Assembly (NCBI GenBank): GCA_009922615.1
Contig: RFVF01000024.1
Coordinates: 1-64,000 of the forward strand
DNA: 64,000 bases
Reading direction: 5' to 3'
From: Pseudomonadota bacterium
Lineage (GTDB): Bacteria; Verrucomicrobiota; Verrucomicrobiia; Limisphaerales; SXTU01
Shown here: positions 1 through 64,000 of the stretch, one piece after another
How positions within the stretch are numbered: the stretch's first letter is position 1
Layout of the letters: every line of letters starts with the position of its first letter
Position numbers and translations under genes: made by a program
Notes under the pieces: generated by a model
The model's database searches: none
What the model was told of the DNA's origin: nothing
The model's input: the letters and a program-made list of their open reading frames with translations, nothing else

Positions 1-867
1 TGACTCGGTGAGATCGGCGTTCGGCAGCGCGGCGATGCGTGTGCGGCATTCGAGGTAGGTGCGCCGCACGACGGACCAGAGCGAAAGCCAACTGGACGAC
101 GGCGCGGCGACGGCGGCTTCGTCGAGGCAGAAGGCCAGCGTGCTTTGGCGGCAGCGCGGCAGCACGGCGCAGAGGAGGTCGAGTTCCTGCGGCGTCATCT
201 CGGCGAAACCGTCGAGCCAGAGGCCGGCGATGGGAACCGGGAGGTGGGAGCTGGGAGCTGGGGCGGACCGGAGCATGGCCGTCGCGAGGTCGAGGAGGTG
301 GTCGGCGTCTTGAATTTCGCTCTCGGCGAGCCAGCTTTGGTAGGCGCGCAGCAGGTGGTGGAGGTCGTGGAGTTTGTCGCGGAGCTGCGGGTTTTCGTCG
401 CAGCGCGTGGTGAGGCGTGCGAGGCGATCGGGCGTGATTTGGTGCCGCTGGAATTCGCGCACGAGCTGGCTGAGTTGACGGGCGAAGCCGGGGAGGCGTG
501 CGGTGGCGCGGAAGACTTTCAACGAGTCCTGCTCACGGGCGAGCAGCGCGCGCAGCACCATCACGCGGCCTTCGTCGTCGAGCAGGTCGGGCACGGCGGC
601 GAAGGTGTCGAGCAGCCAGCGCGCGAGGCGGTCGAAGGAGACGATTTGCAATCGCGCATAGCCGGCGAGCTGCGGGTCGTCGAGAAGTTGGCGCTCGAGC
701 TGGAAGGTGGCCTGCTTGGGGGCGAGGAGCAGGAGCGGCGCGGGGTCGCTGGGGGCGAGGAGCAACTCGGTGCGGATCTCCTCAAGGCAGCGCCACGTCT
801 TGCCGCTGCCGGCAGGGCCGAGGAGGAAGTGGACACGCACGCGGGAATGGTGCGGTTGGGCAGCCAA
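1..867 (-). CDS. ATP-dependent helicase/nuclease subunit B-like (AddB/RexB) N-terminal part; runs off the window
   Basis: Not in the ORF track. Reverse strand reads (GTG/TTG start near 840-867) VRVHFLLGPAGSGKTWRCLEEIRTELLL...LLAPKQATFQLERQLL...ARLQIVSFDRLARWLL, with a Walker A GPAGSGKT and AddB-like flanks; open to the left edge. Confidence 0.72.
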   Translation of the reverse strand, partial: MAAQPHHSRVRVHFLLGPAGSGKTWRCLEEIRTELLLAPSDPAPLLLLAPKQATFQLERQLLDDPQLAGYARLQIVSFDRLARWLLDTFAAVPDLLDDEGRVMVLRALLAREQDSLKVFRATARLPGFARQLSQLVREFQRHQITPDRLARLTTRCDENPQLRDKLHDLHHLLRAYQSWLAESEIQDADHLLDLATAMLRSAPAPSSHLPVPIAGLWLDGFAEMTPQELDLLCAVLPRCRQSTLAFCLDEAAVAAPSSSWLSLWSVVRRTYLECRTRIAALPNADLTES

Positions 868-894
868 AGTTCAAGCCATGCTTGGCAGCGCGGC

Positions 895-2514
895 TTAGTT
901 TTGGCGGACGATCTGGAGGGAGCCGAGATCGAACCACGCGCGGCCTTTTTCGGCGCGGAGTTCGCAGACGAGGACGACCTCGGTGGAGGCGGCGGGGACT
1001 TCAAATTCGAAGGTGACTTTTTTCCAATCCGAATCGCCGCTGACCTGATTGTTCGGGCGCGAGGAGCCGGAGATGCGCAGGCCGGCACCTTCGCCGGTCG
1101 GCTCTTTGAGAGGCACGACGCCTTTGGTGCTGATTTTGCCTTCGAAGCGATACTTACCGGCGTCGAGCAGCACGCGCGAGCGCCAAGAGGCGACGGCACG
1201 GCTGGGTTTGTCCAAGTTGATTTCGAGGGATTTTACGCCGGCACGATCGGCGGCGTCGGACATCTGCGGCTCGCCAGCGTCCATTTGTGGCTCCCATTTG
1301 GCGAGCTTGAAGACGCCGTTGCTATCGGGCTTCATCGGCTTCATGGGCAGAACGCCGAGTTGTTTCTGGATGCCGGCGACGCGGGCGATGAGCCGGTTGT
1401 TGAGGTCGCGGATGTTGTTGTCGAAGTTTTTGGCGACGTTCTCGCCCATTTCGGCCAGGACCGGGCGGACGCGGGCGTGGACGAGGGCGGTCTGGTTGGT
1501 GAGGAATTCGGCGGTGAACACGTTGGTGAGGAGATAGCCGACGCGCTCACGATATTTTTCTTTCGTTTGCGGCAATTGCCAGAGGCCGCTGACCACGATG
1601 CCGCCGAGGCCGTCGAAGATCGGGAAGTTTGGATCGCCGAAGAGTTGGTCCATGCCGGAGGGTAGGAAGTAAACTTTGTTCACGGCGGGATGGGTGTAGA
1701 GGCGGTAGTTGTTGCGGTTGCCCGCGTAGCCGTCCCAGTGGGCGACGAGGCGTTCCATGGCGACGAAGCTGAGGAACTGGTCGATGGCCACGGTTTTATC
1801 CATGAGCACCGCGCGCTTGGCGAGATCGGGTTCGCGGCTCGCGGCGACGAGCGCCTTGAGGTCGGCCTGGTCGTTGGTGCCGGTGCCGACTTTGCGGTCT
1901 TTCTTCTGGTCGATGTCGGCGCAGAAGCCGCCATCGTAGAAGTTGCCAGCCTTGCTTCCGAAGTGGTTTTTGAGGAACTGAGTGTCGAAGCCTTCCTTCA
2001 ACACGTAGAAGCCGAGGTCGCGGCCGTTGAGCCAGACGCGGGCGTGGGAGATGCGGGGCGTGGGCACGCCGGCGGCGTTGAAGAGGACGGAGCCGAGGTG
2101 CTCGTTGAGATAGATGCCGTCCTGGACGGAGTTGTTGAGGTGCAGCTTGTCGAGACCGTGGAATTTCTGCCGCTCGCGGAACTTGTCGAAGTTGAGCGTG
2201 AGGGCCGGGCGGTCGTTGACGGGACGGAAGCTGCCGGCTGCGCCCTTCAGGTGAATGCCCACTTCGCGGTAAAGGAAATCCTCCCCTTCGCGCACGGTGC
2301 AGCGGACGAAGGAGCGCGCGTCCTTGTTGAGCTTGGTCAGCTCTTCGGGCGAGATTTCGATGCGGAGCTTGGGGATTTTGCCTTCGCGGAAAAACACCTC
2401 GTCAGGGTCATCCGGGCGTAAACCCGCGTGGGCACGCAGCGCAAGGAGGATGCCGACGCCGACAAAAGTCCGGATCACCAAGCGGAGCAACTGGCGGTGG
2501 CGGGTCATGAACAT
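895..2514 (-). CDS. CotH kinase family protein (secreted)
   Basis: IRIEISPEELTKL...VGIHLKGAAGSFRPVNDRPALTLNFDKF...LHLNNSVQDGIYLNEHLG...DGYAGNRNNYRLY, signal-like N-terminus; start at internal MFMTRHR. Confidence 0.8.
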   Translation of the reverse strand: MFMTRHRQLLRLVIRTFVGVGILLALRAHAGLRPDDPDEVFFREGKIPKLRIEISPEELTKLNKDARSFVRCTVREGEDFLYREVGIHLKGAAGSFRPVNDRPALTLNFDKFRERQKFHGLDKLHLNNSVQDGIYLNEHLGSVLFNAAGVPTPRISHARVWLNGRDLGFYVLKEGFDTQFLKNHFGSKAGNFYDGGFCADIDQKKDRKVGTGTNDQADLKALVAASREPDLAKRAVLMDKTVAIDQFLSFVAMERLVAHWDGYAGNRNNYRLYTHPAVNKVYFLPSGMDQLFGDPNFPIFDGLGGIVVSGLWQLPQTKEKYRERVGYLLTNVFTAEFLTNQTALVHARVRPVLAEMGENVAKNFDNNIRDLNNRLIARVAGIQKQLGVLPMKPMKPDSNGVFKLAKWEPQMDAGEPQMSDAADRAGVKSLEINLDKPSRAVASWRSRVLLDAGKYRFEGKISTKGVVPLKEPTGEGAGLRISGSSRPNNQVSGDSDWKKVTFEFEVPAASTEVVLVCELRAEKGRAWFDLGSLQIVRQN

Positions 2515-2651
2515 CTGGCTTTCGACTGCGCGGTGCGCTGAATCGTTCGACAGTATCGGGGAAAAAATTCGCGCTGCAAGCATGCGGTGTGGATTGGCCC
2601 ATGCAAATTTTCCGGCGCTTGTGATTTACCAGCGTTGTGCGATAAACGGGC

Positions 2652-3164
2652 ATGCTCTTGTCTGTGAACCGTCTGGCATTGAAATCCTTGACTGCGCTTC
2701 TGGCCGCGCTGGCACTGGCCTGTCTCGGCGGCTGTAGTGGCGACACGAAGCCGTCGCATGGCCACGGAGGCCACCATCACGAACCTCCGCATGGCGGCAC
2801 GGCGATCGATCTGGGCGAGGAGGAGGCGCACGTGGAATTCGTGCTCGATGCCGCGGCGGGCAAGTTGACGGCCTACGTGCTCAAGGCCCACATGGCCGGT
2901 TTTCAGCGCATCACACAAGAGTCGCTGGAGCTGGTCGCCACGGTCGGGGGAAAGCCCGAGACGCTCACGCTGAAGGCCGTCGCCAATGCGGCCACTGGGG
3001 AGAAGGCCGGTGACACCTCGCAGTTTGAAGCGCAGGCGGACTGGCTGAAGGCGGCGAAGACTTTTCACGCCGAGTTGAAGAGCATCACCGTGCGGGACAA
3101 GGCTTACACTGCTTTGAAATTTAACTTTCCGAAGGGTGAAGCCCCCGCCGCCGTCAACAAGTAA
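2652..3164 (+). CDS. His-rich putative lipoprotein
   Basis: Lipobox-like LACLGGCSG followed by HGHGGHHHEPPHGG; no recognised family. Confidence 0.6.
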   Translation: MLLSVNRLALKSLTALLAALALACLGGCSGDTKPSHGHGGHHHEPPHGGTAIDLGEEEAHVEFVLDAAAGKLTAYVLKAHMAGFQRITQESLELVATVGGKPETLTLKAVANAATGEKAGDTSQFEAQADWLKAAKTFHAELKSITVRDKAYTALKFNFPKGEAPAAVNK

Positions 3165-3171
3165 GTTGATT

Positions 3172-3789
3172 ATGAAACGCACTCTGTCCCTTTGCACCCT
3201 CGCCGTCGCGGGCGGTTTGTTGCTCACTGCCGCTGAAGCACCGAAGAAGGAAGTCCGCGGTGCCCCCATCCAAAAGCTCGCGCCTGCCGCTCCCACCAAC
3301 GCCGCACCAGCGGCAACCGACGCCAAGGCCCCGGCGCCCGGAGCGGTGCAGAAGGACGGCGAGTTTCTGGTCGTCGGCTTCGACCGGCTGGCGGGCTTTG
3401 TTTACGACATCCCCGATGACGTTCCTGCCGCGACGAATGCGCCTGCTAAATCCGTTGCCCCGCCGAAGGAGCAGATCCCTGCGGCGGTGAAGGCCTTCGA
3501 CAAACAGCGCGTCGCGCTGAAGGGCTTCATGCTGCCGCTCAAAGTCGAGGGCGGTCTTATCACCGAGTTGCTCATCATGCGCGATCAGTCGATGTGCTGT
3601 TACGGCAGCGTCCCGAAGATCAACGAGTGGGTCAGCGTGAAGATGACTGGCAAGGGCGTGAAGCCCATCATGGACCAGGCGGTGACGCTCTATGGCAAAC
3701 TGCATGTCGGCGAAATCCGGGAGAACGGCTATCTCGTCGGTATCTACCAGATGGACGGGGAGCGCGTGGCAGGACCGTTGGATTTGTGA
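3172..3789 (+). CDS. DUF3299-like secreted protein
   Basis: Signal peptide; VALKGFMLPLKVEGGLITELLIMRDQSMCCYG resembles DUF3299. Confidence 0.65.
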   Translation: MKRTLSLCTLAVAGGLLLTAAEAPKKEVRGAPIQKLAPAAPTNAAPAATDAKAPAPGAVQKDGEFLVVGFDRLAGFVYDIPDDVPAATNAPAKSVAPPKEQIPAAVKAFDKQRVALKGFMLPLKVEGGLITELLIMRDQSMCCYGSVPKINEWVSVKMTGKGVKPIMDQAVTLYGKLHVGEIRENGYLVGIYQMDGERVAGPLDL

Positions 3790-3886
3790 CCGGTGAGAAC
3801 CCCGGTTTTCGCCGTGTCAGATTGCCTGCTTCTTTCCTTGAACTCGCCGCCCGTGACCAGCGTCGGCTGCTTCGACTGATTTTATT

Positions 3887-4948
3887 GTGAAACTCCCCTT
3901 CCATTCTGCCTTGGTGGCCGTCTTCCTCAGTGCGATGCCCCCGCTCGCCTTCGCTGCTGCGGCGCCCGGCTCGGCTGCGCGCCCCAAGGACACCGTCGTC
4001 GTGGATGCCAAGACCGAGGCAGTCATCAAGGGCGGGTTAAAATACTTGGCCTCGAAGCAGCAGCCTTCGGGTGCGTGGGGATTTAACGGCGAGGAAACCA
4101 AACGGCAGGTCGCGCTGACCGGCTACACGCTCATGGCTTTCCAAGCCGCCGGCCATCTCCCCGGCGAGGGCGAATACGGCAAAAACGTCACTGCGGGGAT
4201 GAATTACCTCCTCGACTCGATCGGCCCTGACGGCCTCTACAACATGCGCAGTGACGGCCAATACATGTATTCGCATGGCATCGCCACCATTGCGCTCGCT
4301 GAACTTTACGGCCAGACCAAGTCCCCGACGATGCGCGCCAAGCTCGACAAAGCCGTGAAGGTCATCATCAGCGCGCAGGCCACCGAGCCCGGCCACGAAG
4401 GCGGCTGGCGCTACCGGCCCATTGCTAAAGACGCCGACATCTCCGTCACCGTGCTCTCGCTTGTCGCCATCCGCGCGGCAAAGAACGGCGGCCTCGAAGT
4501 CCCGCAGCGCACCATTGACGAAGCGGTCCAATACGTGAAGCGCTGCCAGGACGAGCGCACTGGTGGTTTCTGCTACCAGCCGCAACGAGACCCCGGCTTC
4601 GCGCGCACGGCGGCGGCGATTTACTCCCTGCAAGTCTGCGGCCTCTACGAAGACCCGATGGTGAAGAAAGGTTCGGCCTACCTGTTCGACAATCTCCGCG
4701 AGGATCACGAGTGGTTCACCTACGGCAACTTCTACGCCGCCTCTGCGCAATACATGGTCGGCGGTGAGACTTGGAGCAAATGGTATCCCAAAGTGAAGGA
4801 CATGCTCATGTCGCAAGTCGTGAAGCAGGGCGACGTGGCCTATTGGGAAGCGCGCGGACGCGGCGGCGTAGGCCCGACCTTCTGCACAGCGGTTTACACG
4901 ATGATTCTGGCGATGCCGTATCACTACATCCCGCTGTATCAGCGGTGA
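3887..4948 (+). CDS. Prenyltransferase/squalene-cyclase-like repeat protein
   Basis: GTG start, signal peptide; GLKYLASKQQPSGAWGF, EGGWRYRP, TGGFCYQP repeats typical of the alpha/alpha toroid fold. Confidence 0.7.
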   Translation: MKLPFHSALVAVFLSAMPPLAFAAAAPGSAARPKDTVVVDAKTEAVIKGGLKYLASKQQPSGAWGFNGEETKRQVALTGYTLMAFQAAGHLPGEGEYGKNVTAGMNYLLDSIGPDGLYNMRSDGQYMYSHGIATIALAELYGQTKSPTMRAKLDKAVKVIISAQATEPGHEGGWRYRPIAKDADISVTVLSLVAIRAAKNGGLEVPQRTIDEAVQYVKRCQDERTGGFCYQPQRDPGFARTAAAIYSLQVCGLYEDPMVKKGSAYLFDNLREDHEWFTYGNFYAASAQYMVGGETWSKWYPKVKDMLMSQVVKQGDVAYWEARGRGGVGPTFCTAVYTMILAMPYHYIPLYQR

Positions 4949-5046
4949 GGGCGGGAAGGATTAAGATTACGAGCAAGATTACGATCGCGAAGCCAACGAC
5001 TCCTTCTACTCTTACTCTTGATTCTAATCTTAGTCTTGGTCTCAAA

Positions 5047-5418
5047 GTGAATGCGGAACCAGTCAACCGGCCAGTCGACTCAGCCGAAGGGAAAGTTTCG
5101 TTTGGCCGCGTATCGCGTCTGTTGCTCGTCGCAGTGCCTCTGTTTGGCTTAGCGGGCGTCGGCTTCGCCTACACCGATTTGAACATCCATCAGCGGATGT
5201 TTGTGGACCACTTGGGCTGCGGCTGTGCGAATGGATTCAACACCAATCACCTGACGATGACGATCGGTTTCACCTGTGCTGGATTGGCGCTCCCCGCTTG
5301 GTGGCTGGCCACTAGAGGGCTGCCGTGGGAATATCGCCTGACGCTGACTGCGGCAGGAGCACTGGCGTTGCTCATCGCTTTTATCGGACCGTTTTTTCGC
5401 CACAACTTTTGGCTGTGA
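5047..5418 (+). CDS. Small membrane protein, unknown function
   Basis: GTG start; three hydrophobic segments; motif DHLGCGCANGFNTNHLT. Confidence 0.5.
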   Translation: MNAEPVNRPVDSAEGKVSFGRVSRLLLVAVPLFGLAGVGFAYTDLNIHQRMFVDHLGCGCANGFNTNHLTMTIGFTCAGLALPAWWLATRGLPWEYRLTLTAAGALALLIAFIGPFFRHNFWL

Positions 5419-8400
5419 TGTCCGTGACCAATCTCTTTCCCACTCGCGCTCTTTCGTGTTTTCCGCGGGCTTTCCTTGTCTTACTTGGTTTTGTCCTCGC
5501 CACCCACGCCGGCTCGCTTCGCACGCGCGATGGCAAGTTCCTCGAAGGCACGGTCCAGCTCGATGCGCCCGCCGGAGTCAAAATCACTTTGGCCAACGGC
5601 GAGCAGCAGAAGTTCCCGCTTGCCAACATCGAACATGCCACCTTTACCAGCGGCGCGACCACCAGCCTCCCGCCCGAGGTTGCCGCCTTGATGAAGGGGC
5701 GCGGCAATGGCCTGCTCGGCACCTACTACGAGAAGATCAATTTCTCCGATCGCTCGGTCCATCGCCTCGACGAGACGATCAACTTCGACTGGGAACTCGG
5801 CGAGCCCATCGCCGGAGTCCAGAAGGACTATTTCAGCGTTCGGTGGGCCGGACAGCTCGAAGCCCCCGTCTCCGGGAAGTTCACCTTCCACCTCGATGCC
5901 GATGACGGCGCTAAACTCTGGCTGGCCGACCGCCTCATCTGCGACGCCTGGCATGTCGCTGATGGCGCCGAAATTTCCGGCGACATCGAACTCAAGCAAG
6001 GGGAGCGTTACGAACTCCGGCTCGAATACTACGACAATCTCGGTCCCGCTCACGTGCGCCTTTCCTGGACCGGGCCTGGCATTCCCAAGAGCATCGTTCC
6101 GCGCAGCCAGCTCCACGCCGCCATCGGCACCAAGCCTGCCGACCCCGCGCCCGTGCACGGTTTGCTCGCGTCATACTATCGCCGCACCCAGCTCGACAGC
6201 AGCAGCGCGGTCACGCGCATCGACCCGCAGCTCGACTTCGACTGGGGCAACAACGCGCCCGTCCCGGAGGTTCCGGCGGAGTCCTTCAGTGCGCGTTGGA
6301 GCGGGCAGGTCGCGGCGCAGTTCACCGAGAGTTACACCTTCCACGTCGAGACTGGCGGCGGGGTGAAGCTCTGGCTGGATGGCGTGCTCATCCTCGACCA
6401 GTGGCGTGACCAGCCCGGCGATTTCTACAGCACCGTTGTCCCGCTGACGGCGGGGCAGAAATACGACCTGCGCGTCGAGCACTTCAACACGAGCAAGGAG
6501 GCCAAAATGCGCCTTCTCTGGAGCAGTGCTTCGCAACGCAAGCTGCCCATCCCGGCCGATGCGCTCACGCCGTCGCGGCCCGCCGAGATCAGCTCGCGCA
6601 AGCCGCAGCACGGCTTGCTGGGCACCTATTTCTCGCGGCCTGATTGCACGGGGGAAGTGCTCAAGCGGCTCGACGCACAGGTGAATTTTGACTGGGCGGA
6701 CAAGCCCGCTGCGCCCGGCGTGCCCACGGAGGATTTCTCCGTGCGGTGGACAGGGCAGGTGCAGGCGCAGCATTCGGAGAACTACACCTTCCACGTCGAG
6801 GCGGACGACGGTGTGCGCGTGTGGCTCGGTGACCGGCAGATCATCGACGAGTGGCGGCAGCAGTCCACCACCGTCGTGAGCCAGCCCGCCGCGTTGAGTG
6901 CCGGGCAGTTCTACCCGCTTACCATTGAGTTCTTCTCCGCCAAACCGCCCGCGATGGCGAAGCTCAAATGGAGCAGTCCCTCTACGCCGCTCGGCGTCAT
7001 TCCGGCGAGCCGCCTCTACCCTCCGAACGCTCCGAGCGCGTCGGCTTCCGGCGAGCGCCGACTCGGTCTGGATCGCGGCGTCGTGACGTGGGACGGCTCC
7101 TTCCTCGCCGCACCGCTCGTCACAGCGGATGACACCGCGATGCAGTTCGGCGGCGCGCAAAAGGATTTCACGCTCTCCACGGTGAATGCGGCCCGCATCA
7201 TTTTCCAAAACCTCTCCGCGCAACGGGCGGCGAAGATCGAGCCCGGCCGCGCCGGTGTCCTGCTGGTAAATGGCGATTTCGTGGACGGCGAGTTCAAGGG
7301 CTACGACCGGGGTCGTGTGAAGTTGAGCTCCGTGTTGTTCGGCTTGAAGTTTTTTGACGCCACCTATGAAGTGGTGGCTGTCATTCTGCGCGAGCCGGCA
7401 CCCGGTTCGCCGACCTTTCGCGTGAAGGCCAGTGACGGCTCGGTGCTGCTCGTGAAGAAGTTTAAAATGTCCGGCGACGGGCTGACCATCGACGACGCGA
7501 CGTTGCGCGGCTACCGCGTGCCGGCCCAGGAATTGATCGAGTTGAAGCAAGGCAGTGGCACGAATTTATTTTCAACCTCGCTGCGCCTGGGACCGAACTC
7601 GCCTCACGCCGAGATCGCCAGGGTCGATGCCGCCGCCGAGCGCGAGTGGAAGGCCAAAGCGGAGTCCGTCCGCAATCTTGTGGCCGTGGAAAACGACAAG
7701 CGCGCCCGGATGGATGCGGACGAGGAGCGCAAGATTCGCACCGAGCTGGACGCCGTCACCGAAGCCGACCGTGTACTCAAGAGCGCATTGGCCAAGCTCG
7801 GCGACTACCAAGATCAGCTCACCCGTGCCCGGAACGACTTGAAGGAGGCCGAGGCGAAAACGGAAACGCTTCGTGGGGAAGCCAAGAAAGCCGCCGAACT
7901 GGCGGAGGCGAAGACCGCCGAAACCGACAAGGCAAAGGAAGCCTACGATAAGCGCAAGGCGGAGTTCACTCAGCGTTCCCAGGAGTGGATCGCCTCGATC
8001 AAGACGCGCGACACCACGCAGGCGAAATTGACCACGGAGGCGGCGCAGGCTGACGCCGCTGTGGCCAGCGCCCGCCAAAAGCTGGAATACACCAAGTCCG
8101 AGGAGGCGAATCGCAACCGCAATGCCGAGGCGCTGCGTAAGGCTGCGGCGCAAGCTGCCGAACAATCGGAGTCGGCGCGTGTCAAGGCCGAGGGCAGCTG
8201 GAAATTTGCGCAGGCCGACTTGGCGAAGGCGAAGACCGCGCGCGACGAGGCCAAGACACAATCCGATGCCGCGAAGGAAATGATGGACCGGCTGACTCGC
8301 GAGCACGCAGAGCTGGCCCGCAAGGCGGCGGCTGACAAATCCATCACGCCCCAAAAAGTTGCCGAGGCCAAGACCGCCGCCGACAAAGCCAGCACCGAGC

Positions 8401-8960
8401 ATCAGGCCAAAGTCCGCGCCGCCGAGGAGTGGCGGGGCAAGCGGGATCGCTTGACGGGCGAGGAGATGGCGAAGAAGCGGGAGTTGGACCGCCTGGTGGC
8501 TGAAGTGACTGCGAAATCCACCGCGCTCAAAACCGCGCAGGCCACTGCAGAGAAAGTGGCGCGTGACACGAAGGAAGCGCGCACCAAGGCCGAGGAGAAT
8601 TTGAAACAGGCGGAAGCCCGCGCGGTCGAGGTGAAGGCGGCGAAAGAGAAGCAACTAGCCGAGTTGAACGCCAAGGTGAAGGACTTGGAGGCTGCTCGAA
8701 AGCTGCTCGAAAAGGAGACGGCTGATTTGTTCAACGTCCACAACAAGCTCTCCGCCGAGCGCGCCCAGCTCCGGCAGGTGAAGGCCAGTGCCGATGCCGC
8801 CGCGGATCGCGCGGCCACTGAAGTGGCCGTGAAGCGCAAGGCGCTCACCAGCGCCGAGACGCTCGTCGCCTCGGCAGCCGAGAAGAAACTCGCCGCCGAA
8901 AAATCGCTCGCCGACGCGCGTGCCTTGATCGAGAAGCGCGCCCGCGCCCAGTTCAAATGA
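5418..8960 (+). CDS. Secreted protein with three PA14 domains and a long C-terminal coiled coil
   Basis: Three PA14 modules (GLLGTYYE..., GLLASYYRR..., GLLGTYFSR..., each with FDW...FSxRWxGQ...YTFHxxxDDGxxLW); about 400-aa Ala/Lys/Glu-rich C-terminus. Confidence 0.8.
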   Translation: MSVTNLFPTRALSCFPRAFLVLLGFVLATHAGSLRTRDGKFLEGTVQLDAPAGVKITLANGEQQKFPLANIEHATFTSGATTSLPPEVAALMKGRGNGLLGTYYEKINFSDRSVHRLDETINFDWELGEPIAGVQKDYFSVRWAGQLEAPVSGKFTFHLDADDGAKLWLADRLICDAWHVADGAEISGDIELKQGERYELRLEYYDNLGPAHVRLSWTGPGIPKSIVPRSQLHAAIGTKPADPAPVHGLLASYYRRTQLDSSSAVTRIDPQLDFDWGNNAPVPEVPAESFSARWSGQVAAQFTESYTFHVETGGGVKLWLDGVLILDQWRDQPGDFYSTVVPLTAGQKYDLRVEHFNTSKEAKMRLLWSSASQRKLPIPADALTPSRPAEISSRKPQHGLLGTYFSRPDCTGEVLKRLDAQVNFDWADKPAAPGVPTEDFSVRWTGQVQAQHSENYTFHVEADDGVRVWLGDRQIIDEWRQQSTTVVSQPAALSAGQFYPLTIEFFSAKPPAMAKLKWSSPSTPLGVIPASRLYPPNAPSASASGERRLGLDRGVVTWDGSFLAAPLVTADDTAMQFGGAQKDFTLSTVNAARIIFQNLSAQRAAKIEPGRAGVLLVNGDFVDGEFKGYDRGRVKLSSVLFGLKFFDATYEVVAVILREPAPGSPTFRVKASDGSVLLVKKFKMSGDGLTIDDATLRGYRVPAQELIELKQGSGTNLFSTSLRLGPNSPHAEIARVDAAAEREWKAKAESVRNLVAVENDKRARMDADEERKIRTELDAVTEADRVLKSALAKLGDYQDQLTRARNDLKEAEAKTETLRGEAKKAAELAEAKTAETDKAKEAYDKRKAEFTQRSQEWIASIKTRDTTQAKLTTEAAQADAAVASARQKLEYTKSEEANRNRNAEALRKAAAQAAEQSESARVKAEGSWKFAQADLAKAKTARDEAKTQSDAAKEMMDRLTREHAELARKAAADKSITPQKVAEAKTAADKASTEHQAKVRAAEEWRGKRDRLTGEEMAKKRELDRLVAEVTAKSTALKTAQATAEKVARDTKEARTKAEENLKQAEARAVEVKAAKEKQLAELNAKVKDLEAARKLLEKETADLFNVHNKLSAERAQLRQVKASADAAADRAATEVAVKRKALTSAETLVASAAEKKLAAEKSLADARALIEKRARAQFK

Positions 8961-10252
8961 ACGGCTGGCGCTCGGGCAGGGTTCTTCTGCTGCTGGTCGG
9001 GTTTGGGTTCGCGGTCCACCTCCAGGCTGGGGAGCTGGAAACGATTGACGACCGGAAATTCACCGGAACCGTCATCGCAGCGGACAATGCGTTCGTCGTG
9101 ACTTCGGGAAGTGCTGCTCCGCAGCGGGTGACTCTGAGTCGGGTTCGACGGGTGATTTTTTCCAACCGTGCCGAGCCGGCCCCGACCGATTCCGCGTCCG
9201 TCGAGTGGCACGGGCAAAGCGTTGGTGCACTCGGAATCAAGGGCAGTTTCACTCAATCCAACGAGGTCATTCACGTCACCGCCACGGGCTCGCAGAAACG
9301 GTTTTCCGATGGACGTTTCTGCGCCTGGCAGCCGCTGGGCGAGCAAGGTGAGATCGTCGCCTTCGTGCCGGCCCCCGACACCTTGGCGAAGGAGGGCCAG
9401 CGCTACCGGGTTGCGGGCATCGAGCTGCTCGCCAGCCTCGACGGCTCCGGTCCGCGTGTCAGCCTGGTCACGGAGCACGGCCGAAATGTGATCGTTCAAT
9501 CTCGCACTTCGGCGGGCAAGGAACGGTCGAAACACATTGCCATCAAAGGCAAGGGCGTGTGGCTCCGGCTGGTGCGCAACAAGTTGGAAATCATTCCGTC
9601 GTTGAGCCTGGACGGCGAGGCTTGGAGGCGGCTGGACACCGAGATCATTGCGTTGCCTGATAGTGCTTTTGCCACGCTTTCAGTGTGCGGGGCGAAGTCG
9701 GACCTGGCGATCAACGTGCCGTTCTCGAATGTCCGCGTGACCCGCCGTTCCACTGCGGTCGCGCCCGCCAAACCTGTCTTGCTGACTCGGTCGGGCAGCC
9801 GGCTCAATGGTGACCACCTCGGAGCTGACGGCTCGGTCGTGCGCTGGGCGGCTTTGGGCCGGGAATGGAACGTGTCGCTCGTGAACGTCAGCCGCCTCGT
9901 CTTCCAGCCGGAGGCCACGGCGTTGCTCCGACGCCTCGCGCCCGACCGCGTCGGCGCGCTTTTCGCCAATGGTGAGTTCGTGGACGGCGAACTGCTCCGC
10001 AGCGACCGCACCCGCGTCACGATCAGCTCGGTCCTCTTTGGCATCCGCAGCTTTCCCGTGAACGACGAGTTGGTCGCGGTCTGCGTGCGCGGCTCGTCGG
10101 CCACCGTTCCGCCGTTGCAGATCACCCACCACGACGGGAGCGTGTTAAAGGTGCAGGAATTGAGCATTCAGCCTGCCAGTTTGATTCTGCGCGAAGCGGG
10201 TCTCGGCGAAATCACCTTGCCCCTCGACACGATCCAAGAATTGACGCGCTGA
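8957..10252 (+). CDS. Secreted protein sharing a module with the upstream PA14 protein
   Basis: RVGALFANGEFVDGELLRSDRTRVTISSVLFGI...DGSVLKVQ parallels RAGVLLVNGDFVDGEFKGYDRGRVKLSSVLFGL...DGSVLLVK in the previous CDS; ATGA overlap. Confidence 0.65.
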   Translation: MNGWRSGRVLLLLVGFGFAVHLQAGELETIDDRKFTGTVIAADNAFVVTSGSAAPQRVTLSRVRRVIFSNRAEPAPTDSASVEWHGQSVGALGIKGSFTQSNEVIHVTATGSQKRFSDGRFCAWQPLGEQGEIVAFVPAPDTLAKEGQRYRVAGIELLASLDGSGPRVSLVTEHGRNVIVQSRTSAGKERSKHIAIKGKGVWLRLVRNKLEIIPSLSLDGEAWRRLDTEIIALPDSAFATLSVCGAKSDLAINVPFSNVRVTRRSTAVAPAKPVLLTRSGSRLNGDHLGADGSVVRWAALGREWNVSLVNVSRLVFQPEATALLRRLAPDRVGALFANGEFVDGELLRSDRTRVTISSVLFGIRSFPVNDELVAVCVRGSSATVPPLQITHHDGSVLKVQELSIQPASLILREAGLGEITLPLDTIQELTR

Positions 10253-10284
10253 CATTGCCGGGCCACTCGGGCAGGCTCGCCTCC

Positions 10285-10860
10285 ATGCGTATCATCGGCG
10301 GCACGGCCGCAAACCGCCTGCTCACAGCCCCCAAGGGCCTCGACGTGCGACCCACGCCCGATCTGGTCCGGCAGGCGATCTTCAACAGCCTCGGCGAACG
10401 TGTCGTGGAAGCGCGCGTGCTGGAGTTGTTCGGCGGCACGGGCGCGCTGAGTTTGGAATGCCTGAGTCGCGGCGCGGCGGATGCCGTTTGTGTCGAGCTA
10501 GCCACGCGCCACGCGCGCTTCATCGAGCAGAACGTGGCGGACGCCGGTTTACCTCGGGAGAAATTTCATCTGCGGGTGCAGGATGTGTTTGTCGCGATGC
10601 CGCAACTCGTCGCCAGCAGTGCGGCGTTCGATCTCATCCTCGCCGACCCGCCCTACGGCGAGAAGAACGTGGGCAAACGCTCCGAGTCCTTCGCCCAGCG
10701 GCTCCTCGACGACGTGAATTTGCCGAAGCTGCTCGCGCCCGGCGGCCTCTTCATCCTCGGCCACGCCAAGCGCGACACGCTCGAAATCCCGCCCCGGTGG
10801 GATGAACGCAAGACGATGAAGCACGGCGATTCTTGGATGCGCTTTCTGCGGGGAGTGTGA
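10285..10860 (+). CDS. rsmD: 16S rRNA (guanine(966)-N(2))-methyltransferase RsmD
   Basis: MRIIGGTAANRLL...RPTPDLVRQAIFNSL...VLELFGGTGALSLECLSRGA...LILADPPYG. Confidence 0.88.
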   Translation: MRIIGGTAANRLLTAPKGLDVRPTPDLVRQAIFNSLGERVVEARVLELFGGTGALSLECLSRGAADAVCVELATRHARFIEQNVADAGLPREKFHLRVQDVFVAMPQLVASSAAFDLILADPPYGEKNVGKRSESFAQRLLDDVNLPKLLAPGGLFILGHAKRDTLEIPPRWDERKTMKHGDSWMRFLRGV

Positions 10861-10911
10861 CTTCTGTGGCAATCCTCGTGAGAGCGTGGGTGTCGATTCG
10901 ATCAGACGGGC

Positions 10912-10935
10912 AGCCATGTTCTCACGAACATGGCT
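10912..10935. terminator. Perfect 10-bp stem, TCAC loop, between convergent genes
   Basis: AGCCATGTTC-TCAC-GAACATGGCT; no clear T-run. Confidence 0.45.
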
Positions 10936-11959
10936 ACGGATTCAGGTTCCCGAACAGTCTCCGGCAGTGGCGCATGCTGCGTTCCAGTTCGGCCAGTTGC
11001 ATTTCCTGCTCGGCGCGCAGTCCGTCGGTTCCCGGCGGGGGCGTGAAGGGTTCGCGTGGCTCGCCTTCACGCGCCAGCCGTAACATACGCGTAAGCGTCT
11101 GCGGCGTGGCGCGCGGATAGGCATCCCAAAAATAGTCCCGCAGCATGGGCAGAAAAATGGGCCGGCCCGTGATTGTTTCCAGAATTACGGGGGCTTGCGG
11201 ACATAGCTCGGCGAAGCGGCGGAAGAACGGTGCCCAATCCACCAATCCCGCGCCCACCGCCGTCCATTGCAACGTCGCGCCCTCCGGCGTCTCCCATAGA
11301 TGCGAGTCGCGGATGCCCGTGCAGACCGTGACCGGTCCGAGCGTTTCGAGTGCTGCCAGCGGCTCCTCCAAGGCCCACAACGCATTACCCGTGTCGAGTG
11401 TCGCTCCCACGAAATCGCGCCCGGCGATGTCGATGAGTTCGAGCAATTCGATCGAGGTCAGGTCGCCTGCGTGGTTTTCGATCGCGATTTTGATGCCCGC
11501 GTCGAGCGCCTCGGTTCGCACTTGCCGCAGCACGGCGATGGTCTCGGCAATGCGGGCTGCGATCCCGCCGGGACTGCGCCGATCATCCACTTTGCCCAGC
11601 ACGCAGCGTGCGACGGGCGAGCCGAGCCGTTTGGCAATGCGCAGGCAGAGGCGCAATTGCTCCTCCGCTGTGCCACGGCGGGGATCGAAGATCACCGAGC
11701 TCGGGCAGATGCTTAACATGCCGGCGTATACCGTTAGGCCGAGGTCGTCCGCGCGGAGCTTCAGATCGCGCAGATGGTCGTCCGCGAGCGACTCATACAC
11801 GTCGAAATCCGAGAAAAGCACCGCATCTAGTTTGAGCTTTGCGGCGTGGATGAGAATTTGCCTGGCCTTCCAGCCGAGCGAGCGGAGCGCATAGTTGTCG
11901 AAGCCTAGCTTGGGTTGGAACGGAGTTGTCATTACGGGCGCAGGCAGATTGATGCTCAT
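10934..11959 (-). CDS. Sugar phosphate isomerase/epimerase-like TIM barrel (AP_endonuc_2 family)
   Basis: IKIAIENHAGDLTSIELLELI...VGATLDTGNALWALEEPLAALETL. Confidence 0.78.
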   Translation of the reverse strand: MSINLPAPVMTTPFQPKLGFDNYALRSLGWKARQILIHAAKLKLDAVLFSDFDVYESLADDHLRDLKLRADDLGLTVYAGMLSICPSSVIFDPRRGTAEEQLRLCLRIAKRLGSPVARCVLGKVDDRRSPGGIAARIAETIAVLRQVRTEALDAGIKIAIENHAGDLTSIELLELIDIAGRDFVGATLDTGNALWALEEPLAALETLGPVTVCTGIRDSHLWETPEGATLQWTAVGAGLVDWAPFFRRFAELCPQAPVILETITGRPIFLPMLRDYFWDAYPRATPQTLTRMLRLAREGEPREPFTPPPGTDGLRAEQEMQLAELERSMRHCRRLFGNLNP

Positions 11960-12081
11960 AGCACCGCCTTTGCAAAGCGCGAAAGCCGAGCCAGCTGGGT
12001 GGACACGCGGAACGGCGATTGCGGCTCGCCAGCACAGGCGCGGCTCGCCAACGGCACCGAAGATCGCTAGCGTCGCCTTTC

Positions 12082-12834
12082 GTGAAACTGATTTCTTGGA
12101 ACGTCAACGGCTTGCGCGCCGTGCTGAAGAAGAACTTCCTCGCCTATCTTGCGGAGGAAAACCCGGACGTGCTCTGCCTCCAGGAAACCAAGTGCACACC
12201 CGACGACGTGGAACAGCTCTGGCCCGCGACCTACACGACGTATTGGAACTGCGCGGAGAAGAAAGGCTACAGCGGCACGGCGGTCTTCACGAAGGAGCGA
12301 CCGCTCAAGGTCATCAACCATATCGACATCGTTGAGCACGATCGGGAAGGCCGCGTCATCACCGCTGAGTATCCAAACTTCCACCTCGTGAACGTGTATG
12401 TGCCCAACTCGAAGCGCGAGTTGACGCGACTCCCATATCGCCAGCAATGGGATCGGGACTTCCTCGCGTATCTCAAGAAGTTGGAACAGACCAAGCCCGT
12501 CATCTGGTGCGGCGACTTGAACGTGGCACACACCGAAATCGACCTTGCGAATCCTAAGGCGAACGTGAAGAACCACGGCTTCACGCCGGAGGAACGCGCG
12601 GGCTTCGACGCCTTCGTGGGCGCTGGTTTTGTGGACACGTTCCGCGAGTTCGAGCTGGGCAGGGGACATTACACCTGGTGGAGCCCAATGGGCGGCGCGC
12701 GCGCGCGGAACATCGGGTGGCGGCTTGACTACTTCCTGATCAGTGCTGCGTTGCGACCGAAGTTGAAGTCCGCCTTCATTCGCCCGGCAGTGATGGGCAG
12801 TGACCATTGCCCCGTGGGCATCGAGCTGCGCTGA
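12082..12834 (+). CDS. xth: Exodeoxyribonuclease III
   Basis: GTG start; VKLISWNVNGLRAVLKK...DVLCLQETKC...VNVYVPNS...WCGDLNVAHTEIDL...RLDYFLIS...GSDHCPVGIEL. Confidence 0.9.
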   Translation: MKLISWNVNGLRAVLKKNFLAYLAEENPDVLCLQETKCTPDDVEQLWPATYTTYWNCAEKKGYSGTAVFTKERPLKVINHIDIVEHDREGRVITAEYPNFHLVNVYVPNSKRELTRLPYRQQWDRDFLAYLKKLEQTKPVIWCGDLNVAHTEIDLANPKANVKNHGFTPEERAGFDAFVGAGFVDTFREFELGRGHYTWWSPMGGARARNIGWRLDYFLISAALRPKLKSAFIRPAVMGSDHCPVGIELR

Positions 12835-12840
12835 CTTTCC

Positions 12841-13239
12841 TCAGGCAAGCTGCAAGCCGAGCTTCTGCGGAGCCTCCGCATCGAACGCAAAATAGTTGCA
12901 CGTGATTTCCTCGTCCGCCGCGAGGTCGCGGAGCGTCACCGTCGTGACGGGAGTCGTCGAATCAGGGAGTGTGCCGGTGTTGGGCTCGGGCGAATGATTC
13001 ATGAAGCACGCGTGATCGCCGCTCAGGATGCGGTGTCCATCGGCTTCGCTTACGTAGCTGAACCAGCGGATGTGATCGCGTGCGCGTGGCGGTAGTGCGT
13101 TGAATTGCTCCGGGGTAAAGGCTCGGTCAAAGCCCGGCTCGAAGCGCCAGATTGGCGTGCCCTTCGCCACTGGCTCGACGGTGAACAGCCCCATGCCGTG
13201 AATCGAACTGGGGGCAACGCGCGTGCGGATGAGCATCAT
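12841..13239 (-). CDS. SET domain-containing protein
   Basis: RVAPSSIHGMGLFTVEPVAKGTPIWRFEP...CFMNHSPEPNTG...LRDLAADEEITCNYFAFD. Confidence 0.8.
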   Translation of the reverse strand: MMLIRTRVAPSSIHGMGLFTVEPVAKGTPIWRFEPGFDRAFTPEQFNALPPRARDHIRWFSYVSEADGHRILSGDHACFMNHSPEPNTGTLPDSTTPVTTVTLRDLAADEEITCNYFAFDAEAPQKLGLQLA

Positions 13240-13281
13240 GGTGCTGTTTCGTAAACGAGCATATCGGGAAAGCGAGTCGTT

Positions 13282-13914
13282 TCAGATGTGGCCTTTGCGA
13301 ATTTCCCAGACTTGTCCACTGGTGCTGTCACCGATTTCCACCAACAGGGCTAGTCTGATGTTCTGCGCTTGGGCCAAAGCGAACGCGTGTTCCCAGCGTT
13401 TGAGTTCGCCAGTCACAGCGTCAGGAGTGTCCACGACGACTGGCGCCTTCGCAACTTCGGCGACGAGCGTTCGCACTGTGGGCAGCACTTCGGCAGCAGA
13501 GTGCCAGATGACCGTCTCGCCTTCGAGCGGGTCGTTAAAGCCGAAGTCGGAAAGTGGTCGAACTCCCTGAGCAGTCGCCAGCCGGTCGAGGTGGCCCCAA
13601 TTTCGTGCGAGTGCATGGCCGATGAGAAACGTCTCGACCCCGGCCAGGTGCTTTTCATACATCGGAATAATCCGAATGATCCGGCTGTCCACGAAGGCCC
13701 CATAACAGCAGCCCCCAAGAATCAACGTGGACAACCCCAAGCCAAACCATGAAGAAACGTCGCGAGGGCTGAGCGCCAGGGCCCAGACGAACCCGGCAGC
13801 GAAGCCAAGCGGAATCAAGAGGATGAAGGCCAAACAGCCGCCACTCTTGCTGCGGAACTTGACATGGCGCTCGGGATAGGCCGGTCGCCAGCTGCTGGCT
13901 GCTTTTGTGTTCAC
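13282..13914 (-). CDS. Hypothetical membrane protein
   Basis: Two hydrophobic segments then a soluble region; no recognised family. Confidence 0.5.
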   Translation of the reverse strand: MNTKAASSWRPAYPERHVKFRSKSGGCLAFILLIPLGFAAGFVWALALSPRDVSSWFGLGLSTLILGGCCYGAFVDSRIIRIIPMYEKHLAGVETFLIGHALARNWGHLDRLATAQGVRPLSDFGFNDPLEGETVIWHSAAEVLPTVRTLVAEVAKAPVVVDTPDAVTGELKRWEHAFALAQAQNIRLALLVEIGDSTSGQVWEIRKGHI

Positions 13915-15878
13915 GGGGCTTTTGCCGAGCGTGGATTGCGCAAGTAATACAAATGGCCGTCCTCCGCACCTGCGAGCAGGTCGGGGATGCCGTCGCCATT
14001 CCAGTCCACCACGGTTGGGCTGACGTCGTGGCTGGCGACATTTTTGTCGGCGAGCTTGCCCATGTCCTTGAAGAAGAATTTGCCGTCGCGCGCGGCCACC
14101 TGGCGGAGGAAGTTCGCGTTCTCGCCGTTAAGCAGCAGGTCGAGTTTGCCGTCGCCGTCCCAGTCCACGACGCACAGTTTGCGGCGACCGCTTTTGCCAG
14201 CTGCACCGGAATTGAGGCGCAGCGGTTGACCTTGCTCGTCGCAGAAAATTCTCTTGGGCGGGAGGAGAATGAGTTGGCCGTCGCGCTTCGTGCGCTCGAA
14301 GAACACGAGGTAGCCCTCGGTGTCGAGCATCACGAGGTCGGTGAGGCCGTCGCGGTTCCAATCCACCGCGAAGGGTGTCGTGCGCCACTGGGTCAGCAGA
14401 GCCTTGCCCTCGGGCCGCAGCCAGCCCCACGCGAGCGTCGGTGCTGGGCCGTCCCACTCGACTTCGATCGGTTGCGCGGCGGCGAGCTTGGGTGATTTGC
14501 GGGTGCCGATGTTTTTGAACCAAACCACTTTTCCCCAAATCGAGTTCACGATCAGGTCGGGCAAGCCATCGCCGTCCCAGTCCGCGACGCTCAACGTGGT
14601 GTAGCCCCATTTCGCCTCGGCGGGGCCTTGGATGCTGCCTTTCGGTCCGGCCATGAAGCGGATGACCTTCCCGTCGGCCTCGAGCATTTTCGGTGCGGCC
14701 CACTTGGGTTGCTCCACGCCGGGGCCGCTGAGGTTCTCGAAGAAGACGAGATAGCCCGCCGTGTTGCCGCAGATGATGTCGATGTCGCCGTCGCCGTCCC
14801 AATCAATCCCCACGGGCGTGGCGAGTGCGCCACACTTGAGGTCGTCGGCCTCCTGCTGGAAGTAGCGCGGCGCGAGAAATTGGGGCGTGCGGTCGGCAGC
14901 GAGCTTGCCGGTGTTGAGCAGCAGCGCGACGCGTCCATCCTCGTCGCCGACGATGAGGTCCGGGTGGCCATCTTTGTTCCAATCGAACGCGACCGGGACA
15001 ATCATCTCCAAGTCCATCGTGAGCGGCTGCCCGCCTGGTAGTTTGAGCCGGCGGCCCGGCGCGTAACGCGGCTGCGTGCGCGTTCCGATGTTCTCGAAGA
15101 AGGTGAAGCCGTCGAGGAACTCGCCGCAGATAAGGTCGAGTTTTCCGCTGCCGCTGAAGTCTGCGAAGTTTGGCGAGGGGCAGCCGAACACATCCACCGG
15201 CACGCCGCCGGCCTCGACCTTGCGCGGCGTGTCGTAACGCGGTTGCGCCGTGGTGCCGAGGTTCTTGAGCCAGTAAACGAAGCCGTGCAACGGGCCGTTG
15301 GTCCACTTGCCGGTGCGATCCCATGCATCGTCCCAGCCGTAATCACTCCAGTCCTCGACACCCACGACGAGGTCGAGCGCGCCGTCGCCGTCGTAGTCCA
15401 CGTAACGCCACTGGTTGTGCCGGATGCGCGGGCCCTTGGTGGCCTGGGGATTGACAAGATTCGTATGAATGTTCGCGGGCAGTCCGAGCTTGAGTGACTT
15501 CGCCAGCCCTGTGGTCAGGAAGTCGGGATACTCAGTCGCTGGCGACAGCACGCGCACGCGGCCGTCCACGTAGGAAGGCGTGACGTAGTGGACGGCCGCG
15601 CTGAGTCGGCGCGGGGTTTTGAAAATGGGGAAAGGATTCTTCGCCGTGTCGCCGGTGGGAGTCTCGAAGAGCCACACGCCGTTGAACGGCTTGTCCGGGC
15701 ACGCGACGAAGAGATCGAAGTGACCATTCCCGCGCACGTCCGCCGGCACGGGCCATGCCCATAAGCCGACGCCGAGATCCACGGTGAGGCCGGGGTGATT
15801 GAACTTCACGCGCTCCAGTGCCCGCGCAAACGAAGCAAGCAGGCAACACAGGGCAAGGCAACGGAACAGGACTTTCAT
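13911..15878 (-). CDS. FG-GAP/VCBS repeat secreted protein
   Basis: Repeated DWDGDGxxDLxxG motifs (DYDGDGALDLVVG, DWDGDGDIDIICG, DWNRDGLTDLVML); signal peptide. Confidence 0.8.
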   Translation of the reverse strand: MKVLFRCLALCCLLASFARALERVKFNHPGLTVDLGVGLWAWPVPADVRGNGHFDLFVACPDKPFNGVWLFETPTGDTAKNPFPIFKTPRRLSAAVHYVTPSYVDGRVRVLSPATEYPDFLTTGLAKSLKLGLPANIHTNLVNPQATKGPRIRHNQWRYVDYDGDGALDLVVGVEDWSDYGWDDAWDRTGKWTNGPLHGFVYWLKNLGTTAQPRYDTPRKVEAGGVPVDVFGCPSPNFADFSGSGKLDLICGEFLDGFTFFENIGTRTQPRYAPGRRLKLPGGQPLTMDLEMIVPVAFDWNKDGHPDLIVGDEDGRVALLLNTGKLAADRTPQFLAPRYFQQEADDLKCGALATPVGIDWDGDGDIDIICGNTAGYLVFFENLSGPGVEQPKWAAPKMLEADGKVIRFMAGPKGSIQGPAEAKWGYTTLSVADWDGDGLPDLIVNSIWGKVVWFKNIGTRKSPKLAAAQPIEVEWDGPAPTLAWGWLRPEGKALLTQWRTTPFAVDWNRDGLTDLVMLDTEGYLVFFERTKRDGQLILLPPKRIFCDEQGQPLRLNSGAAGKSGRRKLCVVDWDGDGKLDLLLNGENANFLRQVAARDGKFFFKDMGKLADKNVASHDVSPTVVDWNGDGIPDLLAGAEDGHLYYLRNPRSAKAP

Positions 15879-16108
15879 GTCGGAAGCGGGGCTGAGCGTC
15901 GAGCGCGGACGCGGGGCCGTCAAGTGCGAGACCACGAGGCAAATCTCGAGAGTTTTCTACTCCGCTGCGCTTTGACACCGGCGGACTCAAGCCAAGCTGC
16001 AATCGCGCTCGGCCTTGGCGGAGCCGAGCGGTTGCCGTCATGTGACCCATTTTAGGGTGTGTTTCGGCATTGCGAATTTCAACTCCTTACCTATCGTCCG
16101 TCCCCGCC

Positions 16109-17407
16109 ATGACAAAACACATTTTTGCCTGCACTTTGACTACCACCCTCGCGGCGGCGACGCTCGCCCACGCCGCCGACTGGCCGCAGTATCGCGGCCC
16201 GAACCTGGATGGTTCGACCACCGAAGCCATCGCCACCAAATGGCCCGCTGGCGGGCCCAAGGCGCTCTGGAAGACGCCCACGCCGGACGGATTCAGTTCG
16301 TTCACGGTGAGCGGCGGCCAAGCCTTTACGCTGGTGATGCGCGAGGTCGAGGGCGGCGCGCAGGAAGTTTGCGTGGCGCTGGATGCCAACACGGGCAAAG
16401 AACAATGGATGGCTCCCCTCGGGCCGCTCAAGCTCGGTGATGGCGGTCAGGCGGGCACCAAGGACAACGGAGGCGGCGACGGACCCCGTTCCACGCCGAC
16501 CGTCAGCGACGGCAAGGTGTATGTGCTGTCGGCGAAGCTCGTCCTGAGCTGTTTCGATGCCAAGACCGGCAAGGTCGCCTGGCAGAAGGACCTGATGAAG
16601 GACTTCGCGGGCCGGAACATCAGCTGGCAGAACGCCGCCTCACCGTTGATCGAAGGCAACCTGGTTTACGTCGCCGGTGGCGGCGCGGGACAATCCATCA
16701 TTGCCTTCAACAAGCAGACCGGTGCGGTGGCTTGGAAAGCCCATGATGAAACCATCACGCACTCCACGCCCGTCGCGGCGACCATTCACGGCGTGCGACA
16801 GGTCATCTTCTTCTGCAAGAGCGGCCTCGTCTCCGTGGATGCGAAGGATGGTAAGCTGCTGTGGAAGCGTCCGTTCAAGTTCGCCGTCTCCACGGCCATG
16901 ACGCCCATCGTGGCGGGCGACCTCGTCTTCTGCTCGGCCGGCTACGGCGTGGGTGGCGGCGCGGCGCGGATCTCCAAGGACGGTGCCGGTTTCAAAGCGG
17001 AGGAGATATGGTTCGTTCCCGGCCACGCCGGTCCCGACGCCGTGGCCAACCACTGGAGCACGCCGGTTTACAAGGATGGTCATCTCTACGGCATGTTCCA
17101 GTTCAAGGAATACGGCTCCGGCCCGATGAAGTGCGTCGAACTGGCCACCGGGAAGGTTAAGTGGACCCATGCTGGCTTTGGCCCGGGCAATGCAATCCTC
17201 GTTGGCAACAACGTGCTCGCGCTCTCGGACGCGGGTGAACTCGTCGTGGTGGAAGCCACTCCGGCCGGTTACAAGGAAGTCAGCCGCGCCAAGGCTGTTG
17301 CCGGCAAGTGCTGGTCCACGCCCGTTGTGAGCAACGGCCGCATTTACGTCCGCAGCACCAAGGAAGGTGCCTGCCTCGATGTGTCGGCCAAAACCGCGCA
17401 GCGCTAA
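16109..17407 (+). CDS. PQQ-binding-like beta-propeller repeat protein
   Basis: DWPQYRGPNLDGSTTE, LDANTGKEQW, FDAKTGKVAWQKD, VDAKDGKLLWKRP; signal peptide. Confidence 0.82.
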   Translation: MTKHIFACTLTTTLAAATLAHAADWPQYRGPNLDGSTTEAIATKWPAGGPKALWKTPTPDGFSSFTVSGGQAFTLVMREVEGGAQEVCVALDANTGKEQWMAPLGPLKLGDGGQAGTKDNGGGDGPRSTPTVSDGKVYVLSAKLVLSCFDAKTGKVAWQKDLMKDFAGRNISWQNAASPLIEGNLVYVAGGGAGQSIIAFNKQTGAVAWKAHDETITHSTPVAATIHGVRQVIFFCKSGLVSVDAKDGKLLWKRPFKFAVSTAMTPIVAGDLVFCSAGYGVGGGAARISKDGAGFKAEEIWFVPGHAGPDAVANHWSTPVYKDGHLYGMFQFKEYGSGPMKCVELATGKVKWTHAGFGPGNAILVGNNVLALSDAGELVVVEATPAGYKEVSRAKAVAGKCWSTPVVSNGRIYVRSTKEGACLDVSAKTAQR

Positions 17408-17425
17408 TCGCAGTTCTCTCTTGCA

Positions 17426-17461
17426 GGCGGGCTGGCCTTGATGGCTAGCCCGCCTTTTTTT
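17426..17461 (+). terminator. Rho-independent terminator
   Basis: GGCGGGCTGGCC-ttgat-GGCTAGCCCGCC followed by a T7 run. Confidence 0.85.
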
Positions 17462-17474
17462 GTTCCAGTTCCTA

Positions 17475-17533
17475 CTCCTGCTCATCCTCCTTCTCCTACT
17501 CAATTTGAGTAGGAGAAGGAGGATGAGCAGGAG
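17475..17533. repeat. 29-bp perfect inverted repeat with 1-nt centre
   Basis: CTCCTGCTCATCCTCCTTCTCCTACTCAA-T-TTGAGTAGGAGAAGGAGGATGAGCAGGAG. Confidence 0.95.
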
Positions 17534-17627
17534 GATGAGAATAATTTCCCGCTTCATCGGGTTGGGCGTAACCGGCTAGGCTGTGGGGCGTCACCAGTCC
17601 TGTGCTGGTTACTGGTCCAGTTGATCT

Positions 17628-18221
17628 ATGGGTGAGCAGCCCGGCTTGGATGTCGCGGTGTGCCTGGCGCGCGTGCGCGAGCGTGATGAGGACGCCGCCC
17701 GTGCGCTGGTGGAGCATCTCTACCCCTTGGTCATCAAAATCGTCCGGGCGCACCTGCCGCGCCGGCTCGATGAAGAAGATCTGGCGCAAGAAATTTTCAT
17801 GAAGATGTTTGCGAACGTCGCGCAGTATCGGGGCGAAGTGCCATTGGAGCACTGGGTCTCGCGCGTGGCCGTGAGTACTTGCCTCGACCGGTTGCGGGCG
17901 CAAAAACGGCGACCCGAGTGGCGCTGGGCGGACCTGTCCGAAAACGAAGCCGAGATGCTGGATGCGATTCTTCACTCCGGACACGAACCTCATCCCTCGC
18001 ACACGGCGGAAGCCGGCGAGCTAGTCAACAAACTGATGCAGACCCTCAGCGCGGAAGACCAGCTCGTCGTCCGGCTGTTGGATCTGGAAGAACGGCCTGT
18101 CGCTGAAATCGCCGCGCAGACGGGCTGGAGCCAGACGCTGGTAAAAGTCCGCGCCTTCCGAGCCCGCCGCAAACTGCGCAAGCAACTTGAACAACTGGAA
18201 AAATCCAAACGCCATGAATGA
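17628..18221 (+). CDS. ECF-type RNA polymerase sigma factor
   Basis: ALVEHLYPLVIKIVRAHLPRRLDEEDLAQEIFMKMF...WVSRVAVSTCLDRLRAQKRRPEW...LEERPVAEIAAQTGWSQTLVKVRAFRARRKLRKQL. Confidence 0.88.
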   Translation: MGEQPGLDVAVCLARVRERDEDAARALVEHLYPLVIKIVRAHLPRRLDEEDLAQEIFMKMFANVAQYRGEVPLEHWVSRVAVSTCLDRLRAQKRRPEWRWADLSENEAEMLDAILHSGHEPHPSHTAEAGELVNKLMQTLSAEDQLVVRLLDLEERPVAEIAAQTGWSQTLVKVRAFRARRKLRKQLEQLEKSKRHE

Positions 18222-18513
18222 CCCGCACGACTATTGGCAGAGACTCGTCCGCCTCGCGCGGCAGGTTCCGCAATCTGCGGAGACCTCCGCGCCCTTCGGT
18301 TTTGCCACGCGCGTTGCCGCGCGATGGGCCAAGGGCGAGCTGCCTGTCCCCTCCACGTGGGATGTGTTGGAGGTGTTCTCCCTCCGCAGCCTCGTGGTCG
18401 CGGGGGCGCTCATGGTTGCCGTGGTGTTCCTGAGTTACGACGTGGCCACGCCGGGCTGGACGCAGCAATACACCGTGGCGGACGCCACGGTTGATCCCCT
18501 CTTCGAGCCATGA
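18214..18513 (+). CDS. Small single-TM protein following the sigma factor
   Basis: Overlaps the sigma factor end; one TM segment (SLVVAGALMVAVVFLSY). Confidence 0.55.
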   Translation: MNDPHDYWQRLVRLARQVPQSAETSAPFGFATRVAARWAKGELPVPSTWDVLEVFSLRSLVVAGALMVAVVFLSYDVATPGWTQQYTVADATVDPLFEP

Positions 18514-18998
18514 GCTGGCTACGCCACTGGAAGGTCATCCTCGCGTTGATCGCGCTGTTCTTGCTCGGCGCGGCGACGGGCACTGCCATCACCCTCAAGG
18601 TGGTGAAACGCTTCATCGAAACCCGCACCAACCCTGAGCGGATGTCGCAGAGCATGTTGACCGAGTATCAACGCCGTCTGCGGCTCACCCCCGAGCAGGC
18701 CGAACGCATCCGTCCCATACTCCAGCGCACTGGGCGCGAGATGTGGGACCTGCGCACCGAGATGTCCGGCCGCACGTTCCAAGTGATCCGGCTGGCTCAG
18801 GATGAGATCGCCAACGAACTTTCACCCGAGCAGCGCGAAGAGTTTGCCCGCGTGAATCAGGAAATGCGCGAACGCTACCGCCAACCCGGCCCGAAAGGGC
18901 CGTTCCCCAAAGGCCCGCCGCCGAAAGGCCCTGGCCCGTTCAACTCGCCACCGGCCCCGAAGGGTGAGCCCAAAAGTCTGAAGGAGGGCGAGAAGTGA
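18510..18998 (+). CDS. CpxP/Spy-like or heavy-metal-resistance-type periplasmic protein with Pro-rich tail
   Basis: N-terminal TM, LTEYQRRLRLTPEQAERIRPIL...LSPEQREEFARVNQEMRERY; ATGA overlap with previous ORF. Confidence 0.55.
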   Translation: MSWLRHWKVILALIALFLLGAATGTAITLKVVKRFIETRTNPERMSQSMLTEYQRRLRLTPEQAERIRPILQRTGREMWDLRTEMSGRTFQVIRLAQDEIANELSPEQREEFARVNQEMRERYRQPGPKGPFPKGPPPKGPGPFNSPPAPKGEPKSLKEGEK

Positions 18999-20800
18999 GC
19001 CGCTGCGTGATGGCCTGCTTGATTGTGGCGCTCTTGGTTGTGACGGGATTAGCTGAGTCGTCACCCATCGCCGATATCGCCGGGAAGCTGCATTACCCGC
19101 TCCGCGCCGATGGTCGCAAGGCCACGGTCATTATTTTCACACTGCCGGATTGCCCTATCGCCAACGCCTTCGCTCCTGAGATCAACCGCCTCGTAGCCGA
19201 CTACTCCGCCAAGCGCGTCGGTTTTTTCCTCGTTCATGCGGATCGCGACCTTTCATCGGCGGAAGCCCGGAAGCACGCCACAGAGTTTGCCTTCCAGTGC
19301 CCGGTGCTGCTGGATGGGCAACACGTTTTGGTTAAAGCTCTGGGCGCGACCAAGACGCCGCAAGCCTTTCTCCTCGGCCCGGACGGAAAGCCGCTCTATC
19401 GCGGGCGCATCAACAACCTCTTCGCTGATTTCGGCCAGCGCCGCCAGATCGTCACGCAGCACGACTTGCGCAACGCACTCGACGCTGTGCTCGCCGGGCC
19501 ACGTGCGAAATCCAACCCCCGGCCCAAGCCCCTCGCCTACGCGCCGCGCCCTGTAAACACCTTGACCTTCGCGAAGGACGTCGCCCCCATCGTGTTCAAC
19601 CACTGCACCGTGTGCCATCGCCCGGGCGAGGTCGCGCCGTTTTCACTCACGAGCTACGCCGAGACGGCCAAGCGCGCCCAGACCATCGCCAGCGTCGTCG
19701 AGAAACGCGTCATGCCACCGTGGAAAGCCGAGCCGGGCCCGGCGTATCTGGACGAATGCCGCCTCACCGACGACCAGGTCGGCGTCATCAAACAGTGGGC
19801 GGCCGAGGGCGCGAAAGAAGGCAACCCCGCCGATTTGCCCGCGATGCCGAAGTTCCCCGAAGGCTGGCGCAATGGCGAGCCCGACCTCGTGCTCGAAATG
19901 CCCGAGTCCTTCACCGTTCCTGCGGAGGGCCGCGATATATATCAGCACTTTGTCATTCCGACTGGTTTCACGGAGGATTGCTGGGTTTCCGCCGTGGAAG
20001 TGCATCCCGGCAACCGCCGCGTCGTGCATCACGTCCTCGTGCATCTGGATGTTTCCGGCAAGGCCCGCGAGTTGGATGCACAAGACCCCGGCCCCGGCTA
20101 TCGCAAGCGCGGCCAGGGCTTCGTCTCCGCCGGCCTCATCGGCCTCTGGGCCCCCGGCAACGTCGCCCGCCGCCTTCCCGATGGCATCGGCATGAACGTG
20201 CCGAAGAACGCCGACGTCGTCTTGGAAATCCATTACAACCTGCGCGGCAAGCCCGAGACCGACCGCACGAAGATCGGCCTCTACTTTGCCAAAAGCCCCG
20301 TGGACAAGCGCCTCCGCCGCTCCGAACTGGCCAGCCGCATCAACATCCCCGCTGGCGACGACAACTACACCACCACCGCCTCGATTCCTGTGCCCGCCGC
20401 CGTCACTTTGCACGCGGTGCTGCCCCACATGCACCTGCTGGGCCGTGACATCAAGGTCTTCGCCACGTTGCCCGACGGTCAGGAACTGCCGCTCGTCCAC
20501 GTGCCCGACTGGGACTTCAACTGGCAGAGTAGTTATGTGTTTCGCGAGCCGGTCCGGCTGCCCCGTGGCTCCAAGGTCACGCTTGCTGCCCGCTACGACA
20601 ACTCCGCCGCCAACCCGCGCAACCCGCACTCCCCGCCGCAGCCTGTCCGCTGGGGCGAGCAGACCACCGATGAAATGTGCCTCGCCTACCTGAACTTCAC
20701 CCTGGATGCCGAGAGCATTACGCAAGGCCGGAGCATCCCGACCGTGCGGGAAACGGTCAGCAACGCCGCTGGCGCGCAGAAAAAGAAGAGGGCCCAATGA
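18995..20800 (+). CDS. Redoxin - cytochrome-like - PHM-type copper type II monooxygenase fusion
   Basis: TLPDCPIANAFAPEINRL (redoxin-like), VFNHCTVCHRPGE (CXXCH), RRVVHHVLVHLD / LEIHYN / LPHMHLLG / TTDEMCLAYLNF matching PHM copper-ligand spacing. Confidence 0.78.
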   Translation: MSRCVMACLIVALLVVTGLAESSPIADIAGKLHYPLRADGRKATVIIFTLPDCPIANAFAPEINRLVADYSAKRVGFFLVHADRDLSSAEARKHATEFAFQCPVLLDGQHVLVKALGATKTPQAFLLGPDGKPLYRGRINNLFADFGQRRQIVTQHDLRNALDAVLAGPRAKSNPRPKPLAYAPRPVNTLTFAKDVAPIVFNHCTVCHRPGEVAPFSLTSYAETAKRAQTIASVVEKRVMPPWKAEPGPAYLDECRLTDDQVGVIKQWAAEGAKEGNPADLPAMPKFPEGWRNGEPDLVLEMPESFTVPAEGRDIYQHFVIPTGFTEDCWVSAVEVHPGNRRVVHHVLVHLDVSGKARELDAQDPGPGYRKRGQGFVSAGLIGLWAPGNVARRLPDGIGMNVPKNADVVLEIHYNLRGKPETDRTKIGLYFAKSPVDKRLRRSELASRINIPAGDDNYTTTASIPVPAAVTLHAVLPHMHLLGRDIKVFATLPDGQELPLVHVPDWDFNWQSSYVFREPVRLPRGSKVTLAARYDNSAANPRNPHSPPQPVRWGEQTTDEMCLAYLNFTLDAESITQGRSIPTVRETVSNAAGAQKKKRAQ

Positions 20801-20861
20801 ACATGGGGACGACGGAGGCTGGTGAAGTCGCCGGCGCTCTGTTGTTTAACCCGTGTGCCAA

Positions 20862-21699
20862 TCATGGTAACGGTGCAGTCGTGGAGCTGGTGTGCGACGG
20901 TGTTGCCCCGTCACGCATGATGGCAGGGTAGATTTCCTGAAGCGCAAATGCGGCGGTAAGCTTTACCGATTCCTCGTCCTTGTTAAGCGCCCGGCGCAGG
21001 GCGGGCACGGCTCCGCTGGCGTGACCATGAAACTGGCCGAGCGAGCGGGCGGCGATTCTGCGAACTTCCACGTTTGGGTCAGCCAGTCGGTCCACCAACG
21101 CGGGCACCGCCTGACCGGGTTCTGCAGCGAGGTTGCCCAATGCCCGCGTGGCAAAGTAGCGCAAGTCGTCATCCTCGTCGTTCAGGACTCTGACCAGCGC
21201 CGGGACAGCCACTCGGCCCTCCGTCCGTCACCGTCCCAGTGCCCGAGCCGAGTTGTTACGGATGAAGGTGACCGGGCTGGTTAGACCATTGGTGAGAATC
21301 GGCACGGCGACCGGCCCGATGGCGGCAATCGAGCGCGCCGCTGGGAATGAGGTTCGTTTGATTTCCAGCAGCTTCATTAACGAGGGCAGGGCGTGGCGCC
21401 CCTCATCTCCGAGTGCTTCAAACCCGAGAACGGCCCGTGACTGCTCCGCGGGATTGCTGGACTCGATCCGCGCCAGCAAGGCTGGCACGATGCGCACGCC
21501 CATCCGGTGCACGGTCGCCTCGGCAGTGGTGCGACGGTAGGGTTCCGTCGCCTCCAAGTCGCGCAGCCATGCGCTCAACGGTCGGTTCGAAGGGGGCTGG
21601 CTCCCGGTGGGCGACGACAAACGCCACCAATGCTAGGGAAAAAACTCCGAGGGTGATAAAGTAGTCGCGCTCGGAATGATCTTCGGCTGGTGTATTCAT
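20862..21699 (-). pseudogene. HEAT-repeat protein gene with in-frame TGA and a frameshift
   Basis: N-terminus MNTPAEDHSERDYFITLGVFSLALVAFVVAHREP in one frame; AWLRDLEATEPYRRTT... in another; NNSARALGR-TGA-RTEGRVAVPALVRVLNDEDDD continues in the same frame across a stop. Confidence 0.65.
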
Positions 21700-21820
21700 G
21701 CTTTAACCCTTACGCTCGTCCAGTCACCTAAGACAAGTGCCTCAGGCTTTCCTGAACGGTTTTTAATGTTTCATTCGGAAGCCGTTAATTTGTGCGCCTG
21801 ACGCTGTCGTCCCAGACCAA

Positions 21821-22498
21821 ATGCGTTTGTTGCTTGCTGAAGATGACCGGAAGGTCGCGGACTTTGTCTCGCGCGGTTTGCGCGCGGAGCGGTTCGCCGT
21901 GGACCTCGCCTACGACGGCCAGAGCGCCTGCGAGTTTGCCGCGAGCTACAGCTACGATGTCATCATCCTCGATCTGATGCTGCCGATCTTGAGCGGCACC
22001 GAAGTGCTAAAGCGCATCCGCCGGCAGTTGCCCGAGGTGCCGGTGCTGGTCCTGACCGCGAAGGACGACACGGCCACGAAAGTGGAGAATTTCGAGGCCG
22101 GCGCGGATGATTATCTGACCAAACCCTTTGCCTTCGCCGAGCTGGCGGTGCGCGTCAAAGCGCTGTTGCGCCGCGGCCCGGTGGTGCGCAGCAGCGTGCT
22201 GCGCGTGGCGGACTTGGAGTTGGACCGCCTTTCGCAGCAAGTGCGCCGCGCGGGAACGCGCATCGAACTCACTGGCAAGGAATACGCCTTGTTGGAGTAT
22301 CTCATGGCCCACGCCGGGCGCGTGCTGTCACGCACGATGATCATCGAGCACGTTTGGGACGAGAGCTTCGAGGGGTTGACGAACATCGTGGATGTTTACG
22401 TGCGTCATTTGCGGGCCAAGGTCGATGATCCCTTTCCGACTAAACTCATCCGCACCGTGCGCGGCGTAGGCTACAGCCTCGGAGAGGCGGCGGCGTGA
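21821..22498 (+). CDS. OmpR-family response regulator
   Basis: MRLLLAEDDRKVADFVSRGLRAE...ILDLMLPILSGTEVLKRIR...LTKPFAFAELAVRVKALLRR...VRHLRAKVDDPFPTKLIRTVRGVGYSL. Confidence 0.92.
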   Translation: MRLLLAEDDRKVADFVSRGLRAERFAVDLAYDGQSACEFAASYSYDVIILDLMLPILSGTEVLKRIRRQLPEVPVLVLTAKDDTATKVENFEAGADDYLTKPFAFAELAVRVKALLRRGPVVRSSVLRVADLELDRLSQQVRRAGTRIELTGKEYALLEYLMAHAGRVLSRTMIIEHVWDESFEGLTNIVDVYVRHLRAKVDDPFPTKLIRTVRGVGYSLGEAAA

Positions 22499-23873
22499 AT
22501 CCCCGTTCCATCAGTTTCCAGCTCACCGTGTGGTATGCGGGCGTCATCACGGTGGTGTTCGTGCTGCTGGGTGGCTTCATGTATCTGGGTGTGCGGCATC
22601 ATCTGGAGAAAAATCTACGCGACACTCAAACCAAGCGCGCCGTGGTCATCGCCGAGACGCTGGTGGCGCGCGTCGCGCAACTCGGCGAGGAACACGTCGT
22701 GCGCGAGGTGCGCGAGAGCTACGCGCCGGAGTTGAACAACCGCTGCGTCCGCTGAAGAGTCGGGCCACGCGGATCGAACGGCTGGAGGATGATCAGGAAC
22801 TGCTCGTCGCCACTGTGCCCGTGCCCGCAGTCGGTGGCACTTGGCTGGTCGAGGTGGGCGCGTCGCTCGCGCCGGTTCGGTCACTGCTGCGCGATTTTCT
22901 CCTGATCCTGCTGGTGGCGTTGCCCGTGGTGTTGTTCGTCTCGACAAGTGGTGGGTTCGTGCTCTCGCGCCGCGCGTTTCGTCCGGTGGAGAAGATCGTC
23001 CGCAGCGCCGAGCAACTCACCTTGCACAATCTCGGCGGACGTCTGCCGGTGCCGCAGACGGGTGACGAATTGGAGCGGCTCTCCCTCGCGCTGAACCAGA
23101 TGATCACGCGGCTCGACCGGGCCTTCCAGCACAACCGCCGTTTCCTCGCCGATGCCTCGCACGAGTTGCGCACGCCGCTCACCGTGTTGCGCGGTGAGTT
23201 GGAGGTCATCGCACAGCAAGCCGATGGCGAGCCGGAATTGCAGGAGCGGATCGGCAGCGTGCTGGAGGAAGTCGAGCGGCTGGCGAAGATTGTTGAAGGG
23301 CTGTTCGCCCTGTCCCGGCTCGATGCGGGCGTAGCGCAAGCGGAGTGGAAGACTTTCGATTTGGCCCGGCTCGCCGCCACCACCGCCGAGCAGATGAGCC
23401 TGCTTGCCGAGGACAAGGGCATTGCCATCACCTGCGAGTCGGCGGGCGAAGTGCCGGTGCAAGGCGACCGCGGCCGCTTGAAGCAGGTCATCGTCAACCT
23501 GCTCGACAACGCCATCAAATACACGCCGCGGGGCGGCAGCGTGGTCATCCGCACCAGCGCCCGGGATGGCGCTGCCTGCCTGGATGTCGCCGACACCGGC
23601 GTGGGCATTCCCGCGGCGGCTCTCCCGCGCGTCTTTGACCGCTTCTTTCGCGTGGACAAGGCTCGTTCGCGCGCCGAAGGCGGTGCGGGCATCGGGCTTT
23701 CCATCGTGAAAGCGATCACGACCGCGCACGGCGGCAGCGTGTCGGTCGAGAGCGAGGAACATCGGGGAACTTGTTTTCACCTACGTCTGCCAAAGGCAAC
23801 TCCGACGACGGGTAAACTGGATGAATCTTCTTCCCCACTGCCATCTGAAACGGATGCCTTCAAAGCCCGATGA
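22495..23873 (+). pseudogene. Sensor histidine kinase, reading frame interrupted in the sensor region
   Basis: N-terminus (22495-22755) ends YAPELNNRCVR*; the rest, including FLADASHELRTPLTVLRGELEVI, NLLDNAIKYTPRGG and ADTGVGIP, continues in another frame. Confidence 0.75.
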
Positions 23874-25216
23874 ATCCTACTCCGTCCTTGAACACTGACG
23901 CGCCGGCCCCGCCACCGTGGCGCCTGGGCCGCTGGACCTTTGCTGTGCTCCTCGTCGTCTGCGCGGCGGCGTGGGCGCTCATGCGCCCGCCTGAGCTGAA
24001 GCGACTGATCGCCACAAAAACCAAACTGCCCGTCGTGGCCGTCACCAAGGCCACGCGCACAAATCTTGCGCGCACGTTGAAGTTCGATGCGGAGTTCCGC
24101 CCGTTTCAGGACATCGACCTGCACGCGCACGTCGCCGGTTTTGTGCAGCAGATGAACGTGGACGTGGGCACCAAGGTGAAGCTGGGACAGGTCGTGGCGG
24201 TGATTGAGATTCCCGAGTTCAAGGAGGAGATCGAGCGCGCCAACGCGGTCCGCACGCGCGCGGCGGGCGATGTGCCCCGCGCCGAAGAAGAGGTGCGCCG
24301 CGCGGAGCTGGAGGTGAGCAAGACCGACGCCGGCATCCGGCGAGCCGAGGCCGCGCACGCCGAGGCGCGCATGACCTACGAGCGGCTGGCGGCGGTTGCC
24401 AAGACGCAGCCCGGCTTGGTGGCGCAGCAGGAGCTGGATGTGGCGCAGGCGCGGGAACGCACCACGTCCGCGCAAGTCGAAGAGGCGAAAGCCGCGCAAG
24501 CAGCCGCCCGCGCCGCCGTCGCGGTGGCCAGGACCGGCATCATCGCCGCCAAGGACGCCGTGGCCGTGGCCGACGCTGATATCCACCGGCTGCAGGCGAA
24601 GTTGGCGTTCACCAAAATCACCGCGCCATTCGATGGTATGATCACCAAACGCTTTGCCGACGTAGGTGATCTCATCCGCGGTGGCTTGTCTCCGAGTGCG
24701 CCTGCCGTTCCGATTGCGCGCCTCGTCACGGTGGATCGGCTGCGGCTGGTCTTTCCCGTTTCGTCGTCTTATGTTGCGCGCGTGAAGGCGGGGCAGACGG
24801 TGGAGTTCAACGTTTCCGAGCTCAACCGCACGTTCACCGGCACCGTCGCGCGGGTGTCGGGTGAGGTGGACATGGCGACGCGCTCAATGGAAGTGCAGGT
24901 GGATGTGATGAATCCCGACGGCATGTTGATTCCCGGCATGTTTGCCAGTGTCACGCTCACGCTGGATCGCCGGGACAAGGTGATTGCCGTGCCCATCGCG
25001 GCCGTTTCGCGCACGGGCAAGCCGAATCTTTTGGTGGTGCTCAAGGACGGCACGCTGGAGCAGCGCTCCGTCAAACTCGGTCTGGAAACGGCGGCGAAGG
25101 TGGAGATTACCTCGGGTCTCGCGGAGGGCGAACTCGTCTTCATCGGCAGTCGTTCGCAGGCGAAGCTCGGGCAGCAGGTGGAACCTAAATTAGTCGAAAC
25201 CCTCACCGCCGAATGA
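23870..25216 (+). CDS. RND efflux periplasmic adaptor (HlyD/MFP family)
   Basis: Signal/TM, VAGFVQQMNVDVGTKVKLGQVVAVIEIPE, LAFTKITAPFDGMITKRFADVGDLI, VTLTLDRRDKVIAVPIAAV. Confidence 0.88.
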   Translation: MNPTPSLNTDAPAPPPWRLGRWTFAVLLVVCAAAWALMRPPELKRLIATKTKLPVVAVTKATRTNLARTLKFDAEFRPFQDIDLHAHVAGFVQQMNVDVGTKVKLGQVVAVIEIPEFKEEIERANAVRTRAAGDVPRAEEEVRRAELEVSKTDAGIRRAEAAHAEARMTYERLAAVAKTQPGLVAQQELDVAQARERTTSAQVEEAKAAQAAARAAVAVARTGIIAAKDAVAVADADIHRLQAKLAFTKITAPFDGMITKRFADVGDLIRGGLSPSAPAVPIARLVTVDRLRLVFPVSSSYVARVKAGQTVEFNVSELNRTFTGTVARVSGEVDMATRSMEVQVDVMNPDGMLIPGMFASVTLTLDRRDKVIAVPIAAVSRTGKPNLLVVLKDGTLEQRSVKLGLETAAKVEITSGLAEGELVFIGSRSQAKLGQQVEPKLVETLTAE

Positions 25217-28200
25217 GCCGTTTCGCATTACGCCATCCCTACTTCGTCATCGTCGTCTGTCTGATGACGGTTGTGCTCGGCATCACCACGCTGGTGCGGA
25301 TGCCGGTGGACTTGTTTCCCAAGATCAACATCCCGGTCGTGGTCGTCGCGACGTTCTACAACGGAATGCCGCCGGACCAGATCGAGAGCCAGATCACCGC
25401 GCGCTTCGAGCGGTTCTTCACGCTGGCCAGCGGCGTGGATCACATCGAGAGCCGCTCGTTGCCAGGCGTCAGCCTGATCAAAATCTATTTCCAATCCGGC
25501 CAAAGCGCCGACAGTGCGGCCGGTTCGATTGCCAATCTCGCGATGGCGAATCTGCGCCGCCTGCCGCCGGGCACGCTGCCTCCGGTCGTGCTCAAGTTCG
25601 ACGCCTCCAGCCTGCCCGTCTGCCTCGTGTCGCTGCAGGGTGAGGGCTTGAGCGAGACGCAGCTCCGGGACATTGGTGCTTACGCGGTGCGCAATCAGAT
25701 CGCCGGCGTGCCGGGCGCGTCCGTGCCGCCGCCGTTCGGCGGAAAATACCGGCAGATCATGGTGTATGTGGATCCGCTGAAACTGGAGGCGCACCAGTTG
25801 AGCGTCATGGACGTGCTGCGTTCGATCAACGACGCCAACCTCACACTCCCGGCGGGCGATGTGCGCATCGGCCCGTTCAACTACAACGTCGTCGCCAACT
25901 CACAGGTCCGCGACGTGGAGGACTTGCGCAAGGTGCCGCTCAAGACCGTCGGCAACTCTTCCGTGCTCGTCGGCGACATCGGCGATGTGCGCGACGCGTT
26001 TCAACTCCAGGCCAACGTGGTGCGCGTGGGCGAGCAGAAGTCCGTCTATCTCCCGATTCTGAAACAGGGCGGCGACGCCAACACCATCGCGGTGGTGGAC
26101 GGTATCAAAAGCGCGCTCGGTGACTTGGTGGACGTGCCGAAAGAATTGGTCACACGCGTGCTCTTCGATCAGTCGGTGTTTGTCCGCGACGCCATCAGCA
26201 ACCTCATCCATGAGGGGGCCATCGGCTTGCTGCTGACCGGGGCGATGATCCTGGTCTTCCTCGGCAGCCTGCGTGGCACGGTGGCGGTGTTTCTCTCCAT
26301 TCCGTTGTCGGCACTGGCGGCGTTCATGGCCTTGGCCATCGGCGATGCGACCATCAACACCATGGTGCTGGGCGGCCTCGCGCTCGCGTTCTCGCGGTTG
26401 ATCGATAACTCGGTCGTCGTGCTCGAAAACATCTTTCGCCACCTCGAACACGGTGAGACGCCGGAAGTGGCTGCCGACAAGGGCGGCCGCGAGATGGCGC
26501 TGCCCGTGCTCGCCGCGACGCTCACGACGGTCGTGGTGTTCTTCCCTGTTACACTGCTCTACGGCGTGAGCAAGTTCCTCTTCGTAGCGCTGGCGTTGGC
26601 CGTAATTCTTTCGATGTTCGCCAGCTACATCGTCGCGCTGACCGTGGTGCCGTTATTCTGCGCGAAGTTCATCAAGGCTCCGCATCATAAGCCATCGCAC
26701 CACCAGGGCGAGGATGCGGACGGCGACGACAAGGGGTTCAACCTTTGGTTCAACCGCCAGTTCCACCGCTTTCTCGGCGGCTACCAGCGTTTGTTGGATG
26801 TCACGCTGCTGCGCCCCCTCGCCACAGTCTTGTTCATCATCGGGCTGTTCATCCTGAGCCTTGGCCTTTTTCCTGCGCTGAAGGTCGCTTATTTCCCGCG
26901 CACCGACCCCGGTCAATTCGTCATCAACGTCAAGGCTCCCACCGGCACGCGGCTGGAGATCACCGAGAAATACATCGCTCAGATCGAAGCGCTCATCCGG
27001 CGCGAAATCCCGCCTGACGAACTGGCCTTAATCGTCTCGAACATCGGCGTGGACGTGGGTTTCAGCGCAATCTACACGCCGAATTCCGGGCAGCACACGG
27101 GTTTCGTCCAGGTCGGCTTGCAAAAGCAGCGTCGGCACGGCAGCCGCGAATACATGGACCGGGTGCGCCGCGTGTTGCAGGCGGAGTTGCCGCAGCTCTC
27201 CACGTATTTGCAAACCGGCGGCCTGGTGGACGCCGTGCTCAACCTCGGCCTGCCCGCGCCCATTGACATCCAAGTCACCGGCTCCAACCTCGACGCGACG
27301 CACGCGATTGCGACCGACCTTGCGGCCAAATTGCGTGCGATGCCCGGCGTGAGTGACGTGCTCGTGCCGCAGGACATCGACTATCCCTCGCTTGATCTGG
27401 ACGTGAATCGCGGGCGGGCCGCCGAGCTGGGCTTGTCGTCGAAGGAGGTCATTCAAAACATCATCACGGCGCTCACCTCTGGCGCGATGATTGCGCCGAG
27501 CTACTACGTGGATCCGAAGAACGGCACCGATTACATCCTCACCGTCCAGTATCCCGAGAACCACATCACCGACCTCGCGGACATTCAGGCCATTCCGTTG
27601 CGGGCTGCGGCGCAGAAGCTGCCCACGCGGCTCGATGCGGTCAGCACGATTACAAAGACGCGGGCCCCGACCGAGGTAAACCATTACCAGCTCCGGCGCA
27701 TCGTGAACGTCTTTGTCGCACCCGAAGGCGAGGATCTCGGGCAGCTCGCCAAGGATGTGCGCAAGCTCATTGCCGAAACGCCGTTGCCCGATGGTGTGCG
27801 CATTTACGTGCGCGGCATGGTGCAGGGCATGGAATCCTCCTTCCATAGCTTCGCCGTCGGACTGCTGCTGTCCGTCGTGTTGGTCTATCTCATCCTCGTC
27901 GCGCAGTTCAAATCGTTCGTGGATCCGTTCCTCATCTTGCTCGCCGTGCCGACCGGCTTGACCGGCGTGCTCGTGACGCTGTGGGCCACGGGCACTTCGC
28001 TCAACGTCATGTCGCTCATGGGCGTGCTGATGATGGTCGGCATCGTCGTCTCGAACAGCATCCTCATTGTCGAGTTCACGCGGCAGTTGCGAGAGGAAGG
28101 ACAGTCCGTGCGGCTGGCCGTGGCAAACGCCTGCCGCGTCCGGCTGCGGCCGGTGTTGATGACCTCATTCGCCACGTTGTTTGGCCTTGCGCCGATGGCG

Positions 28201-28374
28201 CTGAAAATGGGCACGGGCACGGAGGCCTACGCGCCGCTGGCGCTCGCGATCATCGGTGGACTGAGCGTTTCGCTCGTGCTCACGGTGTTCATCGTGCCGG
28301 CGGCATATTTGCTCTGGCATGGCCGAGAAGGTGGGGCTAAGAACCCGCGCCGCGCCGCCGTGGCGCTGCCTTGA
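25213..28374 (+). CDS. Efflux RND transporter permease (AcrB family)
   Basis: MPVDLFPKINIPVVVVATFYNGMPPDQIE, SRLIDNSVVVLENIFRHLE, LLAVPTGLTGVLVTLWATGTSLNVMSLMGVLMMVGIVVSNSILIVEF. Confidence 0.92.
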   Translation: MSRFALRHPYFVIVVCLMTVVLGITTLVRMPVDLFPKINIPVVVVATFYNGMPPDQIESQITARFERFFTLASGVDHIESRSLPGVSLIKIYFQSGQSADSAAGSIANLAMANLRRLPPGTLPPVVLKFDASSLPVCLVSLQGEGLSETQLRDIGAYAVRNQIAGVPGASVPPPFGGKYRQIMVYVDPLKLEAHQLSVMDVLRSINDANLTLPAGDVRIGPFNYNVVANSQVRDVEDLRKVPLKTVGNSSVLVGDIGDVRDAFQLQANVVRVGEQKSVYLPILKQGGDANTIAVVDGIKSALGDLVDVPKELVTRVLFDQSVFVRDAISNLIHEGAIGLLLTGAMILVFLGSLRGTVAVFLSIPLSALAAFMALAIGDATINTMVLGGLALAFSRLIDNSVVVLENIFRHLEHGETPEVAADKGGREMALPVLAATLTTVVVFFPVTLLYGVSKFLFVALALAVILSMFASYIVALTVVPLFCAKFIKAPHHKPSHHQGEDADGDDKGFNLWFNRQFHRFLGGYQRLLDVTLLRPLATVLFIIGLFILSLGLFPALKVAYFPRTDPGQFVINVKAPTGTRLEITEKYIAQIEALIRREIPPDELALIVSNIGVDVGFSAIYTPNSGQHTGFVQVGLQKQRRHGSREYMDRVRRVLQAELPQLSTYLQTGGLVDAVLNLGLPAPIDIQVTGSNLDATHAIATDLAAKLRAMPGVSDVLVPQDIDYPSLDLDVNRGRAAELGLSSKEVIQNIITALTSGAMIAPSYYVDPKNGTDYILTVQYPENHITDLADIQAIPLRAAAQKLPTRLDAVSTITKTRAPTEVNHYQLRRIVNVFVAPEGEDLGQLAKDVRKLIAETPLPDGVRIYVRGMVQGMESSFHSFAVGLLLSVVLVYLILVAQFKSFVDPFLILLAVPTGLTGVLVTLWATGTSLNVMSLMGVLMMVGIVVSNSILIVEFTRQLREEGQSVRLAVANACRVRLRPVLMTSFATLFGLAPMALKMGTGTEAYAPLALAIIGGLSVSLVLTVFIVPAAYLLWHGREGGAKNPRRAAVALP

Positions 28375-28378
28375 TCCG

Positions 28379-29701
28379 ATGGTCAATTTCCCGCAATCAA
28401 CTGTGCGTCCGTTTTTTTGCTGCCTGTTGCTCGCCGCTTTTCCGCTGCAGTGGAACATGCCCGTCGCGTGTGCGGCCGAGCCTGCGTTGACGCTCGCCGA
28501 GGCGCGCGCCCTGGCGTTGCGCACCCATCCGCGCATCACGGCCTCCGATCTGCGGGCGCAGGCGGCGCGCGCCGGCGTGCGCGTGGCGGAGTCAGCGAAC
28601 TTCCCGACGCTCGCGGCGAACTTCACCGCCACCGGCTCGTCCGAGCAGGTCAACACCCGCATCGGCGCCGCAGGTTCGTTGAGCGTGTCGCAAGTGTTCG
28701 ATCACGCCGCCATCGGCCTGAACGCCACGCACTTGCTCACGGACTTCGGGCGCACGGCCAGCCAGATCGAGGTGGCCCGGCAGAAATCGCACGCCGAGGA
28801 TTCCTTCGTGCGCACCTATGAACGGCAGGTCGAGCTGCAAGTCACCGCCGCCTATTTTGCCACGTTGCAGGCGCAGAGCGTGTTGAGCGTCGCGCGGCAG
28901 ACGGTGACGACCCGCACGCTGGCATTGCAGCAAGTTTCGGCGCTGGCCAGCAACCAGTTGAAATCCGAGCTGGATGTCAGCTTCGCCCGCGTGAATGTCG
29001 AGGAGGCGCGCCTGCTCGTCGCGCGGGCCGAGAGCGAGCTTGAATCCGGCTTTACCGAGCTCTCGCTGCACCTCGGCGAGCGCACGCCGCGCCATTACGC
29101 CCTCGCGGAGGAGCCGCTGCCCGGCGAGCTGTCCGAGCCGGCGGAAACTTTCGTGGCCCAGGCTCTGCGGGAACGACCGCGGCTGGTGCGGTTGCGCGCG
29201 GAGGCTGCCGCGGCGGCGGCGCAGGCGCGCGCCGACCGGGCGGTGAATTATCCCACCGTCAGCGCGCTTGGCTCCGTGGGCCTCATGCCCGTGCGTGACC
29301 GGCGGTTGGAGGATCGTTACGCCGCCGGTGGCATCGTGGTGAACCTTCCGCTCTTCAACGGTGGCCACGACACTGCCAAGCTGCGCGAATCCGAGCTGAA
29401 GGCGCAGGCCGCCGAAGCCTTGGTGCGCGACGAGGAAAACAACATCATCCGCGACGTGCGTCTGGCGCTGTTGAAGGTGCAGCACACCCGCGCGCGGCTC
29501 GAACTGACGGCCAACCTGCTCGCCCACGCGCGCACTTCACACGACCTGGCTGCCGCCCGTTACAAGCTCGGGGCCAGCAGCATCACCGAGTTGAGCCAGG
29601 CGCAGCTCAACCTCACCAGCGCCGAGATCAACGAGGCGTCCGCGAAATACGATTACCTCCTCCAGCGCGCCGTGCTCGACTTCCATCGCGGCGCTCATTG
29701 A
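28379..29701 (+). CDS. TolC-family outer membrane efflux protein
   Basis: PALTLAEARALALRTHPRI, TolC-like heptads, LAAARYKLGASSITELSQAQLNL. Confidence 0.87.
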   Translation: MVNFPQSTVRPFFCCLLLAAFPLQWNMPVACAAEPALTLAEARALALRTHPRITASDLRAQAARAGVRVAESANFPTLAANFTATGSSEQVNTRIGAAGSLSVSQVFDHAAIGLNATHLLTDFGRTASQIEVARQKSHAEDSFVRTYERQVELQVTAAYFATLQAQSVLSVARQTVTTRTLALQQVSALASNQLKSELDVSFARVNVEEARLLVARAESELESGFTELSLHLGERTPRHYALAEEPLPGELSEPAETFVAQALRERPRLVRLRAEAAAAAAQARADRAVNYPTVSALGSVGLMPVRDRRLEDRYAAGGIVVNLPLFNGGHDTAKLRESELKAQAAEALVRDEENNIIRDVRLALLKVQHTRARLELTANLLAHARTSHDLAAARYKLGASSITELSQAQLNLTSAEINEASAKYDYLLQRAVLDFHRGAH

Positions 29702-29739
29702 GTCCGGCGGGCCTAGCGGGGAAACTGGGATCGCAACCG

Positions 29740-30501
29740 CTACTCCCCGGGATACGCGGCGATGGCCGGGCCGGTCCCGGGCTCGCGAAAAAACTTCGGC
29801 GTCAACTCCTCCGGCCGCACGAGTGCCACGTGGCCGTCCACGAACAGCCCTTGAAACGCCAGGTGATGCCGTCTGGGATAATGCGTCGCGGCCGCCGCGT
29901 TGGTGAAGGGATACCACGGGGTGCGCGGCGGGGTCGGAGTGGTCGAGTCTGCGCAACCGGGGCTGCGCATGTGGTCCCAGATCGCCAGGCGCTGCGCCGG
30001 TTGCGTGATGAAGGACTCGGGCTGTCCCACCGGCCCGCCGGTGCAGTAGTTCATCCCGTAGCCCGACTGCCATTGCGGATCGCTCGGACACTTGAAGAGG
30101 TTCGTGGCGAACACATAGGGGAACAACAGTCCCGCCTTGTAGCCCGCACCCGGCACGCCGTTGGGCACTTGTGTCGGATCGTAGGGCGCCCACCAAATTT
30201 CGTTCGGTCCCGTCGGCGCGGGCACCCCGGCGGAAGTCCCGCTGGGCACGGGTGCGGACAACCCGAAGGGATCCGCCGGCGTGTCCGGGCACGAGCGCTG
30301 CGGGCAATAGCGGTCGTTGTTGTCGCTGCGGTAGAGGATGTAGCCCAGGCCGATTTGCTTGAGGTTGTTCAAGCACTGCGTCTGCTTCGCCTTGCCCTTG
30401 GCCTGCGCCAGCGCGGGCAGGAGCAGTCCGGCGAGGATGGCGATGATCCCGATGACGACGAGCAGTTCGATGAGCGTGAAGGCGCGGTGTGACCGCATCA
30501 C
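29740..30501 (-). CDS. Prepilin-type N-terminal cleavage/methylation domain protein
   Basis: [48 protein letters not shown]. Confidence 0.85.
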
Positions 30502-30541
30502 GCGGAGCGTTTAGGCCCTTGCACGGCGCGTCAAGTCTCCC

Positions 30542-31651
30542 TCAATGCTTAGCCGGGCCGCTTAATTCGATGCGTTCCAGAAGGTGTGTCGCGCCAAGGT
30601 GCTCATCAAAGCCAAAGACCTCCATCGCCACGCGACCACTGTTGTGGACCTGGACCAGAGCCCACGAGTATTGCCGGTCATTCGGGTTCGCACTTGCGCC
30701 GGGTGCGGCCTCGAAGGGGGAACCACCCGCACCGACGATGACCTGCCACGCGCGGCCACCGGACTTCGCCGTCGGTTGCATCGAATGATAGATGTGCTCG
30801 TGCCCGCAAAAATAGGTGGCGTGGAATTGCTCCATTAGAATCCAGAACGCGCGTTGGTTCTCCGGAAAGACATCGAAACCCTTCGGCTTGCTCTTGTCGC
30901 TGTAGTGGTAGGTGAACGCCATCTTGTGTCCGAAGACAAACTGCCTTTTCACTCCGCGCGCTTTGGCGGCCGCGAGGTCAGCGGCGAGCCACGTGACGGG
31001 GGCGTGCGAGTCCGCGCCGACGGCGTCGGTGTTGATGACCGCGAAGTGCAGTTGCACGAAGTCGAACGAATAACTCAATTGCCTCTGATCCGTCTGAACG
31101 CCGTCCTGCCCGATTCGCGGCGCGTGCTCGACGGACCACGCAGTAGGGGCGGCATGGTGTGCAGCGAGCCAGCGGTTGGTGTCGAGGATGAGGTCGCCCA
31201 TATTTTCACGCCACGCGACCTCGCTGGGTTCGTGGGCGGTCTTCACGACGTCGCCATTAGGGAGCTTGGTCTTTAGTTGAACTTCGTGATTGCCCGGCAC
31301 GGGCAGCACGCAGACGCCGCGTTCAGCCAGACCCGCGACCATGCCACGCCAGTAGGCGTATTGGCGGTCAAGCACGGATCGGTTGGTGGAGTAGCCGTAG
31401 ATCAGGTCTCCGTTGAAGAAAAGTGCGTGCGGCTTTTGCGCTTCGATCTCTCGTAACAGCCGGGCTAGCACCCGGGTGTTCTGCAACCAAATGCGATCCT
31501 GGGCAATGATGTCCGGGGCATCAGGGTCGTGCCGGCAATCGCCCACGGTCGCGAAGGAAAAGGCGACCGGGTCATCTCCCGCTGCGGCCGAGACGGACAG
31601 ACCAACGCAGTTGAGAAGCCAAACCAGCAGGGAACAGCGCAATATTTTCAT
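30542..31651 (-). CDS. Secreted metallophosphoesterase
   Basis: VGDCRHDPD, FFNGDLIYGY, PVPGNHEVQ, FCGHEHIYH. Confidence 0.85.
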   Translation of the reverse strand: MKILRCSLLVWLLNCVGLSVSAAAGDDPVAFSFATVGDCRHDPDAPDIIAQDRIWLQNTRVLARLLREIEAQKPHALFFNGDLIYGYSTNRSVLDRQYAYWRGMVAGLAERGVCVLPVPGNHEVQLKTKLPNGDVVKTAHEPSEVAWRENMGDLILDTNRWLAAHHAAPTAWSVEHAPRIGQDGVQTDQRQLSYSFDFVQLHFAVINTDAVGADSHAPVTWLAADLAAAKARGVKRQFVFGHKMAFTYHYSDKSKPKGFDVFPENQRAFWILMEQFHATYFCGHEHIYHSMQPTAKSGGRAWQVIVGAGGSPFEAAPGASANPNDRQYSWALVQVHNSGRVAMEVFGFDEHLGATHLLERIELSGPAKH

Positions 31652-31747
31652 GTGGCAAAATAAATCGGCGGCAGGTTGTCGACCGCCGCCGGAAGTTTGG
31701 TTTTGGTTCGTGCTGGCTTCGAGCCGCTACGAGGCTTTGAAGGAAGC

Positions 31748-32644
31748 TCAGGGTCCGAAAACCAGCGACCCGTCGTAGGTCCATTGGATGTCGGGGCGGC
31801 CTGGGTCCACCGACTTGGCGTTGTTGTTGTAATTCGAGCAGGCGTATTCGTATTTATACCAGTTGGCGTGGCCGTCGGCGAAGGCGATGTTGAAACCCTT
31901 CTCGTGCCGGGATGAGGCGCGTGAGGTGTAAGCCTGCGGGCTCATGAGGTTGCCCAAGTTTGCTGCCGGCCCATAGAACGGCTGCTCCGTGGACTGGCTG
32001 CGGACGTCGCACAGGAACACAAAGGCCGAGGGATTCAACACGTGCTCCAGTCTCAAATCCACGCCCGCCGTCAGAGTTTGTCCCTGCGCACCGCCCGGCA
32101 GGCTCGCGGCACCGCCCTTGGAATTCATCGAGTAGCTGAAGGGGATGCGGCCCGTGGGAGTGGCTGGATCGCCCATCGCCATGACCGCCGGGTCGAAGGG
32201 CTGCGACGCTGTAGTGGGGCACTTGAAGGCCGTCTTGCCGCTGACGTAACCGGCCGGGTTGGGCTGGTAGAGGTAAAGCGCCTTCTCCCCCATGTATCGC
32301 GGCAGGTTGTTGAACCACGCATCGGTGCCTTGTCCCACGGCGTTGGCCCCGGAGGCATCCGACCACTTCGGAAAATCCTCATTGTAGCCAGCGCCGACAC
32401 CGGGAGTGCCGTTGGGAATCTTGGTGCGAGGGAATCGGTTGTTATTTTCCTCCACGTAGAGGTTTTGCGCCAGGCCCCACTGCTTGAGGTTGCTCAAGCA
32501 GGCAACTTTGTGCGCCTTGGCTTTGGCTTTGGCCAGCGCGGGTAGCAACATGCCGGCTAGGATGGCGATGATGGCGATGACAACGAGCAGTTCGATGAGG
32601 GTGAAGGCGCGTTGAACGGGCGGGGATTTCGATGAGTTCTTCAT
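31748..32644 (-). CDS. Prepilin-type N-terminal cleavage/methylation domain protein
   Basis: [49 protein letters not shown]. Confidence 0.85.
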
Positions 32645-32751
32645 GACGCGAATATGTGTTTCGTTCGCGCACACAATGGCGGCATTGGGTTACGAACCAA
32701 GGGCGTCCGGGTGAAGGTTGGGAAACTCCGCTCTCCGCGCCCCTCACTAGC

Positions 32752-34755
32752 TTACCCATTCACCGCTTGCAGCATCGCCACGGCGGGCATCGGCCGCGCT
32801 CCCTTCTCTGCTGGCCCCGCAGGCTGTCCCATGCGCGTCACCACGGGCAGCAGGCCACCTTCGCGATAGAGCGTGATGGACACGTGTTCGTTGCGGCGGA
32901 TGCAGGCCTTGATGGCGTCCGGGTCCTTGTCGCATTGGAGCAGCGTCTTCCAAGAATAAATGTGCTTGGGCTTGTGGAAGTCGCTGTTGGCGATGAAGGG
33001 GAGGCGTTTGAGGCCCACGGGCGCAAAGATGTCGTTGCGGTTGGCGATCTCCCATGCGTCGAGCAGCGGCGCGAATTCCTCCTGATTCTCCCAGAGATAG
33101 AGCGTGTTCTTGCCCCACTCGCTCTTGAAGACGTGCGGGTGGGACGCGACGGCCAGCGCGCCCTGTGCATGGAGCTGCGCGATGGTTTCCGGCAGATCCA
33201 GCGCCGAGGCGATGGGCATCTGCATGTCAATGCCCAGCAGGTGCGCGGAACTTTTCTTCGTCAGGCCGTCCTTGTTGAACTCGATGCCGCTCAACACCAG
33301 CATCCCATACTTCCGCCACGCCCGGCGGCGCTCGCGGTCCAGCACTTCGAAGTATTCCTCAAGCTGGCTCTCGGCGAGGACGAGGTTGCTCAACTTGCTT
33401 AGTTTCCCGATGACCCGGCGCGGGTCCGCGAGATGGTCGGTGATGCAAATGCAGTCAAAGCCGCGCGGTCCGTAGAAGTCCACCAGCTCTGGCACAGTGA
33501 GGCTGCCGTCGGAGTAATTGCTGTGAATGTGAAAGTCGCACAGCAACGCCCGGCGCGCGGCGATGCCGTCCACCACGGCGGGCGCGGTGGGTGCCACGGC
33601 GGTGAGCAAGTGCGGCTTGGGCACCGGCGCGAACTTCGACCAGTCACCGGCGTCGTTGCACTGCTTCAAGACCAGTTCCGCGATACGTAAGGCGGCATCC
33701 GGGTGTGAGTGTTTGATCAGGTTGGCCCGCCACTCGTGCCATAGCCGGGCCTGCTTGGCGAACGCGGCCTCGATGATTCCGGGCACCTCGCGGTTGCGCT
33801 CCGCCACCATGCCCAGACCCAGCTGCTGGATGAGCTGCGCGTTGCCCGTCTCCTGCCCGGGGATGATCTGGTTGATGACCATCGGGCAGCGCGCGGCGAT
33901 GGCTTCCTGCACGACCGCGCCGCCGGCCTTCCCGATGAGAACGTGGTGCGAAAGCATCAATGCGGGCATCTGGTTGGTCCAACCAAGCACCTGCACGCGC
34001 CCGCCATGGTGGCGGAAGCGCTCCTGCAACTCCGCCTTCAGCTCGGCGTCGCGGCCCGTGGTGATGGTGAGGTGAATGCGCTCGTTCTCCAGCAACCGGT
34101 CGAGCACCTTGCCGCACTTTTTCTTCCCGTGGTTGATGACGTAAAGCAGCTTGATGGGGCCGTCCTCGGCCAGCGGGAACGGCACGATGCCCGGCGCGGC
34201 GAACTGCGGGCTTACGGGGAAGCCCAACGCATGGATTCGCTCGGCTGGCACGCCCGCGTGGTGCAGCACGGTGGCCGTCGGGCGGTTCGCGACGACAAAG
34301 GCATCGCTCGGCGCGCGGTGCCACGCCGCGTTCACGGAGATGGAGTCCGTCACGATGGTCACGAAGCGGAACGGCTTCTCCGAATGGTCGCGGAAGAGCT
34401 CCTTGATGACCGGCGCGTAGGCGGGATAAGTGGAGACGACGCAATCCGGCTGCGCCACGCGCAGCACGTCGCCCAGCGCGGTGCGCAGGCGCGTGAGGCC
34501 CGTGAGGCCGCTGTCCGCCACGGACACGTGGTCAAGCAACGAGAAGATGCCGCGCCAGAGCGTGGGGGCGTAGCGGACTACGCCGAGATGCGCATGCTTC
34601 ACAAAGGTGTTGAGCCGACCGTAAGTGCTCTCGAACAAGTCCAGCACCTCGACTTGGGTGGCCGGCTCGATGAGTTCGAGGGCGTCGCGGAGATTGCGCG
34701 CGGCGGCGTTGTGACCTTCGCCGAAGCCTGCGGTGAGAATGATAACCTTCTTCAT
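32752..34755 (-). CDS. MGDG synthase-type glycosyltransferase fused to PHP-domain phosphoesterase
   Basis: N: KKVIILTAGFGEGHNAAARNLRDAL...GKAGGAVVQEAIAARCPMVINQIIPGQETGNA; C: LLCDFHIHSNYSDGSLTVPELVDFYGPRGFDCICITDHLADP. Confidence 0.82.
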   Translation of the reverse strand: MKKVIILTAGFGEGHNAAARNLRDALELIEPATQVEVLDLFESTYGRLNTFVKHAHLGVVRYAPTLWRGIFSLLDHVSVADSGLTGLTRLRTALGDVLRVAQPDCVVSTYPAYAPVIKELFRDHSEKPFRFVTIVTDSISVNAAWHRAPSDAFVVANRPTATVLHHAGVPAERIHALGFPVSPQFAAPGIVPFPLAEDGPIKLLYVINHGKKKCGKVLDRLLENERIHLTITTGRDAELKAELQERFRHHGGRVQVLGWTNQMPALMLSHHVLIGKAGGAVVQEAIAARCPMVINQIIPGQETGNAQLIQQLGLGMVAERNREVPGIIEAAFAKQARLWHEWRANLIKHSHPDAALRIAELVLKQCNDAGDWSKFAPVPKPHLLTAVAPTAPAVVDGIAARRALLCDFHIHSNYSDGSLTVPELVDFYGPRGFDCICITDHLADPRRVIGKLSKLSNLVLAESQLEEYFEVLDRERRRAWRKYGMLVLSGIEFNKDGLTKKSSAHLLGIDMQMPIASALDLPETIAQLHAQGALAVASHPHVFKSEWGKNTLYLWENQEEFAPLLDAWEIANRNDIFAPVGLKRLPFIANSDFHKPKHIYSWKTLLQCDKDPDAIKACIRRNEHVSITLYREGGLLPVVTRMGQPAGPAEKGARPMPAVAMLQAVNG

Positions 34756-34857
34756 GGCACGTTTCTTTTCAACGTGCGCGCGCCGGGTGTCGGATGCGTG
34801 GCGGCGGGGAAACAGTTGGGTGAAATGCGGTCGGCACGCACTGCCTCACGCCGGCTA

Positions 34858-34931
34858 CACCGTGCCCGGGCGTGACTGCTTCAGCAGTTCCGTCACGCGC
34901 GTCACCACATCGCGCGGGCTGAAGGGCTTGG
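34858..34931 (-). pseudogene. Remnant of a response-regulator receiver C-terminus
   Basis: KPFSPRDVVTRVTELLK encoded here; 34886-34931 matches 39342-39387 over 46 nt with one mismatch. Confidence 0.7.
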
Positions 34932-35122
34932 GCCGAGCATTTATCGCACTCACGATCGAACCGCAACGCGAGGCGGTAGTTGCACGCTCTTCACCTGACC
35001 GCCGTGTGTCCGTAACGACACGCACCATAATCAGCATGGCATTGGTTCAAAGCAGGTTGGCCGAGACACTGTCAACCCGGCGAGCCGACAACACAGAACA
35101 CCAGAGAGATACTGACCCAAAT

Positions 35123-35617
35123 ATGAACACCGAATCCATATTAAAAACCCGGGCCGTGAAGGCACGGCTCAAGTCCACCCTGTTGGCCGCGTTGGCCGGC
35201 AGCTTGTTGCTCAGCCCCACAGCGTCCATCGCCGCGCCCATGTTCCTCGGCTACGCAGCCGGCGACGCGACCAGCACCGATGTCACGCTCTGGACGCGTG
35301 CGGTGGATACCAGCGCGCCGGCGGCCATCCAACTCTTCGCGCAGTTGACCACGGACCAGACGTTCAATACCGGGGTGTTCAACTTCCTCGTCACGACGGT
35401 CGCCACAAATGATTACACGGTGAAGGTGCAGGTCACGCAGCTTCAGCCGTCGACGCGCTATTATTACCGATTCACGGACGGGGTAAACACGACCGGCATC
35501 GGCACATTCAAGACAGCCCCGGCCCCGAACGCGGCGGCCCCGGTGCGCTTCGCGTTCAGTGGGGACAACGATGGCCTGACCTTGGCGACACGATGTATGA
35601 GAATGCCAGTGCACTGA
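35123..35617 (+). pseudogene. N-terminal part of PhoD-like alkaline phosphatase, separated by frameshift
   Basis: Signal peptide; MFLGYAAGDATSTDVTLWTRAVD...LQPSTRYYYRFTDG...VRFAFSGDNDG; the phosphatase core continues in another frame. Confidence 0.7.
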
Positions 35618-38600
35618 CCAACGCCTCCATCGGTCAGCCCTACACGAACTCGCCTTCCGTGACGCTGTCCGGTTCCTCGTTGAGCCTCAACGGGGTGCCG
35701 GTAGCGGGCACCACGTTTGCCACGAGGCAGCAGTTGTTTGATGACTACAACAAGAAGTATCGCGAGAACTTCCTGCCGGTGAACACCGGCGGGCAGGCTG
35801 GTCTCCAGCCGCTCTATGCGGGTCAGGGCGTTTATACGCTTTATGACAACCACGAGTTTGGAAACCTCCAATACATCAACGGCGGCGCGCCAGCCGGCGG
35901 TTCCATCGGCGGACCTACGGGCACGGACATGGCCACCGGCCGCGGCGTGGACGCGCGCGACAACGGCACGGGCAACGTCGGCAACACGAACGACACGAAC
36001 TTCTCGGCGACGGACTACATGAACCGCTCGCCGGGCTTCCAGACCCTCCAGCAAGTCTACCTGAACTATCAACCCATCGCGGACCGTGGCTTGGTCAACA
36101 ACCCCGCCGACCCGCGAATGCACGGCACCAAGCAGCTTTACTTCGCCCAGCCTTGGGGCAAGCACGTGCTCTTCGTTAGCACCGATGGTCGCGCGTATCG
36201 CGACCTTCGCATCAAGACCGCGACAGGCAGCGCGGATGACACCGGTCCACGCGCGGACAACCCCGGCCGCACCATGCTCGGTGCGACGCAGCTCGCTTGG
36301 TTGAAGCAAACTCTCCTCACCGCGCAGTCCAACGGCGTCGCGTGGAAATTCGTGGCGGTCTCGGACCCCATTGATCAGATCGGCCCGGTCGGCGCTCCGC
36401 TCACGGGTGTGGTCAACTCCAGTGGCAACGGCAGCTACTCGCCGGTCGCCAGCGACGGCGGCAAGTCCTGGATCGGCGGCTACCGCGCCGAACGCAACGC
36501 GCTGCTCAAGTTCATCGCCGACAACGGCATTAAGAACGTCGTGTTTCTGGCCACGGACGACCACCAGAACCGAATCAACGAGCTGACTTACTCGCCTACC
36601 GGCCAGACCGGGGTGCAGGCCAGCTACGTGAAGGTGCCGTATTGCTTCTCCATCGTCGCCGGGCCGCTCGGCGCGACCGGGCCGGACGCCTTCCTCAACC
36701 ATGACTTCGCCAGCGTCAAGACGATGGCCGACAGCTTCGTGGCCGCGCAAACGGCGGCAGGCGTCGAGCCGTTCGGCCTGCAAGGTTACCCCGGTTTGCG
36801 CAACGTCTTCCGGGAGGGCGACGCGAACGCGGGCACTACCCCGAGCGCCGTGGACTTCTATAGTCCCGACACTTTCAACTATGCCACGCTGGACGTCAGC
36901 GCGGATGGCAAGCTACTCACAGTGGCGACCCTCGGCATCACGGCCACGGCAAGGAATAGCGCGTTGGAATACAACGCTGCCACGAACGCGGTGCGGACCA
37001 TCCTGAGCTTCCAAGTGCCCGCCGCCACGGACCCCAGCCCGATGCCTGCGGTGCAGGGCGGCTCGGTGACGCTCTCGGTCAACGACCTCGGGGCGGGCAC
37101 GACCTATCAATGGTTCCGCAACGGCTCCGCCTTGCTGGGCGCGACCAATGCCTCGCTCGCGCTCACCAACTTGATCGGCGACCGCGGCACCAACCACGCA
37201 GGCCCGAGCACGCTTGTCCCGCCGGTGCTGGACCCGCTGCTGCCGAATTACTCGTTCCAGGCGCTCTTCTCCGCCGGCGAGTCCGTGAACAACAAGGCGG
37301 ACGGCGTCACGCCTTATCGGATGGCGGGCATTCCTGACGGGCTCGGTGCGTTCGACAACAACGATGGCACGTTTACCGTCCTGATGAACCATGAGCTGGG
37401 TAGCACCGTGGGCAGCAACCGCACGCACGGGGCCAAGGGGGCCTTTGTCTCCCGCTGGGTCATCGCGAAGAGCAACTTGGCCGTGTTGAACATCAGCGAC
37501 CTAATCACGAACGTCTTCCTGTGGGACACGAACAGCAGCGTTTACACGAATTCGACGAGTTATGCGTTCACGCGGTTCTGCTCGGCGGACCTGCCGGCGG
37601 CGAGTGCGTATTACAACGCCGGGACTGGCTTGGGGACGACCAACCGGATCTTCATGAACGGCGAGGAGAGCAACAAGGAAAGCAAGGCGTGGGCGCACAT
37701 TGTGACCGGACCGGACGCGGGCAAGACCTACGAGCTGCCGCACTTGGGCAAGATCTCTTGGGAGAACGCGCTGGCCAACCCGGTGCCGCAGGACAAGACC
37801 ATCGTGGGCTGCGATGACGACAGCTCGGTGAACAACTCGCACGTGCACTTCTACATCGGGACGAAGAAGAACACGGGCTTGGACATCGACAAGGCGGGCC
37901 TGACGGGCGGGACGCTCTACGGCGTGAAGCTCAACGGCTTCGCGCTGGAGACGGACGCAAACGTGCCGGTTAACGGGACGGCGTTCAGCCTGTTCAGCTA
38001 CGGCAACGTGGCGAACCTGACCGGGGCGCAGATTGAGGCGCAGGCGGTGGCTAACGGGGTGACGGCGTTCCAGCGGGTCGAGGACGGCACGTGGGATCCG
38101 AACCATCCGGCGGACTACTACTTCGTGACGACGGCGAGCATCACGGGCAAGAGCCGGCTGTGGCGGTTGCGGTTTGCGGACATTGCGAACCCGGAGAACG
38201 GCGGGACGATCGACCTGCTGCTGGACGGGACGCAGGGACACAAGATGTTCGACAACATCAGCTTCGATGCAGATGGCAACCTGGTGTTGCTGGAAGACCC
38301 GGGCAACAACGCGTATGTGGCACGGGTGTGGAAGTATTTACCGGCCACGGGGGCATCGTTCCCGATCGCTACGTTCCGGCCGAGCCTGTTCACGCCGGGC
38401 ACCCCAGGCTTCCTCACACAAGATGAGGAAACATCGGGTATCATCGATGTCACCTCCATCCTCGGCTACAAGGCCATGCTGCTCGTGGCTCAAATCCACA
38501 CGGTCAACGGCCTGCCGGCGGGCACCGCTGGTGAAATGGTGGAGAACGGGCAGCTCCTGCTGATGCGTCAGGTGGACAACGGCAGCTACACGGTGGTCAT

Positions 38601-39132
38601 CAGCAACGCCTTTGGGGCCATCACCAGTGTCGTGGCCAGTTTGAACGTCACCGCGCCCCCCGAGTTGGCTCACAGCGCCTTCCGCAACAGCCTGCCGGGA
38701 GCCACGGTTAGCAACGGCGGCACGCTCACGTTGAACGTCCCTGCCGGCGCACTCACCGGCACCGGCCCGTTCAGCTACCAGTGGTTCATCAATGGCTCGC
38801 CCATCCTCAACGCGACCAACGCCACCCTCACGGTGCCGGGCTTCACTGGCAGCTTCGCGGGCAACTACTCCGTGCAAGTAAGCAACAGTGCCGGCACCGC
38901 CACGAGCGTGAGCGTCCCGGTCAGCACGGCGGACATCGCGTTCTTTGGCGGGGTCGCCATTGATGGCCCGGCCAACGCGCGGTATCGCCTCGAATATCTG
39001 AGCGACGTGAACAACGCCAACTCGTGGACCACCTTGACCAACATCGTGCACGCGGGTGGCCGCCAGTTCTACCTCGACACCACGTCCTCGGGGGCGCAAC
39101 GCCGGTTCTTCCGCGCGGTGCCCACGCCCTGA
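35593..39132 (+). CDS. PhoD-like phosphatase core, Ig-like domain split by PhoX-like domain, second Ig-like domain, secreted
   Basis: LGDTMYENAS, LYDNHEFGN, FLATDDHQNR (PhoD-like); MAGIPDGLGAFDNNDGTFTVLMNHELG, HIVTGPDAGKTYELPHLGKISWENALANPVPQDKTIVGCDDDS (PhoX/DUF839-like); TYQWFRNGSALLGATNASLALTNL and VDNGSYTVVISNAFG (Ig halves). Confidence 0.78.
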   Translation: MYENASALTNASIGQPYTNSPSVTLSGSSLSLNGVPVAGTTFATRQQLFDDYNKKYRENFLPVNTGGQAGLQPLYAGQGVYTLYDNHEFGNLQYINGGAPAGGSIGGPTGTDMATGRGVDARDNGTGNVGNTNDTNFSATDYMNRSPGFQTLQQVYLNYQPIADRGLVNNPADPRMHGTKQLYFAQPWGKHVLFVSTDGRAYRDLRIKTATGSADDTGPRADNPGRTMLGATQLAWLKQTLLTAQSNGVAWKFVAVSDPIDQIGPVGAPLTGVVNSSGNGSYSPVASDGGKSWIGGYRAERNALLKFIADNGIKNVVFLATDDHQNRINELTYSPTGQTGVQASYVKVPYCFSIVAGPLGATGPDAFLNHDFASVKTMADSFVAAQTAAGVEPFGLQGYPGLRNVFREGDANAGTTPSAVDFYSPDTFNYATLDVSADGKLLTVATLGITATARNSALEYNAATNAVRTILSFQVPAATDPSPMPAVQGGSVTLSVNDLGAGTTYQWFRNGSALLGATNASLALTNLIGDRGTNHAGPSTLVPPVLDPLLPNYSFQALFSAGESVNNKADGVTPYRMAGIPDGLGAFDNNDGTFTVLMNHELGSTVGSNRTHGAKGAFVSRWVIAKSNLAVLNISDLITNVFLWDTNSSVYTNSTSYAFTRFCSADLPAASAYYNAGTGLGTTNRIFMNGEESNKESKAWAHIVTGPDAGKTYELPHLGKISWENALANPVPQDKTIVGCDDDSSVNNSHVHFYIGTKKNTGLDIDKAGLTGGTLYGVKLNGFALETDANVPVNGTAFSLFSYGNVANLTGAQIEAQAVANGVTAFQRVEDGTWDPNHPADYYFVTTASITGKSRLWRLRFADIANPENGGTIDLLLDGTQGHKMFDNISFDADGNLVLLEDPGNNAYVARVWKYLPATGASFPIATFRPSLFTPGTPGFLTQDEETSGIIDVTSILGYKAMLLVAQIHTVNGLPAGTAGEMVENGQLLLMRQVDNGSYTVVISNAFGAITSVVASLNVTAPPELAHSAFRNSLPGATVSNGGTLTLNVPAGALTGTGPFSYQWFINGSPILNATNATLTVPGFTGSFAGNYSVQVSNSAGTATSVSVPVSTADIAFFGGVAIDGPANARYRLEYLSDVNNANSWTTLTNIVHAGGRQFYLDTTSSGAQRRFFRAVPTP

Positions 39133-39147
39133 GCGCAAACACTAATC

Positions 39148-39177
39148 GGGCCGCCGGGAGAGTAAACCCGGCGGCCC
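39148..39177 (+). terminator. GC-rich hairpin downstream of phosphatase gene
   Basis: GGGCCGCCGGG-agagtaaa-CCCGGCGGCCC followed by TTCC. Confidence 0.6.
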
Positions 39178-39304
39178 TTCCGGTATTCCTTCGTGTGAAG
39201 GGATGGCAGGCTCCAGTCTGATTACGTGTGCGGCTGGGGCCTGCCTCATTTTACCAGCCACCGGCGGCAATCGCAGGTGGGCGCTTCCAGCCGGTCGCGA
39301 TCGG

Positions 39305-39697
39305 TTACGATGCGGCCTGCGCGTTGTCAGCGCGTTTCAATAGTTCCGTCACGCGCGCCACCACATCGCGCGGGCTGAAGGGCTTGGTCAGATAGTCGGT
39401 CGCGCCGAGTTGCAGGCCGACTTGGCGGGATTGCTCCGTGGCGAAGGCGGTGAGCATCAGGATGGGGATGTTGCGCGTCGAGGGCAGCACGCGGAGCATC
39501 TCGCACACGGCGAAGCCATCCAGGCCGGGCAGGTTCAGGTCCAGCACGATGGCCTCCGGCAGCCAGCGCTGTGCGGTGGAAACGGCGACCATGCCATCGG
39601 CGGCGGTGAGCACCTCATAGCCCGCGACGCGGAAATTGTAGGAGAGCAACTCCGTGATGTCCGATTCGTCATCCACCACCAAAACCCGGTTTGTCAT
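39305..39697 (-). CDS. Single-domain response regulator (receiver only)
   Basis: MTNRVLVVDDESDITELLSYNFRVAGYEVLTAADG...IVLDLNLPGLDGFAVCEMLR...MLTAFATE...LTKPFSPRDVVARVTELLKRADN; no output domain. Confidence 0.85.
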   Translation of the reverse strand: MTNRVLVVDDESDITELLSYNFRVAGYEVLTAADGMVAVSTAQRWLPEAIVLDLNLPGLDGFAVCEMLRVLPSTRNIPILMLTAFATEQSRQVGLQLGATDYLTKPFSPRDVVARVTELLKRADNAQAAS

Positions 39698-39829
39698 AGA
39701 CCGGTGAGCATCGGTCTCATGCGCGGGTCGCACAACGGCAGCATCGTGAAAGCCCGGTGACGTTCCGGTGTCAAGCGGGCCGGCGTAATGAGGCCGCGCT
39801 CTTTCGCTCGGCAATTGCGCTCGCCGCAG

Positions 39830-40291
39830 TTACGACTTGCCCGGAGCGGCGGTGCCGGGGACGGAAACATCCGGTGTCGGCCCTGACGGGGCAGGGGAGG
39901 GAGCGGTGCTGTTGGTCGGCATGGGCTGGGCGACCTTGCGCATGGCGCGCTGGCGGGAAGGCGCTTTTTGAGTGGCGGGTTTTGCGTTGGCTTGCTTCCG
40001 CTTCGACTGGGCGGGCTGCTTCGCCTTGGCCAGCGCTTGGGCCGCACGCTCGGCTTGTTTGCGCGCGCGCTTGGCGAGCCGGGCCGCCTCGGCAGCGGCT
40101 TCCTCCGTGGCGCGAGCCTCGCGCTTGGCAGCCTTGGCGGCTTTGCGCGCCTGCTTCAGGCGGGCCTTGACCTGACGGAGATTTTGGGCGGCTACGTTCG
40201 CCTTCGTTTCGGCAGCCTTGGCCGCTTCGGCGGCATCATCGGCAGCTTGGGCGAGGGCGGTGGCGCGGGCGGTAAGTTTTTGGATTTTCAC
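39830..40291 (-). CDS. Ala/Lys-rich histone H1-like or coiled-coil protein
   Basis: LKQARKAAKAAKREARATEEAAAEAARLAKRARKQAERAAQALAKAKQPAQSKRKQANAKP. Confidence 0.55.
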   Translation of the reverse strand: MKIQKLTARATALAQAADDAAEAAKAAETKANVAAQNLRQVKARLKQARKAAKAAKREARATEEAAAEAARLAKRARKQAERAAQALAKAKQPAQSKRKQANAKPATQKAPSRQRAMRKVAQPMPTNSTAPSPAPSGPTPDVSVPGTAAPGKS

Positions 40292-40435
40292 GCCCCAAGT
40301 CTAAGCGGGTTGGAGCGTTGTCAACGAACATTCAGGTTACATTTCTTGACTTGGATCTGGTAATTGGCCTCTTTGGAAAACAGTTTTTAACCCCGGGATT
40401 GACCCGCCTGCTCTGGACTTCTACAAACGCATCCG

Positions 40436-40876
40436 TTGAATCCAAAGCCCGCCATCTTCCATCAATTCACCGCCCTTGTGCTGGCGGCGCAGATCGTTTG
40501 GCTTGGCTGGTTCATTCGCAGTGAGGCAGCGCATGACCATTTGCACGTGCAGCCGGTGGTGAAATCATCGCACGCGGCCAAGGGGAAACTCACCGGTGCA
40601 ATGGCAGCGCACGTAATCACGCTCACGCCGCGCTGGTTGAAACTTGTGCCACTGCCCAAGGACGCCGCGCCGCATGGCCCGGCTGGTGCGCATCATCATC
40701 GCAGCCTCGGTTTCGACTCGCTCGCATCGGGGCAATGGTGCGGCCTCTTTACCCCGGCAGCACTGCCGGTTTTGGATATGCCTGCGGCCGCTGGTCTGGT
40801 TCCTCACCGGCTGGTCACGCCGCTCCGCACGCACTGGCTGCTGCTGCCCGGCCGCGCCCCGCCTGCTTGCGCCTGA
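40436..40876 (+). CDS. Small His-rich exported or membrane protein upstream of TonB receptor
   Basis: TTG start; N-terminal hydrophobic helix, AHDHLHVQP...GPAGAHHHRS. Confidence 0.4.
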   Translation: MNPKPAIFHQFTALVLAAQIVWLGWFIRSEAAHDHLHVQPVVKSSHAAKGKLTGAMAAHVITLTPRWLKLVPLPKDAAPHGPAGAHHHRSLGFDSLASGQWCGLFTPAALPVLDMPAAAGLVPHRLVTPLRTHWLLLPGRAPPACA

Positions 40877-41048
40877 GCAGGCCAGCCTGAAGCGGCACGA
40901 CGGCAGGTGCGCGCCCATTCTTCGCGCATCACACATCCGGGCAACCAATGCCCCGTGTCTTGGTTCAGGCAGGCTCACCCATTTCCCCAATGTCGCGGCG
41001 GACTCTCCGCCACTGGGCAGGTCGGTTCCCGGAAGAACCATCGCAATC

Positions 41049-43187
41049 ATGAAATCTCAGTCACACCAGCTCGTCTCCCGCTCGCTGACTTGCCTCACCA
41101 GCGTGCTCGGTGTCACCGCTGCCTTCGCGCAAACCAACACGCCCGCTCTGACGAACACTCCGCTCACCCGCCTGCCCGATGTCATCGTCGGGGGCCGCGC
41201 GGACGATCTCACCGGCATCGCGGCCTCGGCTGCGCAGGGCACCGTGGGCGTGGACCATCTCAAGGCGCGGCCACTGCTCCGTCCGGGCGAGCTGTTGGAG
41301 ACCGTCCCCGGCGTCATCATCACGCAGCACAGCGGCGCGGGTAAGGCGAACCAGTATTTCCTCCGCGGCTTCAACCTCGACCACGGCACGGACTTCGCCA
41401 CGTCGCTCAACGGCATGCCCGTCAACCTCCCGACGCACGGCCACGGCCAGGGCTACACAGACTTGAACTGGATCATCCCCGAGCTGGTCACGCGCATTGA
41501 CTATCGCAAAGGCCCTTACGCGGCGGCGGACGGTGACTTCGCGTCGGCGGGCGCGGCGGACATGACCTACGCGAGCACGCTGTCCAGCTCGCTCTGGCAG
41601 TTGGAGGGCGGGAGCTTCGGCTACGCGCGGGGCGTCTTCGCGTCTTCGCCGAAGCTTGGCAACGGGACGTTGCTCTACGCCGTGGAACTCCTGCACGAGG
41701 ACGGCCCGTGGGAGCGGCGCGACAATTTCAGGAAGGGCAATGGCGTCCTCCGCTACAGCAGCGGCAATGACGCGCTCGGGTGGAGCGTGCTGGGCTTCGC
41801 GTATCGCGGCGAGTGGAACGCGACCGACCAAATCGCCCAGCGCGCCCTCACGGGCAACAACGCCGTCCCCGGCGGCTTTCAGGTCGACCGCTTCGGCACG
41901 CTGGACCCGACCACGGGCGGCAACTCGCAACGCTACGGCGCGCAGGTCGAGTGGCATCGCAGCGACGGCGACTCCACGTCGCGCCTGCTGGCCTACGCGT
42001 TCTACTACGACCTCGACCTGTTCTCGAACTTCACCTACTTCCTCAACGACCCGACCGACACGACGCCTGACCAGTTCGAGCAGGTGGACCAGCGCATCAC
42101 CACGGGCTTCAAGGCGAGCCACGAGTGGAACCTGACGCTCCTCGGGCGCGAGTCCGAGAACAGCATCGGCCTGCAAGTCCGCAACGACGTCATCCGCAAC
42201 AGCCTCAACACGGCGACCGCGCGTGTCCGCACGGGCACGACGCGCAGCGACGACGTGTGGCAGACCAGCGCGTCGCCCTACTTCGAAAACAAGACGCAGT
42301 GGTTGGACAAGTTGCGCACGGTGTTGGGAGCCAGGGCGGACCTGTATCACTTCGACGTGACGAGTTTGGACCCGCGCAACTCCGGAGCCGTGACCGATTT
42401 CCTCGCCAGCCCGAAAGGCAGCGTCATCCTCGGCCCGTGGGCGAATACGGAGGTTTACTTGAACGCTGGCCTGGGCTTCCACAGCAACGACGGGCGCGGC
42501 GCAACCACCACGGTTGACCCCGCCACCGGCCTGCCGGCCAGCAAGGTGAGTCCGCTGGTCCGCACTTACGGCGCGGAGTTCGGCACGCGCACGACGTGGG
42601 TGCCCGGCCTGCAAAGCACCGTCTCCGCATGGTGGCTGGACATTGACTCGGAGCTGCTCTTCGTCGGCGACGCGGGCACGACGCAGGCCAGCCGCCCGAG
42701 CCGCCGCTACGGGCTAGAGTTCGCGAACTACTACACGCCCACCGAGTGGCTTACGCTCGACGTCGACGTGTCTTTCTCGCAGGCGCGCTTCCAAGACCGC
42801 GAACCGGCGGGGCAATACGTGCCCGGCTCGATTGAAACGGTGGTGGCGGCAGGCCTCGCGGTGCATGACTTGAACGGTTTTTTTGGTGGCTTGCGCGTTC
42901 GTTACTTCGGCCCGCGACCCTTGGTGGAGAACAACACCGTGCGCTCGACGGCGTCCGCCCTCGTTAACTTGCAAGTCGGCTACGCGTTCAACCCGAAGTG
43001 GAAGCTGACCGTGGACGTGTTCAACCTGCTCGACCGCAAGGCCAGCGACATCGAGTATTACTATGAGTCGCGCCTGCGTGGCGAGGCCATCAACCCCGAC
43101 CCAGCCCTCCACGGCGGCTATAACGACATCCATTTGCACCCGGCGGAGCCCGTGTCGCTGCGCGTGGCGCTCACGGGGCGCTTCTGA
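41049..43187 (+). CDS. TonB-dependent receptor
   Basis: Signal peptide; LLRPGELLETVPGVIITQHSGAGKANQYFLRGFNLDHGTDFATSLNGMPVN...HGQGYTDLNWIIPELVTRIDYRKGPY; C-terminal beta-barrel ending in F. Confidence 0.9.
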   Translation: MKSQSHQLVSRSLTCLTSVLGVTAAFAQTNTPALTNTPLTRLPDVIVGGRADDLTGIAASAAQGTVGVDHLKARPLLRPGELLETVPGVIITQHSGAGKANQYFLRGFNLDHGTDFATSLNGMPVNLPTHGHGQGYTDLNWIIPELVTRIDYRKGPYAAADGDFASAGAADMTYASTLSSSLWQLEGGSFGYARGVFASSPKLGNGTLLYAVELLHEDGPWERRDNFRKGNGVLRYSSGNDALGWSVLGFAYRGEWNATDQIAQRALTGNNAVPGGFQVDRFGTLDPTTGGNSQRYGAQVEWHRSDGDSTSRLLAYAFYYDLDLFSNFTYFLNDPTDTTPDQFEQVDQRITTGFKASHEWNLTLLGRESENSIGLQVRNDVIRNSLNTATARVRTGTTRSDDVWQTSASPYFENKTQWLDKLRTVLGARADLYHFDVTSLDPRNSGAVTDFLASPKGSVILGPWANTEVYLNAGLGFHSNDGRGATTTVDPATGLPASKVSPLVRTYGAEFGTRTTWVPGLQSTVSAWWLDIDSELLFVGDAGTTQASRPSRRYGLEFANYYTPTEWLTLDVDVSFSQARFQDREPAGQYVPGSIETVVAAGLAVHDLNGFFGGLRVRYFGPRPLVENNTVRSTASALVNLQVGYAFNPKWKLTVDVFNLLDRKASDIEYYYESRLRGEAINPDPALHGGYNDIHLHPAEPVSLRVALTGRF

Positions 43188-43339
43188 GGCCGACAGACAG
43201 GGAAGGCACCCTATGTGTCAGCAAAACTGGGTCACACGTTACGCGGGTGGAACTACTCAGGATGACTCTTGGAGGGCTGGCTGGGCGAGTTGGTAGGAAT
43301 CTTGAGCCGGTTGGGAGACTTGATGGGCTGATTGGAAGA

Positions 43340-43528
43340 CCCAATCGTCTTGTAATGCTTTCCAATCGCTCCAACAGGTCTTCCAACCGAGCCAACAAGT
43401 CCTCCAACCAAGGCGACAAGTGTTCCAACCGGGCCAAAGTGTGTTCCAATCGGTCCAAGTCGTCTTCCAATCGGTCCGCCGAGCGTTCCAATGAGGCCAA
43501 CGTGTTTCCCAACGAGCCCACCGAGACA
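43340..43528. repeat. Degenerate 21-bp tandem repeat array, 9 units
   Basis: Consensus about TCCAAYCGGTCCAACAAGTST with exact 21-bp periodicity; reverse strand encodes LExxxxR heptads. Confidence 0.9.
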
Positions 43529-43742
43529 GTCCAGTGGTCTGCCCCATCTCCGAAGCGGAGGCATGAGCCCACCTCAGCCTCGCCTCGCCTGCGCCAATCA
43601 CTCGCATCGGGCCATTTCATCCGCACCGGAATGTCGCCTTGGCGAGGGCTTTGGCTGTGGGTGAAAAAGATGGTTGACGAAGGCGGCAAATGTGGTAGGC
43701 AAAAAAACAAGCAGTAAACCAACCACAGGAAGGAGTAATACT

Positions 43743-44696
43743 ATGCCAGAATACCATGAAGTTGTTCATACCCGGGGCCAGCAAACCATCGGCGTTTGGG
43801 ATGCGTTCGCGTCCACTTACAAGGTGGGCAAGCTGACGCTGGCCCAACACACCACCGACGTGGCCGGGATCTTCACCAATGCCAGCCAACGCGACACAGC
43901 CGAGGCCGCCTTGAGCGCCGCGCGCACAGCGGTGAGCAACCAACTCCTCACGCTGGCGGACCTGACGATCCGTTTCCCTCGCGCCATCGAGGGCCAGCTC
44001 GAACCGGACAGTGATCTGCACCAGAACATCGAGGACTGTCGCACCATTGAGCCCAACACGCCGGAGAATGCCGTCGCGCGGGGGCGCAAGGTCATCATTC
44101 TGTTGACGGCTTTCAACGCCGAGCGCGCGGCCGCGACCCCGCCTGATCCCGAGTTCTCCATCAAGAACGCCGTGGCGAACGCGCCGGACATGAAGCTGGC
44201 GGATTTGCAAACGTTGGTGGATGACATGCCCGACTTGGAGCAGGACGTGGAGGATGCGAAGTCTGCTCTGAACAAGCAGCGTTCCGCGCTCAAGAAGTTG
44301 AGCACCAAGGTGGACAAGAACAACAAGCGGTGGTTCGACGCGTGGTCGGGCAACTTCCCCGACGGCTCGGATGAGCTGGCCGCGCTCTCGCAGATCGACA
44401 CCGGCCCGCACACGCCCGCGCCGAGTGCACTCGTGATCAACACCGTGACGCCCGCCGCCGGTGGGCATTTCACCGCCGCGTATGTCGGTGGCGGCGGGAA
44501 CCATGCCACGACGCTCCATCTGCAATGGAAAGTGGTCGGCGTGGATGCGGAGTTCGGCCACGACACCCTCGTGGTGCTCGCGGGGCAATCCGTTGCCACC
44601 GGGGCGACCACGGGTGCGACCGTGATCTTCCGCACCAAGGCCGCGAACAGCCAGGGGACGACCTACAGCGCGGAAAAGACGGGTGTGGCGCAATAA
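43743..44696 (+). CDS. Hypothetical protein
   Basis: Strong SD AGGAAGGAG before ATG; coiled-coil middle, repeat-poor C-terminus with a beta-rich look; no signal peptide. Confidence 0.65.
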   Translation: MPEYHEVVHTRGQQTIGVWDAFASTYKVGKLTLAQHTTDVAGIFTNASQRDTAEAALSAARTAVSNQLLTLADLTIRFPRAIEGQLEPDSDLHQNIEDCRTIEPNTPENAVARGRKVIILLTAFNAERAAATPPDPEFSIKNAVANAPDMKLADLQTLVDDMPDLEQDVEDAKSALNKQRSALKKLSTKVDKNNKRWFDAWSGNFPDGSDELAALSQIDTGPHTPAPSALVINTVTPAAGGHFTAAYVGGGGNHATTLHLQWKVVGVDAEFGHDTLVVLAGQSVATGATTGATVIFRTKAANSQGTTYSAEKTGVAQ

Positions 44697-44720
44697 TCCT
44701 CGAAAACATTGGGCGAAACT

Positions 44721-44770
44721 GGCCCCCGGCTGGCGTGCAAAGCGGTGCTGGCCGGGGGCGGTTCTTTTTC
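44721..44770 (+). terminator. Rho-independent terminator
   Basis: GCCCCCGGC ... GCCGGGGGC followed by ggTTCTTTTTC. Confidence 0.65.
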
Positions 44771-44771
44771 A

Positions 44772-44789
44772 TTGTCACAGGTTTGTAAC
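44772..44789 (+). promoter_or_regulatory. Pho-box-like direct repeat
   Basis: TTGTCAC-AGGT-TTGTAAC: two 7-mers with the 11-bp spacing of the Pho box, 77 bp upstream of the porin ATG. Confidence 0.45.
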
Positions 44790-44865
44790 TTGCCCGCCCT
44801 TTGTTCGTCACGGTGTCCGTTCAGATTGGCTGCGTCAAAACCGACACCGATTCATCAACAACACA

Positions 44866-46287
44866 ATGAAGCACATGACCAAGAAAGTTCTGGCTGCCTC
44901 GACCGCTGCGCTCGCCGCGTTCATCTGCCAGCCCACCGCCCAAGCCCAAAACGCCGACTCGCTCATCGACAAGCTGGTTGAGAAGGGCATCCTGACCACC
45001 AAGGAGGCGCAGAACCTCCGTGAGGAAGCCGACAAAGATTTCACTCGCGCCTATCAATCCAAGAGCGGCCTGCCCGACTGGGTTACGAACTTGCGTTTGG
45101 GGGGCGATATCCGGCTGCGTTATGACGGCATTTTCGCCGAGCCGCCGACGGGGGCCTTGCCGACGGTCACGGACCGGAACCGACTGCGCTACCGGTTGCG
45201 CGTGGGCGTCACGGCCACCATGCTGGATGATCTTGAAGTCGGCATGCGGCTGACTTCTTCCGAGAACAAATCCACCGGTAACAACTACATGGGCGATCCG
45301 ATCTCCGGCAATGACACGCTTACGAACAACGGGTCGAAGAAGCCAATCGCGATTGACTTGGCGTATGCGAAGTGGAACGCGCTGAACCGGCCGGACTGGT
45401 CGATGACCCTCATCGGCGGCAAGATGGAGAATCCGTTCCATGTATCGGAAATCGTGTTTGATCCCGACTACACACCCGAAGGCATGGCGGCGCAGATTGG
45501 CTACAACCTGAACGACAAGCAGGCCTTCAAGTTCAATGCGGGTCTCTTCTCCATCGCCGAGCTGGGCGGCGGTGCCGCCGCGGGCAGCAAAGACTCGTAT
45601 CTTTACGGCACGCAGTTGCGCTGGGAGTCCACGTGGACGCCAAAGGTGGCCTCGTCCATCGGAGTTGGGGTTTACAGCCTCACGGACAAGCAAAACCTCA
45701 CGCATGCGGCTGCCGGGGCGAATCCAAACGTGCCCGACGTGAGCAAGGGCAACACCCGATTTGGCTCCTCGATTGGTGCACCTACGAGTTCGTTCAACCC
45801 TATCGCCACCGATGCTTCCGTGACTTACACCATGGAGAGCTTCCCGTATTACCCCGGCGCTTTCCCGGTCAAGGTGATGGGCGAATACATCAACAACACG
45901 GCTGCCTCGGTGAACCCGGTGGGCACCTTGGGCGCGGGCAAGACCCGGGGCGAGGCATATTCCATCGGCATGACGCTCGGCAAGTCCGGCAAGAAGGGCA
46001 CGTGGGACTTGACCTACAAGTTCAAAAACCTCGAGGCCAACTACTGGTATGAGGAGATCGTGGATAGCGACCACGGGGCTTGGTATACGGCCGCTTCGAC
46101 CAGCGCCGGGGCCGGCTACGGCGCGGGCACAAACATTCGTGGCCATTACATGCGCGCGGCGTATTCGCCGACCGACTCCCTCACGTTGGCATGCACTTAC
46201 TACCTGTTTGATCTGATCGACAAGCCGATCGGGGCCACGTTTAGCCAAGTGGGCCGTATCCAGGTTGACGCCGCCTTCAAGTTTTAG
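44866..46287 (+). CDS. Outer membrane porin (OprP/putative porin type)
   Basis: Signal peptide; LVEKGILTTKEAQNLREEADKDF; LRLGGDIRLRYDGIF, NRLRYRLRVGVTATMLDDLEVGMRLTSSE; C-terminal FKF. Confidence 0.82.
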   Translation: MKHMTKKVLAASTAALAAFICQPTAQAQNADSLIDKLVEKGILTTKEAQNLREEADKDFTRAYQSKSGLPDWVTNLRLGGDIRLRYDGIFAEPPTGALPTVTDRNRLRYRLRVGVTATMLDDLEVGMRLTSSENKSTGNNYMGDPISGNDTLTNNGSKKPIAIDLAYAKWNALNRPDWSMTLIGGKMENPFHVSEIVFDPDYTPEGMAAQIGYNLNDKQAFKFNAGLFSIAELGGGAAAGSKDSYLYGTQLRWESTWTPKVASSIGVGVYSLTDKQNLTHAAAGANPNVPDVSKGNTRFGSSIGAPTSSFNPIATDASVTYTMESFPYYPGAFPVKVMGEYINNTAASVNPVGTLGAGKTRGEAYSIGMTLGKSGKKGTWDLTYKFKNLEANYWYEEIVDSDHGAWYTAASTSAGAGYGAGTNIRGHYMRAAYSPTDSLTLACTYYLFDLIDKPIGATFSQVGRIQVDAAFKF

Positions 46288-46304
46288 TTGGTGCTAGTTG
46301 TCCG

Positions 46305-46348
46305 CCGGAGCTGGCGGCGTGCATTCCGCCAGCTCCGGTCCTCTTTTC
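46305..46348 (+). terminator. Rho-independent terminator
   Basis: CCGGAGCTGGCGG-cgtgcatt-CCGCCAGCTCCGG then TCCTCTTTT. Confidence 0.85.
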
Positions 46349-46389
46349 CCAAATAATTGTCTGCTTAATCCGTAGTCTTGAATCCCAAT

Positions 46390-47235
46390 ATGAAAGCATT
46401 GAAATCTACCAGCCTCCTCGCGGCGGCCCTTGCGCTCGCCGTTTCCGCCCAGGCCGAAAACATCACGGTCAAAGGCTCCGACACCCTCGTTGTCCTCGCC
46501 CAGAAATGGGCCGAGGCTTACATGGGCAAGCACGCCGACACCAAGATCCAGGTTACCGGCGGCGGTTCCGGCACCGGCTTCGCCGCGTTGCAAAACAAGA
46601 CCACCGACCTCGCCAATGCCTCGCGCAAGATCAAGCCGGCGGAGATCACCACCTGCATCAAGGCCTTCGGCAAGCGCCCGACGGAATACAAGGTGTGTCT
46701 CGACGGCCTCTCTGTGTTTGTCAGTGCCGACAACGCGGTGAAGGAGCTCACTGTTGCGCAGATCGCCGACATCTTCAACGGCAAGACCAAGAACTGGAAG
46801 GAAGTGGGCGGCGCGGATGCTCCTATCACCGTCTATAGCCGCGAGAATAGCTCGGGCACGTATGAGTTCTTCAAGGAGAACGTGCTGCAGGGCAAGGATT
46901 TCGCCTCCAGCGCGCAGACTATGCCGGGCACGGCGGCGGTCTTGCAGGCCGTGGCCAAGGACAAAAACGGCATCGGCTACGGCGGCGCAGCCTACGGCGC
47001 GGGTGCGAAGCACTTGGCCGTGAAGAAGGACGACGCCTCGCCCGCCATTGAGCCGACCGAGGACAACGTCATCAAGGGCTTGTATCCCATCTGGCGTTAC
47101 CTCTACGTGTATGTGAACCCGGCGCTCGACAAGGGCGAAGTCGCCAAATACCTCACGTGGATCCGCAGCGACGAAGGGCAGAAAATTGTGAAGGACGTGG
47201 GCTACTTCCCGCTGCCCAAGAACCTGCGGGAGTAA
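46390..47235 (+). CDS. pstS: Phosphate ABC transporter substrate-binding protein
   Basis: ITVKGSDTLVVLAQKWAEAY...VTGGGSGTGFAALQNKTTDLANASRKIK...IFNGKTKNWKEVGG...RENSSGTYEFFKE. Confidence 0.9.
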   Translation: MKALKSTSLLAAALALAVSAQAENITVKGSDTLVVLAQKWAEAYMGKHADTKIQVTGGGSGTGFAALQNKTTDLANASRKIKPAEITTCIKAFGKRPTEYKVCLDGLSVFVSADNAVKELTVAQIADIFNGKTKNWKEVGGADAPITVYSRENSSGTYEFFKENVLQGKDFASSAQTMPGTAAVLQAVAKDKNGIGYGGAAYGAGAKHLAVKKDDASPAIEPTEDNVIKGLYPIWRYLYVYVNPALDKGEVAKYLTWIRSDEGQKIVKDVGYFPLPKNLRE

Positions 47236-47275
47236 GTTGGGTTTCTTGATCGTTTGTTCCTCCTGCGACCACTTG

Positions 47276-47318
47276 GGGCGGGCGAAAGACTGTGCATTGT
47301 CCTTCGCCTGCCCTTTTC
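47276..47318 (+). terminator. Terminator-like hairpin after pstS
   Basis: GGGCGGGCGAAAGAC-tgtgcatt-GTCCTTCGCCTGCCC TTTT. Confidence 0.65.
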
Positions 47319-47391
47319 GACTTGAAGCAGCCCATTTTGTTTCCGGCTCGTAACTAGCCTTCCGCTTGCGGTTCACCTACTCTCGCTGCCC

Positions 47392-48576
47392 GTGACGAAC
47401 GTCCCGCACAACGCCAAGCGCACCGTCGGATGGATGGGTATTCATCGTGGCCACAAGGCGCGGCCCGTCGAGTGGCTGGCGGAGAAGTTTATCTATCTGA
47501 TCTCGCTCACGGCGATCTTGATGGTGTTCCTCATCTTCGTGTTCGTTGCGCGCGAGGCGATGCCGCTAGTGATGGGCAAGATGAACAGCGCCGCCGCGAG
47601 GCCGGTCATCGCGGCGAAGGAGATGGACAAGCTCAAGCCCGACGAGTTGCGGGACTACCTCGGCTTGACGGCGAAGGAGTTTCAACAGCTCGACAAGGAG
47701 GCGCTCACGGCGCTCATGGAGGTGCGCGAGGAAGAGGCCAAGGAAGCCCCCAAGGACAAGGACGCCACCGTGAACACCACGGAATGGAAGTATCTCCTTG
47801 GTGCGCACCATTGGTCCGACAGCCGCCCCGAGGATCGCTACGTGTGGCAGCCCATCGGGCGTATCCACAAATACAATCTCTGGCCGCTCATTATTGGCAG
47901 CCTCAAGACCACCATCGTCGCGTTGCTCTTCAGCGTGCCGCTCGCGCTCGCAGCGGCCATCTATGTGTCGCAGCTTTCGTCGCCATCGCTGAAGGAGTGG
48001 CTCAAGCCAGCGATTGAACTGCTTTCCGGCGTGCCGTCGGTAGTGCTGGGCTTTTTCGGGCTGATCGTGATGGCGACGTTTCTTCAGGGAACATTCGGCT
48101 ATCAGTCGCGGCTGAACGCGTTCGTCGCGGGCATCGCGCTGGGGCTGGCGGTGATCCCCGTCGTCTTCTCCATCGCCGAGGACGCGCTGACGAGCGTGCC
48201 GCGCAGCTACACGCAGGCGGCGCTGGCGCTCGGGGCTTCGAAGTGGCAGGCGGCGTGGCAAATCGTCCTGCCGGCGGCCGCGCCGGGAGTGTTCGCGGCG
48301 GTGGTGTTGGGCTTTGGCCGCGCGATCGGCGAGACGATGGTCGTCCTCATGGCCAGCGGCAACGCCAGCATTATGTCGCTCAGTCTCTTCGACTCCACGC
48401 GTTCCATCACCGCGACGATCGCGGCGGAACTGGCCGAGGCGGTCTTCGGCGGGCACCACTACCGGATGCTGTTCCTCATCGGGGCGATGCTCTTCATCGT
48501 GACCTTTCTTACGAACCTCGCGGGCGACCTCATCATGCACCGGCTCAAGGGGCGACTGGAGGGAAGGGCCAAATGA
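47392..48576 (+). CDS. pstC: Phosphate ABC transporter permease
   Basis: LLSGVPSVVLGFFGLIVMA, ALTSVPRSYTQAALALGASKWQAAWQIVLPAAAPGVFAAVVLGFGRAIGETMVVLMASGN. Confidence 0.9.
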   Translation: MTNVPHNAKRTVGWMGIHRGHKARPVEWLAEKFIYLISLTAILMVFLIFVFVAREAMPLVMGKMNSAAARPVIAAKEMDKLKPDELRDYLGLTAKEFQQLDKEALTALMEVREEEAKEAPKDKDATVNTTEWKYLLGAHHWSDSRPEDRYVWQPIGRIHKYNLWPLIIGSLKTTIVALLFSVPLALAAAIYVSQLSSPSLKEWLKPAIELLSGVPSVVLGFFGLIVMATFLQGTFGYQSRLNAFVAGIALGLAVIPVVFSIAEDALTSVPRSYTQAALALGASKWQAAWQIVLPAAAPGVFAAVVLGFGRAIGETMVVLMASGNASIMSLSLFDSTRSITATIAAELAEAVFGGHHYRMLFLIGAMLFIVTFLTNLAGDLIMHRLKGRLEGRAK

Positions 48577-49523
48577 ATCCCGCTACGGCCTCATCGAACA
48601 AGCTCGACTTTCGCTCGCGCGGCTTCGACTTCGTTTCGTTTGCCTTCACCAGCCTCACCGGGCTGGCGACGCTGCTCATCCTCGCGATCCTTGCCATCAT
48701 CCTCGCCAACGTCGTGTGGCATGGCTGGGGCACGTTCTCGTGGCGCTTCGTCACGGGCAGTGCCGATCAAGACATGTTCGATGTGAACAAGGCGGGCATC
48801 CTCCCGATGGTCATCGGCACCGCGCTGCGCGTGCTGGTCATGACGCTCTTCGTGGTGCCCATCGGCGTCATCACGGCGGTCTATCTCACCGAATACGCGC
48901 AGTCCACCGCAGTCACCACGCGCATCATTCGCGGCGCAGTGAACAATCTTGCTGGCGTGCCAAGCATCGTCTTCGGCCTGTTCGGCCTCGGCTTCTTCAT
49001 CAGCTTCATCGGCGGCGCGATGGACGCGGGCCGCGCGGAGCCGCACTGGGGCAAGCCCGCGATCCTCTGGGCTTCGCTCACGCTCGCGGTGATGACGCTG
49101 CCGCTCGTCATCGTGGCCACCGAAGAATCGCTCCGCGCCATCACGCCCGGACTGCGCGAAGCGAGCCTGGCGCTCGGGGCGACCAAGCTGGAAACCATTC
49201 TCAAGATCGTCCTGCCCGAGGCGCTGCCGGGCATTCTCACTGGCGGCATTCTCGCCGTGGGCCGGGCGGGCGGTGAAGTCGCGCCCATTCTCTTCACCGG
49301 CGCGGCTTACTACATGAGAGACTTGCCCAAGGCGGCGACGGATCAATTCATGGACCTCGGCTACCACGTTTTCATCCTTAGCACGCAATCGCCAGACATC
49401 GAGAAGACCCGGCCCATCCTTTTCGCCACCGTGCTGGCGTTGCTGCTCCTAACGCTTTCGCTCAACCTCATCGCCGTCGTGGTGCGCGCCCGCGTGCGCA
49501 AGCGGATGCGCGCGGGACATTGA
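48573..49523 (+). CDS. pstA: Phosphate ABC transporter permease
   Basis: True start MNPATASSNK at ATGA overlap with pstC; NNLAGVPSIVFGLFGLGFFISF, LREASLALGATKLETILKIVLPEALPGILTGGILAVGRAGGEVAPILFTGAAYY. Confidence 0.9.
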   Translation: MNPATASSNKLDFRSRGFDFVSFAFTSLTGLATLLILAILAIILANVVWHGWGTFSWRFVTGSADQDMFDVNKAGILPMVIGTALRVLVMTLFVVPIGVITAVYLTEYAQSTAVTTRIIRGAVNNLAGVPSIVFGLFGLGFFISFIGGAMDAGRAEPHWGKPAILWASLTLAVMTLPLVIVATEESLRAITPGLREASLALGATKLETILKIVLPEALPGILTGGILAVGRAGGEVAPILFTGAAYYMRDLPKAATDQFMDLGYHVFILSTQSPDIEKTRPILFATVLALLLLTLSLNLIAVVVRARVRKRMRAGH

Positions 49524-49544
49524 CACTCAACTCGCTTCTCTGAC

Positions 49545-50360
49545 ATGGCTGCCTTCTCCCCATCGCAAGTGACGCTCAACGCCAGCAAACCCGCCGAGGG
49601 CGCGGGCGCGCCGTTGATCCAGACCGACGGCGTCAACCTCCACTACGGCTCGTCGCACGCGCTGAAGAACATTTCCGTGACGCTCGGCGAGCGGCACGTC
49701 ACCGCGTTCATCGGCCCATCGGGCTGCGGCAAGTCCACCTTCCTCCGCTGCTTCAACCGGATGAACGATTTGATCGACTCCGTCCGCATCACCGGCTCGA
49801 TCAAAATCGGCGGGCAGGACATCTACAGTCCGGACGTGGACGTTATCGAGCTGCGCAAGCGCATCGGGATGGTCTTCCAGCGTTCGAACCCGTTCCCCAA
49901 GTCCATCTACGACAACATTACCTACGGCCTCAAGCTGCACGGCATGAAAGCGAAGTCCGACCTCGACGCCACTGTCGAGCAAAGCCTGCGGGGCGCAGCG
50001 CTGTGGGACGAGGTGAAGGACCGGTTGCACACCAGTGCGCTGGGTCTTTCCGGCGGCCAGCAGCAGCGGCTCTGCATTGCCCGCGCCATCGCCATCAAGC
50101 CGGAGATTCTCCTGATGGACGAGCCGGCCAGCGCGTTGGACCCGATCGCCACGGCGAAGATCGAGGAGCTGATTCTCGAATTGAAGAAGGACTTCACCAT
50201 CGTCATCGTCACGCACAACATGCAGCAGGCCGCGCGCATCTCCGACCACACCGCATTCTTCTACCTCGGCGAGTTGATCGAGTTTGGCACGACCGCGAAG
50301 ATTTTCACCAACCCGGCGAAGCGGCAGACGGAGGACTATGTGACCGGGAGGTTTGGATGA
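49545..50360 (+). CDS. pstB: Phosphate ABC transporter ATP-binding protein
   Basis: [25 protein letters not shown]...[43 protein letters not shown]. Confidence 0.95.
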
Positions 50361-50447
50361 GCCTAACCAAGAAAGTAATTAGTGATTAGTCCGTCACCTC
50401 CGCACTCGCTACTTACCAAACTCTGATTACTAATCACTTTTCACCCA

Positions 50448-51110
50448 ATGCTTCCCCACGACCACGAATTCGCCGTCCTCAAGGAAAAACTCCTCACCAT
50501 GTCGAGTTTGGCCGCCAGCTCGCTTCAAAACGCCATCAAATCACTGGTCGAGCGGAACGACGACCTTGCCCGCCAGGTCGAGCAGGCGGACGACCAACTC
50601 GACGCGTTGGAGATTGAACTGGATGAACTCGCCATTGTGCTCCTGTCGCGCGGCCCCATAGCCAGCGATTTGCGAATGATCGCCGTCGCCATGAAGATTA
50701 CCCATGATCTGGAGCGAGTTGGCGACGAGGCCACCGCCATTGCGCGCAGCGCGGTCGAGTTGAACAAGGAGCCGCAGCTCAAGCCCTACGTGGACATCCC
50801 GCGCATGGCGACGATGGCGCTGGAGATGTTGAACGATTCGCTGGAAGCCTTCGTGAGTCGCGACACCACCCGCGCCCGCGCGGTGTTGCCGCGCGACAAG
50901 GACGTGGATGCGCTGAACAGGCAGCTACACCGCGAATTGATTTCCTACATGCTGGAACGCCCGTCTGTGGTCACCCGCGCGCTCCACCTCATGCAAGTGT
51001 CCAAGCGCATCGAACGTATCGCCGACCACGCGACGAACATTGCTGAGGAAGTGGTTTACCTCTACGAGGGTCGCGACATTCGCCACACCGGTAAGGACGC
51101 GCACGCATAG
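50448..51110 (+). CDS. phoU: Phosphate transport system regulator PhoU
   Basis: LKEKLLTMSSLAASSLQNAIKSLVERNDDLARQVEQAD...RMIAVAMKITHDLERVGDEATAIARS...ERIADHATNIAEEVVYLYEGRDIRH. Confidence 0.92.
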   Translation: MLPHDHEFAVLKEKLLTMSSLAASSLQNAIKSLVERNDDLARQVEQADDQLDALEIELDELAIVLLSRGPIASDLRMIAVAMKITHDLERVGDEATAIARSAVELNKEPQLKPYVDIPRMATMALEMLNDSLEAFVSRDTTRARAVLPRDKDVDALNRQLHRELISYMLERPSVVTRALHLMQVSKRIERIADHATNIAEEVVYLYEGRDIRHTGKDAHA

Positions 51111-51143
51111 CGGCGCGACGCCGACAACCTCCCAACACGACGG

Positions 51144-51692
51144 TCACACGAATTCGTGTTCGTGCGCCCGCACCGTCAGCACGGGGCAGGGGGCCAGCCG
51201 CACGACGCGTTCGGCCGTGCTGCCGAGGAAGAGGTGCTTTAGCCCGGTGTGCCCGTGGGTGGCGATGACGATGAGATCGGCTTCGCACTCCCGCGCGGCT
51301 GCCGTGAGTTCGGCAAACGGCTGCCCCAGGCGCGCAAGGCTCGTTGATTCCACCCCGGCGGGCACTTGGCGCTTGGCAAACTCCGTGACCGCAGTGCGGG
51401 CGAGTTTGAGGCGCTCTTGATTGGCGGTTTCCATCGCCGGCGGGATGATGATGCTCTCGGGGTAATGCACCGGTTCGACCACGTGGACGAGGATGAGCTC
51501 GGACCGGAACTGCTCGGCGAACCGCACGGCATACTTGAGGGCTTTGACGGAGAAATCCGAAAAGTCCACCGGCACGAGGATTTTCTTGAGGCGCAAATAG
51601 GACGGGACCAAATCAATAATCGGGGCGGAGGAGTTGTCCGGCCTTGGTGCGGAAGCTAATCTGGCTGGTTTGGCGGTAGTTTTCTTTTTCAT
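51144..51692 (-). CDS. Universal stress protein (UspA family)
   Basis: KKILVPVDFSDFSVKALKYAVRFAEQ...ADLIVIATHGHTGLKHLFLGSTAERVVRLAPCPVLTVR. Confidence 0.92.
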   Translation of the reverse strand: MKKKTTAKPARLASAPRPDNSSAPIIDLVPSYLRLKKILVPVDFSDFSVKALKYAVRFAEQFRSELILVHVVEPVHYPESIIIPPAMETANQERLKLARTAVTEFAKRQVPAGVESTSLARLGQPFAELTAAARECEADLIVIATHGHTGLKHLFLGSTAERVVRLAPCPVLTVRAHEHEFV

Positions 51693-51790
51693 AGCGCGTG
51701 ATGGGTTAGGCGGCTGTCAGACGATGGTTTTCGCCCGGCCAGCGGGCTGCTCGGTAATTGTCCGAAGAGTGCACTGCCTTGCCGACGAGG

Positions 51791-52369
51791 TCAACTCAGC
51801 CAGTGTTTCAAGAGACTTGACGCGGTGGGCCGCCACCAGATGGCCAGCGAAAACCGGCGGTAGTCGCCCGGGGGGATTTCGCCAGCGGCCAGCAGGGTGG
51901 CGAGGCGCTTCACGTGGTGCGGCAGGGCGCGGATGACCAGTCGGCGGTCCTCCCATTCGGCGGAGAGCCGCGCTGCCTCGTAGCGCGCGAGGCTCAGTGC
52001 CCACGCAGGATCGAGACCGTATTCCGCAGTGTGGGATTCGAGATGCTGCGCAAAGGCGATGGCATCCTCGGTGGGCCGCTGGCCCGGCGGCGGCGGGGTG
52101 ACGGCGTAGTTGCGGAAGCAGTCGGCGAATCGCTGCCCCAGCGCCTTGCGCGTGAGCGGCAGCCGCAGGGCGACCTGCGCTAGCCGACGGGTGCGCAGCA
52201 GCCGGGCAAACTGGCGCATCTGCTCCTGATGAATTGCGCTCAACGTCTCTGCGGCCACCGTTAATCCTTCGTGGGCCGCCACGCGGGCCGGGTCCCCGAA
52301 GAATTTCTCGCGGAACTCGCGGTCGGTCGCCAGCCGGGCGACGAGCTTTTGCTGGAGCGCTAGTTCCAT
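51791..52369 (-). CDS. DUF692-partner protein (DUF2063/BufC-like or related recognition protein)
   Basis: Start MELALQQKLVARLATDREFREKFFGDPARVAAHEGL within the longer track ORF; start overlaps the DUF692 stop. Confidence 0.6.
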   Translation of the reverse strand: MELALQQKLVARLATDREFREKFFGDPARVAAHEGLTVAAETLSAIHQEQMRQFARLLRTRRLAQVALRLPLTRKALGQRFADCFRNYAVTPPPPGQRPTEDAIAFAQHLESHTAEYGLDPAWALSLARYEAARLSAEWEDRRLVIRALPHHVKRLATLLAAGEIPPGDYRRFSLAIWWRPTASSLLKHWLS

Positions 52370-53220
52370 CGCTTGTGGTGCCGGCCGATGGCCCGGGCGC
52401 GTTCGACTTCCCAGAGGATCTCGGGCAGGGGCGGCAGGTTGTCGTCCCGTTCCAAGCAGATGCAGCGCACGGGCGCACGGCTGACGGCGTGGTCGAGCAA
52501 TTGCCAGATGCTTTCCGGCACGGCTTGCGTGCGGCTGTCGATCAGGCGGCCTTTGGACTCGTGTGCGCCGGAGAAATGCACCTGCACCACGCGTTCGAGC
52601 GGGAGCTTTTCGATGAAGTTCGCCGGGCTGGTCCCGTGGTTCGTGCTGTTGGCGTGGATGTTTGTCACGTCCAGCAACAAGCCGCAGCCGCTGTGGTGCA
52701 GCACTTGCGTGATGAACGTGGGTTCGTCCATCTCCGCCCCGGGCCAGATCAACGGCGAGCAGACATTTTCCAAAATCAGCGGCGTGGCGATGGCTCGGCG
52801 CGCCGTGATGATGTTTCGGGTCATCGTCTCGACCGCTTCCTTGGTGAACGGAAGCGGCGCCGGATGGCCGAGGTGAATTCCACCCGCGCGGGTAAAGCCG
52901 ATGTGCTCGCTCCACCACGGCGCGGCGACGCGTTTGAGCAAAAGATAAACCTTCTCCAAATAAGCTTCATCCAGGCCCTCCGCGCTGCCGAGCGAGAGGT
53001 TTGTGAAGTGCGGGACGACGGTGAAGTGCTCCATCAGCAGCGCCAGTTCATCGAGCTTCTCTGGCGGCGCATCCAAGTAGAGGTCGCCAATGATCTCGAT
53101 GAAATCCACTTCCGACTGCCGCTGCAACAGCTCGTCGCGGAACGGGCGACGGTAGCTCAACCCCGCGCCCAGGCGCGGCAGATTGGCGAGCAGGCTGGTT
53201 ATTTCAGTCTTGCGGCCCAC
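52360..53220 (-). CDS. DUF692 family (MNIO) protein, MbnB/TglH/BufB-like
   Basis: LGAGLSYRRPFRDELLQRQSEVDFIEIIGDLYLD...VPHFTNLSLGSAEGLD...WWSEHIGFTRAGG...LILENVCSPL...LLLDVTNIHANSTNHG...VVQVHFSGAHESKGRLIDSRTQAVPESIWQLL. Confidence 0.88.
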   Translation of the reverse strand: MGRKTEITSLLANLPRLGAGLSYRRPFRDELLQRQSEVDFIEIIGDLYLDAPPEKLDELALLMEHFTVVPHFTNLSLGSAEGLDEAYLEKVYLLLKRVAAPWWSEHIGFTRAGGIHLGHPAPLPFTKEAVETMTRNIITARRAIATPLILENVCSPLIWPGAEMDEPTFITQVLHHSGCGLLLDVTNIHANSTNHGTSPANFIEKLPLERVVQVHFSGAHESKGRLIDSRTQAVPESIWQLLDHAVSRAPVRCICLERDDNLPPLPEILWEVERARAIGRHHKRWN

Positions 53221-53341
53221 GCAGTGGTGAACAACTTCAGTCGGCGTGACCGACCATCCGGGCTTGGGTTGGGGTGAGATTCACGGGCCGAATCCTCGCC
53301 GTCCCACTGGTTCAAGCCAAGGAAAACTTCTGGGGCCGGCA

Positions 53342-54751
53342 TCACCGCAGTCGTGGCAGGCTCGCGGCCGCGACGGCCTGGCCGTGGCGTTTGTCCTGCT
53401 CGTCCGGGACGTGGAATTGCAGGCGTGCGGCGAGATCGGGGAACTCGGTTTGCAGCACGGCCTTGGCGCCGGCGATGATGACATCGCCGCCCGCGCCGCT
53501 GGTGACGCGGCCGAGGATGAGCAGATGGCGGAAGTCGTAATAGTCCGCGTAGTGCGCGACTGCGTAGCCAAGGTAGGTGCCGAGGGTCTCGTAAATCTTC
53601 CGGGCACGGGGATCACCGGCTTTCATCAGCGACTGCACCAGCTTGAGCTGCTCGGGCAGCGGGAGCTTCGTGTCGGGCTCGATGCCGGACGCGGGCAGCA
53701 AGCGCCCGACCGCTTGCTGCGAGAAGTATTGCGCGCCCACGCCGTAGTCGCCGCTCCACTCGTCGCACGCGGCGGCGGGGTGGTAATCCACTGGGGCGAA
53801 GGCGAGTTCGCTCAACCACGTGGTTATGTTACCGCTGGGCGTGACGTAGCCGGCGGCCTGGCTGGTGCCCATCGCGATGCCGAGGACGCCGTTCACGCCG
53901 AGCGACATCGAGCCGGCGAGGGCGGTGACTTCGCCATCGTTGGCGACCTCGAAGGGCACGCCGTTCCACGCGCGTTGCACTTCGAGGAACAGGTCTTTCA
54001 CCCGCGCGTTGAACACGTCCGGCGCGACGCCGCGGAAGAGCGAGGCGACCTTGACGCGGTTGTTCACATACACGCCCGCCGCGCTGGCGCCAATGGCGTC
54101 CACGCGGGGCAGGTGCGCGGCGGCCTTGCGGATGGAGTCCATGATGCCGTCGAAGTGATACTGCGGGTCGGGATGAAAGTAAGGGTCCCACACCGTCTCC
54201 TCGCTGAAGACCACCTTGCCGTCTTGCACGGCGGCGACCTTGCGGTCGCTGCCGCCGAGGTCGAACCCGATGCGGCAGCCGTCGAGGTGGCGGCCGAGGG
54301 CCTGCACGTTCGCGCGCTCGGGCGGCAGGCTCGCGGCATCGCACGCGATGACCGCGATGGGGTGGTCATAGACGCGTTCGCCGATGAGGTTCGAGTCGAA
54401 GCGGCCGGTGGCGGTGTCGCGGAAGTGGGCTTGAAGCTGCGCAGCGAGTTGGGCGGGGCCCGTGAAATGAAAGCGCCAGCCGCCACGCTGCCAGAGGAGG
54501 AATTTGGCAAGCCGCTCAAGGTGGCTGAAGTTCGCCGCTGCAAGCGGATGGGCAGCGGGTGCGAGTTCCGTCTGGTGGTGGAAAACGGAGCCGTCGGTTT
54601 GCTCCAGCGCGAGCGTGACGGGCACGGCGCGGCCGGTCGCGCGCACGGCGTCGCGAAAGGCGTGCGTGGCGAGCACGGCGGGGCGGAAGGCCGGGTCGAG
54701 GACCGGCGTGACGCGCGGGGCGGGCAGCGGGAGGCCGCGATTGATGTTCAT
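53342..54751 (-). CDS. ROK family protein / sugar kinase-like
   Basis: IGFDLGGSDRKVAAVQDGKVVFSEE, FEVANDGEVTALAG, LGIAMGTSQAAGYVT. Confidence 0.75.
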   Translation of the reverse strand: MNINRGLPLPAPRVTPVLDPAFRPAVLATHAFRDAVRATGRAVPVTLALEQTDGSVFHHQTELAPAAHPLAAANFSHLERLAKFLLWQRGGWRFHFTGPAQLAAQLQAHFRDTATGRFDSNLIGERVYDHPIAVIACDAASLPPERANVQALGRHLDGCRIGFDLGGSDRKVAAVQDGKVVFSEETVWDPYFHPDPQYHFDGIMDSIRKAAAHLPRVDAIGASAAGVYVNNRVKVASLFRGVAPDVFNARVKDLFLEVQRAWNGVPFEVANDGEVTALAGSMSLGVNGVLGIAMGTSQAAGYVTPSGNITTWLSELAFAPVDYHPAAACDEWSGDYGVGAQYFSQQAVGRLLPASGIEPDTKLPLPEQLKLVQSLMKAGDPRARKIYETLGTYLGYAVAHYADYYDFRHLLILGRVTSGAGGDVIIAGAKAVLQTEFPDLAARLQFHVPDEQDKRHGQAVAAASLPRLR

Positions 54752-54918
54752 GCGCGGTGGTTGTAGCGGTGTGGCGCGCGCGGTTCAAGGCCCGGGCGAC
54801 CGGACATGGATTGTCCCGTGGTTGGCAAGAGAGGGGGACTGTCAGCCAAGCCTAGGCGAGCGGGGCGGAGCTGGTGGAGGCACGCTGGCCTCGCTGGTCG
54901 AACTGCCGGCGAGTATGC

Positions 54919-55959
54919 ATGCAAATTAATCCGAACCGTTCCGCTTGGGATGTCACTGAAGATGAGTTTCCGCGTCTGGGCTCACCGGCGGACAAGCTGC
55001 GTTTCATGCTGCGTTACGCCGTTCTCGCTCCGTCAAACCGCAACTCGCAGCCGTGGTTGTTTAAGGTGCGGGGCCGGACGGTGGAGTTGTATGCGGACCG
55101 CACGCGGTCGCTCAAAGTCACCGACCCAATGGACCGGCAGTTGTTGATTAGTTGTGGTTGCGCCTTGTTTAACCTGCGCGTGGCCATGTGGCATTTCGGC
55201 TATCTCGACAACACGGTGTTGCTGCCAGCGCAGGAGTATCCCGATTTGCTCGCGCGCGTCACGCTCGGGGAAGAGGACTCCCCGACGAGCCAGCAGGAGG
55301 CATTGTTCGCCGCGATTCCGAAACGGCGCACCAATCGTCAGCATTTTAAGGATGACCCGTTGCCCGAGGGACTGAAACCGGAGCTGGTCAAGGCGGCTAC
55401 CCGGGAGCAGGCGTGGCTGCATTTCGTGGACGACCGCAAGCAGCGCAACGCCCTTGCCGACCTCATCGCCGAGGCGGAGCGATTGCAGTGGGCCGACAAG
55501 CACTTTCGCTCGGAACTGGCGTCATGGCTGCATTCGAATCATGACGCGGCTCCGGACGGCATCCCAAATTCCGCGCAGAACGCGGGTGACTTGCTCTCTG
55601 TCGCCGGGCCGATGGTAGTCCGCTCCTTTGACCTCGGCGAAGGTCAAGCCGCGAAAGATCGGGACATCGCCGCCTACTCTCCCGGGCTCGTGGTCTTGGG
55701 AACGGACAAAGATGAACCGTGGGCGTGGGTGTCAGTGGGGCAGGCGTTGGCACGCGTGCTCTTGCGTGCCCGGGTGGAGGGGGTTTCGGCCTCGTATCTG
55801 GACCATCCGATCGAGGTCGCCGCGTTGCGACCGAAGGTGACGGAGCTCATCGGTCACGGCGGTCATGCGCACATCATCCTGCGACTGGGTTTTGGTCCGA
55901 ACTTGAACCCAACGCCGCGCCGCACAGCAGCAGAGGTGCTGATGCGTCCGGAAGGGTGA
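54919..55959 (+). CDS. Nitroreductase-fold protein (Acg-like)
   Basis: LRFMLRYAVLAPSNRNSQPWLFKVRGRTVELYADRTRSLKVTDPMDRQLLISCGCALFNLRVA. Confidence 0.78.
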   Translation: MQINPNRSAWDVTEDEFPRLGSPADKLRFMLRYAVLAPSNRNSQPWLFKVRGRTVELYADRTRSLKVTDPMDRQLLISCGCALFNLRVAMWHFGYLDNTVLLPAQEYPDLLARVTLGEEDSPTSQQEALFAAIPKRRTNRQHFKDDPLPEGLKPELVKAATREQAWLHFVDDRKQRNALADLIAEAERLQWADKHFRSELASWLHSNHDAAPDGIPNSAQNAGDLLSVAGPMVVRSFDLGEGQAAKDRDIAAYSPGLVVLGTDKDEPWAWVSVGQALARVLLRARVEGVSASYLDHPIEVAALRPKVTELIGHGGHAHIILRLGFGPNLNPTPRRTAAEVLMRPEG

Positions 55960-55965
55960 GCGGAC

Positions 55966-56607
55966 TCAGGCTGCGGGCCGCGCGAGAGGTTCGAATTGCT
56001 TTGATTCCGGGTTGAAGGCGAAAAGTTCGGCGGTGGCGATGTCGAAGAACCAGCCGTGCAGGTGCAACGAGCCGTCCGCCAGGCGGGTCTGCACTGCCGG
56101 GTAAGCTTTCAAGTTCTCGATGGCGAAGAGCACGTTTTCCTCGGCAGCGGCGTTGGCCCGGGCCCGGGGATCGGTGAGGTGTTGATATCCGAGGTGGATG
56201 ACGTCGCGGACCGGTGCGGCCACGTGGAGCCAAGCATCCAGATGGGGCATCGCAGTGCGATTGGGGATGCCCTCGAGCAGTGCGTGCATGGCCCCGCACT
56301 GCGAGTGGCCGCACACGACGATGTCGCTGACATTCAAGGTGGAGACGGCGAATTCGATGGCGGCGGCCGTGGAGTTTGTCTCGCCGGTCACGTTCGCGGG
56401 CGGGACGATGTTGCCCACGTTCTTCACGACGAACAAATCGCCGGGCTGGCTCTGCGTGATAAGCTCCGCCAGCACGCGCGAGTCCGAACAGGTGATGAAG
56501 AGGGTGTGCGGGTTCTGGCCTTCCCGGGAAAGCCGCTGGAACAGCGCCCGGTAGGCACCGAATTCTTCCGAACGGAAGCGGTGAACTCCCTCAATTAGCC
56601 GTTGCAT
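55966..56607 (-). CDS. Beta-carbonic anhydrase
   Basis: LFITCSDSRVLAELITQSQPGDLFVVKNVGNIVPP...IEFAVSTLNVSDIVVCGHSQCGAMHALL. Confidence 0.93.
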   Translation of the reverse strand: MQRLIEGVHRFRSEEFGAYRALFQRLSREGQNPHTLFITCSDSRVLAELITQSQPGDLFVVKNVGNIVPPANVTGETNSTAAAIEFAVSTLNVSDIVVCGHSQCGAMHALLEGIPNRTAMPHLDAWLHVAAPVRDVIHLGYQHLTDPRARANAAAEENVLFAIENLKAYPAVQTRLADGSLHLHGWFFDIATAELFAFNPESKQFEPLARPAA

Positions 56608-56707
56608 GACGGCCCCGATGGTGACGAGTGGGGCCGGTGTGCGCCAAGGAAAACTTCCGCGGCGTTGACGCGGGCCCGGCGGAGGGCGCAGATTCCCAAC
56701 TGAAGTT

Positions 56708-57310
56708 GTGACCATCGCCAACCAAGTCACGGTGGGGCGGATTTTGCTCGTGCCCTTTTTCGTCATCCAGGTGCTCTACTACGAGCGCACCGGGGACGAG
56801 TGGCACCGGCTGGCGGCGTTGCTCACCTTTGCACTGGCCACGCTCACGGACGCGCTCGATGGCTACCTCGCGCGGCGCTACCACCAATACACCGAGCTGG
56901 GGGCGTTGCTGGATCCGGTGGCGGACAAAATCCTGCTGGTTTCCGCGCTGGTGTTGCTCACCTTCGACAAGGGAACTCATCTGCCCAACCTTCCGCTCTG
57001 GCTCGCCGGCACGGTGATCGGGCGCGATGCCGTGCAGGCCATCGGGCTGGCCGTGACGCATTACACCGTCGGCAAGGTGCCGATCCGGCCGCGCCTTGTC
57101 GGCAAGGCAGCCACGTTGTTGCTGATGGTCACGGTCATCTGGGCGTTGCTAAAATGGGACGCTGGCTGGCTTCGATGGCTCGCCATTTCGGCGGCCGTTT
57201 GCACGGGCATCTCCGGTGTGCTTTACGTGCTGGACGGAATGAAGCTGCTCAGTGCCAGTCCCGATAGCGCGCCGAAAGCGGAATCCTCACCTAAAACACC
57301 GAACTCTTAA
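56708..57310 (+). CDS. CDP-alcohol phosphatidyltransferase (PgsA-like)
   Basis: TIANQVTVGRILLVPFFV...TDALDGYLARRYHQYTELGALLDPVADKILLVSAL (DGxxAR..G...D...D). Confidence 0.88.
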   Translation: MTIANQVTVGRILLVPFFVIQVLYYERTGDEWHRLAALLTFALATLTDALDGYLARRYHQYTELGALLDPVADKILLVSALVLLTFDKGTHLPNLPLWLAGTVIGRDAVQAIGLAVTHYTVGKVPIRPRLVGKAATLLLMVTVIWALLKWDAGWLRWLAISAAVCTGISGVLYVLDGMKLLSASPDSAPKAESSPKTPNS

Positions 57311-57312
57311 TC

Positions 57313-57783
57313 ATGGCTCACGAACTGCGACTCAAGGAGGGTGACCTCGCCCCGGCATTCACAGCGACCATTAGCGGCGGGCAGACCCTCTCGCTGGCGG
57401 ACTTCAAGGGCCGGCCCGTCATTCTCTATTTCTATCCGAGGGATGACACACCCGGCTGCACGAAGGAGGCGTGCGGCTTCCGCGATGCGTTTGCGCACTT
57501 CACAGCGAAGGGCGCGGTCGTGCTGGGTGTGAGCGCGGATTCGGTGAAGTCGCACGACAAGTTTGTGAAGAAGTTCAAGCTGCCGTTCACACTGCTCGCG
57601 GACGAGGACAAACGCATCGTCGAAGCATACGGCGTGTGGGGCGAAAAGACCTTCATGGGGCGCCGCTTTCAAGGCATTCATCGCGTTACCTTCCTTATCG
57701 GCGGCGACGGGCGCATCCAGAAAATCTGGCCGAAGGTGAAGCCCGAGGAACACGCGGTGGAAGTGCTGGCCGCGCTCGGCTGA
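57313..57783 (+). CDS. bcp: Peroxiredoxin (thioredoxin-dependent thiol peroxidase, Bcp)
   Basis: LKEGDLAPAFTATISGGQTLSLADFKGRPVILYFYPRDDTPGCTKEACGFRDAF. Confidence 0.92.
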   Translation: MAHELRLKEGDLAPAFTATISGGQTLSLADFKGRPVILYFYPRDDTPGCTKEACGFRDAFAHFTAKGAVVLGVSADSVKSHDKFVKKFKLPFTLLADEDKRIVEAYGVWGEKTFMGRRFQGIHRVTFLIGGDGRIQKIWPKVKPEEHAVEVLAALG

Positions 57784-57793
57784 ACGCAACGCG

Positions 57794-59644
57794 TCAGTGC
57801 ACCGCGAGCTTTTCGAAACTCTCCTCGATGAAGGTGGTGTTCTGGATGCGCGCGAGCTTCGCGTAGAGGCCGTCGGTGGCGAGGAGTTCGTCGTGCGTGC
57901 CACGCTCGACGATCTCGCCTTGGCGGAGAACGAGGATTTGGTCGGCGTTGCGAATCGTGCTGAGGCGGTGTGCGATGACGAAGCTGGTGCGGCCCGCCAT
58001 CAGCCGCTCCAGCGCCTCCTGAATCAGTTTCTCGGTCTGCGTGTCCACGCTGGCCGTGGCTTCGTCGAGGATGAGGATGGGCGCGTTTTTCAGAAGCGCA
58101 CGGGCGATGCTCACGCGCTGCTTCTCGCCGACGCTCAACTTCACGCCGCGTTCGCCGACGCGGGCGTCGTAGCCGTCGGGCAGGCGCGTGATGAAGTTGT
58201 GGCAGTTGGCGGCTTTAGCGGCGGCGTGAAGGTCGGCTTCGCTGGCGTCGAGGCGGCCGTAGAGGATGTTTTCGCGAAGGGTGCCGTTGAAGAGGAACGG
58301 CTCTTGAGAAACAACACTGATTTGTTTACGAAGCTTCTCCAGCTCGATGGATCGGATGTCAATCCCATCAATGAAAATCCTGCCAGAGGTAGCTTCGTAA
58401 AACGCGGGGAGCAGGTTGACCAACGTTGATTTGCCTGCACCGGTTGGACCAACGAGCGCAATCTTTTCGCCCGGTTTGGCCAGCAGTGATACATCGCGCA
58501 GGACGATTCGATCGGCGCCGTATTGGAATCCCACATCGGTGTAAACGACTTTGCCCTCTGCACGCCAGCCGAGTGGTGGTCGAGAGGATATTCCGGGAGC
58601 ATTCGTCGAAACATCGGCCGGGCGCTCCTCCGTCGCGTCCATGATGTCGAACACGCGTTCACTCGCCGCCCGCGCGGATTGGAGCATTTGGTTAAGGCCG
58701 TGGAGGCGGCCGATGGGTTCGTAGAAGAGGCCGAGATAGAGGAGGAATTGCACGAGTTCACCCACGGTCATCTTGTTGGCGAGGACTTGCGTGCCGCCGA
58801 ACCAGAGGACGAGTCCGATGCCGAGCGAGGACGCGAAAGCCATCGCCGGCGAGTAGATGGACCAAGCACGCATCACGGTGAGCGTGCCTTGTCGGAGGTC
58901 TTCAGCGCGGGCACCGAAGCGGGCGTCCTCGTGGCGCTCCCGGCCGAAGGATTTGATCTGGCGAATGCCCTGGAGATTGTCCATGAGCAGGGCGTTCATG
59001 GCGCTGGCGGCCTGGCGTTGCGCGCGGTAGCGCTTGTGGGCGGTGAGCGTATACCATAGCGCGCCGCCGATGAGGATGGGCAGCGGCGCGAGCGCGACGG
59101 CGGCGAGCAGCGGGTTCGTGCAAAAGAGAATCGTGAGCACGCCGACGATGCTGAGTATGGCGACGGTGCCTTGCTCGGTGCCGTCAATGAGCAGGCGTTC
59201 CATGGAGTTCACGTCCTCAATGACGCGGGTCATGAGGTCGCCGGACGCGCGTTGATCGAACCAGCCGACAGGGAGACGTTGGAGGCGCGCGTAAACGTCG
59301 CGGCGGATGTCGAGAATAACCTTTTGCTCCAGCTCGTTGTTAAGGCGAATGCGCAGGCCGGTGAAAAGTTCGCGCAAGAAGAACGCGCCGATGAGCAGCG
59401 CCATGACGGGCGTCAGGCTTTCGGCGTTCTTCTTGGTTATGACTTCATCAATGACGTGCTGGGTGAGCTTGGGATAAGTGAACGCGGCGGCGAGGGAGAG
59501 CAGCGCGAAGGTGATCGTGCCCAGCGCCATCAGCTTGTAGGGCAGCAGATAGACGCCGACGCGCCGCACGACCTCGCGGGTCGAGCGCGGCTGCGATTTG
59601 AAACTGGGGTCGGTGTGGGCACCGAAACCGGGATGGGCACTCAT
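57794..59644 (-). CDS. ABC transporter ATP-binding/permease protein (MsbA-like exporter)
   Basis: VALVGPTGAGKSTLVNLLPAFYEATSGRIFIDG...LSVGEKQRVSIARALLKNAPILILDEATASVDTQTEKLIQEAL; N-terminal TM domain. Confidence 0.93.
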   Translation of the reverse strand: MSAHPGFGAHTDPSFKSQPRSTREVVRRVGVYLLPYKLMALGTITFALLSLAAAFTYPKLTQHVIDEVITKKNAESLTPVMALLIGAFFLRELFTGLRIRLNNELEQKVILDIRRDVYARLQRLPVGWFDQRASGDLMTRVIEDVNSMERLLIDGTEQGTVAILSIVGVLTILFCTNPLLAAVALAPLPILIGGALWYTLTAHKRYRAQRQAASAMNALLMDNLQGIRQIKSFGRERHEDARFGARAEDLRQGTLTVMRAWSIYSPAMAFASSLGIGLVLWFGGTQVLANKMTVGELVQFLLYLGLFYEPIGRLHGLNQMLQSARAASERVFDIMDATEERPADVSTNAPGISSRPPLGWRAEGKVVYTDVGFQYGADRIVLRDVSLLAKPGEKIALVGPTGAGKSTLVNLLPAFYEATSGRIFIDGIDIRSIELEKLRKQISVVSQEPFLFNGTLRENILYGRLDASEADLHAAAKAANCHNFITRLPDGYDARVGERGVKLSVGEKQRVSIARALLKNAPILILDEATASVDTQTEKLIQEALERLMAGRTSFVIAHRLSTIRNADQILVLRQGEIVERGTHDELLATDGLYAKLARIQNTTFIEESFEKLAVH

Positions 59645-59791
59645 CTCAAGTCAGGCGTCGATTGAACGCGGGAATCGGGTTTGGGCGAAGCTCAAAGTTT
59701 CTGCCCGCGAAACAGACTTAATGACGCGCAAGCCGACGGTTCCTCTCTTCGGGCGTTTCACAGGCTGGCCCATCTACAGTGAAAACCCGGT

Positions 59792-59820
59792 TTGACGGAA
59801 AGGGCTATTGCCCGTAAATA
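59792..59820 (+). promoter_or_regulatory. Sigma70-like promoter upstream of TA pair
   Basis: TTGACG - 17 bp - TAAATA, with GGGC-tatt-GCCC dyad inside the spacer. Confidence 0.45.
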
Positions 59821-59873
59821 CATTGTCGTGACACCGCAAAGTCAATGGACATACAGCACGAACCGGATGGTTT

Positions 59874-60167
59874 ATGGACTTTGATTGGAACAATCCTTCG
59901 TTTGTGCCGGCGGGCGAGCTGACGCAGCAGGACGTGGAAGAGTCCTTCGAGGATGCATTTGTGGTGCGGTTGCTGCCGGATTCGGCGCGCTTCGCCGGGC
60001 AGGCCCGGTATTTCAATTTGGGCCGCTCTGCTCGCGGCGTGGGTGTGTTCAGCGTCTATCGGACGAACGGGAAGCAGGTGCGGGTGATATTTGCGCGCGA
60101 GTTCCTGCAGGAAGAGCAGTTCTTTTACAAGCGGCGCGTGACGCAGTTGCTGGACCAGAAAGACTGA
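59874..60167 (+). CDS. BrnT-like toxin
   Basis: MDFDWNNPSF...DVEESFEDAFVVRLLPD...ARYFNLGRSARGVGVFSVYRTNGKQVRVIFAREF. Confidence 0.6.
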   Translation: MDFDWNNPSFVPAGELTQQDVEESFEDAFVVRLLPDSARFAGQARYFNLGRSARGVGVFSVYRTNGKQVRVIFAREFLQEEQFFYKRRVTQLLDQKD

Positions 60168-60169
60168 GC

Positions 60170-60454
60170 ATGACCGCAATCTCCAACTGGGAAGCCGTGC
60201 CGGACTTCGAGAGCGAAGAGTCCGAGGCGGAATACTGGCGTGAGCATCGGCTCGACCTCCGGTTGATGGATGCGGCGATGGTCGCCGGAGCGGAATCCAC
60301 GGAATCAGTGACCGTGACGTTGCGCATGGACCCGCGGATGCTTTCACGCATCAAGCGCCTCGCGCGGTCGCGATATCTGAACTACCAGAGCATGGTCAAG
60401 CAGTGGTTGAGCGAACGGATGGAACAGGAATTACGGGACAAAGCATCTAAATGA
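60170..60454 (+). CDS. BrnA/CopG-like antitoxin
   Basis: ESEEAEYWREHRLDL... then VTVTLRMDPRMLSRIKRLARSRYLNYQSMVKQWLSERMEQEL ribbon-helix-helix-like. Confidence 0.65.
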   Translation: MTAISNWEAVPDFESEESEAEYWREHRLDLRLMDAAMVAGAESTESVTVTLRMDPRMLSRIKRLARSRYLNYQSMVKQWLSERMEQELRDKASK

Positions 60455-61107
60455 AAACGACGACAAAACGAGCAACCGCAGCGGCACGAAGCTCGGGGGC
60501 ATTCTCCCTCGTGGAACTTCTGATGGTCATTTCCATCATGGGTATGATCGCGGCCATGACGGTGGCTGGCATCAGAAGCGCGTCCTACAAGCGGGATCGT
60601 TCGGCCGTCGAGGTTCAGTTGTCCAAACTGGTTACGGCCATCGAATCCTACAAATCCAAAACCGGAACTTATCCGCCGGACTGTCCGGCCAACGCCGCCT
60701 TGAATCCGGACCGGAACCCGCTGGCCTACGAGTTGGGTGGTGTTCGCATCGCCGGCGGCAGCTTTGTGGCCGAGGCTGATCCCACGCACACCGTCACGCC
60801 TCCCTTCGCAGTTTTCCCCGGCCTGGGAGGTTTCGTGAACGCTGCCCCGGCCTCGCCCGCGAAGCTGCGCTACTCCCTCGATCTGCGCGGTGGTTCGAGC
60901 AAAACGGCTGACCTCGTCATGATTGATTACACCGGCACCGGGCCGATGATGTTTTTGAAGGTGCAGGCCGATCATCCCACCTTGGGCACCAATGTCTGGC
61001 GTTACCGCGCTTATCCTGCCACCGGGCACAACCCGAAGAGCTTCGACCTCTGGGCGGAGATCAAACAAAGCGGCGGCGGCACCAACATCATCGGCAACTG
61101 GAGATAA
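60451..61107 (+). CDS. Pseudopilin-like protein (prepilin N-terminal domain)
   Basis: GAFSLVELLMVISIMGMIAAMTVAGIRSAS...QLSKLVTAIESYKSKTGTYPPD. Confidence 0.82.
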   Translation: MKTTTKRATAAARSSGAFSLVELLMVISIMGMIAAMTVAGIRSASYKRDRSAVEVQLSKLVTAIESYKSKTGTYPPDCPANAALNPDRNPLAYELGGVRIAGGSFVAEADPTHTVTPPFAVFPGLGGFVNAAPASPAKLRYSLDLRGGSSKTADLVMIDYTGTGPMMFLKVQADHPTLGTNVWRYRAYPATGHNPKSFDLWAEIKQSGGGTNIIGNWR

Positions 61108-61110
61108 TTT

Positions 61111-61875
61111 ATGCTGAAAATAAAACCCAACTCTAATTCAACTCGTTCCAACCATCAGGGCATGACCTTGATCGAACTGCTGGTCGTCATCAGCATCATT
61201 GGCGTGCTGGCTGGTCTGTTGCTGCCGGCCTTGGCTGGCGCGAAAAAGAAGGCGCGTGAGACTCAGGCAAGAAAAGACATGGCCGACATCAAGGGGGCCA
61301 TCAGTGTCTATCAGCAGGATTACAACCGCTTGCCAGCTTCGACTCCTGTTACCACCGCTGCGAACGATTTTACTTATGGCACGACTGGCACTGGCTACGG
61401 CACTAATATCATCAACAGCACCGCAGCGACCTACCAAGCCAATAACTCCGAGTTGATGGTCATTCTCAACGGCGGCAGCACCAACGGCATGACGCTGCCC
61501 ATCGACCCGTCGGTGCAGAACAACATGCGCAACCCGCGCAAGACGGGTTATTACAGTCCCAAACTTGCCACCGGCTCCAGCGCAACCGCTGGTGCGGGCA
61601 TGGGAACCGACGGCGTGATGCGTGATCCGTGGAGCAACCCCTATATCGTCGCGCTAGATCTCAACTATGATGGTTGGGTTTCCAATTCGGTGTATAATGC
61701 ATCCGCCATGAATGCCAGTGGTTCCGCGCTGGTGCGCCAGGGAGGCGCGGGCTCCAGCACTTACGCCTTAAAGGACTCCGTGATGATATTTTCCTTCGGT
61801 CAGGACGGATTCTTTGACAAGACCCTTGCTGCTGATGCCGTGCCCAACAAAGATAACGTCGTGAGCTGGAAGTAA
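61111..61875 (+). CDS. Pseudopilin GspG-like protein
   Basis: [60 protein letters not shown]. Confidence 0.85.
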   Translation: MLKIKPNSNSTRSNHQGMTLIELLVVISIIGVLAGLLLPALAGAKKKARETQARKDMADIKGAISVYQQDYNRLPASTPVTTAANDFTYGTTGTGYGTNIINSTAATYQANNSELMVILNGGSTNGMTLPIDPSVQNNMRNPRKTGYYSPKLATGSSATAGAGMGTDGVMRDPWSNPYIVALDLNYDGWVSNSVYNASAMNASGSALVRQGGAGSSTYALKDSVMIFSFGQDGFFDKTLAADAVPNKDNVVSWK

Positions 61876-61878
61876 GCC

Positions 61879-62880
61879 ATGAAGCTTCCCACCCAAACCC
61901 ATTGCCCAGCGGCCTGTGCCGGTTGGCATGCATCGTTGGCGGGGGAGGCTGGCGGGGCAGGAGAGCCGCGTGCCCAAGCCTTTACGTTGATCGAGATGCT
62001 GGTGGTGCTGGGGATCATCGGCATGTTGGCGGCCATGACGCTTCCCTCCATCAGCAATTCGCGGAAGGGCAACATCTCCGAAAGCGTGACCCGGCAATTG
62101 ATGGACGATCTGGCCAACGCCCGGCTTAAGGCCATGAGTCAGCGCACCAAGGTATTTGTGGTCTTCGCGCCGGACTTGAACTGGTTTGGAACGCTGAACT
62201 CCACTCAGGTCAACATGCTCACGACCAATCTCGCCGCTAATACGATCGTGGGCGGCCAGTTGACCACCTATGCACTGTTTTCCCCCCGTATCGTGGGTGA
62301 CCAACCCGGCCAGAGCACGCCGCGCTATTTGAGCGACTGGCGTTCCTTGCCCAGCGGGTCGTTCATCCCTGCCTCACTATTTCGGGAGCCGGGTGTGTTT
62401 CACAATGTTGCTGGCAACTCGGTGACCAATGCTATTCCCGCTGATGATTCCCCGGGGTCGGTGATGATGAATCTACCATTCGTCGGTTTTGACGAGCAGG
62501 GCAGGTTGTTCGGGAAGAACACCAATATAGCCATCAGCATCATCGAAGGCAGCATTATGCATCCAACGGATGCTACTGGGCAGACCAATCAAGTTGTCAA
62601 TACAGACGCCGTGGAGACTTCCGCGCCCATTCTTTCGGGTGGCATTGTGGCGGGGATCGAATATCTGGTAGCCGGACAATTGATCGGCGGAGTCAGGCCG
62701 GGCATTCGTTATGCCGGGGTGACCTATCGCGCCGGGCAGACTTTTGTAGGTCGGACCGGCTTTCCGAATTACACCGCGCCAGGCGGTGGCATCCCACTGG
62801 GCCGGGTTGTGCATCATTATGGCGTGCGCATTGACTGGATTACCGGTCGGCCCAAGGCCATCAAACCCGAACTGCCATGA
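61879..62880 (+). CDS. Pseudopilin-like protein, resembles Verru_Chthon cassette protein D
   Basis: QAFTLIEMLVVLGIIGMLAAMTLPSISNSRKGN; position in tandem cassette. Confidence 0.7.
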   Translation: MKLPTQTHCPAACAGWHASLAGEAGGAGEPRAQAFTLIEMLVVLGIIGMLAAMTLPSISNSRKGNISESVTRQLMDDLANARLKAMSQRTKVFVVFAPDLNWFGTLNSTQVNMLTTNLAANTIVGGQLTTYALFSPRIVGDQPGQSTPRYLSDWRSLPSGSFIPASLFREPGVFHNVAGNSVTNAIPADDSPGSVMMNLPFVGFDEQGRLFGKNTNIAISIIEGSIMHPTDATGQTNQVVNTDAVETSAPILSGGIVAGIEYLVAGQLIGGVRPGIRYAGVTYRAGQTFVGRTGFPNYTAPGGGIPLGRVVHHYGVRIDWITGRPKAIKPELP

Positions 62881-63572
62881 ACCTTTCTCGCCGTTCTGTC
62901 TTTCCCGCTCTGCCGACGGCCGAACAGGCCTTCACCATGGTCGAGGTCGCCCTGAGCCTGGCAATTGTGGCGTTTGCCATGGTCGCCATCATCGGCGTGA
63001 TGCCGGTGGGCTTGAACGTGCGGAAGGAAAACCGGGAGGACACCATCATTTCGCAGGATGCGACAGCTTTGATCGAGGCCATTCGCAGCGGAGGAGGCGG
63101 TTCGAATCTGAATACAATTGCGGCTGCATTGGTGCAGATGACGGGGCCAGCCAATGCGCTCACGGGCAGCAACTACACATCGGCCGACGTCATCAGCCGG
63201 CTGTGCATTCCGCGTTGGGATTCGGTCAATGCGCCGAGCCTGGTGCGGGCCTACTTTCATGCCATGAGCGGCACGCTGGGCGATGTGTCCGGCACAAACG
63301 TCTCCCCGGTGGCATTCAGCTATGTCGTGACCTCGGAGGTTACCAACTATACTGGCCTCCCAGCCAACGCGGCACTCAACCGCTTTCTCACCAACAACCT
63401 CTACGAAGTGAAGCTCACGTTCCAGTGGCCGGTGTATGAGCCACCGGCCGGTCAGTTCCCCACGAATTTCGGCAACGGCAAGCTAGTGATGCGGACTTTG
63501 GTCAGCGGCGAACTCGTGACCAACGGCTCCGGTGGATACCTGTTCCGGGGGGCAAATTACTACGGTCAATGA
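62877..63572 (+). CDS. Pseudopilin-like protein, resembles Verru_Chthon cassette protein B
   Basis: QAFTMVEVALSLAIVAFAMVAIIGVMPVGLNVRKENREDTIISQDATALIEAIR; ATGA overlap with upstream ORF. Confidence 0.7.
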   Translation: MNLSRRSVFPALPTAEQAFTMVEVALSLAIVAFAMVAIIGVMPVGLNVRKENREDTIISQDATALIEAIRSGGGGSNLNTIAAALVQMTGPANALTGSNYTSADVISRLCIPRWDSVNAPSLVRAYFHAMSGTLGDVSGTNVSPVAFSYVVTSEVTNYTGLPANAALNRFLTNNLYEVKLTFQWPVYEPPAGQFPTNFGNGKLVMRTLVSGELVTNGSGGYLFRGANYYGQ

Positions 63573-64000
63573 AAACCAACTCCACCACCATTCTTGGCCG
63601 GCTTCAGTCGGGCGTCACCATCCTCGAGCTGATGGTGGCCGTGAGCCTGATTTCATTCATCATTCTGGCGCTCTACCAGATGTTTGATCGCACGCAGTCG
63701 CTCATGCGCGGTGCGGTGCGCGAGGCGGACAAGTTTGAGAACGGGCGGGCGGCCATGGACATCCTGCGCCGGGATCTCTCACAGTTGGGCTACGTAAAGC
63801 AGCCCTTCGATTCAGGCACCGGCGCGATAACGAATTGGACGGGAATCAGCCTGCCCCCGACCGCTTATAGTGCGGCGGCAACTTATCCTCCGGGCAGCAC
63901 GGTGCGCTCAGGTGGAACCGCGTATTATGCCATGGCGACCACGACGGGGGTCGCGCCGCCCAGCTACCCGTGGACCTATGCCGCCCCCAATTTCCGAGTT
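63569..64000 (+). CDS. Pseudopilin-like protein, resembles Verru_Chthon cassette protein C; truncated by window end
   Basis: MKTNSTTILGRLQSGVTILELMVAVSLISFIILALYQMFDRTQSLMRGAVREADKFENGRAAMDILRRDLSQLGY; not in ORF track because it runs off the window. Confidence 0.72.
   Translation, partial: MKTNSTTILGRLQSGVTILELMVAVSLISFIILALYQMFDRTQSLMRGAVREADKFENGRAAMDILRRDLSQLGYVKQPFDSGTGAITNWTGISLPPTAYSAAATYPPGSTVRSGGTAYYAMATTTGVAPPSYPWTYAAPNFRV

Follow-up and report, generated by a model that had tools for sequence, protein, structure and literature searches.

PhoD phosphatases (PF16655 and PF09423; B. subtilis PhoD, 2yeq) combine a PhoD_N domain with a catalytic domain that carries LGDTxYE and NHE motifs, behind a secretion signal. 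PhoX phosphatases (PF05787; P. fluorescens PhoX, 3zwu and 4a9v) have a propeller fold and stand alone. Composite phosphoesterases as such are already known: Psip1 is a PhoX-like phosphatase, and its family includes members with a phytase-like domain or with repeated domains (PMC11098088). Nesting in an immunoglobulin-like (Ig) domain and a PhoD partner are not reported in the accessible part of that source.

We analysed a 64,000-nucleotide stretch of DNA (the window) from a lineage related to lake Verrucomicrobia. It contains a gene which, in our judgement, probably represents a secreted two-headed protein, consisting of PhoD, an Ig-like domain with a PhoX propeller in its E-F loop, a second Ig-like domain and a tail. 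The unit of split Ig and nested PhoX, written here as Ig[PhoX], would be older than the fusion to PhoD, its N-terminal partner would have been swapped and its PhoX cassette would be exchangeable, and the role of the protein would be phosphate release near the Pst system. In the openly accessible literature, which was covered in part and makes novelty provisional, we found no description of PhoD and PhoX in one chain or of PhoX nested in an Ig loop.

Domain organization of the composite gene

All features described are on the forward strand. The open reading frame at 35593-39132 (1179 aa) encodes in a single frame a PhoD-like catalytic part (35593-37011; Pfam PhoD, 2.1e-23), which is under purifying selection (omega 0.13-0.15), the first half of an Ig-like domain (37027-37173), a PhoX-type beta-propeller phosphatase domain (37195-38568), the second Ig half (38569-38649), an intact second Ig-like domain (38680-38922; Pfam Ig_3, 4.3e-8) and a conserved C-terminal tail (ADIAFFGG...RRFFRAVPTP; 38923-39132). 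The tail was delimited by alignment, is present in the relative G308 and recurs in most of the order's Ig[PhoX] proteins. All of the sequence strings that the first-pass annotation had quoted are located at the positions it gave, in this one frame. The preceding open reading frame (35123-35617) encodes a signal peptide and PhoD_N (Pfam, 2.8e-18 over 35123-35614).

Both PhoD-type matches in the window exceed the curated Pfam cutoffs (PhoD_N 66.7 bits, cutoff 30; PhoD 83.5 bits, cutoff 27). In G308 the two domains share a single frame, and the same-genus copy, in genome G004, gave a phmmer match to the family. The LGDTxYE and NHE motifs are found in the window; the first metal motif is SGDNDG, opposite SCANW in the aligned solved homologue. 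In contrast to known members of the family, the composite continues at the C-terminus into a second enzyme unit, and it is distant from the NCBIfam PhoD equivalog, for which the G004 copy scored 68.6 bits against a cutoff of 1000. As previously noted from the sequence, a pst locus is nearby: pstC-pstA-pstB-phoU (47392-51110; NCBIfam TIGR02138, TIGR00974, TIGR00972 and TIGR02135) begins approximately 8 kb downstream of the composite gene.

The reading frame is interrupted in the window copy

The first-pass annotation had treated 35123-39132 as one gene. In the window copy this region is not a single reading frame, and a 58-bp deletion near 35578 had been overlooked. DNA alignment with the congener G004 placed the junction at 35578-35579 and showed that 19 codons and 1 nt, the counterpart of MRPYALASTLPAQALDFYIN, are missing from the window between SGDNDG and LGDTMYE; in G308 the stretch is intact. 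Through the deletion a stop is reached at 35615-35617, which ends the upstream frame. In the assembled sequence the frame shift severs the signal peptide and PhoD_N from the remaining protein, and this copy would give no secreted PhoD, whereas the frame from signal peptide to catalytic domain is uninterrupted in G004 and G308. Programmed frameshifting was ruled out as the cause, since about 19 conserved codons are absent.

Downstream of the break, more than 3.5 kb are free of further stops. Omega against G004 was 0.13 for PhoD and 0.15 for PhoX, with an overall range of 0.13-0.17 in the two domains. Such strong codon constraint past the break points to a very recent event or to an error of assembly. 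One reading, which we rate as somewhat less likely than not, is that the lineage has a genuine gene which this species is now losing by decay into a pseudogene, with PhoD gone from the window copy and PhoX impaired in G004. The frameshift in the window and the loss of invariant PhoX positions in G004 would both fit such decay; against this, with the constraint and the single stop any decay must be very recent, and short-read assembly error accounts for the frameshift equally well.

A PhoX-type domain nested within the protein

The first-pass annotation had placed a PhoX-like block at 37.2-38.5 kb within the PhoD-bearing protein, and both profile and fold comparison supported this placement. 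The 37.2-38.6 kb block matched PhoX PF05787 with 27.7 bits (2e-6), barely above the gathering cutoff of 24; the related gene in G089 scored 43.2 bits. Foldseek identified P. fluorescens PhoX (4a9v and 3zwu) as the best PDB matches, with E-values of 1e-16 to 5e-16 and a probability of 1.0. AlphaFold2 (AF2) models of the nested region had mean pLDDT values of 84.8 and 86.8, with the propeller mostly at 90-98. A search of the PhoX profile against PDB chains by sequence gave no match, and PDB relatives were found by fold only. Identity to P. fluorescens PhoX was 12% in the Foldseek alignment, and the domain differs from that enzyme in being nested in an Ig domain and not stand-alone. Neither the PhoD nor the PhoX domain is close to a characterised enzyme. 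A PF05787 search of the window's own genome listed one match elsewhere, below the cutoff, and did not list the window itself; this result was set aside.

The weak sequence similarity to characterised PhoX would also fit a domain that has the PhoX fold but is no phosphatase and does something else, such as acting as a structural propeller. We consider this unlikely. In an alignment of 44 sequences, in which relatives were 42-64% identical to the window, 43 columns were invariant, including a Cys and many Asp, Glu, His and Asn, residue types that bind metals. Furthermore, the top PDB match is PhoX itself, and relatives are joined to 5'-nucleotidase, phytase-like and PhoD domains.

The flanking sequences are probably two halves of one Ig-like domain

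Strand E (SLALTNL) closes the first Ig half at 37173, and strands F and G (QVDNGSYTVVISN) open the second at approximately 38569. Since the first half stops after strand E and the second opens at strand F, the PhoX domain occupies the E-F loop. These boundaries were drawn from the alignment of relatives, a scan of joined halves and AF2 strands. When the halves of the window were joined in silico, the Ig_3 score rose from 14.1 to 23.3 bits (cutoff 30, not reached), and Ig_7 gave 25.4 bits (cutoff 27.3, not reached). Five relatives (G003, G010, G046a, G089 and G308) exceeded a curated Ig cutoff after joining; in G308 the I-set scores of the separate halves were 14.5 and 12.5 bits, and that of the joined halves was 26.0 (cutoff 23.7).

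AF2 placed Ig strands B, C and E before the propeller and F and G after it, with pLDDT of about 75-90 in both halves. The model of the G003 protein has A/A', B, C and E strands in the first half and F with a long G strand in the second. In I-set Ig domains strand A' pairs with strand G, so this distribution favours one closed Ig fold. Strand assignment in the models favours packing of the two halves into a single domain, and the earlier proposal that they form one Ig is supported by joined scores that exceed those of either half and by Ig strands on both sides of the insert.

The same architecture is present in three genomes

PhoD with Ig[PhoX] was found in three genomes: that of the window (G000), G004 from the same genus and at the same locus, and G308 from another family of the order. 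The G004 gene has the same neighbours as the window, a gene like that at 32752-34755 and a response regulator. In G308 the entire protein is encoded in a single frame with the architecture uninterrupted, and by BLASTP it is 67% identical to the window in PhoD and 75% in PhoX. Among the three carriers only G308 appears intact in both domains. The PhoX domain of G004 (L049) has a 189-bp in-frame deletion which removes 63 residues, invariant positions among them; the two congeners thus have one damaged enzyme half each.

A metagenome chimera, in which contigs with PhoD and PhoX were fused at similar Ig sequence, has in its favour the draft state of the genome (331 contigs), the 58-bp frameshift in the window and the deletion in G004. 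However, the same junctions occur in three genomes of two families whose proteins are 55-89% identical by larger domain, the neighbours are shared with G004, and both domains are under purifying selection. We regard a chimera as extremely improbable, and reject it as an assembly artefact on the grounds that G004 and G308 carry the same architecture.

The Ig[PhoX] unit appears to predate the fusion to PhoD

Among the 320 genomes of the order that were searched, nine contain Ig[PhoX], in 11 genes. The upstream region is PhoD in G000, G004 and G308, a phytase-like domain (PF13449) in G010, G009 and G046a, a long region without Pfam match in G003, G005 and G046c, and only a short leader in G089 and G046b. 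Eight related genes therefore have a split Ig with PhoX inside and no PhoD. Outside the order, no split Ig was seen in the samples of the class and phylum (384 and 388 genomes, overlapping), and it was absent from approximately 70 other PhoX relatives, most of which start at a GPSSS-like motif. Ig[PhoX] is established within this one order, whereas PhoD with Ig[PhoX] was seen here in three genomes. The first-pass annotation had named a long-established architecture as evidence against its own reading, and this holds in part.

In the PhoX tree all genes with PhoD fall into a single clade (support 100/95), which is nested among the Ig[PhoX] genes and has a phytase-like carrier as its sister (100/99). 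The data did not reject one origin for the Ig split (p-AU 0.51). A single clade of phytase-like carriers was rejected (p-AU 1.5e-8), and since these do not group together on the PhoX tree, the N-terminal partner and PhoX have been reshuffled. Uninterrupted PhoD-Ig homologs, which the first-pass annotation had proposed to look for, were not encountered: none of the six PhoD relatives scanned has an Ig after PhoD.

The first-pass annotation had suggested that an insertion joined the two phosphatases, that is, that a PhoD-Ig gene was there first, that PhoX entered its Ig domain and that the two-enzyme protein arose in this way. This fits the present-day anatomy of the window, and the in-frame position of PhoX in an Ig of a PhoD protein was confirmed. 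As an account of origin we find it quite improbable, because eight other genes have the split Ig with PhoX but no PhoD, the PhoD carriers branch from within the Ig[PhoX] group, and the PhoD relatives scanned have no trailing Ig and so include no such parental gene. Together these observations suggest that the insertion preceded the fusion. Most likely, PhoX was inserted into an Ig domain first, and a ready-made unit of Ig[PhoX] with Ig and tail was later set behind PhoD.

Evidence for exchange of the PhoX cassette

The phytase-like carriers G009 (L054) and G010 (L051) are 97-100% identical in most of their phytase-like and C-terminal parts. The G009 PhoX domain, in contrast, is only about 70% like that of G010 and about 90% like that of G003 (L055). 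The switch points are near strand E and the insertion point, and within the following Ig domain. This suggests that the PhoX cassette of one congener, G009, was replaced in place, in drafts of many contigs where the boundaries could be partly assembly effects. In these three genes the replacement of a nested catalytic domain can be followed directly.

The codon-usage comparison proposed in the first-pass annotation likewise set PhoX apart. Between the window and G004, dS was 0.42 in PhoX and 0.82-0.98 in the other domains, and codon choice in PhoX is shifted. Low synonymous divergence and enrichment in CTG, GCG and ACG codons mark a block at 37510-38240, the upper edge of which lies before about 38422, within the sequence that G004 has lost. 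We read this block as a sign of past exchange. The mosaic in G009, together with the low dS and shifted codons in the window, points to replacement of PhoX cassettes by homologous recombination. A more general proposal is that an Ig split at the E-F loop is a natural exchange socket, in which PhoX cassettes are swapped while the N-terminal enzyme changes independently, giving modular secreted multi-phosphatases; we put this forward tentatively, as a possibility with a little less than an even chance of being right.

Predicted function and significance

The composite protein is predicted to be exported, and its PhoD and PhoX domains to cleave phosphate esters, either in the periplasm or extracellularly. 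With two phosphatases, a wider range of extracellular phosphate esters could be used and organic phosphorus scavenged. The split Ig may close around the insert, because the propeller termini lie close together, and would then serve as socket and spacer, with the Ig domains keeping the propeller away from PhoD. The Pst system, whose genes lie at 47.4-51.1 kb, would import the released phosphate, and the composite gene may be co-regulated with it.

A single secreted chain that holds two unrelated phosphatases suggests that these bacteria use composite enzymes to scavenge organic phosphorus. Surveys that tally phoD and phoX separately would count such a composite as two genes or miss it. The nesting of a sizeable enzyme in a loop of an Ig domain is also structurally instructive and could guide enzyme scaffolding.

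Other composite phosphatases

Phytase-like Ig[PhoX] proteins of the same order (G010 and G046a) have the split Ig in common with the window and differ in the first enzyme. The joining of a PhoX-fold family to a phytase-like domain is shared by phytase-like PhoX relatives here and by Psip1 (PMC11098088). Two Bacteroidota proteins (L079 and L082) similarly have two phosphoesterase-type domains in one secreted protein, but in these PhoX follows the phytase-like domain without a split Ig, and a T9SS tail is present.

Further arrangements were observed. Another two-enzyme phosphatase of the order, at L070:2007-6407 (G103), has PhoD fused to a PF04185 phosphoesterase in a single 1467-aa frame. In Hydrogenibacillus schlegelii (L105:6452-10276), PhoX is followed by a metallophosphatase/5'-nucleotidase, also in a single frame. 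Tandem PhoX-PhoX proteins are encoded at L063, L064, L066 and L179 (G143, G116, G091 and G181, respectively) and at L079.
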